NCBI RefSeq assembly: GCF_016097555.1
Contig: NC_054706.1
Span: forward strand, 51,753,663-51,817,662
DNA from: Gigantopelta aegis
Taxonomy: Eukaryota; Mollusca; Gastropoda; Neomphalida; Peltospiridae
Direction of reading: 5' to 3'
DNA length: 64,000 nt
Positions 1 to 64,000 of this stretch are shown in pieces. The notes under the pieces were generated by a model. That model was not told the DNA's origin and did no database searches. It saw nothing but the letters and a program-made list of their open reading frames with translations. How positions within the stretch are numbered: the first letter of the stretch is position 1; the number at the start of each line of letters is the position of its first letter. A program made the translations under genes and the position numbers.

Positions 1-290
1 TGAACATTAGCACTCGAGTTTCAAATGACCAAACATCAATTGTAGTCGCATCCATATCACAATAAACAAAACAAAGAATATAAAAAAATCAACTGATTGA
101 TAATATGATATGCTCAATAAGATAAACCTCAGCACCAGTGTTTCAAACAATCGTTCACCAATCTAGTCACATATCACAGGAACAAAAATAAATAAAACAT
201 ACTGACATATCAACTATATATATATATATACTCCGTAAGATGAGTTTCAAACAGATAATAATCAATGTAATCACATATCAAAGTTAATGC
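1..290. repeat. Degenerate direct repeats of about 110 bp
   Basis: GAGTTTCAAA...CAAT-TAGTCRCATATCAC-like blocks start at about 16, 138 and 241. From 290 to 1099 nothing else is recognised; this is probably intron of DNAJB12. Confidence 0.4.
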
Positions 291-1099
291 ATATTAAATT
301 GCATGCACCACTGAAGCAGTTTAAACACATACAATGACATACATTGATTGCCGCAACTGACCAAATATGAATTATACATGCAAAATATTGACCATGAAAT
401 TTGTAAATAAACACATGATTGTATGCCTTTATACTAAAAATAAGCCTGAAAGCAGAAAAATATAGGTTGTCAAATAAGAGAAATAACTCTACATACAATT
501 CATCAGACAGAACATTAATATTGTACCAACAATAACTTCAGCTCCATATTATTCCAAAGATCATAACAAGTTCACACCATAGAGTTCTAAACATGTTTTC
601 AAGATATGGTTATATTAATTATCATGCAAAACACAAGTTTATGCTTCGTCAGAAAGTGATAAAAATAAAATTATTTGGCAGATAATTCATGGGTTTTTTT
701 TACTGGATGCCACGTTATTGTTTTCAATAGGTGCCGGCATTGACAACTTATAATCTATGGTGCGAAATTGTCCGTCTATGTTACCCAAATTAAATTATTT
801 TGCCGTCTACTTTCAGTCTTGCTGATTCAACTATTTATACAGATGGAAGTATGATGTATGTAGGTCTTTTGCCGTTTACATTTGCTACCCTGCCAATTAC
901 TTCCAAATTCTACTGAAATCACTTGGTTAAACAATTACTGATATCAAGAGTCATAAATGGAATATTGAATACCGGTAAAGGAAAATGTAATGGAATTGGT
1001 CATTTCATTTGTTCTATTTATTTCCTTTATTGTATGACATCCACTTGCTATGCATAATTAAAGTCCCTTGTGAAACACCTTGTTTATTTACTTCAATAG

Positions 1100-4000
1100 A
1101 CCTCCTGTCAGAGCTGCAAGGTAAAGATGCCAGTTCAAACAATACGAGCAGTTCCAGCAGAGGAACTAAAGATAGTGAAACGAAAGATCCTGATGGAATG
1201 AGAAAAAGGAAGGGCAGTTTCAGCAGAGAATTTAAAAATTCTAACAAGGAAAACGAACCAGACAACTTCACAGATGAACAGGTTAATCAAGTCAAAAGGT
1301 GAGTGTTAATATAATTATTGCTCAGTAAGAAGTGCTCTAGTGATGTTATTAAATAAAACAAACTTTATGCTCAGTAAAAAGTACTCTAGTGGTGTCATTA
1401 AATAAAACAAACTTTATGCTCAGTAAAAAGTACTCTAGTGGTGTCATTAAATAAAACAAACTTTGCTCAGTAAAACAAATATAATTTCAGAAAAGATATT
1501 TAAAAATGAAAACACAAAACCTCTAAGCTGGTTGGTAATTGAAAAAAGATTTAATGTACATGAAGTATTAGGAGTATTGTTTAAACCACTAATATTGATA
1601 GCCCTCAATGGAATTTCCCCAGATTTATTTTATTTTTCCCATGACGCTGATATTTATTTTACAGGTCTGGGTTTGCCTCTGCGGTTTTTCCTCTCTGGCT
1701 ACCCCCCCATGGGTAAAATTACATTAAAAACGTTTATACAGTTCCCAGGATTTTTCTGTTTATCTTTTCACATCTAAAATTATATAATATGACATAATAT
1801 TGCATAAAATGTTTTACATTTGTACATCATTAAGATTGGTTTAAGTTACAGTTTGGTATTTTAAAAGAGATTTAAACCAGTTAAAATGTTTATATTGTTT
1901 TCAGAATACTGAAGTGTAAAGACTTTTATGCCATCTTGTGTGTTTCGAAAGAAGCCACAGAGATTGAACTTAAGAAAGCCTATAGAAAACTGGCTTTGCA
2001 AATGCATCCAGATAAAAACAAGGCACCAGGCGCTACAGAAGCTTTCAAAGGTAAAACATTTATTTTTATTTCTATTAAATTAATAAGTTGTGCGGGACTT
2101 CTAGATTATGGTAGCCTCACTCCCATGGCTGGTGATATTCAATGTTGGGCTAGTACATAAGTACTATTGCCATGCCCGACGGCTTGTGAATTGGTTTGTG
2201 GTCAAATGATGCTCTCACCCCAAGCCCCCAATGTTAGTGTTTTAAGATGTATCTCCCTCTTTAGGTGACATATCTGATTATTACTATTATTTAGTAAAAT
2301 TGTATTATCTTAAAGTAAAGTAGGGCTAGTAAATTTTTAATTATGGCTAGTACAATTTTAAAATCACTGATCCCATGGCTACTGGATTTGATAAAACTTC
2401 TAGAAGCCCCGATGTAGTGTAAATTCAGTGACAGACATCAGTGAAAAACACACTTAGAGCACACTCCATAAAAGATACAAGTAGATCACACAAACAAGAC
2501 ACTTCTGATTGAACAAGTACACCAAGGACCATTCCACAAATGATCACGTGATCTAACGGTCAAATGTTGCAGTTAAGTCTATTTTGTATCCTGCCCCCAC
2601 CCCAACCCCCAATGTTAGTGTTTTTAAGCTCTGTCTCCTTCTTTAGGTGACATATATTATTTAATAAAATTGTATTAACTTAAAAGTAAAGTAGGGCTAG
2701 TGAAATTTTAATCGTGACTAGTAAATGTTTAAAATCATTGATCCTATGGCTAGTGGATTTTACAAAAATTCTATAAGCCCTGTTGTGTCTGGTTTTCAGT
2801 TAGTATTTTTTGTTATGCATGGCTGTTAACTGTCCGTCGTGAGACGGATTTCCGTCGTCAGAGAAATTGTGGAAATAATTTTTTCAGTTTTTTTTTTTTT
2901 TTTTAATGAGAATCACTTCGGCCGTTTTCGGTTTCCGTAATGTCAACCTGATCACTTCGGCCGTTTTTTTTGCCCCACTGACCCCCCTTTAGGTACCCAT
3001 CTGATGGGTATAATCTACCATACATTTTGTGGCCGATGAACGGTCCCCATCCCCTAATGTAAATTCCCAATCCAATATTAAACCTTTTCCCAATTACGAC
3101 CCAACAGTTTCCCAATAAAGATTCCCAAAGTTGCTCTTACCGCGGATACTTGAACTCATAATTATTTTTTTAAATTTAGCTAATTGTATATTTAAAAAAA
3201 AAACTGACATCGAACAAGTTTCGTTTTGGTTTTCCGATCGATTACGAACACGTGACGAACAAGTCTGACCTGGATATGCAAATTAGTTTTATCCTGTTTT
3301 GATACAGTCTGTTGTGTCGTAGTTTTTAGTAATAATGCCTACATTGTCTGATATAATACAGTTTTGGTAGAAGAATACAACTTTTTGTTTTAATTCATCC
3401 ACCTGCGTTAACACATATTTGGGATCTATCGCAACACGTCCAATCCGCTATTTACATAGTCCGAACGGACGTAGAAAGTAAAGTTTTGACTTAATGTGCA
3501 CCCTGCACTATCATTTGCTGTGCTATTTTAAGCAGACGATCTTATTTTGTAAAACAGTATGTATACTACTCAAAAGAATTTAAGGGTCAAAAATTTATAA
3601 CCAAATAAGTTTCAGAGTGTATTAGATTGATGATGTAAACTACACCAATTTTTTTATTTATTGTTCCATATTTACAAAAAACCACAAATAAACGTCACTG
3701 TATACAAGAAAGTCACATGACATGCTGTCAAAGTTGAAGGTTGTCAAACATGGATTTTACACATTAGAACATTCGTTTAATAGTGTGAGAATCTACCCCT
3801 GGCGCCAATACACTCGACACATCGTTGCCTCATGCTGTTGATCAGGCATCTGAAGAACTCTTGGGGAATGGCCTGCCACTCTGCCATAAGAAGTTGACCC
3901 AGATCATGAAGGTTGGCCGGAGGGGCATGGTTATCCCGAACTCTCCTGCCTAATTCGTCCCAGGCATGCTCTATTGGGGCCAAGTCAGGCGAATATGCTG

Positions 4001-7000
4001 GCCAATCCATCCTGGTGATACCTTGTTGTCTGAGAAAGTCCGTTACCACCCTGGCGCGGTGGGGTCTGGCATTGTCATCCTGCAGAACTGCCCCGCCGCC
4101 GATCTGCTGAAGGCCTGGGAGAACCAACGGCCGGATAATCTCATTCAGATAGCGGATTCCATTCAGATTGCCATCCAGGGGGGTCCTGTGGTGGATAGAG
4201 ATGCCGCCCCACACCATGACGCTGCCACCACCGAACCGGTGACGTTGTCTAACGTTAACGTCAGCGAAGTGCTCCCCAGGACGTCTGTAGACACGAACCC
4301 GACCGTCGTTGAACTGGAGACTAAACCTGGACTCATCAGTGAACATCACTTGACCCCACTGAACACGTTGCCACCGCAGATGAAGCGTGCACTAGTGACG
4401 TCTGGCCATTCTGTGACATGGTAGGAGTGGTGGTCGAACAGCCTGGCGACGGCAGCGTAGATTATTGGCTCTCAGACGATTGCGTATGGTTTGATCAGAC
4501 ACTCGAGTTCCAGTCGCAGTCCGCAGATTGTCACGTAATCGGCGTGCAGTGGTTGTGCGTTGACGTAGAGCCATATTGGTGATGTAGCGGTCCTCTCTAT
4601 TTGTAGTGCTTCTGGGTCTTCCTGAAAGTGGACGATTTCGAACAGAATTCGTTGCTTAGTACCGTTGCCACAGTCGGCCAACGACACTCTGACTGACACC
4701 AAGTCTCAGAGCAACATTTCTTTTCGTATTGCCATCCTGAAGCCAAGCAATAGCCCTTCCTCGATCTTCGATATTCAGTTGAAGTCGTACCATTGTCGAA
4801 TTTGGAGTGTGCACCGTACACGAACGCAAGCTCCAATTATACGGAAATTCAGCATTGGGAACATGGAATACACGTGCAAAGCGTGCAAATGAAGTGCTTT
4901 GTGAAAAAGCAAGTTATGGGCACTTAGCAGACCTTTCGCTTTCGCCCTAATTTACGTGCAAATGTAAGCATGTTTTCGCCATTAGAACTAGTTGACAGTG
5001 TCAGTGACAGTGGATTTTAATTCATTTATGGGTTGCTTAGACCCACTTTCGTCAAAATGGTACAATACCATGCGTGACATTATGGTCTAGCTAATATAAT
5101 TGACATTCAGAAAATAATGTCGAAAATATCGTCTGACCCTTAAATTCTTTTGAGTAGTATACATATACTCTTCAAAAAAAGAAACGCAAAAGGGTACAAA
5201 TGGGTTATAACTCCGATTTTATGTTTCCTACCGGTTCATGCTTTGTGAATATAAGGTCATTGCATGTCCCAAACACATTCCCACGGTTACATTCGATAAA
5301 ACGCAGCTACTGTACAATAAAGTTCCAAAATGTGAATATTCGCAAAAACGCAGCCACGTGCAAACCATGTCACCACTGCACGTGCGTTGTCTGCACGTGC
5401 AACATGAACACCGACAGTATAAAAGTGCAGGATGTTCGCTTGCCTGGCCTCTGTATCTGGCCGACAGTTGACAATCCAGGACATGCCACGTCTCAGTGAA
5501 CCGCAGAGAAACAATGCCATCGGCCGACTAGATGCAGGCGAATCCAGAACGGCCGTTGCCAGGGCATTCCATGTGTCCCCAAGCACCATCTCCAGACTGT
5601 GGGACCGTTACCAGCAACATGGATCAACACGTGACCTCCCTAGATCCGGTCGACCACGGGTCACTACCCCCGGGCAGGACCGCTACATCTGGGTACGCCA
5701 CTTTCAGGAACGATTGACTACTGCCACCTCCACAGCCGCAGCAATACCAGGTTTGCGCAGGATATCCGACCAGACCGTACGGAACCGCCTATGTGAGGTA
5801 GGAATTCGTGCCAGACGTCCAGTTCGAGGTGTCATCTTAACACCACAACACCGTCGACTCCGACTGCAGTGGTGCCAGATTCATCGACAATGGCCTCAAC
5901 TGCGATGGAGACAGGTGTGGTTCAGTGACGAGTCCCGATTTCTGCTCCGACGTCATGATGGAAGATGTCGCATGTATAGACGTCGTGGTGAACGTTATGC
6001 GGCAAACTGCGTGCAGGAAGTGGACAGATTCGGCGGGGGTAGTGTCATGGTGTGGGCAGCCATCTCACACACTGGCAGAACTGACCTGGTCCACGTGCAG
6101 GGCAACCTGAATGCACAGGGCTACATTGACCAGATCCTCCGGCCACACATCGTTCCAGTTATGGCCAACGCCAACGCAGTGTTCCAACATGACAACGCCA
6201 GGCCTCACACAGCACGTCTCACAACGGCTTTCCTACAGAACAACAACATTAATGTCCTTCCTTGGCCATCGATATCACCGGATTTGAACCCAATTGAGAA
6301 TCTATGGGACGAGTTGGACCGACGCCTCCAACAGCGACAACCACAGCCCCAGACCCTGCCCGAGCTGGCAGCAGCCTTGCAGGCCGAGTGGGCCACCATC
6401 CCCCGGGACGTCATCCGTACTCTGGTTGCTTCAATGGGCAGGCGGTGCCAGGCAGTTGTCAACACACGCGGAGGCCACACCCGGTATTGACTCCAGATGA
6501 CCTTGACCTTGGTGGTGTGTCCTATCACTTACTCACAATGGACTAGAGTGAATTGTGAACAATCGTCGTAATTATCGGACTCACCATTCAATAATTAAAT
6601 CAATTCTCCAAATGTTACGACAATGTGGTTTTGCGTTTCTTCTTTTGAAGAGTATATGTTTCGTACTTTTTTTCAAATATTTCTTCTTCTTTTTTTCTTT
6701 TTTTTTCTTTCTTTTTTTAAAATCATTTTTGGTATGGTTTTTGTAATTGAAAAGACTACAAAAAACGTTACTACAATAGTTGTAAATTAAGTGAAAAAAA
6801 AACCTTTACCTTAAAATTTAAGTCACAACATTTTACTTTTGTTAACAGCCATGGTTATATTATGCTTTGTGTGATAACCTGACACGGTTAGATGTATAGC
6901 AGACTCTAAGACGGCTAATTTATATATAACAGTTTGTTCATCTACGTTTTTTTTCATCAATTTTATTTTTCATTGCAGCCGTCGGTACTGCGTTTGCAGT

Positions 7001-9169
7001 TCTAAGTGACTCATCTAAACGGAAGAGGTATGACACTTACGGTCCGGAAATGGAAGCGCCGTCACGGCGAATGAATCGTGACCACGATTACTCACACGGC
7101 TTTGAAGGTATTGTTTTAGCAGTTAGCAGACCTTTATTACTTACATGTATCTAACTGACTTATTACATAGTTTGCATATTGCAACTGAACCTGTCACAAG
7201 GACTGTTTCAGCTAATTACAATTTTTTTTTACAAAGTGGCTAATAAAAAATTATTTGGCTAATAAAATATTCTTTAAATAATCTATTTTTAAAAATAATC
7301 TTCAAGGAATTATTCTTTAGGATTTTCTTCTTTCTCTGTGTAAAAATAAATCCCTTCGGTATAGACCCCCGATTCCCCCCTTAATTTTAGAAGCTGTTAT
7401 TCCATTAATACAAGTGTTGAATTTTCATTGATGAGTAATTCCACTGATGACTTGGTATTATTTTCACCAAATATACAATTAACGAACCCACTGAAACCTT
7501 TTGAAATAAAACTAGTAGGGCATTGTTATTGTATTAGTATTAAGATGATACTGCAAAACCCCCCAAAACAAATCGGAAACCGCTCAGTACTGTATTATAA
7601 TCATGAAAGCTGTCCCAGCAGGTGGAACCAGCAGAATGTAGTTTAATGGTTATCCAGTCCATGAAGTTTCCTCGCTCAATATATGTGTAGTCCTTAACCA
7701 TGTGTCTGACGCCATATAACCATAGATAAAATGTGTTGAGTGCATTGTTAAATAAAACATTTCTTTCCTTTCTTCAATTTTTATTCACCCATATGACAGA
7801 TTTGAAAACATGTTCTTCAGTTGTGTTCTTTTGCTTACATGTAATGCAGATGGTCCGTAGAAAATGAAAAACTACATGTAGTTATAAAATCACAGATAAA
7901 TTCTAATTTTTTCTGCAACTGATTTTGTTGATGCATGTACAAAAGAGATCAGTCAAATATATGTTAAATTTATATTGAAAAAAACAACCTGTTTAGTCTC
8001 AATACACTTTGTAATATCATCAGTGTTTGTTAAATGATTGAGAAAGTCACTAGCCTCACAGAAGCTTTGTATAGTGCCCTATTTATTATAGTACCGTATT
8101 TTCCAGCTTATTACACGCACTGGTGCATAAACCGCACCCGTTGTTTTTAGACCGAGTTCTGACCTTTGTTCGTACATAAACCGCACCTTTAAATAAGCCG
8201 CAGTTAAAATAAAGCCCTATTTATTATAGTACGGTAATACAGTTGATAATTTCCACTAGCCCAGGCCAAAAATGCATTAGCTGGGACTAAAAGGCTAGTG
8301 GATTTTTCAATCACTGTTTAAATATTTTTGAAATAGATTAATCATAACTGATTTAAAGAAATGTTTGCATGGAAGTGTCAAAGTATTGCATCATTAAATT
8401 GTTTCTGTTTTTAGGTGATATTTCACCAGAGGAATTGTTCAACATGTTCTTTGGTGGTGGCTTTCCTTCAAGTAAGTGATTTTTACCATTTATACCTGTT
8501 TGTAGTAACATGGATTACATTTGCAATATTTGAAATCTCTAATGTGCCAATTTGAAAGAATAATTATATCTATTTTAGTTCTATTTCAAGAATTTGATAA
8601 AATACTTAAACAAGTTTGGGCATGATTTATTCAATTTTCCCAAGGAAATTTTCTAAAATGGTTAAACTTTTTGATAATTGCAGATGGAACTACGAGATAT
8701 CACCAGCGCACCCATCAGACACATCATTTCTCTAGAGATTCACAGCCAGAGGTGAAGTTTATTTTAGTCTTTGATGCACATCTCAGTTTTAAGTTGATGC
8801 CATAATGTCTTGATTTAAATCAGGGCAGGATGTATCTCTAATGTAGAGCTCTTGCTTGAGGTGTAATACATCATAAAATCTGTAGTTTCCCACAGTCCAC
8901 TCATTGGGGGTTTTGTCTCGAACCGGTGCCACACAAATGTCATATTAAAGGCATATATTTGATAGCGACCTGCAAAAAGTAATTCATTTCTTAGACCTGG
9001 CAGGTGAAATAAAAATGCACCTGATTAAAACCACAAAAAATCTGGTCATTTTGCAACAGTGATGTATGTACAATTATCTCATTCTGCTATTTAGCTTGTG
9101 ATTCTGTTATATTAATAATTCCATAAGGCTCTAAAAGACTCCTACTTTTTCACACCATATCCCAATCAA

Positions 9170-9239
<70 letters not shown>

Positions 9240-11379
9240 CCTCCCCCTCTCCCTCCCCCTCTCCCTCTCCCTCCACACACTTGGATGATTGCTATCAAAT
9301 AACCATAGCATAAAGTATTATATATTGAGGTATTTTTAGATAAACATCATTTCTTTATTTTAGTGGTCTGTTCACTAAGTAAACAGCATAAGTAGCAACA
9401 AATTTGCATTTATTTTTCTCAAAACAAACAGGATTTGCTACACATTTTAAAACAAAATCTACATCATTTCTAACAAAAACTGAGATTAGACTCCAATCTG
9501 TAATGATGTCATATACACATGCAGTTTGTGAGGTATTGCTATTATGTTAAAGTCTTAATATGTGAGAGACTTCAGACTCAAATCTTTAATGACATGAATA
9601 CCAACTTGTGTTTGTTGTTGAAGACATTGTGGAAGACTTGTCTAGACTTGAATTTTTTTAAAGTATGAGTTAGGTATTATGTTTATTAAAAACAAAAGAC
9701 AGTGACTCACAATATATCCATTCATGATTTTATTTTTAAATTCTTATGTCTTTATTTAATATTTCAGAGTGGTTACACTTTGTTCCTGCAGTTGACGCCA
9801 ATCCTCCTCCTTGTCCTGTTATCTTTACTCAGCAGTATGTTTGTTAGTGATCCGATATTCAGTCTACAGAGAACGAGGTAAGTGGCTTTAACGAATTCAG
9901 TTTATGACTCCATATCTGAAATGTTGGTGAGCCCATTGGTGGTTCTCACCAGTGCTCTACAACTGGTGTAACAAAGGCTGTGGTATGTACTGTCTTGTCT
10001 GTGGGATATAACAGATCCTTGTAAAACACAGATAATGAGAGGAAACACACTGCCACCAATGCATATAACCGTAGTTTAAATGTGTTAAGTGCATTGTTAA
10101 CTAAAACATTCCTTCTGTATCAGAAAATGTGAATATCGTATCAAAACACATCAGTTTGTTTATTACAGTATCACATAATCAGGGTTGGGAATTGGTGAAC
10201 TGTAAAAAAGAGGAAATCAAAGTTTAATGTAACTTCTGTTTTTGTTGCAGCAAATATTCAGTGGAACGCAAAACGTATAACCTAAAAATCCCCTATTATG
10301 TGAAAGAAGATTTTCGACCTGAGTATAAAGGAGAACTGCGAAGGATAGACAGAATGGTGGAGGAGGAATATACTTCAAATCTTAGGGCAAATTGTTGGAG
10401 AGAAAGAAGTTATAGTAAGTATACTTATGAACAGTGAAGTCTGGTCAAAGCAGCACACTGAATTGTCAGTTAAATAAGTATTATATAAACAAGAAAAAGC
10501 TACATTTAAGTTTCAGTTATTATTTATGATTTTGAACAAAATGTTATGACATAATCAAAGAGTTATGTCTGCAGTAAGCTAAACATTTTATTACATGAGC
10601 CCATGTGATCGTGAAGAAGAAAACATGTAATTTTTCTTGATTTAGCAGTCAAAAATCATAGTGCTAGGAGTTATAAGGCTTGTTTTTTGGCTAATAAAGG
10701 ATTATAAGTAAAATGTCTTTACATTTAATGTTGGATCATGAGGTAATTCTGTGATTAGGATAAAAACACTGATTTTTTACGTACACTTGTTTTACTGAAA
10801 CTTGTTAATTTGTGTGTTAAACTTTGGGGGTAAATTCTCAACATAGCATTTTCCCTAGCTTATTTTAGCATGGTGCAGCACCATACCTCAATAGTCTAGC
10901 GCCATTTTGCCTTTTTTCAGCACCATGCTGCCCTGGGATTTAAACAAGCCTTTTTCAATAATTAATTCTAAAATTGCCTTTATAAAACACTCAGAAAATG
11001 TATTATTAATTAATAAAATATCCCTGTTATATATTTTGTCATTCACATTAATTACATTTATTTTTATATCTATTAATTTTTTGTTTTTAATAAAAAAAAA
11101 AGTGCCCTGAAAATGGTTAAAATGTCCCATAAGTGTTTAATCTACCATGCCTTGTCCAATGTTTGGGGGAAACAATACAACAGTATATAACTTCAGGTAC
11201 CTTTTTAATTAGTAATCATTTTATTATTAAATACTGTAATATATAAGAAAGTGTTTGTTTTATTTGCAGAAGAAAATATGTTATGGAAAGCTAGGAATTA
11301 CGGTGATGCCAAGTTATATCAACGTGCACAAGACTTAGGAACGCCATCCTGTGATCAATTACACCGCATGTATTCATGA
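1100..11379 (+). CDS. DNAJB12: DNAJB12-type ER-membrane J-domain protein, partial at the 5' end
   Basis: Eight exons join in phase: 1100-1298, 1905-2050, 6979-7107, 8415-8471, 8684-8751, 9768-9877, 10251-10414 and 11270-11379 (TGA at 11377). All introns are GT-AG. Exon 2 carries the J domain with the HPD motif ([15 protein letters not shown]), which stimulates Hsp70 ATPase. Exons 4-5 give a GF-type segment ([18 protein letters not shown]). Exon 6 codes one hydrophobic membrane helix ([18 protein letters not shown]). Exons 7-8 match the DUF1977 tail that lies in the ER lumen in this family. The ending ([11 protein letters not shown]) resembles vertebrate DNAJB12 more than DNAJB14. By family knowledge, the protein recruits cytosolic Hsp70 to the ER membrane for quality control of membrane proteins. 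The first exon in the window starts mid-codon, so the N-terminal helical repeat segment is coded upstream of the window. Introns are full of transposons, but every splice site looks intact. Confidence 0.93.
1319..1466 (+). repeat. 49-bp tandem repeat, three copies
   Basis: GCTCAGTAAAAAGTACTCTA followed by a GTGGTGTCATTAAATAAAAC segment occurs three times. The unit resembles the alternative SINE tail seen at 57,535, so it is likely an amplified SINE end. It begins 20 bases after the DNAJB12 exon donor. Confidence 0.8.
2093..2560 (+). repeat. CAGGGCTTCTAGA-family repeat with companion segment
   Basis: It starts GGGACTTCTAGATTATGG and the first unit ends TTCTAGAAGCCCC at 2410, so the ends are short inverted repeats. 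The following 150 bases recur next to the copy at 14.3 kb. This looks like a non-autonomous DNA element; no coding is present. Confidence 0.65.
2561..2782 (+). repeat. Second partial CAGGGCTTCTAGA-family copy
   Basis: It begins at the internal GGTCAAATGTTGCAGTTAAG segment and ends TCTATAAGCCCTG. It directly follows the first copy, as if two elements were joined. Confidence 0.6.
3560..5163 (-). mobile_element. Tc1-type DNA transposon with a nearly intact transposase
   Basis: The ends are perfect inverted repeats of about 30 bases (TGTATACTACTCAAAAG...), with TA at 3558-3559 and 5164-5165. The element is about 1.6 kb and lies in DNAJB12 intron 2, transcribed against that gene. It carries one transposase frame on the minus strand. 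Confidence 0.92.
3777..4793 (-). pseudogene. Tc1-family transposase with two in-frame stops
   Basis: The frame starts at ATG 4793 ([18 protein letters not shown]) and runs 339 codons to the stop at 3777. It has an N-terminal paired helix-turn-helix region and a DDE core: FTDESRF, DDNARPH and [14 protein letters not shown]. The last two acidic residues are 34 apart (DD34E). Two stops lie in frame, TAA at 4658-4656 and TAG at 4394-4392, and no frameshift was seen. The enzyme would cut and paste its own element at TA sites. Few defects suggest a fairly young copy. Confidence 0.88.
5166..6654 (+). mobile_element. Tc1-type DNA transposon, apparently complete
   Basis: Imperfect inverted repeats (TACTCTTCAAAA...GAAACGCAAAA) bound the element, with TA at 5164-5165 and 6655-6656. 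It abuts the previous Tc1 element and shares its right-hand TA. It belongs to a different lineage by terminal repeat and protein. Confidence 0.92.
5483..6490 (+). CDS. Tc1-family DD34E transposase, open frame
   Basis: The frame gives 335 residues from ATG 5483 ([19 protein letters not shown]); an upstream in-frame ATG at 5432 would add 17 residues that do not look conserved. The N-terminal half has two helix-turn-helix blocks ([20 protein letters not shown] and [20 protein letters not shown]). The catalytic core shows [16 protein letters not shown] and [14 protein letters not shown], with exactly 34 residues between the last D and E. It ends in RGGHTRY. No stop or frame break was seen, so it could code a full transposase. 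Whether it is expressed or active cannot be told. It is GC-richer than the flanking intron, as expected for a recent insert. Confidence 0.93.
   Translation: MPRLSEPQRNNAIGRLDAGESRTAVARAFHVSPSTISRLWDRYQQHGSTRDLPRSGRPRVTTPGQDRYIWVRHFQERLTTATSTAAAIPGLRRISDQTVRNRLCEVGIRARRPVRGVILTPQHRRLRLQWCQIHRQWPQLRWRQVWFSDESRFLLRRHDGRCRMYRRRGERYAANCVQEVDRFGGGSVMVWAAISHTGRTDLVHVQGNLNAQGYIDQILRPHIVPVMANANAVFQHDNARPHTARLTTAFLQNNNINVLPWPSISPDLNPIENLWDELDRRLQQRQPQPQTLPELAAALQAEWATIPRDVIRTLVASMGRRCQAVVNTRGGHTRY
7636..7790 (+). mobile_element. SINE common-tail fragment
   Basis: Only the 3' part is present: CATGAAGTTTCCTCGCTC through the CCATATAACC and AAATAAAACATTTCTTTCC tail. It lies in DNAJB12 intron 3. Confidence 0.65.
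8078..8233. repeat. CCCTATTTATTATAGTAC direct repeats around a dispersed element
   Basis: The 18-base text occurs at both ends. Between lies ACCGTATTTTCCAGC and two CATAAACCGCACC blocks, resembling a widespread animal repeat type. It lies in DNAJB12 intron 3. Confidence 0.35.
9171..9237. repeat. (CT)n microsatellite
   Basis: About 33 CT units followed by C-rich imperfect units to about 9272. It lies in DNAJB12 intron 5. Confidence 0.95.
9918..10118 (+). mobile_element. Degraded SINE family A body
   Basis: GAGCCCATTGG, TACAACTGGTGTAACAAAGGC and a GTGCATTGTTAACTAAAACATT tail in order show the family, with many changes. It lies in DNAJB12 intron 6. Confidence 0.5.
10843..11180 (+). repeat. CCCTAGCTTATTTTAGCATGG repeat, copy 1
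   Basis: AGCATGGTGCAGCACCATAC and an AT-rich middle, then ACCATGCCTTGTCCAATG, match 26843-27186 in reverse. It lies in DNAJB12 intron 7 near the last exon. Confidence 0.7.
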
Positions 11380-11719
11380 TAAGATCTGAATGTTCCAATC
11401 AGCCCTGCACCAGGACACGCCCCATCACATTCACGGAAACGCCTCAACCGACAAATACTGTGACACATGCATAAAAACAACCATTGAGAAATATTAAAAT
11501 CATGTATACATGTGGTTTGGTCATAACATCTGATGTGGTTTAGTATCAGATAATCTAGAACATTACAATTAAGCTATTATTAATATTAAGGGTAATGGCT
11601 TGAATTTCAGTTAGCAGTGGCATCTTTGTTTAATGGCTAACCTTGTCACCTTGTGGATGTGTAAATTCCAAAGGTCATGCTTAATTCTGTGTATCTATGT
11701 ATTAACATTAATTTAAAAA

Positions 11720-11730
11720 AATAAAATAAA
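11720..11730 (+). promoter_or_regulatory. Poly(A) signal of the DNAJB12 gene
   Basis: Two overlapping AATAAA hexamers lie about 340 bases after the DNAJB12 stop codon and are the first good signals downstream. Cleavage a little after 11,740 is inferred. Confidence 0.5.
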
Positions 11731-12100
11731 AAGCATGTGTGTTAAAAACACAAATTAATTCTGTAAGATAGACATGATTTTTCTCATTATTTACCATATT
11801 ATTTAATTAAAAAATCTTTGTTGAAAGAAAACTTCTTTTTTTTTTTTATCAGAAACAATAAATGAGAGTAAGTAATCATGTTTTGAAACAGTTATTAAAT
11901 TAAATTTTTTAATGATATCCAGGATTGTGTTGTTATTATTGAAAATGGTAAGAAAGATGCTCAGATGTTTTTGTATAAAGACATTCCATGAACAAGGGCT
12001 GCACATTATGAATCTGGAAAAGTTCCAAACTTGTGTAGCTTACGTATTCACTCTTTGATCAAATCTGAATTACATATTTTAAATAACTCTGATTTATAAC

Positions 12101-12505
12101 AATTTTAATGTTATTTTTGGTTTACTGCATAAAGTGGTGGTAAAGTACATAAAGTGGTAGTAAAGTGCATAAAGTGGTAGTAAAGTGCATAAAGTGGTAG
12201 TAAAGTACATAAACTGGTAGTAAAGTACATAAAGTGGTAATAAAGTGGTAGTAAAGTACATAAAGTGGTAATAAAGTGGTAGTAAAGTACATAAAGTGGT
12301 AGTAAAGTACATAAAGTGGTAGTAAAGTACATAAAGTGGTAATAAAGTGGTAGTAAAGTACATAAAGTGGTAGTAAAGTACATAAAGTGGTAGTACAGTA
12401 CATAAAGTGGTAATAAAGTGGTAGTAAAGTACATAAAGTGGTAGTAAAGTACATAAAGTGGTAGTAAAGTACATAAAGTAGTAAACCAAAAATAACATTA
12501 AAATT
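12101..12505. mobile_element. Inverted-repeat element enclosing a tandem array
   Basis: A perfect 26-bp inverted repeat, AATTTTAATGTTATTTTTGG plus TTTACT, lies at 12101-12126 and 12480-12505. Between them is only the tandem array 12127-12479. No target duplication is obvious. The frames across the array are repeat shadows, not genes. Confidence 0.75.
12127..12479. repeat. 20-bp/11-bp compound minisatellite
   Basis: The main unit TAAAGTACATAAAGTGGTAG alternates with a short form TAATAAAGTGG. About 17 units fill the stretch, with few point changes. Confidence 0.9.
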
Positions 12506-14282
12506 TGGCGAAATGTTTTGCACACCCAGAGCTAGCCTGTCATTGAACTGATATAAAATTTTAGTGACAAAATCAGTTTATTTAGAATGAAATTTATATT
12601 TGGATGATCTATGTGAGTTAATATATAAATGAGTTATTGTTACAATTACTATTAACAGTTTAGCTTAATAGACTTAAGTAACAAAAACAAATCTATATTA
12701 ATAAAGAAATGTTTGCATGAGAATGAACACTTAAAAAACCAAACGCCCATCGCCCATCAATCCAGACTTCAGTGCATAAACCAATTGAACAATGACAAAT
12801 AATTTTATTCCTTTTTTTTTTAAAAACCCTTAATTTTAGAATTAAACAATAGTTAATCTCTTTTATGTTAATATTTTTTAAAATGCAAGGTAGTGATCTT
12901 ACAGGACTCTATTAATGCCCTGGTGCATGGTTGCCTGTGTCCCATCAGATGTTGTTTAAACGTTGTGATATTCACAGTTGTAAATATCTCCATTTCTCTA
13001 CTAAAGATTGTTATGTATTTACTGTATAGTATAAATATTCTTTGATTTATGCTCGTGGTTTGCAATATTTAAACTGATTAATAATGTTTTTTTACCAGTA
13101 TGTTTGAAAGCAGGTTCATCCATACAGAAAATGGTACAGGTTACAAATATGTCCTGCTATGTCCATTTCAGATGTAATATATTCATAATATTATTAGTAA
13201 ATTGTTAATGACAAAACCATTATAGCTCTGTATTTTGCGAGAAATGTCCTGGCTGTCAGGGTTGTTATTTTTAAACTATTGATGTTTGGTTTGGGCAGCC
13301 ATGGAACAAGAATTGCACATTGATCATATAGACAAATTTACGCAGCCTGTTTTTCTAAAACACTGTTTAAACATTATAATTGTTAAACAGTGTTTAATTA
13401 TTATAATATATGTTGTTACATGTGTGTAAGTAATAAAACAGGCTTTGTAAATTTAGACAGATATGTATGTACTAATTTTTTTTTTTTTTTTTTTTTAATT
13501 CTAGAAATAATAAGATATATTTTTTTTTTTAAATATTCACAAAAAGAAGAGCAGAATTAAAAAAAAAACTATTAAGTAGATTAGAAAATTAATTTATTAA
13601 ATAAAACAAATCACCACTTTTATTAGAATATAGGCACATTTCAAGTAGTTGTGCCAAACTTATTACTTAACTGATTTTAATAAACTTTCACATACTTTTC
13701 ACATCATCTTTTAAAACATTTTTCTATTTTAAATAAATTAGCATGTAAATTGCATAATTAATTAATGTGGGATATTCCAGAGAAAACAATTGATGTAAGT
13801 ATGAGACCTGAGTACATGTAGTAATTTATTTAATTTCTATTGGATGTGGTTGGGAAGTGAACTAATAAGGGTTTTAAATGGTATAGTCCATTTAAAAAAA
13901 AAAAAAATGTTATTCCAGTTGGTATGGGTTTAAAGCTTAATAATGTTATGTGACTTTTAATTTTATTCATTGTATTATTACAAGCTAATTCATTGGTTCC
14001 TTTTTGACTCCGATGGACTAGGTATATTTAAAACATGCCTTCTCATTCTCACAAACATTTGTACTAGAATATCCCTAATTAATATGTATATATCTGTACA
14101 TATGTTGTAGCAAGAAATTGGCAAGTCATATATTTGGGTGTAAATCATGATTAAAATGTTTTTCTTTTGGTCATGATTAGTGTGCATATGAAGAACAATA
14201 ATTGAATAAATGAAGTTATGGAAAATCTGGAAATAACCACATGGAGGAAGAATTAAATTTGTTCAAATCTTGACTTGAACCG

Positions 14283-15310
14283 TTGGGTACCACCCTCACG
14301 TGATCATTTGTGGAATAGTCCTTGGTGTACTTGTTCAATCAGAAGTGTCTTGTTTGTGCGATCTACTTGTATCTTTTACCGAGTGTGCTCTAAGTGTGTT
14401 TTTCACTGATGTCTATCACTAAATTTACACTACATGGGGGCTTCTAGAAATTTTATTAACTTTTTTACTAAGGTCGACGACAGTCACTTTTCGCACCCTT
14501 GTTTTGGGTTCGTACACAATAAATATAACATATCTTACCGTAATCTCACTTGAAATCCATATTTCGTAAAAGGTACAATTTTTTAATCACAAGATTTTCT
14601 TCAAACACATTCAGATGCATTAGTAATGTGCAAACAACATTTTCAGTAGCAAGTTTGCATTGGAATTTTTCCAGCATTCTTAAAACGGAAACGTCATGTA
14701 CCCAGTATATGGTTATTGTAAGGCGATTCAAAGTGATGTCATTGGAATACTGACGTCATTCAAATTCAAAATTAGCAGTATTATTACAATGCTTCGCCAC
14801 ATTAAAATAAAAACTGGTCTACTAACCTTGACCCCTGTCAAATTTGTATAACAAGCGGACGTTGTTTACAGATTGGTATTTTGTTATTTTTCATAATTCT
14901 GGACGAAATATTAATTTTAAGTTTCAAAAGATGAAAGAAATAAAAAGTACCTTTTATCAAATATATCGTATCAAAAAATTACCGTTGCATATGTTTTATT
15001 TACTATGTACGAAGCCAAAACAAGGGTGTGAAAAGTGACTTGTCGTCGACCGTAATTGCTATTTTCAAAATTCTGCCCATTTTTAACTCTACCCTCCTCC
15101 TCCCCCCATCCAGAGTTGGTAACAATCAGATATGTCACCTAAAGAGGGAGATACATCTTAAAACACTAAAATTGGGGGCTTGGGGCGAGGGCAACATTTG
15201 ACCAAAAAAAATTCACTAGCCGTCGGGCATGGCAATAGTACTAATGTACTAGCCCAACATTGAATATCACTAGCCATGGGAGTGGGGCTACCATAATCAA
15301 GAAGCCCTGC
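14283..15310 (-). repeat. CAGGGCTTCTAGA-family repeat, interrupted
   Basis: The parts 14283-14460 and 15055-15310 match the copy at 2093-2560 in reverse. The middle is the inserted TA element. The left part includes a companion segment ending near CACGTGATC, also seen at about 2410-2560. Confidence 0.7.
14471..15052. mobile_element. MITE with long inverted repeats at TA, nested in another repeat
   Basis: The ends GGTCGACGACA...TCACTTTTC are inverted and match over at least 55 bases, with weaker similarity to about 110. TA lies at 14469-14470 and 15053-15054. It splits a copy of the CAGGGCTTCTAGA repeat, whose two halves lie on either side. Confidence 0.75.
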
Positions 15311-17043
15311 TACATACTGAAGCAAATGTTGCCGGCCAACATGTATTGCATTTCCCCAGCATTTCAATTTAATATCAGTGAAAATGTTGTTTTGTATGAT
15401 TGGTCATTGGACAATGGTGCAAGTAAGCTCCAAATCTGTTACCCGTTCTTATCATAGTTCACAAGCAGAGACAATTTGTCATCACTCATTGTTCAAATCT
15501 CACTACAAACATATTTATACTATTTGATTTATGGTTCAAATTACTTGTAAGCATTCTACAATTTTGTTTTGTTTTTAAATTTCTATATTAATCTTAAAAT
15601 ATGAACCACCTTTAAATGGGCATTTTATGACCTTGAAATATGAAGTATTGTTTTGCTCATAGAATTTCCTTAAGGGGACTAAAGTTAAATGTTTTATTAA
15701 TATTGTTTGAAAAGAAATAGTATTAAATAGTATTAACAATAGGGTACAATGTCTGCACTTCATTCATAGATAATAAATGTGTTTTGTTAAAAAAAAAAAG
15801 ACGAGTATTTGGGTCATTTTTATTTAATGCAGTGCAGTTCTTTTAGTCATTTCATGTTCACTTACTAGTTCATGTTGAAAATTAAAGTGAATCTTTTCAA
15901 CTAAGATTTGTTATAGCAGATAATCATCATTTTGATTTGTGGGATGCAATGCATATTTAGGGTTTTAAACTGAAAAGTGAAACCAATTACGGGTGAAACT
16001 ATACTAGTCATTGGCCAGCATAAAATTTTATCTTATTTTTTCAAAAATATTTTTAAAATTGGAGGCAGTGATAGGTATGAAAAGTAGGTTACAGAGTGGA
16101 ATAAAGCATTTCAGATTGCATGTACATGAGCCTTTTACTCTCAGCTTGTTTGGTTGCTGGTAGAAAGTGTAAGGCAAATGCATAAAAAATCCAAGATTCT
16201 TTGACTAAACATTTTTTTCTCTCCCTAAGCACAGCACCTGCCTAAAAACTGCATGGTGCACATGAAACTCCTTTTTTATGTTAACACTTTTCATGTTTGA
16301 TTAGGGTATAAATGTATTTTTAATCTGGCTTCGGATAACCACACCACCAAAACGTAAATTGAGCATTCTGGACTGTGGTCTAGCCCTGCTATGTCTGAAT
16401 GATAGCATATCCATGAGACAATTAGTGAGATGACAGCAAGTGAGCCATTCCTTTATCCGTTAACTGCAAGTGCATTTTTATACCACTGGCACAGTGAATG
16501 GCTACCCCTCTCATATGCAGTATCCATGTGGCCTGTAAATTGCTGTGACTAGTATACAAAGCTGAACACAATTGTGTGTAAAGTTAAAACTAATGTATTA
16601 ATGTCCATACGTTAGTATTAATGTCATGTACTTCATTAGTAAACTGAATGAAATAATAGTCTAATAAACAGAAAAATAAACTTGCTTGTTCATGTCCATG
16701 CATTTTGTGCCTTGTCGTTTAGGCAATGTAAACTGTATACAAGAAACTACCATATTTTGAAATAATCCAATTGCTTATTCAGTACACATACATGTATTTA
16801 TTATATTAAAATTTCAGCCTTGTGTTTGGCCAAAATGCACAATATTTTTGTCCGGTTAATTATTAATGTTGTACTAAATATACCAAGACAAGAAAGTTTA
16901 GCAATTTGATACTACTGCATAGTACAAGCTACATTCAATGACGTGACAGTTACGTGTTTTATTTTGTATTGAACATTTCCTGTTACTTACACAGACAGAC
17001 CATCTATCAATTAAATCCAATGTCTGATTTCACTTTTAAAGGG

Positions 17044-17366
17044 GGGTAGAACATAGCTCAGTAGTACAGCGCTGTCTTGATGCACGGTCGGTCTGGGATC
17101 GATCCCTGTCGCTGGGCCCATTGGGCTATTTCTCGTTCCAGCCAGTATACCATGACTGGTATATCAAATGCCGTGGTATGTGCTATCCTGTCTATGGGAT
17201 GGTGTATATAAACGGTCCCTTGCTGTCTAATCGAAAAAGAGTAGCCCATGAAATAGCGACAGTGGGTTTCCTCTCTCAATATCGGTGTATTCCGTAACCA
17301 TATGTCTGACACCATATAACGATAAATAAAATGTGTTGAGTGCGTAGTTAAATAAAACATTTCCAT
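17044..17366 (+). mobile_element. SINE family A
   Basis: The tRNA-like head has an A box (AGCTCAGTAGTACAGCG) and a B box (GGTCTGGGATCGATCCC). The body is followed by the common tail ending TTAAATAAAACATTTCC. No coding is present. Confidence 0.8.
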
Positions 17367-17958
17367 CACTTTTAAAGTCATGATTTTTAAAATTATTTAA
17401 GCACATTTGCTAAACTTTTTTGCCTTGGTATAGTTTAATGTATACAAGGTTTTCTTTATTAACCTAGTAAAATGCATGTAAAATAAGTGCAGAAACATCC
17501 TTCTATAGCAGTCAGCTGAATATGTATGAGGATCCAGTCACTGGTAGCAGTAATTAATAAATGATGGAAGTGCATTGTGTGAGGCTCGACAAACCAACCC
17601 ATATATATCCAACTGACCGACTAGTTTCAACTACTTGGTCAATTTTGGCCTAGTATTCATTTACCTTAAATTTATTAATCCGTAGCAACATTATTTGGTG
17701 TTTGCTACAGACATTGCAGACAAGTGTATTGTATCTTACATAGCTTGTTTTTTTATTTATTATAATTTGTGTTGTGTTTATTTCTAGTAGTATTATTTGC
17801 AATCCGACATTAAAAAGGTTTTAAAAATGTTTGTGTATTTTGTTGTTTTCTGCAGAAAAGTATTAAATGCTTTAATAATATTATATTCTTCAGGCTAGTT
17901 AGAACACGCCTGAATGTTGATTAACAAGTATGTTAATATCCAGACCTCACTGTGAACA

Positions 17959-18329
17959 GACCGGCCTCAGTGGCGTCATGGTTAGGTCATTAGTCTACAG
18001 GCTGGTAGGTACTGGGTTCGGATCCTAGTCGAGGCATGGGATTTTTAATCCAGATACCGACTCCAAACCCTGAGTGAGTGCTCCGCAAGGCTCAATGGGT
18101 AGGTGTAAACCACTTCACCGACCAGTGATCCATAACTGGTTCAACAAAGGCCATGGTTTGTGCTATCCTGCCTGTGGGAAGTGCAAATAAAAGATCCCTT
18201 GTTGCTAATCGGAAAGAGTAGCCCATGTAGTGGCGACAGCAGGTTTCCTCTCAAAATCTGTGTGGTCTGATGCCATATAACTAAATAAAATGTGTTGAGT
18301 GCATCGTTAAAACATTTCTTTCTTTCTTT
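17959..18329 (+). mobile_element. SINE family B with target duplication
   Basis: It has a tRNA-like head (GGCCTCAGTGGCGTCATGG; B box GGGTTCGGATCC), a long body and a common tail ending (TTTC)n. CACTGTGAACA flanks it at 17948-17958 and 18330-18340. Confidence 0.88.
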
Positions 18330-18478
18330 CACTGTGAACAAAATTGAGGGGAATGATCAATTACTCCCCTAACTTAAGACTTTGGGGAGCCAGTTGTGAT
18401 ATTACCATATTGATACAATATAGATTCATATGCTACGAGGAGTTAAAAATTACTCCCCAGGAACAAGTCTCAACTAAT

Positions 18479-18655
18479 CAATATATAGAGGATATTTCAT
18501 GTTTTTGTCAAATATGATTTATATCTCATCGAGTGAAGTTTGCAATTATATCTCAGGGGTTGCACTTGCGTGATATGATTGCAAACTTCACGAGATGAGA
18601 TCTAAATCATATTTAACAAAAAACATTAAATTTTCTATTTATTATATAACTTTTG
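18479..18655. repeat. Large imperfect palindrome
   Basis: ATATGATTTATATCTCATC near 18517 pairs with GATGAGATCTAAATCATAT near 18594, and the match extends outward about 30 bases more on each side. Confidence 0.7.
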
Positions 18656-18732
18656 GCAATTTACCTTTATTTTTAAAATGCCAACAGCAAAATAGTTCCG
18701 GCTTTCTTACAGTGAAGATAACACTTTCTACA

Positions 18733-18795
18733 GTGACAATAACACATTTTAGAGTGAAATAGTGAAATTTTCACTCTAAAATGTGTTATCGTCAC
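18733..18795. repeat. 27-bp-arm hairpin
   Basis: GTGACAATAACACATTTTAG continuing to 18759 pairs with 18769-18795 with one mismatch, leaving a 9-base loop. Confidence 0.85.
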
Positions 18796-18969
18796 CGAGT
18801 GACAGATAACACTTATTTCACCGATATTTTAAGATATTTCACTAAATCTTATATAATAAGGATCTATTACCTACCATAGTCATGCTAGTTTCGTACATCC
18901 TTAATAAAACATTAAGAAAACAAGCATTCTGAGAGTACTGGTAAATTTAAAAGCAATACATGTCCCCTA

Positions 18970-19460
18970 CCAAGCCGTACAAATTTTCTTATCTCCAAAA
19001 TTCAAGGACTATAATTGTGAAAATGGGTAAATCGCCAAGAAATTCGAACTTTATTTGTGACATAAGATGACAAAGCTATACACAAAATTTCAGTTCAATA
19101 TTTTGAGGCATTGCCAAAAACGGATCTGGAATTATTATTTTTCTTAATCTCCAAAGTTCAAAAATGGGTAAATCGACATGAAAGTCAAATTTGATCTGTA
19201 ACAATGTGATTTCAGCTCATTATCTTAAGACATTGCACACACACACACACACAAAAAGAGAGTTGAAAACACATTTTCGTATTTCCTACCGTAAGTTAAA
19301 GGGCCATAATTGTCAAAAATGGGTAAATCGCTATGAAAGTCAAACGATCTGTATTAATACGAGATAAACTTATGCACAAAATTTCAGCTCAATATCTCAC
19401 GGCATTGTGAAAAAACACACCAGAAAAACTATAATTGGGACAGACGGACGGACAAGAGAG
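18970..19460 (+). repeat. Degenerate tandem of about 130-160 bp, three units
   Basis: Each unit holds an AAATGGGTAAATCGC-like block followed by CACAAAATTTCAG and TATTTTGAGGCATTG-like text. The end is GACAGACGGACGGAC. This is a decayed dispersed repeat; no coding is present. Confidence 0.6.
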
Positions 19461-19633
19461 ATGAAATCTATAGTCACACCAGGTTATATAACTGAGCTTC
19501 AAATATGCTAATTAACACAGCCATATCTGTGTGGAACTATGTTGGTCAAAAAGTATGTTCGAACTGCAACTTAAGTTCCCATTTTCTTTGACATTAAGGT
19601 TGAAGTGTTGTAGTATTTATATCTGTGCTACAA

Positions 19634-20108
19634 TTTCAATCTGTTTCGACCCTTTCTGTCAGTTTCCTCCGACTCTGTCTTCTGAGCTGTCAACACCATC
19701 ACCTACCTGTCTCAACTTCCTCCATGGGTGCAGTCTCTGTGTATTTCCCTGCACCCACCTGGCATCCTTATCCTCTGCCGCTAATAAAGCTAGTCTGACC
19801 CACAGCACTAACGACCGCCGGTAGTAGGGGTGCATTGTAGGTGGTTATAAGTGCCTCTTAACAATGCCAGAAGTAACTACTAAATACTCCCCGAAGTGGT
19901 CAGACTAAGCCCACAGCTAACAGCTGATGGGGAATGGCAGGTGTGTGGCACAGATAGCCACAAGAGACAAGTACCTGTCGCGGTTGGAGAGACAATGACT
20001 GGGATGTGGAGGTGAACAGCAAAAGAAGTTAAAAGATAGGAGTTGCCAGATCGGGAAGAAATGAGATTGAATTCAAAGGAGAAAAAGGAAAAGGGGGCAG
20101 TGGGATAA

Positions 20109-20120
<12 letters not shown>
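19634..20120 (+). repeat. Dispersed 490-bp repeat with A-rich end, copy 1
   Basis: TTTCAATCTGTTTCGACCC starts a block matching 55367-55864 almost throughout. It ends in TGGGATAAAAAAAAAAATAT. The oligo(A) end suggests retroposition. No tRNA-like head is seen. Confidence 0.8.
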
Positions 20121-20139
<19 letters not shown>

Positions 20140-21257
20140 TTTGTGCAGCTGTAGTGTATATATTCACTAAATGGTGGCATGTGGCAGTTGTAGCAATGTT
20201 ACCATTGTCATCGATGGGATTCAATTTGGTGGTAATTCTCCCTCCAGAGTGGTAATTCAACACTATAACACAATAATACAACAACTTCAGTGGATTACAA
20301 CAGTACAGGTGTCCTTAATATTTATTTAAAAAAAAATTTGCAACACCTTTATCAAGTTTTAAATTATTTCTTTTTATTCACAGATTCCATTACATGTAGT
20401 CTGCCCATGCCGTGGTGGAACAGTGGGATGTGGTTAATAAAACCCACAAATTGTTTTACATTTTTGTGTGTGTTTTAAAAATGGTCTTTGCCACACACAC
20501 ACATATCAGATCCATATGACCGATATCTGAAATAGGGGGAAGAGGGCACAAACAATTTCTAGTGGAGGGGGTCACAGCCTTTAATGGGGGGTGGGGTGGG
20601 GGGAGGAGTCACAACATATATTTTTACCATTTATTTATACAGAGTAGCAAATTGTTTTTAAAAAGTACATTTTCATCCTCATGTTGGGGGATGGGGGCAG
20701 AGCCCTCCCCTGGTATCTATGGGCCTGTGCGCGCTCACACATATACATATTCATACCCATTCAGTTCATTCAAGGTTACACCACAACTGGGTTTTTTATT
20801 AGCATGTTCTCGAGGCAGTAACCTCATGGCTTCACAAAGATAATTCTGTTGAAGATGCCTTGAATTATAAATATTTGCTTCATGTATAGGAAAAAAGACA
20901 TCTTTGTGCTGTTATTTTATTTTAAATGTGTACTGCCATGATGCCATCAAGTGATAACCTAAAGAGGAATAAATGTCTATTTTGATTTGTCAAAATCTTG
21001 AACAGCTTAACCTCCATTAAAAATAAATTAAAAGAATAAAATTATTCATGACTACAACAGCAACAACATAGCAATTCTAATATATACATCAAGTATAAAA
21101 ACAATACTTTCTTCTCTTGATGAATATTTCTTCTGAATGGTAAACTAGAATGTTCAATGTTCACAAAAGTGACACAATTTGAGTCAACACCTCATCATAG
21201 ACTGTAATTCACCATGATTACCAAGAACCTACATAATCAGTTGTATTCTGAGTTTTG
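20121..21257. other. Region downstream of the WDR45 3' end
   Basis: It contains (AT)n at 20118-20140 and G-rich text at 20530-20700 resembling decayed MITE ends. It probably includes the rest of the WDR45 3' UTR. No gene is seen. Confidence 0.5.
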
Positions 21258-21556
21258 CCATATCTTCATCCATATCCATAAATACATCGTACGACTCGCA
21301 ATTATTCCATATCTTCTTCAATATCCATGAATACATAGTACGACTCGCGATTATTCCATATCTACATCCATATCCATGAATACATCGTACGACTCTCGAT
21401 TATCCCATATCTACATCCATATCCATCAATATATCGTACGACTCATGATTATTCCATATCTACATCCATATCCATCAATATATCGTACGACTCGTGATTA
21501 TTCCATATCTTCATCAATATCCATGAATACATCGTACGACTCACGATTACAGTTTC
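21258..21556 (-). repeat. 49-bp minisatellite over the WDR45 stop codon
   Basis: CGTACGAC-anchored units begin at 21288, 21337, 21386, 21435, 21484 and 21533, each exactly 49 bases apart, with a partial unit on the left. The unit at the 5' end of the minus strand holds the last codons ([13 protein letters not shown]) and the TAA at 21498-21500. The others lie in the 3' UTR and repeat this coding text with small changes. Confidence 0.9.
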
Positions 21557-24500
21557 CATCTGTAGTGAACACATATTTGTGAAATGTTCCGTCAACGCAG
21601 GCAGCTGCAAAATATTAACCTTATAAATGAATGATGACAGTAATTTGATATAAATGAAATCTCCAAAAAACGTAAGCAAAACAAATTTGTTAAGAATCAT
21701 ATTTAAGTAAAATAATTAAGGTTACAGTTAAGATGGGTCATTAAGCTCCCACATTAGTACTGTTATAACTGCCAAATATACAGACAGTAAAATAGTAAAA
21801 GGACCTACTCAATTTGTTTCAGGAAGGTTGACGAATTAACAACTAATATGTATTTGACTTAACAAAAGATTGCCAATCAAAAGGTCAATCCATGAAAACA
21901 AAACTGACCAGATCATTTTAACTGTCTGATATAATATGAATTAAAATTAAGTACATGTACATTTGTATTAGATGCAGGAGGAAATAATAGGTTTCTCTAC
22001 AGGACAATTGTGCTCCAAAGACCTACCTATAACAGAATGTCCATTTTCAAAGGCACAGATACAAGCACACTCGGCTGCTACTGTGAAACTGGCCAGACCC
22101 CACTGAGACTCGACATAGGGTCCTAGGAATCCCATCTTCTTAAACCTGCAAATAATATGTACTAATACTGAATTTACAATTATTTAGTAAATAATACTAC
22201 AATAGATTAACATAGAGATTCAATGTATTTTGTTACTTTAAATATTTTAAGAAGAAAAAACAAGAGTTAATCCTCTTTGCAAAAAAACAACACAAAAACA
22301 AAGAAAGACTTTCTAGGAAAACATTATGTTATTTTATGTTAAAAGTGTTCATTTAGAATAATGAACATTTACATAATTGTATAAAACCCTTCTACTCACG
22401 TAGATGTCCTGTTCAGCTTGGTGTCTTTGACAGCAAAGATGTGAATGGTTCCTTTGTCACTAGAAGCACACAAGAAAGCAGAGTCTGGGCTGAAGGAGAT
22501 GCTGCAACAAAGAAATCTCACAATAAATGAATGTTATTAGATCGTCTGTTCCAAAATATAAAATTCTTGCATTCTCAGCAGACAATAAATTGGCTGGTAT
22601 TCAAATGGTACCTCTCACTTCATTCATGAAACAACCCTGCCTCCAGTCACCTTACGGTTACCTAATTCCTGAACAGTCCCATATTCTCATTATTTTGAAG
22701 GCCAAACCAGTTCTTCATGTTGGAAAATATCAGACAAGTGACAAATCACTCACCTCATAAGCCCCAGGCGAGTGATTTGCATTCCATAGGACAAATATTG
22801 ACTAAAGCTTGCACATACTGACAAAACAAAGTTTTGAATCTAGAACACATTAAGCAATCACTGAGGCTGGCTGAGGTTAAAGTAGCTTCTTTTCAAACAA
22901 CCGTCGGGAGGTGTGCTGTTACAATATATTTTAGGTTGATGATAAAAAAAAAAAATCCGAGATTAAATACGGTGTGCTTTGGCGCGCAGGTGTGATTGCA
23001 CATCTTAGGCATGAAGGACTGTTGAACAATTTTCTGTTTGAACAAAGCACAGTGTGAAGACTAGTTCAGAGCATTTTGGAAGTTGTAGCATGTAGATAAT
23101 ATATATAAAACACAAGCTACTTACCAGTATAGCAGAGCTGGATCAGCACCCCGTCGTAACTCTACAACCAACTTCTTTGTTGTCAGATCAAACACACGAA
23201 TCAGGGTGCCCTGCAGACATCAAACAAATGTAGAAACTATAGATCTACGTCATTCTACTGTTAAAATGAAATACATAATATTAAGTGTTAATAAAAATAT
23301 CTAAGTATTAAGTTTAATTTCGTTTTTTATTTTTGCAACTTAGTAACTTTCAAAACAATACTTTTAAATAACAATTTAAGTTTTAATAATATAATTCAGA
23401 CCAGAATAATATACAGTGAAACCCCTCAACACCGGACCCCCTCTAAACCGGAATCCCCTCAAAACCGGACGTTTTCCGCGGTTCCGTGATTTACACATCT
23501 TTTAACACTATACATGTATTTTACCCCTCTAAACCGGAAACCCCTCTAAACTGAACACCGGACAAACAATTCAGGTCCCAATGTGTCAACTTAGTGTAAA
23601 TCCTACCCCTGAAAACCGGACGATCAAACCGATACCAATCAATATGGCGCCCACCTGTCTGTGAACACCGATGGCTAGTGCAATATGCGCATGCTCGAGA
23701 TCGCTGTTATCAGTGTAATCACCGCTGCATACAGTACAGGTACCGCTCAGCAGGCAAGATTAGCAAGTTGACAATAAACAATTAAAAGGACTGATCGCAA
23801 GCTTTGGTATGGAGTTAACTACTTACTGTAAACACATTGATTGTGTTGTAATTATGGTTAACATTAGCGGAGTTCGGGTTTGGGTTAGATGTCTTTATTA
23901 AGTTACGAGTGTGTTTTAAGGTCTTAAATGTGATCCTTCACAAACATGTCTCATGATTTGCTTCAAAGATTGACACAAATAACAGGGAATTTAATTTGCT
24001 GCCTTCCTATTCTGTGAATGAGTTTTTTAAATGTTTGTTTAGCGAAATAAAGAGTAAGCAAAAGTATATGTTGGCTTTGCGTAGTTGAATAGATGTTACT
24101 AGTGTTTCATTTTCATGTCAATTTTCAACCCCTGAAAACCGGACACCTCTGAAAACCGGACATTTTACTTGGTCCCATGGATGTCCGGTATTGAGGGGTT
24201 TCACTGTACATTAAAAAAACAACCATACATAATAAGATATTCACTGATTCATTGTCAGGGGCGGTGCATGGCTGTACCACCTTTTATTTTATTTTATTTT
24301 TTGGGGGGGAGGGGTGTGTGTGTGTGTGGTTGGTTATATATGATGTATCTCTGAAAATGTCCTTCACTGGTGAATTTGAAAGGAGAGTCTAACAACCTCA
24401 AGCCGTACTGCTATTTTTTACACTGTGCCGCCCCTGATTGTAATAGAAAGCATAGTAGAATTTTAAAAGATGTCCATGCCATCTGATTTGGTGGCATATT

Positions 24501-26186
24501 AACAAGTTCTGTTAAAGAAATGGAAAACTGATACTACATCAAGACTAAATTCTAGCTCTTGCTATAAATGAGAAATATTACACAAACTTGCCTTTCTGGA
24601 TGCCGTTGCTAACAAAGTTCCTTTCTGATCCAGTGCAAGACATGCAAGCTCCCCCTGGTGAGCATTTATTGTTACTGGTGAAACTGTCAGATCAGGTTTG
24701 AGACTTTCCAGATCCTAATCCAGATAAATAATATAGTTTGGAGATAAGTAATATATCAAGTACATCAGCAAATAATAAACTGACATGAAAATATGGTTTT
24801 AAATCATATCAATTACAAAAAACACCAACAAATATTTTATTTAACAATGAACTTAACACACATTTTTATTTACAGTTATATGGCATCAGACATATGCTTA
24901 AGGACAAAACAGGTAATGAAAGTGGAAATCTGCTGCTACCATGCCACTGGCTACTCTTTTTTTTATAAGCAGCAAGGGATCTTTTATATGCTTCATCCAA
25001 CAGACAGGATAGTACATACCACAACCTGTTACCCCAATTATGAAACAAAATATAGCCCAATGGGCACACTGACAGGGATCAACACTAGATTGGATGCAGA
25101 TATGGCAAGCAATTTAAAACAGGGTTATGTCCCCCACACTTAAACTGAATGTTATATATTTCATGGCTATAAATATTATAGGCACAAGAACACCATTTGG
25201 GATGACCGACCTCGGTGGCATAGTGGTTAGGCCATCGGTCTACAGGCTGGTAGGTACTGGGTTCGGATCCCAGTCGAGGCATGGGATTTTTAATCCAGAT
25301 ACCGACTCCGAACCCCAAGTGAGTGCTCCGCAAGGCTCAATGGGTAGGTGAAAACCACTTGCACCGACCAGTGATCCATAACTGGTTCAACAAAGGCCAT
25401 GGTTTGTGCTATCCTGCCTATGGGAAGCGCAAATAAAAGATCCCTTGCTGCTAATCAGAAAGAGTTGCCCACGTAATGGCGGCAGCGGGTTTCCTCTTAA
25501 AATATGTGTGGTCCTTAACCATATAACCGTAAATAAAATGTGATGAGTGCGTCATTAAATAAAACATTTCTTTCTTTCCATTTGGGATGGTAAATAATTT
25601 AATCCAGCAAGCAGACATCACCAATCATGAAAATGATAAATTATTTACAAGTATGACTTATAAAAAGATAAATCTGAATTAATTATAGATGTTATATTCC
25701 ACTTACAACAATTTGTACACTTCCACATTTGGGTCCTGGAAAAACCAAAGTTCTTGCAAATGTGCTCACTTCTGTCAGACCTACAAAAATATATTTTAAC
25801 ACTGTTAAATTTCAACTATCATTTTATTTGTAAATCTAAATAATATAAACATACATAATGGTTGAATCCTGGAGCATACATGTGTAACTCTCATTTTAGT
25901 TATTTCTTCAAGACAAAATACATAATATTTAAAACACCAAAAACCAATCTATAAGAATATTACGAAAATACATATACTATGAATGAAAAGGCCAGAAATA
26001 ATCTATGGGATAGGCCTAATATTTCTTTCATTTTTTTCCAGTACAAAATTCACACTTTCTGAAGAATGAGTCTAAACTGTCAAGATAATTAATTTTAAAT
26101 ATTAAATAATAATAATGTCAACCTCAATTATTTTCAGCATGCATTTATGGGTGCTTGTATACTCAATGCACCTTTGAAATTGTGGG

Positions 26187-26221
<35 letters not shown>

Positions 26222-29200
26222 CGTGAGTGGGTTCCTTTACTAAATGCAACGTTCATGTTTCATAAACCATCACGTTATTTGATTTACTTAATAATAACAT
26301 CAACAAAAAGATAATGTCTACTACTTGGAAATAAATGATTAAATGTTGATCGCAGAATTCAAATTTTTTTCACACATCACAAACCTTTTGGGTTATCTCG
26401 AGTCTCAAAACCATACAGCTTTTGAGGGTTGTTAGGAAAAGAGAACACATGCACCTGGTTTCTTAAAACCACAATCAACCTGAAAAACATAAACATTTTC
26501 ACTCACTGCAATTAAACATAATTTAAGATATAAATAATTTTTAAACAGCAATGCACACCCATCTTGTCCAAACACAACTATCTTTTTAAGTGTATCAGTC
26601 AGGCTGTGAAAACCACAACTAAATCCGACTTGGAAACATTGCTTTATCAGTAGGTCATCTTTATATACTGCTTAAAATACATTGATATACAAGATACTAT
26701 AAAGTCACTCTTTGCAGAAAGGAAATAGTCATACATTATGTCGGGTTCTACTTGCAGTATCTACATTATTATTTTAAACCTTTTTGTGTCTGTGCTGGAA
26801 TGGCGTCACTGACTGAACCTTTTCGTAATGTCAATCTTAGTGATTTCCCTAGAATATTGGCAAGGCATGGTAGACCAGACACTTTTGGGGCATTTTCACC
26901 ATTTTCAGGGCACTTGTATTTCATTAAAAATACACAAAAATTAATTGAAATAAACATTAAAATAATTTATGTGCTTGCTTTAATAAATGAATGGCCAAAG
27001 ATATAAAAGGCATATTTTATTAATTAATAATACCTTTTTTGGTATTTTATAAAGGCAGTTTTAGATTTAATTACTAAAAAAGGCTTGTTTAATCTCAGGA
27101 CAGCATGGCGCTAATTAAGGCAAGATGGTGCTAGGCTATTGAGGCATGGTGCTGCACCATGCTAAAACAAGCTAGGGAAAACACTGATTGAAGATTGAAT
27201 CTTTTAGCAGCACACAGTGTACCTTCATGTCCACAGTGTAATTAAATTGACAGCACACTGTGTGCCACTGCACTGTAAAAAGGTTAAGCGATCTTATTAG
27301 CCAACCATACATAGTTGCCTGATTGAATCTTAAAAACCAACAGACCTTTTTTCTTTTATTATTTTTTCAACTTAATACATACTGACCTATTCACTTCCAA
27401 AATGGTGTCTGTTACAAATCATTGCAAACCATTCTTTTGAATGAATTATGTAATACGCCCACACATATACCTGTCTCTTTGGACTCGGACCGCTACTACT
27501 GGCTGGGCAAATGTTATATCCATCACAACTTTCTGTGCAGGATTCCTCTGACAGTTATCCCATATTAACACTAGAAAACAACAATAAAATAAGTTATATT
27601 AACAAGCTGCATTCAAAGAAATCCTGACTGGCCATTTCATAAAATACCTGTACAAAATTCAACTAAACATGCATATGTGGTCCATTAAGCATCAACTTGC
27701 CCTGAGAGGTAAAGTAGTGCTCTTCTTATTGTCTGAACCAAATTGTTAACAACTACAAAAAATTACTCTCTTACCTTTAATTGCCATTAGATTTCCTCCA
27801 AAGTTTGTCCAGACACAAATCGCAAAAAAACCACTACAAATATACAGATTCCACACACGAGACTGCAACGATGTTGCCGATATTGTCTTTGCTGAGATTG
27901 CATAGGGAAAAATACATGCAGTTTTCTGCCGTCTGCCACGTTGCTTGTTTATGGAATACTCTTCAAGAGGGTTTAAAGCCTCCAAAGTATGTGACACAAT
28001 TACTGTGAAATCGATGATCTCTAGTGGTATCATTAAAATAATAATAATAATAATAATAAAAAATAATAATAATAAGACGTCATCACGTTTGCTTTTATAT
28101 CATAACATGTTATGACGTTGTTAGATTAAGTCCTATCCTTTCACCCCTATTGAAGAATATTCCATAAAAAGTCAAAATGGCAGCTGATACAAAATTACAT
28201 GCTTTTTTCCCTATGCGCGCTCAGCGATGTCGATATAGGTGACATGGTTATCATCTGGTATGTGGAATCTGTGTCATTGTAATGTTTTTTTCAAGATTTG
28301 TGTCTGGACAAACTTTGGAGGAAATCTAACGGCAATTAAAGGTAGGAGAGTAATTTTTCGTAGTTGTTAACAATTTGGTTCGGACAATAGGCACTGAATG
28401 GTTCATTTGACCAATTAATCCTGTACAAGTTCCAGGTTGCATAGTACCAAAGAAGAGAGTTCCGTGTCAAAGTTCGAGGTGCACTGTCAAATATTTACAG
28501 AGTAAAAGCAGCTGTGAGTGTGATTGGTAGTAATATGTGACATTGATTATTTGTACAAATACTATTATCCATTGACAATAAATAAATACACTTTTATTTG
28601 TTATACAGTTGTTATGCAATATATATCAGAGGTTGAAACTAATGCGGGGTACCCCCAAAAATGGAACTGCAATTTTCAGCAAAAATGACGGTTGCTGTTA
28701 AAAACATTAATTAGATCTCTTAAATGTTATGTGACCCCCCCATTTTCTTGCAGGTAGATTAGATGTGAGGTGCCACACTTTTTATTGCTGTACTTCCTGG
28801 GTGTGTTGATACACTGCTTATATCAGTTTTATTAGTAAATGTTAACATTATCGGCAATAGGAATTGATTTGTTCAAGTACAACCAAATGATTTATAGAGT
28901 TAGTTCCCTTCATGTTACGTGGTTCTTAGTACACAAATGAAGTTAATGGTTCAATTTAGGTTACCTTTTATTCGTTTCAGCAGATGACAATAATATATTA
29001 ATTTCATACTCAACTGATATTTGTTATTAAAATTACAATTCAGAAGTGTACCTCAAAAAGAGTATATTGTTAGAAGCAGTACACAGATTTAAAAAAATGA
29101 AGATCCCCATATCACAATGCACTTTAGTCAATTATTAGTTGATCACTGACTGGTTGGTGCAAACCAGGGCCTCTAGATTATGGTAGCCGCACTCTCATGG

Positions 29201-32200
29201 CTAGTGATATTCAGTGTTGGGCTAGTAAATAATTACTATTGCCATGGGCTAGTGAAATGTTTTCGGTCAAATGTTGCAGTTATGTTTATTTTGTAAATAT
29301 GAATATCATAACCCCACCCCAACCCCCAATGTTAGTGTTTTTAAGTTCTATCTCCCTCTTTAGGTGACATATCTGATTATTATTATTTAGTAAAATTGTA
29401 TTAACTTAAATTAAAGTAGGGCTAGTGAATTTTTAATCATGGCTAGTAAATTTTTAAAATCATGATGAATGATAACAAAATTTCCACCAATTCTGAACAC
29501 TAAAGCAGCTTCATCAATATTCATATTACCGTATTCGAGGTGAGAGGTCAAGACTGAATCTCTGCACAATGCAGTTGAATGGGCATTTGGCAAAATAGTT
29601 GTTGATTCCATGAATCTATCTAGTGCCTCATCTATAGGACAGCTACTTCCAAACACACTCTTTACTGGACAATACATCCTTTTGATTGCCAAAAGGAGGA
29701 CTGCCACTCCCAGAGTAGTTTACTAAATCAAATCATGCACGGAACAGAGGGAGACCACTCTATAGTCCGAAGGTTCAATAGTCCGAAGGTTCAATGGTCC
29801 GGGGTTAGGTCTATAAACCGTCGGACTACTGAACCCTCAGATTACTGAACCTAGAGTTAGGGTTAGTGTTGAACCTTCGGACTACTGAACCTTCAGACTA
29901 CAGAGCTGTAACCGAACAGAGCTCATTGGAATAAATACAGCTGTGCTGACATGACTTAAGAGGTCACTGTGTGATACTTTGTTTGGTAGCTCCTACAATG
30001 TTTTATTATTGTAGTAGGGTTAGTGTTGAACCTTCGGACTACTGAACCTTCAGACTATAGAGCTGTAACCAAACAGAGCTCATTGGAATAAATACAGCTG
30101 TGCTGACATGACTTAAGAGGTCACTGTGTGATACTTTGTTTGGTAGCTACTACAATGTTTTATTATTGTAGTAGGGTTAGTGTTGAACCTTCGGACTACT
30201 GAACCTTCAGACTATAGAGCTGTAACCGAAACAGAGCTCATTGGAATAAATACAGCTGTGCTGACATGACTTAAGAGGTCACTGTGTGATACTTTGTTTG
30301 GTAGCTACTACAATGTTTTATTATTGTAGTAGGGTTAGTGTTGAACCTTCGGACTACTGAACCTTCAGACTACAGAGCTGTAACCGAACAGAGCTCATTG
30401 GAATAAATACAGCTGTGCTGACATGACTTAAGAGGTCACTGTGTGATACTTTGTTTGGTAGCTACTACAATGTTTTATTATTGTAGTAGGGTTAGTGTTG
30501 AACCTTCGGACTACTGAACCTTCAGACTATAGAGCTGTATCCAAACAGAGCTCATTGGAATAAATACAGCTGTGCTGACATGACTTAAGAGGTCACTGTG
30601 TGATACTTTGTTTGGTAGCTACTACAATGTTTTATTATTGTAGTAGGGTTAGTGTTGAACCTTCGGACTACTGAACCTTCAGACTATAGAGCTGTAACCA
30701 AACAGAGCTCATTGGAATAAATACAGCTGTGCTGACATGACTTAAGAGGTCACTGTGTGATACTTTGTTTGGTAGCTACTACAATGTTTTATTATTGTAG
30801 TAGGGTTAGTGTTGAACCTTCGGACTACTGAACTACTGAACCTTCAGACTATAGAGCTGTAACCAAACAGAGCTCATTGGAATAAATACAGCTGTGCTGA
30901 CATGACTTAAGAGGTCACTGTGTGATACTTTGTTTGGTAGCTACTACAATGTTTTATTATTGTAGTAGGGTTAGTGTTGAACCTTCGGACTACTGAACCT
31001 TCAGACTACAGAGCTGTAACCAAACAGAGCTCATTGGAATAAATACAGCTGTGCTGACATGACTTAAGAGGTCACTGTGTGATACTTTGTTTGGTAGCTA
31101 CTACAATGTTTTATTATTGTAGTAGGGTTAGTGTTGAACCTTCGGACTACTGAACCTTCAGACTACAGAGCTGTAACCAAACAGAGCTCATTGGAATAAA
31201 TACAGCTGTGCTGACATGACTTAAGAGGTAACTGTGTGATACTTTGTTTGGTAGCTACTACAATGTTTTATTATTGTAGTAGGGTTAGTGTTGAACCTTT
31301 GGACTACTGAACCTTCAGACTATAGAGCTGTAACCAAACAGAGCTCATTGGAATAAATACAGCTGTGCTGACATGACTTAAGAGGTCACTGTGTGATACT
31401 TTGTTTGGTAGCTACTACAATGTTTTATTATTGTAGTAGGGTTAGTGTTGAACCTTCGGACTACTGAACCTTCAAACTATAGAGCTGTAACCAAACAGAG
31501 CTCATTGGAATAAATACAGCTGTGCTGACATGACTTAAGAGGTCACTGTGTGATACTTTGTTTGGTAGCTACTACAATGTTTTATTATTGTAGTAGGGTT
31601 AGTGTTGAACCTTCGGACTTTCTAAAAGGTAATGAGTCTGGATTCAAACAAAATATAATTTGTATGGTGTTAAAAGTCCTGTAAAAATATTTTCCCCATT
31701 ACATAATACTTACCAGCTTTCTCGTCAAACTTGGGTGTGTTGCCGCCTCCTACTAGAGCTATCAGATTACTGCGGAACAGCATCTCTGCACTTGCCAAAC
31801 TGCCAACAGAGTCCACACCTAATAGAGAAATACACACTAGAGCTATCAGATTACTGGGGAACAGCATCTCTGCACTTGCCAAACTGCCAACAGAGTCCAC
31901 ACCTAATAGAGAAATACACACTAGAGCTATCAAATTACTGCGGAACAGCATCTCTGCACTTGCCAAACTGCCAACAGAGTCCACACCTAATAGAGAAATA
32001 CACACTTTTCAGTTCCACTTATTTACGTACTTATATCCAATTAAGGTTAAAAGGCGAGACGTAGCCCAGTGGTAAAGTGCTCGCTTGATGCGCGATCGGT
32101 TTGGGATTGATCCCCATCGGTGGGCCCATTGGGCTATTTCTTACTCTGGTCAGTGCCCCACAACTGGTATATCAAAGGCCGTGGTATGTGCTATCCTGTC

Positions 32201-34150
32201 TATGGGATAGTGCATACAAAAGATCCCTTGCTGCTAATCGAAAAGAGTAGCCCATGAAGTGGCGACAGTGGGTTTCCTCCCTCAATATCTGTGTGGTCCT
32301 TAACCATATGTCCTACGCTATATAACTGTAAATAAAATGTGTTGAGTGCATCATTAAATAAACCATTTCCTTCCTTCCTTCCAATTAAGGTTCAAGCACA
32401 CTGTCCTTGGCACACACCTCAGCTATATGGGCTGTCTGTCCAGAACAGTGGGTTAGTTGTTAGTTATAAAGACGTTGTAATGGTCTTACACCTACCCATT
32501 GAGTCGTTAAAACTCGCTCTGGGTGGAAGCCGGTACCGGACTATGAACCCACTACCTACCAGCCTTATGTCCGATAGCTTAACCACGACACCACTGAGGC
32601 CGGTAATACATACAGATTACCTTCCACCTGAACAAAGTCTGAATTTCTTCATTCTTTGAGTACATTTAAGCTAGTAGAGTACTACAATTTTCAATGTAAC
32701 TTTTATACATTTTGTGGAACATACATACATTTATATAGTCATGTTAGTGCGAACATTAATTTGAATATCTGTAAAAAAAACTACCCAAAAAAACAAGAAC
32801 AACATTTTTTATGTATGTATGCATATGTTTGTCTGTCTGTATGTATTGTGTATCATATATTCATGCAAGAAAATATGCTCCATCTACCCATTCATCCCCC
32901 TATTCAAATGTTTCACAATTTGTTTTGGGGTTAATGCCCATTTTCAATAATACTAATTTCATAACCATTAGTAAATTTAACAAGCCACAACGTATATAAC
33001 TTACCCAGATAGAGCTTCTGTGTGAGTGGTTCCACATTGTAAATCTTCAATCCAGAATTTGAGGCACAAGTAAAACAACCTAAAATTTAAAACAATATTT
33101 GTATAGCAATATTAAAGTTAAATAAATAGAGGATTTGTCAACAGAGTTTTTTAATTAATCCTATAACACTTCTAAAATAACATTTTAATTCAATTTGTAG
33201 TAAATCACAGTACTAAAGTCGCATCAACTGGTAATGATGTTATCACAATTAGCATAAAGTACTTTAACGTCAGACATTTTAACTAAATCTTATGAAAACA
33301 TTATGCTCAGGTATATAAGTGTTGTTGGCTTGTAAACAAATGACCCATTGACAGCAATACATTATCATCTAGAGACCTTGCAAATTTGCATATACCTTTA
33401 AATATGCATACCATTATTACAAGGGTTACTTAATACACTAAATTACCACATGGGTTTATGACATAGATATCATGAATAAGTTATAGGATAAAGATAATAT
33501 ATGTCAGTAATCAAAATTGACAAAGATGCTCCAAATAAATGTGAGGTGCAAAATAATAATAAAATGTGATGTTTTAGGTGATGATGAAAAATACATAGAT
33601 AAAATTAAAATGGAGCAATTTTGTGATTTCAAGCCAACAGACATTTCAAAGAATAGTTTCTGTTTTACTATGATATATGATAATTTGCATTATGAGGATT
33701 ATTTAAAGGTATTTGTATTTAATTGCATTTATTTTGGCTCCCAGTATACATAATAGAGTACCAATCAACTAAATTGTAATAAAAAAAGTACTTTTTTTTT
33801 TAACACATTAAATGTTCCTACATAATATATTTATATGGATAAACTTAGTTTCCAGCCAGCAGACACCAAACCACTTAATACACACCCAGGGCTAGCTCTG
33901 GCACTTGCCAAATTCGGCAATTGTGAATTTAAAAAACACTTGGCAAATTTTATTTTTATTTGGCAAAATAATTTTATGAAATAATTGACATTTTGTTAGA
34001 AAATATCTGGGTTTGTGCAATTTTTAAGTTTAGTAGATAATTTGGTGAAATTGTCTGCTCACCCAGAGCTAGTCCTGACACCCCTTGTAAACCTGAATAC
34101 ATACTATGATCTTGATTAAACCGGAGACTGTTAATGCTTCTGGTAGACAT
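21498..34150 (-). CDS. WDR45: WDR45 (WIPI4), PROPPIN autophagy beta-propeller
   Basis: Eleven coding exons on the minus strand join in phase, in transcript order: 34150-34105, 33079-33005, 31818-31714, 27570-27471, 26479-26385, 25780-25707, 24714-24592, 23210-23125, 22501-22400, 22145-22027 and 21604-21498. The product is 343 residues (human WIPI4 is about 360). It opens [16 protein letters not shown] and ends in an acidic tail (DIDEDME). The PROPPIN signature LRRG is at about 224-227; in this family it binds PI3P and PI(3,5)P2. Stretches such as [20 protein letters not shown] and [11 protein letters not shown] match WDR45 rather than WDR45B. By family knowledge it works with ATG2 in lipid transfer to growing autophagosomes. 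The start ATG lies in an exon with a short 5' UTR, and upstream UTR exons were not found. Oddities are one GC-AG intron, an in-frame triplicated exon segment and a minisatellite at the stop codon; each has its own entry. Confidence 0.95.
23414..24206. mobile_element. pogo/Tigger-like non-autonomous element
   Basis: The ends are CAGTGAAACCCCTCAA and its inverse, inside TA dinucleotides at 23412-23413 and 24207-24208. Near each end the motif AAACCGGA recurs. CAGT-type ends and TA targets fit the pogo/Tigger branch of Tc1-mariner. No transposase frame is seen in its 793 bases. It lies in a WDR45 intron. Confidence 0.75.
24256..24436. mobile_element. Short MITE with CAGGGGCGG ends and 5-bp duplication
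   Basis: CAGGGGCGGTGC and the matching inverse at the right end are flanked by ATTGT on both sides (24251-24255 and 24437-24441). The size is 181 bp. Confidence 0.7.
24590..24591 (-). promoter_or_regulatory. Non-canonical GC splice donor in WDR45
   Basis: The exon 24714-24592 ends AAG followed by GCAAGT. The next exon must start at 23210 (GGCACCCTG) to keep the conserved ASRKGTLIR reading. Only a GC-AG intron fits; AAG|GCAAGT is the usual form of such donors. Confidence 0.8.
24826..25095 (-). mobile_element. SINE family A, old copy
   Basis: In reverse the tail, the AAAAGATCCCTTGCTGC core and the region near GGGCTATATTTTG are clear, but the head is degraded. It lies in a WDR45 intron. Confidence 0.65.
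25205..25577 (+). mobile_element. SINE family B with 12-bp target duplication
   Basis: CCATTTGGGATG occurs at 25193-25204 and 25578-25589. Head, body and tail are complete. It lies in the WDR45 intron between exons 24714 and 25707, against the gene. Confidence 0.9.
26191..26221. repeat. Poly(T) run
   Basis: A tract of about 31 T in the WDR45 intron between exons 25780 and 26385. On the gene strand it is poly(A). Confidence 0.9.
26843..27186 (-). repeat. CCCTAGCTTGTTTTAGCATGG repeat, copy 2
   Basis: It has short inverted TTCCCTAG ends and the GGTGCTGCACCATGC palindrome near one end. It lies in the WDR45 intron between exons 26479 and 27471. Confidence 0.7.
27727..28389. mobile_element. Foldback element with 95-bp inverted arms
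   Basis: Arms 27727-27821 and 28295-28389 are of equal length and differ at only a few positions. The middle contains an (AAT)n run near 28033 and no supported gene. No clear target duplication is seen. It lies in a WDR45 intron. Confidence 0.8.
29165..29460 (+). repeat. CAGGGCTTCTAGA-family copy in WDR45 intron
   Basis: The left end is intact (CAGGGCCTCTAGATTATGG) and the right end is truncated after the TAGTAAATTTTTAAAATCA segment. Confidence 0.65.
29411..29707 (-). other. Unrecognised 98-codon open frame in a WDR45 intron
   Basis: The minus-strand frame reads [18 protein letters not shown] and later [16 protein letters not shown], which looks protein-like in composition, but I know no match. 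It overlaps the end of a repeat at 29460 and borders the satellite. It may be a decayed element or chance. Confidence 0.2.
29861..31618. repeat. 157-bp satellite, about 11 copies
   Basis: GGTTAGTGTTGAACC anchors recur at 29861, 30018, 30175, 30333 and on to 31597. Copies are about 97-99% alike. One copy carries a small extra CTGAACTA. Each unit has a hairpin, CTACTACAAT...ATTGTAGTAG. The 100 bases to the left hold degenerate half-units. The array lies in the WDR45 intron between exons 27570 and 31714. Confidence 0.95.
31714..31818 (-). CDS. WDR45: WDR45 coding exon 3, minimal form
   Basis: This exon codes blade-1 residues from about 41 to 75 ([19 protein letters not shown] through NTPKFDEKA). 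The donor is GCTG|GTAAGT at 31,713. The acceptor is TATTAG|GTGTGG at 31,819-31,820. The same acceptor and most of the exon recur two more times upstream, so two longer exon forms starting at 31,902 or 31,986 stay open and in frame. The minimal form matches the length of other WIPI4 proteins. Confidence 0.85.
31754..32005 (-). repeat. 84-bp exon-plus-acceptor segment, three head-to-tail copies
   Basis: Three exact-length units start at 31754, 31838 and 31922. They differ at only about two positions, so the duplication is recent. Each unit holds 65 bases of WDR45 exon 3, the AG acceptor and its short pyrimidine stretch. Because 84 is 28 codons and no unit contains a stop on the minus strand, an open frame runs through all three. 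Confidence 0.95.
32053..32382 (+). mobile_element. SINE family A inside a SINE family C tail
   Basis: Head GACGTAGCCCAGTGGTAAAG, B box and common tail with (CCTT)n are all present. CCAATTAAGGTT is duplicated at both sides. That target is the tail of the minus-strand SINE C at 32383-32601, so A landed in C. Confidence 0.85.
32383..32601 (-). mobile_element. SINE family C
   Basis: In reverse it reads a GGCCTCAGTGGTGTCGTGG head, then a body with CGAGTTTTAACGACTCAATG, and a tail ending GTGCTTGAACCTTAATTGG. The head is like family B, while the tail is not. Confidence 0.75.
33886..34074. repeat. Short element with CAGGGCTAGCTCTGG ends
   Basis: Left CCAGGGCTAGCTCTGG and right CCCAGAGCTAGTCCTG are inverse-related, with TTGGCAAA-rich text between. 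Related TTGCCAAATT text occurs at about 48290. Confidence 0.45.
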
Positions 34151-34586
34151 TCTTAGGTCATCACATATACTGCAAGAATAATCTGAAAATACAAAAAAAG
34201 AGAGACATGATAAAATATTATACAGAATTAAAAAAATAAATTTAAAACCTATCTTGGCTTGAGTCTGCTGAACTAACCACCATGCTTAGGTGAACATCCT
34301 GCTATTCTGAATGTCCACTACTTCAAAACTTTGTCAGTAATGAATGTCTTAAATGTTATGTTATTGTATGGCAATTGTCCAAATATTAATTAGTTTTTGT
34401 TGTTTGTGTATATGGCTTAATTACCTCTTGGGTTATGGTCAGTGGATCAAGCTAAAATATAAGAACCACTACCAAAACGGAACCATTTTCCTCAGCAAAA
34501 ATGGAACCAATGTATCGGCAAACACTGTACCATTTTAGACTGTAAAGGCATCTCAATGCATTGCCAAAAACAATACAATTTTTTTA

Positions 34587-34796
34587 TTTAAAGGGACACT
34601 CCTGAGTTTGGTGCATTGTAAGATTTTTCTGACTAATAAAATATTTCTATGATTAAACTTACATATTAAATATATTTTCTTGTTTAGAACATCAGTGTCA
34701 GAAAAATATATTTGATATGTAATTACAATAGTTAAAAAGTCTTGGTTAGTTGATAACATCTTAAAAATTGCAGCAAACTCAGGAATGTCCCTTTAA
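34587..34796. mobile_element. MITE with TTTAAAGGGACA ends
   Basis: TTTAAAGGGACACTCCTGAG and its inverse (CTCAGGAATGTCCCTTTAA) bound about 210 bases. A TTAA-like target is possible. Confidence 0.75.
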
Positions 34797-35327
34797 CATA
34801 ACAGATTAAAGATCAATGCATAGGTTTTCCCCCTTAAAAATGTGTTGTCTATTAAATGCTGTATAATGTAAACAACACATATTTTCTGCAAACACCTGTG
34901 AATTGTATTCTGCAGATTAAAAAACCCCAATTGTTTGTTACAGTGGCAGCTTCATGATAATTGTCTGTATTTTGCCGATGTTATGCTCCTTTACATATAC
35001 ATATATGTACATGTACATACATTTTTTTAAAAGTCATAAATGATCAAGATAGCTGTTGTTTTATTGAAGATATTATCATTCACAACTTGCAGTGATATGG
35101 TACTGTATTAACCATATAGCCAATGGTCATGACCATCGCATGTGCAGATGTTTGGATGGCACTTTGCAGTACAGACTGTCATATGCCACAAACATTTAGT
35201 CTAAGTGTCCAAATTACTAAATGTTTGTGACATTCAACAGTCAGTGATTAATTATTGATAATTCAATGTGCTCTAGTGGTGCCATTAAACAAAACAAAGT
35301 TTAACTTTGAATCAATGAATTGATCAA

Positions 35328-35946
35328 GAATCTGGGTTGTTTCGCCCCAAAACTATTTCGAACACTGCATTGTTTCGCCCTTAGTCCTATTCACCGAGGG
35401 TTGGTTCGCCCTAAATCTCGTTCGTACCGAGTCATTTCACCCCCCAAAATAAATATATTTATTATAGTTTTGAAGTATTTTTTTCTTCTGTAATTATTCA
35501 TTACCAAATATTAGGTAATTTTCTGTCTTTGGATATTAATGCCTTATCAGCTGTTTACTTTCTGTTAGCTGAAGCTAGGTGAAATCTACATAAGTAGTAT
35601 GCAGTGTGACTGTTCATAAATTAATTATTAATGTGAATACATTGTCTGTATATGATCTAAGGCCTGTATGTATTTCGTGCATATGGTTTGAGTTAATGAC
35701 ATTGGAAATAAACAAAATTATATTATTTTTATTTTTATTTTTATAAACACGCAATATAGATCGCAATGTCTGACATGTAAAAATCGATGGATATAGGACA
35801 AATCAATGAATAAATGTACTTTATTAATAAAATAAAAATTAGGGCGAATTGAAACATGGGGCGAAACGACTCGGTTGGAAGTATGAATCGACTCTGCTCA
35901 AAACGACTCGGGTGAACTAGTAATAAGGGCGAAATGACCTGTTACC
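35328..35946. mobile_element. MULE-like non-autonomous element, 619 bp
   Basis: It is flanked by a perfect 9-bp duplication, ATTGATCAA, at 35319-35327 and 35947-35955. Both ends carry copies of TTTCGCCC and CGAGTC in inverted order, the first beginning 13 bases in from each end. No coding frame is seen. It ends 11 bases before the target duplication of its right-hand neighbour, whose ends have the same architecture but a different unit. Confidence 0.7.
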
Positions 35947-35966
35947 ATTGATCAATGGGTGGGGTG

Positions 35967-37049
35967 AATGCCAGACAACTCGGCCCGGAGGACAACTCGG
36001 CCCAGACAACTCGGCCCACGTCGAGACAGCTCGGCCCAGAGTTCTGAGACAACCCGGCCCACCGCGAGACAACTCGGCCCGGAGTTGAACAATATTGTTG
36101 AACAAGTGTTGTTTTTTAAATTAAAGTATTCTCATAGAAATAAAAGAATGTGTTTTTTGTTTTTTGTTAAATTGATAAATTGTTGATCCATTTAGCCTTC
36201 GACGGTCTTAGAAGAGGAACACAAGTTCAAGGACTGGTGACCCTCATGGACTATGTGGACCGCACCTGGATGAGGAGCAGCGTGTGGTCTGTGAACGCCT
36301 GGTCAGTCTTCAACCAGAGTGTGAGGACCAACAACGATGTGGAGGGCTGGCATCACCGACTGAACCACTGTGCCCTTGGAACAGCCCCTCCCTTCTACAA
36401 GTTGGTTCCCATGCTCCACACTGAAGCCAGGCTGGTTCCTCTGACATGCCCGTTCGTCTCAGAGAGGAAGATGCGACGACGACAGAGGAAGGCTTTCAGG
36501 AATCTGCAGGGGAAAATATTCGAACTGTGGGGATGCTGCACAGATGGTGAAGTGTCCACTTCGAGATTCCTGTCTGCCTGTGGAAAGCTGTACGCCCCTG
36601 TTGCACACTGACTTTTATCTTTTGTTGGACGTTTTATTTCTATGTTCTTTTGGTGATTGGTGTTTTATTTATTGATTATAACTATTTATGTATATGTGTT
36701 CTGTTGGTATGTGCGTATGTATTTAATGTAATAAATGTGGGAATTTGGCAAATGATGTCTTTTGCGTTATTTTTATAGTACAATACTTCTAGAAACCCAT
36801 CCGACACTATGATATGCGCCTACGACACACACAATTGTCATTCTTAATGGTGACCATATAGTTAGCGGTATCTATCAGTATAATTCATTATTATTACTAC
36901 GACATGGCCAACTATCATACTTAACACGCATATAATGTGTCACAGCAGTCTATCAGTCTAATAATGGGGCTGAGTAGTCTCGGACAACTCGGCCCCGTGG
37001 CCGAGATGTCTGGACCGAGTTGTCCCCCAGTCCGAGTTGTCTGGTCCCT
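35967..37049 (+). mobile_element. MULE-like element with repeat-bearing ends
   Basis: The element is flanked by a 9-bp duplication, GGTGGGGTG, at 35958-35966 and 37050-37058. The two ends are inverted repeats of about 55 bases that are themselves made of the unit CAGACAACTCGGCC in several copies; further copies follow on the left to about 36,085. A transposase C-terminal fragment lies inside. The 9-bp duplication and protein fragment both point to the MULE superfamily. Confidence 0.75.
36180..36611 (+). pseudogene. C-terminal fragment of a MULE-type transposase
   Basis: A 143-codon frame carries RTNNDVEGWHHRLN, a motif typical of the C-terminal part of MULE transposases in invertebrates, followed by a basic segment (RKMRRRQRKAFRN). 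The DDE core is not present, so this is the last third or less of the usual protein. The codon use is GC-rich against an AT-rich background. It sits centrally in the element 35967-37049, which suggests a non-autonomous copy with an internal deletion. Confidence 0.6.
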
Positions 37050-37069
37050 GGTGGGGTGCGGGCATCAGA

Positions 37070-37365
37070 CCCAGTCTCTGCTAGGATCGATCCCCATTGG
37101 TGAGCCTATTTGGCTATTTCTCATTCCAGCCAGTGCACTATGACTAGTATATCAAAGGCTGTGGTATGTGTTATCCTCTCTATGGGATGTTGCATATATT
37201 ATATAAGATCCCTTGCTGCTAATCGAAAAAGAGTAGTCCATGAAGTGGTGATAGCGGGTTTCCTCTCTCAATATCTGTATAGTGCTTAACCATATGTCTG
37301 ATGCCATATAACCGTAAATAAAATGTGTTGAAAGCGTCGTTAAATAAAACATTTCCTACCTTCCT
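37070..37365 (+). mobile_element. SINE family A, head truncated
   Basis: It begins inside the B-box region (GGATCGATCCCCATTGG) and keeps the full body and tail up to CATTTCCTACC. Confidence 0.75.
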
Positions 37366-37379
37366 TCTAGACCCAGTCA

Positions 37380-38282
<903 letters not shown>

Positions 38283-38559
38283 GAGGGATGGGGGAGGAGG
38301 GAGGGAGGGAAGTTTTAGCCTGATCGTTTTCAAAATATATCTTTATATAGTAATAAAAATGGTAATTATTTATATTCAGATTGGGAATGAAAAACGACAT
38401 AGCCTTTAAGAGATGGCGGGGGAATGGTGCCGAATACTGAAGGCTAGAAACATAGCTGATAAAACCCTGTAAATCGACCGACTTATCGGTTACAACTAAC
38501 GCCTTAGCGCCAAATAGGTGCGCCAAATCAGGGTAGGACAATACAAACGATTAAGAAGA

Positions 38560-41500
38560 ATGGCGACATCCAAAGGAGCAAATACGTACAATCGACAAAA
38601 CTGGGAAGATTCTGTAAGAAATACATACGATTTATCTGTCGTCTATAACTTATACGATGGAATATAATCCTGATATTTAAGGAAATGTTAATTGTAATGG
38701 AATTGTGGACCATTAGGTATTGACGACCCGACATTTGTCTTCAAAGTTGAATCATGTCAAAATCGAAAATGCCATTTTTTAAAGGATATTGTCAACGTCC
38801 TTAACTGCGTTATGCTTCAAATTCCGTTCACTTTGTTTTCTCGTGCACGGTTCGCGCAATCAACATCCGATTTGTTGTCATCGGCATGTCGTTCATTTAT
38901 ACGGTTTTTCTTCACAGTTCAGGAACATTTTTATAAACAATAAAGTTGAGAAAAGTAAGTATCTAAATACAAAACTTTACAAACCCCTAAAACCATTAAT
39001 TTTACAAAGTCGTTTTTTTTTATTCCTTAAAATTACCGATATGGGGTCCACATGACTCGTAGAAGTTGACTTAAAATGGAGAAAGATGAATTAACATTCG
39101 ATGCGTGTCACATGACCTCACACGTGCCAGATCAACAATGCCAAAGAATTTAATTTTTATGATTTTTAGGACCCCTGTTGTTAGAATTTGTTTTCAGTTA
39201 TTATATTCGATCTGCAAAAGGTATGCTACATTTTTGTGCCTCTATTGTAGTGAATAGTATTCATAATCCTTTCATAACAGTTGTAAATAATTTTGAGTAT
39301 ATAAATTTTGTTAATTAAAAAAAATGATATTTTACAAACTATGCGCAGGTATGGACGTAATGCCTATCAGTATTGACATCAAGTGTGAGCGATGTGTGTT
39401 GATAAAACGCGGACCGAACCAGAACGCTTGACAAATTGAATTTTTCTTTTTAAAAAATTGAATAAATTAAGTGTTCGGCAACTGTGCATAATTAAGAAAC
39501 ATATATTTTTTCATGTAGTTGTCTTAAAAATAGAAAATAATGAACTGCACATGCGCATTACGATACTTTTTGCAAACGCATGCGCCTGAACACAGTTAGA
39601 AACGTCACACTTTTTCCTGTTTACTGTAGGGTGTTTCACTTTTGTTTACTAGAATGGATTTGTTTTACATCCAAATTGTAGATTTTTTTTACGTTAAATG
39701 ATTAAAAAAAAAAAAAATTCACGTATCGTAGCTGAAAAATGTAGAATAATATTTCCGTAAATATCGTATTCGCTTTTTTGTTGTTAGGTGAATGCAGTTT
39801 GGGACGTCGATGGTACTCATACTGTCGGCGTCGATTACTCGATCTCGCCACAGATATAAGGCTGAGGTTCTCGGTAACGGATCGGTTTCCAGTGTTCTTA
39901 CTAACCCATATTATCAGGGTGTCACGTGCTGCTCCATTTTTGACACAGCTAAAAACCAAATTTTTTTTTATACAGTTGTCTATCCACTTGTGAATATGTG
40001 TACATGGATGTGGATTTGGCTAAAATCCTTCACAATGGTATAACATAAGACTGCATCCATTTGTCCTGTGCGAAATGCAGTCTGGTGTACGACCATATAC
40101 TATAATTATACTATAGCAGAGTATTATCAGTATACGAATACAGAACCGTACTGGTACCTCATACATGGACACACACACACAAAACATATCTCTGTCCGCA
40201 CCATATTCACAGAAGTGGACACATGGCTTAAGACATGTATGTTACTTCAGTACTTGCAAACTTGGTAATTAACAACTTAATTACTCAAGATGATTGGCTT
40301 CTTCACAACTGGTTGTATATGGTCAACATTAAAATCACACTGAATGTCCCGCCCTCGCTGATGTAGTGGTTGAGCCTCTGGCTGGTAGCTACTGGATTCA
40401 TATTCCAGTACTATCGGCTTCCAACTTCACGCACTAACAACAAAACTGGCCACTAACCCACTGTCCTGAACAGACAGCCTAAACAACTTGAGTGTGCTTG
40501 AACTTTATTTGGATACAATCATGAAAATAAGTATAAACTTGTAAACAACAACACATTGAAGGACTTGTTAATTGAGACTTTTACTGAATCAGAACAATGA
40601 ATAAACAATATAGCAAAAAGTAATTTTAATTATAACAACTGACCCTAATAATCATTATAATGTGTCATAGGTTAGGCCATGCCAGAACAAGACAGTTTTA
40701 CTATGATTCATATTCACATACAGGCCATAGGATTTCAAATTTCATGGGAATCACTTTTTCAGTTCCATGCCTTGTGATCATGTGAACCCTTCGAAAACTG
40801 TTTTCAAAAAATATTTATATATATATATATATTTTTGTTAAATAGTCATACTTGATATGGGAAACAAAATTTCGGTTCCATGATTTTACAGACACAGTAC
40901 AAGAAACGATAGTTTCCATAAAATCTGAGGGCCCGACATGTCAACATAACTAACACACATATACACAGCTTTGTCCACATTACATTTGACTTGCCTACAG
41001 TTATGCAGGGCTTATTGAATTTTTACAAAATCGACTAGCCATGGGTCAGCGATTTCAAAAATTTACTAGCCATGATGAAAAATCCACTAGCCCTACTTTA
41101 CTTAATACAAATTTACTAATTAAATAGTAAAAATCAGATACATATGTTACATAAAGAGGGAGATAGAGATTAATTTTTTTTTTAAAAAACTAAGATTGTG
41201 GGTGGGGTGAGGTGGATTCAGGATATTAATACTTACAAAATAGACTTAAATGCAGAATTTGACAAACAAAATTCACCAGCCATCGGACATGGCAACAGTA
41301 GTTATTTACTAGCCTAACATTGAATATCACTAGCCATGGGAGTGGGGCTACCATAATCTAGAAGCCCTGCATTATGTACACTAACTTCATACATTTGGTC
41401 CACTCCATTTGGTCTGTTGATGAAATGGCAGTAAATTGAAGGTTTAAAAAAAAAACCTAGTGAACAAATTGTCCAAACCAGACTTTTAGATATGGACACA

Positions 41501-44500
41501 TTATTTTGAGTTATCAGTGTCAGGTGAACTATACACAGGGTTCGTATGGGTCATGGAAATCCTGGAAAGTGATGGAATTTGCAAAAGTCTTTTTCCTGGC
41601 CAGACAGGTCAAGGGAATGTTCATTTGGGTTGTAGAAAATGAAAATAAATCTTGAATATTTTTTTAATTAATATTATTTACTAAAAACTAGTATAATACA
41701 GTGAATAAATCATCTGCAACCTTCCACACACCCATATCATTTTATAATTTCCTGTCCTAATTTTTTCTAAATACATTTATGATTTAATCATTGTTTATGG
41801 GTCTAATAGGAGAATCTACTGTTCATGTACTTGTGTAGTTGTGTAGGTCATGATCTTCATGTTTCTTAAATACATTTTTAAATTTTGTTTGTAGGAATTC
41901 CCAGTTTTGTGTCAGACATGCCTTGGAGATAATCCATATATTCGAATGGTAAGTCAAACTTGTAAACACATTTGAAAATTTGCATGTTAATAATAATAGT
42001 ATTAGTACAATTATTTGAGTCCTAACATAATGATCGGATGTTTAGTTGTTTAGTTTAGAACTTATCTATGAGCCATTGAACATGTTGTATTTTGTGTCAT
42101 GTTATAATATTTTGTGACCTGGTAGGAAACTTGTGTTGATCAATGCCTGCATACAAATTACAATGTATTTCCACTTGCTAAAAATGACTAGTGTAAATAG
42201 GAGAATTACATAAAATTTACACCAAAAAACTTATATTGGTTAATTTATACAATGCTATTATGTCTAGCACCTGTTAAAATTCAGTGATGAAACAAGATTG
42301 ATGCTAAATTCATAACTTTTTTCAGTGTTACAAAACAGACCATGTGTAGTGTTATTGTTATTATTATTATTATTTTTTAACATGTTTAAATGTACTGGCA
42401 TTATGTGCTGTTCCAAAATTACATATAATATTATAATATCTATAGGGGATGATATAATATCTATAGAAGATGAGTGGAAATTATTTCCGTTACCCCTAAA
42501 ATAAAGTTAAATAATTTGCCATTATTTTTATTTCCTACATTAGTTTTATTTCATCAAGAAAAAAATACTTCAGGTACCAGTACCTTCCATAAATATTTCC
42601 ATTATGGCCATAATGTTCACATCTTTTGTTCTTTAGGTAATGTAATGTTTGTATTGCAAATTACAAGTTAAATACAATTTGAAATGTTAAATACAGAAAT
42701 ATTGAATTAGTTTGTCTGATTGTTGCGTTTTATTACACCAGACAAAAGAGAAATTTGGAAAGGAATGCAAGATCTGTGTTCGTCCGTTCACAGTGTTCCG
42801 GTGGTGTCCGGGGGCCCGCATGAGGTTCAAGAAGACAGAGGTCTGTCAAACATGCAGCAAAATAAAGAATGTCTGTCAGACATGTCTGTTAGATTTGGAA
42901 TACGGTGAGTTGACAATTGGCAATGCCGAGGATATGTCCGCAGAGTTTTTACTTCTCTACAGCACTTTTTGCCATGAACTATATTCATTTTTATTTTCAT
43001 GGGATGTTTTTTTGCCATGGACATTTTCATAATTGCAGGGGTTGAAATGGGATATAATCTTAACAAATCCACCTCAAGCAAATCTTATGACACATTGTAC
43101 ATTATTAATTTTATATCAAATTCATTCATGATTATTACCAAGATATCCAATCTGCATGCAACTTCACATATATCTGCAGCTCATATTTTAGATCTATGCG
43201 ATAATGCAAATCTATAGCCTGGCAGTGAATTGTTAACATATTGTTTGTAATTCTTTATACAATATAGATCTGTAGTATTGCTGTTTTATTTTATCCAGGT
43301 TTACCTGTACAGGTGCGAGATGCAGCTCTGAAGGTCCAGGAATCCATGCCAAAATCTGATGTTAACAAGGAATACTACACACAGAACATGGAAAAAGAGG
43401 TACAGTTTTGAATTTAAGACAGTAGCACTTTCATATGAGGAGGGGTTGGGTCTAGGGATGTACCTCATGCCAAGTACTACATTCAGTGTCATTCACGAAG
43501 GAAAATTGCGTAACTATAATTGGAAATCTGGCTTTTTTATTTCAAATTTAAGATTTCTATTAATGTAAATTTGTTTAGAAAATATGAGATGATGGGAGTA
43601 TGTTCTCTCATGGTCACTAATGTTGATAGTAATGTCAGACCGGCTACATGGTCAAGATTGTGAAAACACAATCTTGTCATATCACAATAAAATATTAAAA
43701 ATAGCATGTTAAACTATATCTGATATCAGCAAAACATTTAAGTGTTTTTGGTCAGTAACTCAAGTTTGGTTTAATGTTAAGGAAAAAAAGGAAGACTGTG
43801 GACATGCCCAAAATTTCTATTTTTATGTCAAAATGATAAAAACATTGATCTAGAATAAAATAAAAGAACAATAATGTGTAAAATTATATATATATATATA
43901 CCTTTTTTTTTTTTTTTTTTTTTTACATACATACACAATGAATATCCAAAGCTTCACTTCAAAGCAATACGATTCACATTTTTGTCCTACTTAAAAACAT
44001 CCCTATGTGCCCCCAAAAACAAACATTGCTGTTCTGTTCTACAGATACCAAGAAATCACATTTGATGCCATCAATAGATAAAAATATTCTCGTACTGTAC
44101 CACAAATTTTAATTTTATTGTCATTTTTATTAAAAAATTTTATAGACAGTGGCTTTGGTGTGTTCAAATTGAATAATAACTGTCTTTCAGAAGCCAACTG
44201 TGGGTTGATTGTTGACTTTATTCTCGAGTTGAGTACTGAATAAAGTGTATGTTTGACTACAGTCCTTGTGCTGCCACGTAAATGTTACACACTCACTTCG
44301 CTAATTTAATTGAAACTTGCTATAATTTCTACCTCTTCAGATAGCTAACACTGATGGCACCACTCCTGTGGGAGCCTTGGTTGGCAAATCCCAGACTCCC
44401 AGTGATATGTTGTTAAAACTGGCACGAACAACTCCATACTACAAGCGGAATCGTCCACACATCTGTTCGTTCTGGGTCAAGGGGGAATGCAAGAGAGGAG

Positions 44501-47500
44501 AAGAGTGCCCATATAGGTGAGTAACAAATCGTTACCGGGTCATTCCCTCAGATTTCTCGATCTGTGATGAATGAGTTTATAACATTGTTACATTATAATC
44601 TATAATATAATATGCAAGGCCTTTTTACCAGTTTCTGATCATTCTGACCACTTTTCTTCTTTTGATCTGCACTACCGACAGCCTTTCATAAATAAATTCC
44701 ATAAATACAACCTCAATGGATATCGCATCTTTGTTGTTAAACATAGAAGTGGTTACCTACACAGTGATTGTATTTTGGGGGTGGGGAAGCCCAATGTAGC
44801 ATCACCATACTCCATCTAAACATCCCCGAGCAATTTTTGGGTTACATCTGGTATTATTAATATTCTGTATGCATATGATTGATTTGCACCAGAACGGAAA
44901 GAAATTGATATATTCATTAAGTTGTTGGAAATACATTATAAAGTGAAATCTCTCTACACCAAGTAAAAAGTCTGGTTTTAATGAGTATCCAACATAGAGA
45001 GGTTCTGTTCTGTATTTCTGTTTAAATAGCGACTGTGAAAAATGTACATTTGTTACTGGTTTTTTTTTTTAGAGATTTCAGTGTTGATGGTAAAATTAGA
45101 ATTTTCAGAGAATTAGGTCTCCAAAGAATTATATGTGAAATTAAAAAATAAAAAATTGTATAGTTTTATGTTCATCTATGTTTTTTTATCATAAATAAAT
45201 GTGTGCAATTTAAAAGCTTTGTGAAACCTAAATCCATCATGTGATAACTGTTGTTAATACAGTTAAAGAAAAATATTTTGTACGGTTACGTTAGTGAAGA
45301 GCCCACCAAAGGGAAGTTACCCAAAATTAACAACAAAAGTGTTTTGTGTGTAGGTTTTAGAATGAATATAAACTCTAAAGTTTTATCTTATTGTGTGCAA
45401 ACATTTAATTTTTATTTAGCATGTTAAATTTCCACTTATATTTTTCATGCTTTTGATGTTATCTTATGACGTACTATGGCATGCTGTATTTTATGACAAC
45501 TTTGCTTCGCGTTTAAATGAAAAGCTGATGTGTTTATTTTCTAGGCATGAGAAGCCCACTGACCCCGATGATCCGCTAGCTGATCAGAACATAAAGGATC
45601 GGTTTTACGGTATGAACGATCCTGTCGCTGACAAGCTCATCAAGCGCTTTGGAAACATGCCAAAACTGGAGCCTCCCGAGGACAAGACCATCTCCACACT
45701 GTACATAGGAAACCTGGGAGAGAAAGTGGGCGAGAAGGAACTCAGGTATGGACATGTGACAATATCATCTAGTACGAGTTACTAGCAGTCGTTCGTTTGT
45801 TAGAAGTCCGTGAAAGTTCATACTAATTGACTTACAGACCTGCATTTTGCAAGATACTTATTTATACATTTGAACCTTTTCTCCCATATTCGTGCAACCT
45901 CAGCCTTGTGCATTCTCTTTCCGACGCCATATAACCGTAAATAAAATGTGTTGAGTGCGTCGTTAAATAAAACGTTTTCTTCCTTCCTTGTGCATTCTCA
46001 TGAAAATAAACAAAAATCAATCTCTTGAATTAAAAACTGAAACCTACCACATTATTTTTCTCATGTCTCGAGCAAAATGTTGTTAAACTTTCAGTAAACA
46101 GGTAAACGATGTGTATTTAAAATGCCCCAGGGAATCCCCATAAACTACATCTTATGACATAAAAGTGTCAAAATTTAATACAAATAAATAAGTATAATAT
46201 TAACACCAGTATGTAAATTTGTTAAATAATCAGGTGGTGTTGCGTACAGTACCCGATATACTAGTATCTAATCAAAAACACCTGTTGAAAATTTGCTGTC
46301 GTATAAAGTCCCTTTCTAAAAATCACCTTTCTTGTCTTCTTTTGACATAATGTCTTCATTCTAATTGATTTTCAAGGCTTTTCTTTTTCAAAAGTCATTG
46401 ATCTCATTCCTGTGTTTTACAATTGCATCAAAGTTTCAAGTTGTACATATATATACTGATTGAAAGAAATAAGGGAACACACAAGTAGTAACAGCAAATA
46501 TGGACCGGAACCAAAACTCTCATCCATAGGAGGCTAACCATGTTACTGACATTGAACCCCATATTAGTGACTTTTTATCCGTTATTATCCACATGGTTCA
46601 ACATAACTGACTTAATAATAATCATATGAAGCACATGTGTAATAACAAGTGTAATTTTGGGAAGCGACGTCGCTTCCCCAGTCCTAATTCAGATTGTGCA
46701 TGTAAAATATGACATCGTTTTGTCATCTCCTTCTAGTTGTGATTCAAACATTTTGAGATGGTCCTTGTTAATCATAAAAAATAATAATCATAACATGGAT
46801 AATAAAGAAATTATTACACTCACGTGCGAGTCGTACTGATTTTACGAAACTCGTGTCACAATCTAATTAAAATTAGCTCCCCTTGTTAATTACTATTACC
46901 TGTGGATCTGACAACACCCCGTTGGAGCTCATGTCCAGTTGACCTTTCATTCGACCAATCAAAACCTTACTTGCAAAATCATGCCAGTGATTTGAAAAGA
47001 ATTTGAAAAGATTCGCGTTTATGCCAAGGGCATACGAAATGATTTGGGTGAATTACGAAATATGCCGTAAACTAATTTCAATATAAAATTTGTTTCAAGA
47101 TGAAAAAAAAAAAACCTGTGGTGTTATGGCTATAAATCTGTTTATACTAGTATACAATCCAGAGTTTATTACTGCACTTTTCCCGCTGTTTTTTTTATGT
47201 TGAAATGGACCAACAAGTTCGCCTATTGCATAAATAGTCTCGCCCAATATTTTTAGAATTTGTATGCTCCCGAATAACGCTATAAAAGACAAAGTGTAAT
47301 TGGTTGATATTTAAATTGTTATTTATAGATGAAATGTCACTTGAACATGGGAGTCCACACAATGCTACTGGTATATTATTTATGTATTGCTCTCACTCGG
47401 GCAATACAAGAATCCGGACATTCGTTTTGTAATATCAGTACAACATACAAGCTCATATAATAATCTCTATATATTATATCTTAATATTAATTACAGACAT

Positions 47501-49861
47501 ATCTATGATAGTAATTAATTAAATTTGATCTAAATGTTTCCTTATTAGTCCCCTACCAGTCCATCTGAAGAAGACTGTAGGTTTTGTCTGTGTCTGTCTT
47601 TCTTTTGATCTGTTAGTCTGTATCACACATAGTTTTCCAGCATTTCTTTTTGCAATGCCTCCAGATATTGAGCTGATATTTTGTATTTAGCTTTATCATA
47701 TAGAGTTACAAATGTAGTTTGACTTTCCGTTTTGGACAGAGTTATGATCAGATCAAGTTTGACTTACATAGGAATTTGTTCAAGGGCCATAACTGTGTCA
47801 CAAATTAAATTTATGAAATATTTACAGAATTATGGCCCTTGCACTTTGTGGTACCCAGATGGGGCCATGTATAGCTTCAGCAGTACTCTCAACAATGCTT
47901 GTGGGGTTTTTTATTATCAGTATTTAATGCTGCTTTCCTTGCAGAGATCATTTCTACCAGTTTGGTGAGGTGCGGTCTGTCAACGTGGTCAGCAAACAGC
48001 AGTGTGCGTTTGTCCAGTTCACCACACGCAGTGCAGCAGAGGCAGCGGCCGAGGCTTCGTTCAACAAACTGATCATTAACGGCCGACGCCTGAACATCAA
48101 GTGGGGAAGGTCGCAGGGTCAGCAGCAGTTGACGGGCAAGAAGGAAGGGGAGGAAGGACAGCTGATGCTGGAGCCGGTTCCTGGACTTCCTGGAGGTAAG
48201 TGTCCATGGCATTTAATTCTCATGTTGCTCTCAATGATACATGAGTGGCTGTTAGGTACTATTTATCTTAAAAATTCAGGGCTCACGCTGTCAGTTGCCA
48301 AATTAGCCATTTGTAATTTGCTAATATTTTAGCTTAGCCGAAATCTCAGATTAAATGTGAATGAACATAATCTGTCTGACATCTCCAACATGTATTAACA
48401 AATATTTAACTAGTGATCTTTTTCATATTCATTTATATAAATGAATAATAAATTAATTTTGGCTAAAACATTTTTTGTAATAAATAATAGAAAGCCCAGT
48501 TTGTAATTGTTTTTACTAAAAATAATTTCGATCCAAGACGAGCTCTGAAATTGAATCCGTTTTTAAACCACAAGTTGTAAGACAAATTGTACCTAATGGA
48601 CATCAGAGTACAAGCATCTGAAGATTGCCACAACAATTGTTTCATTCACAAGTCTTTATTATTTTTAAAAACCTGTTTTATAATGTGCTAAAGTGTTGTT
48701 AAACATATATTCCATTCCGGGGCGGGATGTAGCCCAGTGTTAAAGCGTTCGCTTGATGCGTGGTCGGTCTGGGATCGATCCCCGTCAGTGGGCCCATTGG
48801 GCTATTTCTCGCTCCAGCCAGTGCACCACGACTGGTATATCAAAGGCAGTGGTATGTGTTATCCTGTCTGTGGGATGATGCATATAAAAGATCCCTTGCT
48901 GCTAATCGAAAAGAGTAGCCCATGAAGTGGGGACAGCAGGTTTCCTCTGTCAATATCTGTATGGTCCTTAACCATATGTCCGATGCCATATAACCGTAAA
49001 TAAAATGTGTTGAGTGGTGCGTCGTTAAATAAAACATTTCCATTTCCATATTCCATTCCTTTCCAATAATAATTGAACAGTTTATTTTGCTCTCTATTTT
49101 CGTACCCAGAATACATGTATGATATACTTTTACAGCTCTCCCTCCACCACCAGAAGAAATCACAAACAACTTCTTCAACCTGCAGCCTCCACCCATGATG
49201 CCTCCGATGCCACAGCGAGTGATGATGTCACAGGGACCGCCTCCGATGCCCATATTTGGAGGCGTGCCAAGAGGAATGATACCCCCAGGTTAGTTATAGT
49301 TCACAACATCTTGATACAGCCTTTAAGTACTACGATAAGTGAGATAAGATTACACATGCTTGTCATTTTGCATTTTACAGTATTTTTGTTCGTGTTAGAT
49401 ATTCTTTATTTGTAATCAGCATTATGCTAAGTTATACAGTTTGTATTTTCAGTTTGGGCGCTTGTTATATTTGGAGGTTTTAGGACTAATAAACAAACAA
49501 AAATGGACATAAGTTGTGATTCTACTTTTTTTAGTTATTTTAGTTTAAGCTTATAAATCACTGTGGTGTTCATGACAAGTTTAATGACTCTTCCTTCTTT
49601 AAACTGACATTATATTCTGTTTCTGTTTCCTATCTCTATGTTAGATCAGTTAAAAAGTTTATATTACACAATTTGGTTTACAGGTTTACCATTAGTATAA
49701 CTTTAAAATAATGTGGATGTTTTTCAGGAATCCGGTTACCTCCACCTCCCCCTGGTGTCATGCCTATGAGACCACCCCCTGGAATGCCTCCACGGCCGTC
49801 CACCATGCACTACCCATCACAAGATCCGACTAGAATGGGTGCTATACAGACTGGAAAATAG
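38560..49861 (+). CDS. RBM22: RBM22, spliceosomal CCCH/RRM RNA-binding factor
   Basis: Nine exons join in phase: 38560-38613, 41895-41948, 42742-42904, 43299-43399, 44341-44516, 45545-45745, 47945-48195, 49136-49288 and 49728-49861 (TAG at 49859). All introns are GT-AG. The product is 428 residues; human RBM22 is 420. The N-terminal region holds paired CxxC zinc-binding motifs (CQTC, CKIC, CQTC, CQTC). A CCCH finger spans about residues 166-184 ([19 protein letters not shown]). An RRM spans about 233-305 with RNP2 LYIGNL and RNP1 QQCAFVQF. The C-terminus is proline- and methionine-rich and ends in [12 protein letters not shown]. By family knowledge, RBM22 (yeast Cwc2/Ecm2) contacts U6 snRNA and the 5' splice site in the activated spliceosome. 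The start ATG opens the conserved [10 protein letters not shown] stretch. Confidence 0.96.
40350..40515 (+). mobile_element. SINE family C, diverged
   Basis: The head (CTCGCTGATGTAGTGGTTGAG) has decayed. The tail, with CACTAACCCACTGTCCTGAAC and GTGTGCTTGAAC, is clear. Confidence 0.6.
41006..41369 (-). repeat. CAGGGCTTCTAGA-family copy, both ends present
   Basis: The CAGGGCTT...CTAGAAGCCCTG termini are both visible in this 364-bp copy, which lies in RBM22 intron 1. It defines the full length of the family in this window. Confidence 0.75.
45905..45995 (+). mobile_element. SINE common-tail fragment in RBM22 intron 6
   Basis: GACGCCATATAACCGTAAAT through GTGCGTCGTTAAATAAAACG is close to the consensus, ending in TTCCTTCC. 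Confidence 0.7.
46859..47092 (-). mobile_element. Older copy of the CAATCTAATTAAAATTAGC MITE
   Basis: The body is the reverse of the copy at 58332 and is recognisable over about 200 bases; one end has decayed. It lies in RBM22 intron 6. Confidence 0.65.
48719..49047 (+). mobile_element. SINE family A, full length, with 12-bp target duplication
   Basis: ATATTCCATTCC occurs at 48707-48718 and 49048-49059. The A and B boxes are intact. It sits in the RBM22 intron just before the exon at 49136. Confidence 0.9.
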
Positions 49862-50090
49862 CATTATCTCTATCATGTAGAGGTGCTGCTTTTCTGTAGC
49901 AAGCATAAATACATGCTCAAGATGACAAGTTGTTTCTGAAAACAGGACGCGTTTTGATGGAACGTGGTTGTCTTGCCCAAGGAAATGCCATGTGCATTCT
50001 GTTGTGATCCATCTTAATGATACAGACATTGAAAGATCAGGTCTCGTGCTTATAAAAGTTTAAACTATTAAACTATAAACTTGAGTCTTT

Positions 50091-50096
50091 AATAAA
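50091..50096 (+). promoter_or_regulatory. Poly(A) signal of RBM22
   Basis: AATAAA lies 230 bases after the RBM22 stop. A second AATAAA at 50318-50323 could give a longer 3' UTR. Confidence 0.5.
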
Positions 50097-50714
50097 GACT
50101 TGCCCTTTATTATAAATAGAATGTGCATGTAATTAAAGTCAGAAAATTTGCTAAAGTCACAAGTCTAGGCATTGAAGTTTAATAAGCATTGAGTCTTTAA
50201 CTAGTGAAAAACATGCCTCTAATGTACAGTTGATTGTTATTATTTTTAGATCTTAAAATGTAATAAAATGTGAAAACGGATTATGATTTCTTTGGAGGAA
50301 ATCACTGTTCGGATTTTAATAAAAGTTATTTAAAAAAAATAAAAATTATACATAACTTGGTGAACTGTAGTTGTATTCTGGAATCAGATTGTAAAAAATA
50401 TGAACGAAGGACAGGTTCTGGGAAAGAATATATTTGAAGCAGTTCTGAGATTTTTTAAAGTGAGTTGGCCAACCCAGTAACTGCAGAAGTGGTAGAAGAT
50501 GAATACCATTGTTCCAAGTACATGTACTACAGTCTATAAATTTCAGTTCCTCCCCAACCCCTTATGTGAAAATGAATCCTTCTGTAATATATAGAAATAT
50601 AACTTCTAATATTTATTTGGATTTTCAGTATGGTCCATTAAAAAAAAAGGGAACTGAGGTTTAAGGTCGTATAATACTAATAAAGAGATTTTTTTTTTTT
50701 TTTCATTCCTGCAT

Positions 50715-51096
50715 TTTAAAGGGACATACCCTAGTGTTTAAACACTACAGCATATTTGTCACTATTAGAGCCGTTTATAATCACTAAAATCAAACATTAT
50801 TTATAATTTATTCTTCAGATTATCCATTTCCGTACAACCAAAGTGTTTCTGGCCATTCTGGTGTTTGTGGTACCAAAAATTGCATTTTTCATATCTTTAA
50901 AAATGCACGTGCATCTGAGAAGTAAGCGATTTATTGATTTGAGTTCTAGTCTATTTTAAGGATATTTCCTATTTTAACATAACAGACTCTACTTTCACTC
51001 TATTGTAACTTTATCCAAATGAGTTACAGGTTTGTAAATTAATTAAACTTGGTATCCATTTTTTGGGGGGTTAAAACTAGGGTCTGCGCCTTTAAA
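50715..51096. mobile_element. MITE with TTTAAAGGGACATACCCTAG ends
   Basis: Left TTTAAAGGGACATACCCTAG and right inverse CTAGGGTCTGCGCCTTTAAA define about 380 bases without coding. It lies just downstream of RBM22. Confidence 0.7.
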
Positions 51097-52079
51097 TGAC
51101 TAAAAGGTTGTGTACAGGGCTCCCATCTGAATGCACACTGAAAACAAATTATTATTACTCCTCACTGAACTCCAGAAACTAGCTTATTGTAAGCTATGAT
51201 GGAAATTTACATTATTATGTTTCAGCAACATTCAGATACCCTGTAGGTGTTAAATGAAAATCTACAAACTAATTTTTATGCAAATTTAAAAATGGTGGTG
51301 TTCATCTGTCCGTTGTCTTTTCATGCCAAGGACATATTATATTCCTTATCAGTTCATGTAGAATCATCAAACTTTGCATGCAAGGGATGGCCATATCTTG
51401 TGTATCATAAGTAGGTCACTGTGACCTACTTTTCATGGATTACTTCATATTAAACAATCTTTGGGACAATATTATTCTTATTATGTATATATGCTCGTAC
51501 ATGTATAATAAATTTAGGATCATCAATTACAGCTATTTAGGATGGTGGTGTTATATGCCACAACTAGGTCACTGCGACCTTCTTTTCACGAAATACTACA
51601 CATCAGTAGTTGGTCGAAAACAAATTGTTAATCCATCCCATTGCACAAATTTTACATAATTATAATACAGTCTTGCATATAACTGATACATTAATGTTTG
51701 TACTTCGATGATTCTATCATGCACCTCACCGGTACTCTTTGTTTATGGTTGTCATGAAAATAAGAGAGATCATGTGAACATTATGGATTTGATGATTATC
51801 ATTTCAGTAAAAATTGCACATGGATTTTCAATAGCAATGAATACATTGTTTTTACATTTAAATATTCATTGTTCTCTATGTTGTAAGACTCGGTTTTTAA
51901 TGTAAAATCCACGTTTGTTTGGAAAATGCAAATAAAAGTTAAAGTTCATCAGAGATGATAATGAAATTGTCAGCAACCAAGGCCTTGTTTTTGTTTTTTT
52001 AACACTGAACATTTTAATTATTAGAAGGGTATTTATGATTAGCTGGTATTTTTAGAAACCAAGGAAGGTTACAAGTCGA

Positions 52080-52113
<34 letters not shown>

Positions 52114-52300
52114 GAAAGTGAAAATGCAGTTTAGTTACTAATTTCTACACTTTTATGTTCAGGTTGGCAGTTGTCCCAAACATGTAAAATGACATTGTCA
52201 TTATAACTTGTACATAAATGCTTTATTTTGTGCATACATGGTAAATATATGTATGAAATTTCTATGTATGACAATCTCTTGATTGTGAACTAAGAGACAT
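51097..52300. other. Downstream of RBM22, no gene
   Basis: A repeat with AGGTCACTGTGACCTACTTT at about 51413 and a diverged second copy near 51567 occupies 51300-51660. (AT)n lies at about 52085-52110. Nothing coding is supported. Confidence 0.5.
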
Positions 52301-52610
52301 AGGCGTACGGACTCCCATTTTTGTAGGGAGGCAGGCTGATTTTTGCCCAAATTTGGATTACATTTTATTCATATTAACATTACTACCAAACAGATATATA
52401 TGGCTGCAAATGAATCCCCACTTATTTTTACATGGATTACAACTAATATTGTGGGTAGAATCGTGAAAATAATGCCTGAATTTGATGATTTTCTCTAGGA
52501 CTTGGTGGGGGTGGGGGGGAGGGGCAGTTGTCCTGCCCCCGTCTCGTAGGCTTATACTAAGAACAATTTCACTTTTCAAAAGTGCAATATAGTGCACAAC
52601 GACTTATGTC

Positions 52611-52677
52611 CAATCTGATTAAAATTAGCTCTACTGGTCTACCACATGTAATAGAGGAGCTAATTTTAATTAGATTG
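52611..52677. mobile_element. 67-bp MITE with 9-bp target duplication
   Basis: CAATCTGATTAAAATTAGCTC at the left and its near-exact inverse at the right leave only about 25 bases between them. ACTTATGTC is duplicated at 52602-52610 and 52678-52686. It is an internally deleted relative of the copy at 58332. Confidence 0.85.
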
Positions 52678-52772
52678 ACTTATGTCACTACTAAGTTAAC
52701 TATAAATGTGTTCACATAAGCTACTCCTATATGCGGTTTCAGTGCACTCATTCTTTGTTTATTCTCCTTCCC

Positions 52773-53400
52773 AACTAGTGCAGCACGACTGGTATATCAA
52801 AGACTGGTACCGGCCTCGGTGGCGTCGTGGTTAGGCCATCGGTCTACAGGCTGGTTGGTAATGGGTTCGGATCCCAGTCGAGGCATGGGATTTTTTAATC
52901 CAGATACCGACTCCAAACCCTGAGTGAGTGCTCCGCAAGGTTCAGTGGGTAAGTGTAAACCACTTGCACCGACCAGTGATCCATAACTGGTTCAACAAAG
53001 GCCATGGTTTGTGCTATCCTGCCTGTGGGAAGTGCAAATAAAAGATCCCGTGCTGCTAATCGGAAAGAGTAGCCCATGTAGTGGCGACAGCGTGTTTCCT
53101 CTCAAAATCTGTGTGGTCCTTAATCATGTGTCTGACGCCATATAACCGTAAATAAAATGTGTTGAGTGCGTTGTTAAATAAAACATTTCTTTCTTTCTTT
53201 CTTTCTTTCAAAGACTGGTATGCGTTGCATTGTCTGTTAAGGGTGCATATGGGGGATACATTGTTGCTAATAGAAAAAGGCAGCGGGTTTCCTTTTAAAA
53301 GACTACATGTCAGAATTGCCAAATGTGACTTCCAAAAGCCGATTATTAACAAATCAATGTGCTCTAGTAGTGTCGTTAACCAAATCAAACTAACTTTAGT
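52773..53400 (+). mobile_element. SINE family A split by a SINE B insertion
   Basis: The parts 52773-52809 and 53209-53400 form one family A copy with the alternative tail (GTGCTCTAGTAGTGTCG). Family B lies between them. Confidence 0.8.
52810..53208 (+). mobile_element. SINE family B nested in a SINE A
   Basis: CAAAGACTGGTA is duplicated at 52798-52809 and 53209-53220. The head, body and (TTTC)n tail are complete. Confidence 0.92.
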
Positions 53401-53624
53401 TTTAGAGGAAGTGTTTACTAGTATGCAAAGTAATCTTGAGAAAGGTCATGTTTGTTGGGGTTTAAAAAAAATTTGATTTTGACCCCACGCTCCTGAAAAG
53501 GTGTTTTAGATCACAGCTAATGTCTGTTTATTATCTGTGATGCATTAAATTACTGTACTTCTGATGTGATGGGTGTTTTAAATTATTATTCTTAATCCCA
53601 GTAGTTTTATTTTCCGGTAGTTCC

Positions 53625-53625
<1 letters not shown>

Positions 53626-53659
<34 letters not shown>
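53626..53659. repeat. Poly(C) run
   Basis: An uninterrupted C tract of about 34 bases. The length is likely variable or uncertain in assembly. Confidence 0.9.
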
Positions 53660-53661
<2 letters not shown>

Positions 53662-53959
53662 CCCCGTGGAACTTTGTTCGTTTCCTCCTAGAAATACAGC
53701 TTCAAAGTTGTCCATTTCACGATACGAATAGGCTACAGTAAGTTCGTATAATACTAATAATAACCATTTTCACTCGTGATAGGATGATTAATAACATAAC
53801 ATATGGGAGTGGGAAGATGCCAGCAATATTTGAGTTATATTAATTGGCCTTTCAGCTGCAGGGAGAATAAATAATGCATAATGTTCAGTGGAGGGTCTTT
53901 CCAGATGCATTTTATTTAAAGGTAGTCGTTATATTTTTATCTACATAGTATAGTGTATG

Positions 53960-54238
53960 CTGGGGCGGATCCAGCTTTTCTAATGAGTGGGGGTCCAAGA
54001 CAAAAAGGGCACCATAACATTATGAAAAGGCACTATTGAAAAATTGCACACGGTTCACATGGACCATAATATAATAGTGCTACAACAGGGACGCTGGCAG
54101 ACGTATTCTACAGTGTTCTATACATTGACAGAATAAATAAATTTGTAAAAATCCTAAATAAAAGGGCACTTCTCAAATTTGAGGGGGGGGGGGGTCCGGA
54201 CACCTTGGACACCCCCCCCCCCCCTAGATCCGCCCCAG
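53960..54238. mobile_element. MITE with CTGGGGCGGATC ends and 5-bp duplication
   Basis: The ends are exact inverse matches over 12 bases, flanked by GTATG at 53955-53959 and 54239-54243. Inside are G-rich and C-rich runs at 54183-54194 and 54212-54224. It may belong to the same superfamily as the element at 24256. Confidence 0.7.
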
Positions 54239-54789
54239 GTATGAAAGGTGTATACCAATAAGAATGTATTAAGAACCTTTAGTATTAATACTAATTCTTA
54301 TTACCCATATGGTCTACAATCAACGGTTAGATAAATATCGTATTTCCCCATGCTATCTTTATGACATGGATCATAATAATACATTGAACACTGTTATGGT
54401 ACACTTCTGACGTCACTGTAGTTGCTATATAGCAGCTACAAACTTGCGACAGTCGCGGCTATGGTACTCACATATAATTCAGCGTCGCTGAATGTTGATA
54501 ACATCGATTATGAAGCGATTATACTCATATTTAACGTTTGTTATAAAGTACTGTTTATGGATAATAAATAAATTATAACATTCGTGGGAGTGCCATACGA
54601 AATTTATAGCAATCGTTTTATCCTACCACTCGCTCTCGCTTGGTGAATAATTTTTTTTCTCAAACTCGTTTCATAAATTCCATATGAAGCTCCCGCTCAT
54701 GCAATAATCTTTATGTATGTCACTCTCGCATACTTTAAATGGAACAGAATAAATGCTAGAGAGAGCTCTAGCCCGGTGTCCTATATGAA

Positions 54790-55045
54790 TTCATATTCCC
54801 CCATCCCAACCAGTGCCCCACGACTGGTATATCAAAGGCCATTGTCTATGGGAAAGTGCATAATATATGAAATATCACTTATCACTGCATTATCATACTA
54901 TTTGTCATATAATGTATATATCTGGCGACAGCGGTTTCCGTCCTCTCTTTCGATGACGTGTCCAAATAACCATACAGTTATGTTAGTCACCAAATATCTG
55001 TGGTTTGAAAATGTACTGTAGTACGTTAGATAAAATATTTCTCTC
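54790..55045 (+). mobile_element. Degraded SINE family A body
   Basis: CCAGTGCCCCACGACTGGTA and TATCAAAGGCC are conserved; the rest is broken up, and the tail (TTAGATAAAATATTTCTCTC) is weak. Confidence 0.5.
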
Positions 55046-55366
55046 CGTTACGCTTTTCCTAACTCCATTACAAATACTGTATCAGAATTTCTGGTTTAGT
55101 CATTATTATGTTCTTTTGCCCAATATTTCTTTTTATTCGTCACAGTAGACAGGTGGAATGATGATACACGAAAATAAGTAAAACCTGTAATTTATATGAA
55201 TTTCAAACCGATTTATTAACAGGAGCGTTTGAACAATCAAGCTGACGACAGTGGTTCAAATCCCGTCAAAGCTGGCTCACACATTCATTCATCTTTCTCA
55301 TCTATCGCCCTCTGCCTATCATTTTCATTATCTTAATATAAAAAACCTTTCCAATTTCTCCCATGA

Positions 55367-55864
55367 TTTCAATCTGTTTCGACCCTTTCTGTCAGTTTCC
55401 TCCGACTCTTGTCTTCTGAGCTGTCCATACCATCGCCTACCTGTCTCAACTCCACGCGTGCAGTCTTTGTGTATTTCCCTGCAACCAACTGGCATCCTTG
55501 TCCTCTACCGCTAATAAAGCTGGTCTGACCCACGGCACTAACTAACGACAGCCGGTAGTAGGGGTGCATAGTAGGTGGTTAGAAGTGCCTCTTAACAATG
55601 CCAACAGTAACTACCGAACACTCCCCGAAGTGGTCAGACTAAGCCCACAGCTAACAGCTGATGAGGAATGGCAGGTGTGTGGCACAGATAGCCACAAGAG
55701 ACAAGCACCTGTTGCGATGGGAGAGACAAGAACTGGGATGTGGAGGTGGACAGCGAAAGAAGTTCAAAGATAGGATGAGTTGCCAGATCGGGAAGAAATG
55801 AGATGGAATTCAAAGGAGAGAAAGAAAAGGGGGTAGTGGAATAAAAAAAAACAAAAAAAAACCC
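55367..55864 (+). repeat. Dispersed 490-bp repeat with A-rich end, copy 2
   Basis: Same text as at 19634, with small indels, ending in AATAAAAAAAAACAAAAAAA. Divergence looks like roughly 5-10% by eye. Confidence 0.8.
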
Positions 55865-56438
55865 CAAACAAACAGGAGCGTTTGCAGAGGGGTTTCAGGG
55901 GTCTATTCAGAACTAAATTTCATTTACTTCGTTCACTAGTATAGACCACCCACCCCCACCCCTACATAATTTTCTGCACACGCCCCTGATAATTAATTTC
56001 ATTTTGACAAGAGGATGCCATTAAGTTCCAAAACATATTTTTAATTTCAGCTTATATATTCTTCAAAAAAGGTAGGGGAACCTGAAATATTAATGTTAAT
56101 ATCAACTATTAGACCGAACATACGTTTTGACCACATCCTAGTAAAGAACGTTCAGGTCTGTTTATCAACACACCGAAACACATTCCATAGTTTGCACGTG
56201 CATCACGCAGTTGCCCCGCACACGTGCGTGGGGTGTCATTCTTGATTTTGACAATTTCCAGGAAGGTCGATTAATCACTGTGGAACATTATTTCTGTCAA
56301 TCTTTTTCATTCTGTTGATCATACAGTTATTGGTTTTGTTTTTAGTCATTTTTATTGTTTGAATTTGCGATTTTCTGATTAAAAAACGTCAACTTTCAAA
56401 TTTCACTTCTGAACCCAATCGTCCTTCAAGATCTTTGG

Positions 56439-56629
56439 ACTGGCCTCGGTGGCGTCGTGGCAGGTCATCGGTCTACAGGCTGGTAGGTTCAACAAAGGCC
56501 ATGGTTTGTGCTATCCTGCCTGTGGGAAGCGCAAATAAAAGATCCCTTGCTGCTAATAGGAAGAGTAGCCCATGTAGTGGCGACAGCGGGTTTCCTCTCA
56601 AAATCTGTGTGGTCCTTAACGATATGTAT
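56439..56629 (+). mobile_element. SINE family B with internal deletion and no tail
   Basis: The head (GGCCTCGGTGGCGTCGTGG) jumps at GGCTGGTAGG straight to TTCAACAAAGGCC. It stops at CTTAACGATATGTAT. GATCTTTGG is duplicated at 56430-56438 and 56630-56638, so it inserted in this form. Confidence 0.75.
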
Positions 56630-56850
56630 GATCTTTGGTGGTCATAAAACCTACTGTAATACTGAACTACCGGTTGTAATGTTTGCCCAATTAATTCACT
56701 ATTATCATATAACCATTCCCCACAGCTAATATACCTTAAAATTTTGGCAATTGTAAATTCTTATTAGAGTTCCCATACTTTTTTTTTTTGAAGAGTATAA
56801 TATACATGTACTAATATTACTGTGTTTAGACTTAATTGAATACATCGTTT

Positions 56851-57192
56851 AGAAAGAAAGAAATGTTTTATTTAACGACACACTCAACACATTTTATTTA
56901 CGGTTATATGGCGTCAGACATATGGTTAAGGACCACACAGATTTGGAGAGGAAACCCGCTGTCGCCACTACATGGGCTACTCTTCCGATTAGCAGCAAGG
57001 GATCTTTTATTTGCGCTTCCCACAGGCAGGATAGCACAAACCATGGCCTTTGTTGAACCAGTTATGGATCACTGGTCGGTGCAAGTGGTTTACACCTACC
57101 CATTGAGCCTTGCGGAGCACTCACTCAGGGTTTGGAGTCGGTATCTGGATTAAAAATCCCATGCCTCGACTGGGATCCGAACCCAGTACCTG
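56851..57192 (-). mobile_element. SINE family B, head truncated
   Basis: The (GAAA)n-started reverse copy runs through the whole body and stops within the B box (GATCCGAACCCAGTACCTG). Confidence 0.85.
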
Positions 57193-57244
57193 TGCCGAGT
57201 TTCAGTCAAGATCCAACAGTCCTTTGAATAGCTTATGAGACGAC

Positions 57245-57582
57245 GGAGCGGGACGTAGCCCAGTGGTAAAGCGCTCGCTTGATGCGCGGTCCGTCTGGGA
57301 TCGAACCGCATTGGTCTGGGATCGTGCCACGTCTGTCGACCCATTGGACTATTTCTCGTTCCAGCCAGTGCATCACATCTGGTATATCAAAGGCCATGGT
57401 ATGTGTTATTCTGTCTATGGGATGGTGCATATAAAAGATACCTTGCTACTAATGGAATAATGTAACGGGTTTCCTCTCTAAGACTGTCAATATTACCAAA
57501 TGCTTGACATCCAATAGCCGATGATTAATACATCAATGTGCTCTAGTGGTGTCGTTAAACTAAACAAACTTTAACTTTGTTT
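57245..57582 (+). mobile_element. SINE family A with alternative tail
   Basis: The family A head is followed by a duplicated GTCTGGGATCG segment. The end is not the usual tail but TGCTCTAGTGGTGTCGTTAA then ACAAACTTTAACTTTG, a form also seen at 35,268 and 53,357. Confidence 0.75.
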
Positions 57583-57724
57583 CAAAAATTATTTTAAATT
57601 TCAGCCTGTAACATACTAACTGTGTTTAAAATTAATTAAACACATCTAGATTATCATTTTTAAGTGAATTAACGATGCTGAGTTTCAGTCAAGATTCAAC
57701 AGTCATTTGAACAGCTTTTGACAG

Positions 57725-57805
57725 GCCTCGGTGGTGTCGTGGTTAAGCCATCGGACATAAGGCTGGTAGGTGCTAGATTCGCAGCCCGGTGCCGGTGTAA
57801 ACGGA
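57725..57805 (+). mobile_element. SINE B/C tRNA-like head only
   Basis: GGCCTCGGTGGTGTCGTGG to CCCGGTGCCGGTG matches the first 80 bases of family C; no body follows. Confidence 0.65.
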
Positions 57806-58331
57806 ACGCAGGTTCCTAGGAACAGTATAAAATACCATAAAAACACTTGAAATTAATTGTCACTGACTGTCTTATGGCAGTTTTGACCATCATAAGCATA
57901 AGAGACGAGTTGGGGAAAGAGTCTCTGTATTATTATACCTGTCCGTTAGGAACATCATAAGCGTTCGAGACTGGGTGGAGGTGGGGGTTGGGGGTCACTT
58001 CCCGAAGTCCTGGGGGGGGGGGGGGGGGCATTGAACACGTTCGGGCAAAATGAGCTGGCCTGAAATCTTCACCATATACTTCCATCATTCTACTCACAAT
58101 ATTAGTTGTAATCCATGTACAAATGCAGACTGATTTGTTTGGAATCCAATATAGCGTCTGAGTAGTAATGCGAATATAAATATACGTTGTGTTCCAGATT
58201 CGGACATTTTCGTTTCATTCGGGCAATAAAAATCAGGCTGCCCCACCCCTTCTCTTAAAATGGGAGCCTGAATGCCTATTGTGACCAAAACTGTCAGGTG
58301 TAAAAGTGTCATGAGTGGTTAGTCATTTTAT

Positions 58332-58545
58332 CAATCTGATTAAAATTAGCTCTACTTCGTAATTCACCCGAATCATTTCGTATACCCTCGGCATAAACCC
58401 GAATGTTTTCAAATTCTTTTCAAATCACTGGCATGATTTTGCAAGTAAGGTTTTGATTGGTCGAATGAAAGGTCAACTGGACATGAGCTCCAATGGGCTG
58501 CTGTTAGATCCACATGTAATAGTGGAGCTAATTTTAATTAGATTG
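58332..58545 (+). mobile_element. MITE, full-length relative of the 67-bp copy
   Basis: It has the same CAATCT...TTAGCTC inverted ends, with TCATTTTA(T/A) on both sides as a 9-bp duplication with one mismatch. The 214-bp body has no coding frame. Confidence 0.75.
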
Positions 58546-58839
58546 TCATTTTAAAAGTATCTTTGTAAATTGTGTGCATATTATTGACAGTATGATAATT
58601 ATTGTTCAGGAGTTACTGTTTTGTTTTAGTCGGTGTAGTGCCCCATTGAGCTGCTGAAATCCACTCTTAGTCATTGAGATATCTCTTAATTGATAAACCT
58701 TAATGAAAACATTTTTTTTTGTATCGATGGTATGGTTGGTTGGGACTAAGATATTATAGAGCCTAGAGTCTGATATGTCATATGTTAGACCAAATTAATT
58801 TTTGCTTTGCAAATATTACATTTTTATAGTTGAATTATT

Positions 58840-58917
58840 ATTATGATTATGATTATGATTATGATTATGATTATGATTATGATTATGATTATGATAATGA
58901 TAATGATAATGATAATG

Positions 58918-58948
<31 letters not shown>
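58840..58948. repeat. (TTATGA)n to (TAATGA)n to (TTATCA)n simple repeat
   Basis: Hexamer units drift through three forms, ending in the inverse of the first, so the two ends could pair. Confidence 0.9.
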
Positions 58949-58949
58949 A

Positions 58950-61312
58950 ATACCATGTACATAATGTCTAACAGATAATTGTGTTGGTATATCATATAGG
59001 CAAGTTATACTTATTTGCGAGTACTAATACATGCTTCGAATTATGGAAAATCTTTTCGAGTTACTTTTAAATGTTTAAACATTTATTAGTTGGAACAACA
59101 CGCAATGAATAAAGACCTTGGTTCTGCTCATGTAATAAGGTCAACAAAATGTGTACATACTCTTGCAAATGATACAAATGGAAAATACTGAAATAAATAG
59201 AAAATATTTAAATAAAGAGAGAACCCAGTATTATAAGTTAATTACATAACCAGAAAGGAAACTGCGTTTCGTTTTGTTTACATTTATACTTTAATTTTTA
59301 TGTGTACCAACGGACTTAAATTTTGATTGTCCAGGAGACCAAGTCCGGGCAGACAACTGTTCTTACGGACTTGCATGGCCTCAGACCACAATTAATTTCG
59401 CTATATGTTTCTATATAGCCTTAGTGGCTATAACATTTTTATTAATATCAGCAGGCCCGTGAAGTTTTGTATGTACCTTTGCCTGCATGGGGGACACACA
59501 CCCTGAAAAGGACAACCCCTGTTGTCCAGCTCTTTCTCCCAGCATATTGGTTTAAACAGACACACCCTCTAAACCAGGCCGGAGTACACCCATTTTACAC
59601 AAAAAGCACTACTTTTGCATGGGCCGGAATTACCACAAACAAGTCTTCAATGTCAACAAGTTACACATGTTTACAAACTACATGCTATCCCCTGTCACTT
59701 CAGTCAAACAGTTGCCACTTCATAGCTGTCTGCCATGAAATAATCACAGTCAAACAGCAGACTACTTGCGCGGTGAAACTTCCGGATTTTGGACAACCAA
59801 ATGGGAAGATAACTGTAATCTGAGGCCTGCATTCCGTTAACACCGGCTCTCATCCAGAACGAGTTTTAACGACTCAATGGGTAGGTGTAAGACCACTACA
59901 CTCTCTCTTCTCTCACTAACCACTAACCCACTGTCCTGGACAGACAGCCCAGATAGCTGAGGTGTGTGACCAGGACAGCGTGCTTGAATCTTAATTAGTT
60001 ATGAGCACAGAAAATAAGCTGAAATGAAATAAAATTAACAGCTTTTGAGACGGAACTGCCGATGCCGCGGCAGTGCGCAGCTTCCCACCGTGAATGTACG
60101 GTAAAACTATAAATTACCAGGAAATGAGCTGGTATCGTAAATAGATGGGAGAGAAGAAGATACTGCATCATGGAGAAAGATGTGCTATAATCGTCCAATG
60201 AAATTAGGCTGATAGGTACATCGTGGTACCAACGGTTGATGGTGAGTTGTGTAACATATCGTAGAAGTAGGTTGTTAAAGTAGAGGCCGCTTCTTTGTTT
60301 ACATGCGTTTATATGATGGTGAAGTCTGCCGACTACAGACAGACATATGGTCGACTAGTGTAATCGATATAGAATGACGTGTAAAACCGTGAAAACCAAG
60401 AATTCGTTTCAAAAGCGTTGTTCTTTAATGCAATGTTTCATACGTAGTGTTATTAATTTCGAAACCTTTGGTTTTCTTATGTCTTTGTTGGTTTTAAACA
60501 GTACGTTTTCAACGTGGCAAAAGACTTCGTCATAATATCAATAAATATCGTACTATTGATTGTATGCTCGAAACCTTCGTGGTATATGAGCATGTTAAAG
60601 CAATACGCAGTATTGATTGTTACACAATTCGTTTTTCCATAGCAAAACCGCATTTTCTCTTTTAAACGTGCACCAAATTTAAGTGAATTAATTATATTTT
60701 AATCAAAACGATTAATTCATTAAAATAAGATTCATGTTGTCTTTACCTCATCAAGTAGCTAGCATTTTTGTTTTTGTGAAATTGATAATTATGTTTCTTA
60801 TTTTTGTTTTGTTTTTCTTGCTGTCTTTTTCTGTTATTTATTTTATTTTATTATTATGTATTGTTTAGTTTTTAAAATTAATACTTAACATATATCATTT
60901 GAATGTTTTATATATGTAACAGTGAGTGAAATGTGTGAGGTCCATGTAAATATTATAACGTAAACCTTTCACTAATGTGTTTTATTCGGTACATAATTGT
61001 TTATTTTACCTTTAATTAATGTTTTATTCGTTTACTAGGTTTTCCCATATAGAATATACTATACGGGTAACGGCCAAGTAATGTTTCCCGCCAACGATTG
61101 GGGCGAATTGTCCGTGCGGCTTTTATTATACCAGTCGCTATAATTTATTGTGTAGTGGTCACTGTTTTATGATTACGTGATAGCCATACTGTAATTTTGC
61201 CCATAGCAAAATGTCGTTTATTTCGTTGTACTATCTATACTGAGTGTGTGCGGAAGTTCAATCCTTTGTTAATAAACTGTGACCCCTTCCGGTGACTCGT
61301 TTGTCATCACTG

Positions 61313-61315
<3 letters not shown>
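58950..61315. other. Gene-free stretch
   Basis: A 118-codon plus-strand frame at 59467-59823 (MYVPLPAWGTHTLKRTTPVV...) has no recognised motif. The rest is AT-rich with a SINE C fragment near 59.9 kb. Confidence 0.45.
59840..60000 (+). mobile_element. SINE family C body and tail
   Basis: CGAGTTTTAACGACTCAATG, ACTAACCCACTGTCCTGGAC and GTGCTTGAATCTTAATTAG follow in order. The tRNA-like head is missing. Confidence 0.65.

Positions 61316-61373
<58 letters not shown>
61316..61373. repeat. (AT)n microsatellite
   Basis: About 29 AT units without interruption. Confidence 0.95.
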
Positions 61374-61379
<6 letters not shown>

Positions 61380-61498
61380 ATCCTGAAATTAATGCGATCA
61401 TAATATTAATGCGAAAAATGCGAGCTCGTGTTATTCGCATTAATAATATGACGCATTTATGTCTATGTTTTGTCTATATATCCCACGTTATTAAAACA

Positions 61499-61702
61499 AA
61501 ACAAACAAAGATTCAAATTCTAACATATAACACAACTGGAAAACAATTCATTGTAGGCAAGTCTGACTAATTGTTGACTAGTTCAGCAAGCTATGTGTCA
61601 CACTTTTAAAACAAAGATTAAAATTCTAATACATTTATAAAACAACTGGAGCACAATTCATTGTAGACGAGACATACTAATTGTACAATAATCTAACAAG
61701 AT
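61499..61702. repeat. Imperfect tandem duplication of about 110 bp
   Basis: ACAAAGATT-AAATTCTAA...ACAACTGGA...CAATTCATTGTAG...TACTAATTGT... occurs twice, from 61505 and 61611. Confidence 0.7.
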
Positions 61703-62244
61703 GCCAGCCACGCTAATCCTGAGGTCGACCGTTTCTTTGATTTCACTGTTCAAGTTCACTGCAACTTAGTTGGGTGAACTGTTCTTTTGTTATGACTTTG
61801 AAATATGTCTACATTCTTAGGAAGATACAGTTGTAATGGTACATACAGGGTCATTCTCCTTTAACTGTAGCAACTGTAGAAAATAGTTGTCGCAGCACTT
61901 TGACCTCTGATTGTACAGTAATATTTAAATGTATTGTAAAATAAACACTATTTCTGAGTTGTCTAGTTCATTCCCTGTACTTTTGAGTCATTATTGAACC
62001 TGCCATTACTCTCCTTTCCCTCCAAAAGGACCGTCGGAAAATGCCGACCCTTAAAAATACCCATGTCGCAAATGAGGATCAGCATAAAACGGGCATCACA
62101 AATACATGATTGTTACCTCTAAAGTATGTTTTTATACTCGGGTAAGCACAACAGCATGGCACCTTTTCAAAACATGTGTCTACTCTACTTAAAATCATCT
62201 TAAATTATGGAATATTCACTAATAAATCATGTCGCAAATTCTAG

Positions 62245-63749
62245 GTCACGTACGTTATCCAATTTGAAAGAGGAAACTACGTAGGCCTGACGACCTAGAT
62301 CGATTGGGATTAATGACTAAATTCTGGTAAATATACTTAATTATGTGTATCTGCTTATCCTTCCTCTGAAAAATGTACATTAGAGATGCAGAAAGACAAT
62401 TAATCCATAATACTGGACCGTGTCTGTAAGGGTGTCACGTACGAACGTTCCCGTCTTACAAAAGTACACTTGAGCGCATTAATACATAGTTTGGCTTGGA
62501 GTTTCTGAGATGTACAAGGGCACAAGCAGAGAAATGATGATAAAATCTAGTGCATGTTTGACTACAGGCCCTTCTTACTGCAAATGTCACGTACGAAACT
62601 GTCACGTACGTTATCCGACATCCATTAGTCTGCGTTCCAGGCTGAATCAACATTTTAGATACAACATCGACGGGCAAATTGTCGTCTGCATGGCGCACAT
62701 GTTTGGACCCCGATTTTATTCTTAAATACATCAGGTATGCTAGAGATTCATTAGATATTTTTGCATGTACTGATAGTTCACTACATATAGCCCATAAAGA
62801 ATCAAAGTTTGAAAAAAATAAGCCCCGAAATAAATCGTAATGCAGTAACTAACCCTCCCCCCACTGCGACAGTATCTACAAGTAGCCCAGCCGTGGAGGT
62901 CACACAAACTACCCCTCCTCCAACCAAGCCGGCTGCGACAGTATCTGGCCCTGCCGTGGAGACCGTGCATCAGAAACCGTTAGAACTTGTTCCAATTCCC
63001 GCTCCTGTTCATCCAACCGCCTGTTTGAACAAATGGGTGATAGTACTGTACGATGGCAAGCTCTATCCTGGAATGGTACAAGCCGTAGATGAGGACGACT
63101 TGGAAGTGAAGGCAATGTCTCGTATTGGGCGTAATCGTTTTTTCTGGCCCATGTTTGATGATGTTGTATAGTATGCCAATACTGATGTCATTTCCTTAAT
63201 TGACAAACCTACTCCTGTAACAAGCCGCAGCCGCCATTTTCAAGTTAACCCGTGTGAGTGGGACGCTATAATGAAGGTACTTGGTTTGGATTAAAGGGAT
63301 TGAATTACATAGGGCCTAACCATGACGTTATTCTTTGAACATGTGGATGGCACTATGGAACAATAATTTTAAACCAAACCGAGTCACGTACGTTATCCCC
63401 AGATGTTGTGAGGATACACCGTTCGTGTGTCCTTTGGAGATAATGTGCTGGTATCTTATATATGTCATAGTTAGGGGAGATAACCCTGTACGTGTTTTGT
63501 TAGAATTGTTTTATTTTAAGCACTTACTTGTTGGTCAAAAATCAATTTATGAACAATTTACTTGTATTACAGGCATATTTTCAGTGACATTCATTAATTA
63601 AATGGGCAATATGCACATGATTCGCTAGATTATCATTCTACATGTTAGCCAAGGTCATGGTGATGGATAGTTTTGTTAGTAAATGTAAACAGATTGCAAG
63701 AAACTTTTACAAACGACCATATCCTAATTTAACGTCACGTACGTTATCC
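62245..63749 (+). repeat. Cluster of GTCACGTACGTTATCC motifs
   Basis: Full 16-base copies lie at 62245-62260, 62601-62616, 63383-63398 and 63734-63749. Partial copies lie at 62435 and 62586. All are in the same orientation, and each holds the palindrome ACGTACGT. No other copy was noticed in the window. Confidence 0.9.
62791..63171 (+). pseudogene. Fragment of an unnamed gene with a YDGKLYPG domain
   Basis: An open frame with no in-frame ATG at its start gives a Pro/Thr-rich stretch holding an internal repeat (ATVS-x-PAVE twice), then a compact domain. The domain motifs are KWVIVLYDGKLYPGMVQ, a DEDDLEV turn, and RIGRNRFFWP. I recall like motifs at the C-termini of many unnamed molluscan and cnidarian proteins, some repeat-associated, but could not check. 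Similar-looking sequence may continue after the frame ends, so it appears broken once, or is an exon of a gene mostly outside view. GTCACGTACGTTATCC motifs lie on both sides. No function is assigned. Confidence 0.45.
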
Positions 63750-64000
63750 ATACCTCTTCTTTTGATACAGTTGTCAATAATAAGTGAACACTTCTGAGTA
63801 GTATACTTCCCTTTTATGTTATTTCATGTGTTTGTTAGGTGCAGATAAACTGTGAAATTTACCTGGAGCAAGTCTGTCACCAATTCTATGCAGTTTGGAA
63901 CATAAGGTATCAATCTGTGCATAAAAATATAGTCCGAGTGTGTTATTACAAACATCGATCTTGAACAAATTAGTAAAGAAAGTTGTATTTTTCAAGTTGA
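63295..64000. other. Right edge of the window
   Basis: AT-rich text with the last two GTCACGTACGTTATCC motifs. No gene is seen; the unit they belong to may run beyond the edge. Confidence 0.5.

Follow-up and report, generated by a model that had tools for sequence, protein, structure and literature searches.

Three tandem copies of the exon 3 acceptor in a WDR45/WIPI4 gene of Gigantopelta aegis and the question of which one is used

Introduction

When a conserved gene carries the same splice acceptor three times in a row, each copy in frame with its neighboring exons, the question arises which acceptor is used and how long the encoded protein is. Such an array lies in WDR45/WIPI4, a conserved gene of autophagy, within the 64-kb stretch of G. 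aegis DNA analyzed here, called the window in the following. Recently gained introns of known source are described as few (PMC4974935), introns have been suggested to arise through the expansion of in-frame repeats bearing AGGT, and VCX3A is presented as an intermediate of intron creation, the only polymorphic one known to its authors (PMC10809524). A young in-frame array of three acceptors, placed in a conserved gene, would be a good test case for intron birth. With it one could ask directly which acceptor the splicing machinery prefers when several are identical, and whether units of the repeat can be treated as introns before they are lost to selection. Should splicing use a single acceptor, the array would be a minisatellite of the ordinary kind at the border of an exon, and close to neutral.

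Materials and Methods

Positions are those of the window, and slashes in short motifs mark splice boundaries or duplication breakpoints. WDR45 exons were located by local tblastn, for which a WIPI4 protein sequence served as query. Exon ends were placed by hand from splice motifs and reading frame, and the ATG at 34150 was taken as the start. Branch-point and donor scores were calculated from generic frequency tables, not trained for this species, with an AT-rich background; the donor matrix favors G-rich sites and gives a low score to the only GC donor among the ten of the gene. Array density in the genome was sampled in twenty 10-kb stretches, in which 2,900 of 200,000 bases are N. For control genes, the chaperonin family PF00118 (64 genome matches) was sampled in 20 stretches covering 21 of the 64 matches.

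Results

Gene model and identity of WDR45

The following features define the gene and the exons next to the array:
21498..34150, minus strand: WDR45/WIPI4 from the assumed ATG at 34150 to the stop, 11 exons encoding 343 aa
33005..33079, minus strand: exon 2, ending in phase 1
31714..31818, minus strand: exon 3, conserved-length form, 105 nt, donor CTG/GTAAGT
27471..27570, minus strand: exon 4

Joined from 34150 to 21498, the 11 exons add up to 1032 bases and encode 343 residues, the only stop being the final codon. All 11 were matched by tblastn; the weak matches are those of exon 1, with E 0.45, and of exon 6, with E 0.022. The introns are GT-AG with the sole exception of intron 7 (GC-AG; AAG/GCAAGT; 24591-23211). 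The product is a PROPPIN according to Pfam (PF21032, E 1.3e-24, 87.5 bits against a cut-off of 30). When exons 2 and 3 are joined at the proximal acceptor, the translation aligns without gaps to residues 20-76 of WIPI4 (8kbx_A, E 6.1e-17), which is the top PDB match, with WIPI3 and Atg18 behind. By eye, the exon 8 translation contains LRRG, which we take to be the PROPPIN lipid-binding motif [F/L]RRG. The domain call and the best PDB match agree with the identification as WDR45 in an earlier note on this DNA.

Structure of the 84-bp array

The array and its copies, named by their distance from the body of exon 3, are:
31754..32005, minus strand: array of 3 x 84 bp, unit of 19 intronic and 65 exonic bases
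31922..32005, minus strand: distal (5'-most) copy, acceptor before 31986, original intron kept upstream, silent CTG to TTG change
31838..31921, minus strand: middle copy, acceptor before 31902, R to P change
31754..31837, minus strand: proximal copy, acceptor before 31818, continuing into the remainder of exon 3

TRF reports positions 31752-32006 with period 84, 3.0 copies, 98% matches and a score of 496, which is far beyond chance. On the minus strand, each 84-base copy consists of GTGTGTATTTCTCTATTAG followed by 65 exon bases. The acceptor TATTAG/GTGTGG thus occurs three times, with first exon bases at 31986, 31902 and 31818, and the three do not differ in the 20 intron bases that precede the exon. 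Only two differences exist across the copies, so that any pair differs by 1-2: in the middle copy, R is replaced by P through a single base change (TTCCGCAGT to TTCCCCAGT), and another in the distal copy (AATCTG to AATTTG) is silent. The donor is present once, after 31714, and the duplicated block comprises the acceptor and the 5' part of exon 3. Since the repeated part holds 65 of the 105 exon bases and lacks the donor, the array represents a triplicated acceptor with a partial exon rather than a triplicated exon.

AGGT is found in every unit, and the unit of 84 bases is a multiple of three. Translation after splicing gave open frames for all three acceptor choices, with 0, 28 or 56 additional residues; because of the unit length and the open frame, the proximal, middle and distal acceptors add 0, 28 and 56 residues, respectively. 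These results reproduce what the earlier note had described, namely the coordinates and three near-identical 84-base copies, the acceptor with 65 coding bases in each, the three alternative protein lengths, and about two differences pointing to a recent origin. Its term of a triplicated exon, however, holds for the acceptor and 65 exon bases and not for the whole exon.

Tandem arrays elsewhere in the gene and genome

Two further arrays lie in the same gene:
21258..21549, minus strand: array of 6 x 49 bp, covering the last codons and the stop of exon 11
29858..31619, no strand assigned: array of 11 x 157 bp within intron 3, separated by about 135 bp from the array at the acceptor

Arrays thus overlap 2 of the 11 WDR45 exons. 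The 49-bp unit is not a multiple of three and later copies shift the frame; they lie past the first stop, so the protein is unchanged. The 157-bp array holds inner 16-bp repeats (TGAACCTTCAGACTAC), an inverted version of which is found at 29758-29794. By eye, a tRNA-derived SINE-like element was seen at ~32055-32390, inside intron 2 and some 50 bp upstream of the 84-bp array; it appears to resemble a family known from molluscs.

Including the 84-bp array, the window contains 11 arrays with a period of at least 20, and the 200-kb sample contains 59, which occupy 11.8% of its bases. Among the 20 chaperonin stretches, one array of this kind was found, a 34-bp array of about 5 copies (positions 1-166 of L043, G000:C7:4058650-4059100) overlapping a chaperonin match by one base; no others of period at least 20 were found there, and the arrays of shorter period, two of them in L039 and one in L054, all fall beyond the chaperonin matches. 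In another PROPPIN gene, located at C8:45.7 Mb, several arrays occur within 16 kb, of which none overlaps its 8 matched stretches (0/8, positions compared by hand); both control samples are too small for a rate. As far as these small samples allow, array birth appears to be ordinary in this genome, and what seems unusual is the survival of an array across the splice acceptor of a conserved exon.

This abundance also bears on whether the array is real. An assembly artefact at a locus that is truly single-copy would be favored by the near identity of the copies, but arrays are a normal component of this genome, as the counts in the window and in the 200-kb sample indicate. Furthermore, the two sites differing among the copies argue against a simple duplication error, and the locus lies in an 81.6-Mb record, which suggests a long-read assembly. 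We therefore regard an artefact as highly improbable. A search with the stretch against the assembly (1.149 Gb, 5216 contigs) returned one match, so a second haplotype copy was not seen by that search.

Origin of the array

Most likely, the array arose by recent tandem duplication in an array-rich genome. Its breakpoints, GAAA/AGT/GTGTATT and CTCT/AGT/AGGAGG, share AGT and are joined in the array as CTCT/AGT/GTGTATT, which is as expected for duplication at short homology. In this process, the 19 terminal bases of intron 2 and the 65 initial bases of exon 3 would have been copied together, and an additional step, for which slippage or unequal exchange should suffice, would have raised the array to three copies, each carrying what looks like a complete 3' splice site. 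The preserved reading frame carries little weight in this context, as an in-frame open outcome is not rare in modelled duplications: of 9120 possible units for a single duplication across the exon 3 acceptor, 627 (7%) kept the frame and left it open, as did 496 of 1950 (25%) when the unit was limited to 5-30 bases of intron and 30-104 bases of exon.

Splice signals within the array

Scored with the branch-point matrix, the best branch-point-like words are CTGAA at -23 of the distal acceptor (3.9), TTGAT at -28 of the middle one (2.9) and CTGAT at -28 of the proximal one (4.9), while the best words at the nine other WDR45 acceptors score 2.4 to 4.4. The proximal and middle words fall within former exon sequence. 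By eye, two AGs (ATAG, CTAG) lie between word and acceptor in the proximal and middle copies, and one (AAAAG) in the distal copy.

The junction TAG/GTGTGG is the top donor-like site in the array (7.7 by the donor matrix), and outscores 6 of the 10 native WDR45 donors, which range from 2.7 to 10.8 under the same matrix. Compared with the core GTRAGT, it has mismatches at two positions, +4 and +6. Among the 850 GT sites in the gene span, 15 reach its score, including the three array sites and native donors. After joining to exon 2, as would happen in recursive splicing at zero-length exons, the regenerated junction TGG/GTGTGG has a predicted donor score of 6.17, within the native range. An AG/GT junction is found at 5 of the 10 WDR45 acceptors and is thus not special in itself. 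The earlier note had described the stretch from one GT to the next AG as an 84-base intron-like unit, and this unit indeed contains branch-point-like and pyrimidine-rich sequence. Given these branch-point-like words and the donor-like scores of AG/GT, the unit could act as an intron.

Related loci and foreign-looking contigs

Of the 13 genome matches to the PROPPIN family profile, a single one comes from the exons of this WDR45, so the search is insensitive to short WIPI4 pieces. When the 343-aa protein was compared by tblastn with loci L001-L034 (E up to 1), matches were obtained in L001 and L011, which hold the gene itself, in L005, L006 and L009, which hold stretches of other PROPPIN genes, and in L010, which holds a WIPI4-like gene of compact structure from contig C1169; the PROPPIN-profile loci L002-L004, L007, L008 and L012-L014 gave no match. 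No WDR45 retrocopy recording splicing was seen among the PROPPIN-profile loci and in the tblastn search against L001-L034.

Contig C1169 (G000:C1169) is 47.6 kb long, and the introns of its WIPI4-like gene are apparently only tens of bases. Closely spaced chaperonin matches were observed on the short contigs C758, C861, C950 and C1076, and C1023 has one 1-kb chaperonin match across many stops. Perhaps C1169 and similar short contigs derive from another organism in the assembly. The WIPI4-like gene on C1169, probably another organism's, lacks the repeat at the corresponding place. Together with the gap-free WIPI4 alignment, this suggests that the ancestral form of WDR45 exon 3 had no extra residues.

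Discussion

Which acceptor is used?

We lean towards the view that the 343-residue protein is still made, with the longer in-frame forms as minor or tolerated isoforms. The proximal acceptor would then be reached either directly or stepwise through AG/GT. In favor of this count the conserved length in the WIPI4 alignment and the score of the proximal branch-point-like word. The R to P change in the middle copy also counts here, as a single event and hence as weak evidence. So does the companion 49-bp array at the 3' end of the gene, whose extra copies leave the protein unchanged. Against it count the distal acceptor, which has the native intron, a good branch-point-like word and the nearest position to the upstream donor, the larger number of AGs intervening between word and acceptor in the proximal and middle copies, and the in-frame state, which is also compatible with regular inclusion of the repeats.

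Splicing tends to use the first AG past the branch point and the nearest site, rules that favor the distal acceptor and would make the form with 56 additional residues the main one. Constitutive use of this acceptor would yield a WIPI4 with a 56-residue near-repeat insertion before the conserved exon 3 segment, and the open frame of every copy, the native intron context and the CTGAA word at -23 are in line with it. Such an insertion, however, would interrupt a segment that aligns to WIPI4 without gaps, and would include the R to P change of the middle copy; the WIPI4-like gene on C1169, which probably belongs to another organism, does not show the repeat at this place. On balance we consider constitutive use of the distal acceptor unlikely, if a credible alternative, and keep to the 343-residue protein as the probable main product.

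Is an intron being born?

In another possible interpretation, intron birth is underway, with AG/GT serving as acceptor and donor and the 84-base units being removed as introns or by recursive splicing. This would be in line with the rank of TAG/GTGTGG among the donor-like sites of the array and the native donors, and with published parallels (PMC4974935, PMC10809524). The donor matrix with its AT-rich background, however, inflates G-rich sites, and the final product lengths would equal those from plain acceptor choice, so that sequence evidence cannot separate the two. We judge intron birth to be distinctly unlikely. The fuller proposal, that WDR45 has been caught between repeat expansion and intron, with dual AG/GT sites, 84-base introns and a copy number still varying, appears quite improbable to us.

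Comparison with known systems

In searches of the open-licence literature, mostly made without the gene name, no report of the WDR45 array was found. The analogy with intron birth drawn in the earlier note proved sound, as the intron gain in potato RdRp had the same duplication shape. According to PMC4974935, the duplicated unit there likewise combines an intron's 3' end with the 5' part of the exon that follows, and branch site, pyrimidine tract and AG were inherited with it. The potato case differs in having two copies and a cryptic exonic GTAAG donor, whereas WDR45 has three copies and the AG/GT of the acceptor itself as candidate donor. The potato intron is backed by RNA-seq and by relatives lacking it.

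UBC and VCX3A, as presented in PMC10809524, resemble WDR45 in that AG/GT stands at a fixed place in each in-frame repeat and removal of a unit keeps the frame. Splicing at the repeats has been observed for UBC; in WDR45 the unit takes in the end of an intron that was already there, and its splice sites are candidates. In fission yeast, tandem 24-nt repeats also carry a proto-splice site per unit and gave rise to new introns, but the units are short, resemble nearby exons and use AGGC sites (PMC3629103). The model of Rogers 1989 and the ATP2A1 case of Hellsten 2011, both as cited in PMC4974935, have a duplicated AGGT provide the GT and AG of the new intron, as the AGGT of WDR45 would; in the Rogers model an exonic segment is duplicated, whereas the AGGT of WDR45 straddles an existing acceptor. 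The WDR45 array thus joins two published layouts, a duplication crossing an intron-exon boundary and repeats with dual-specific AGGT sites, and is of a kind that is already known.
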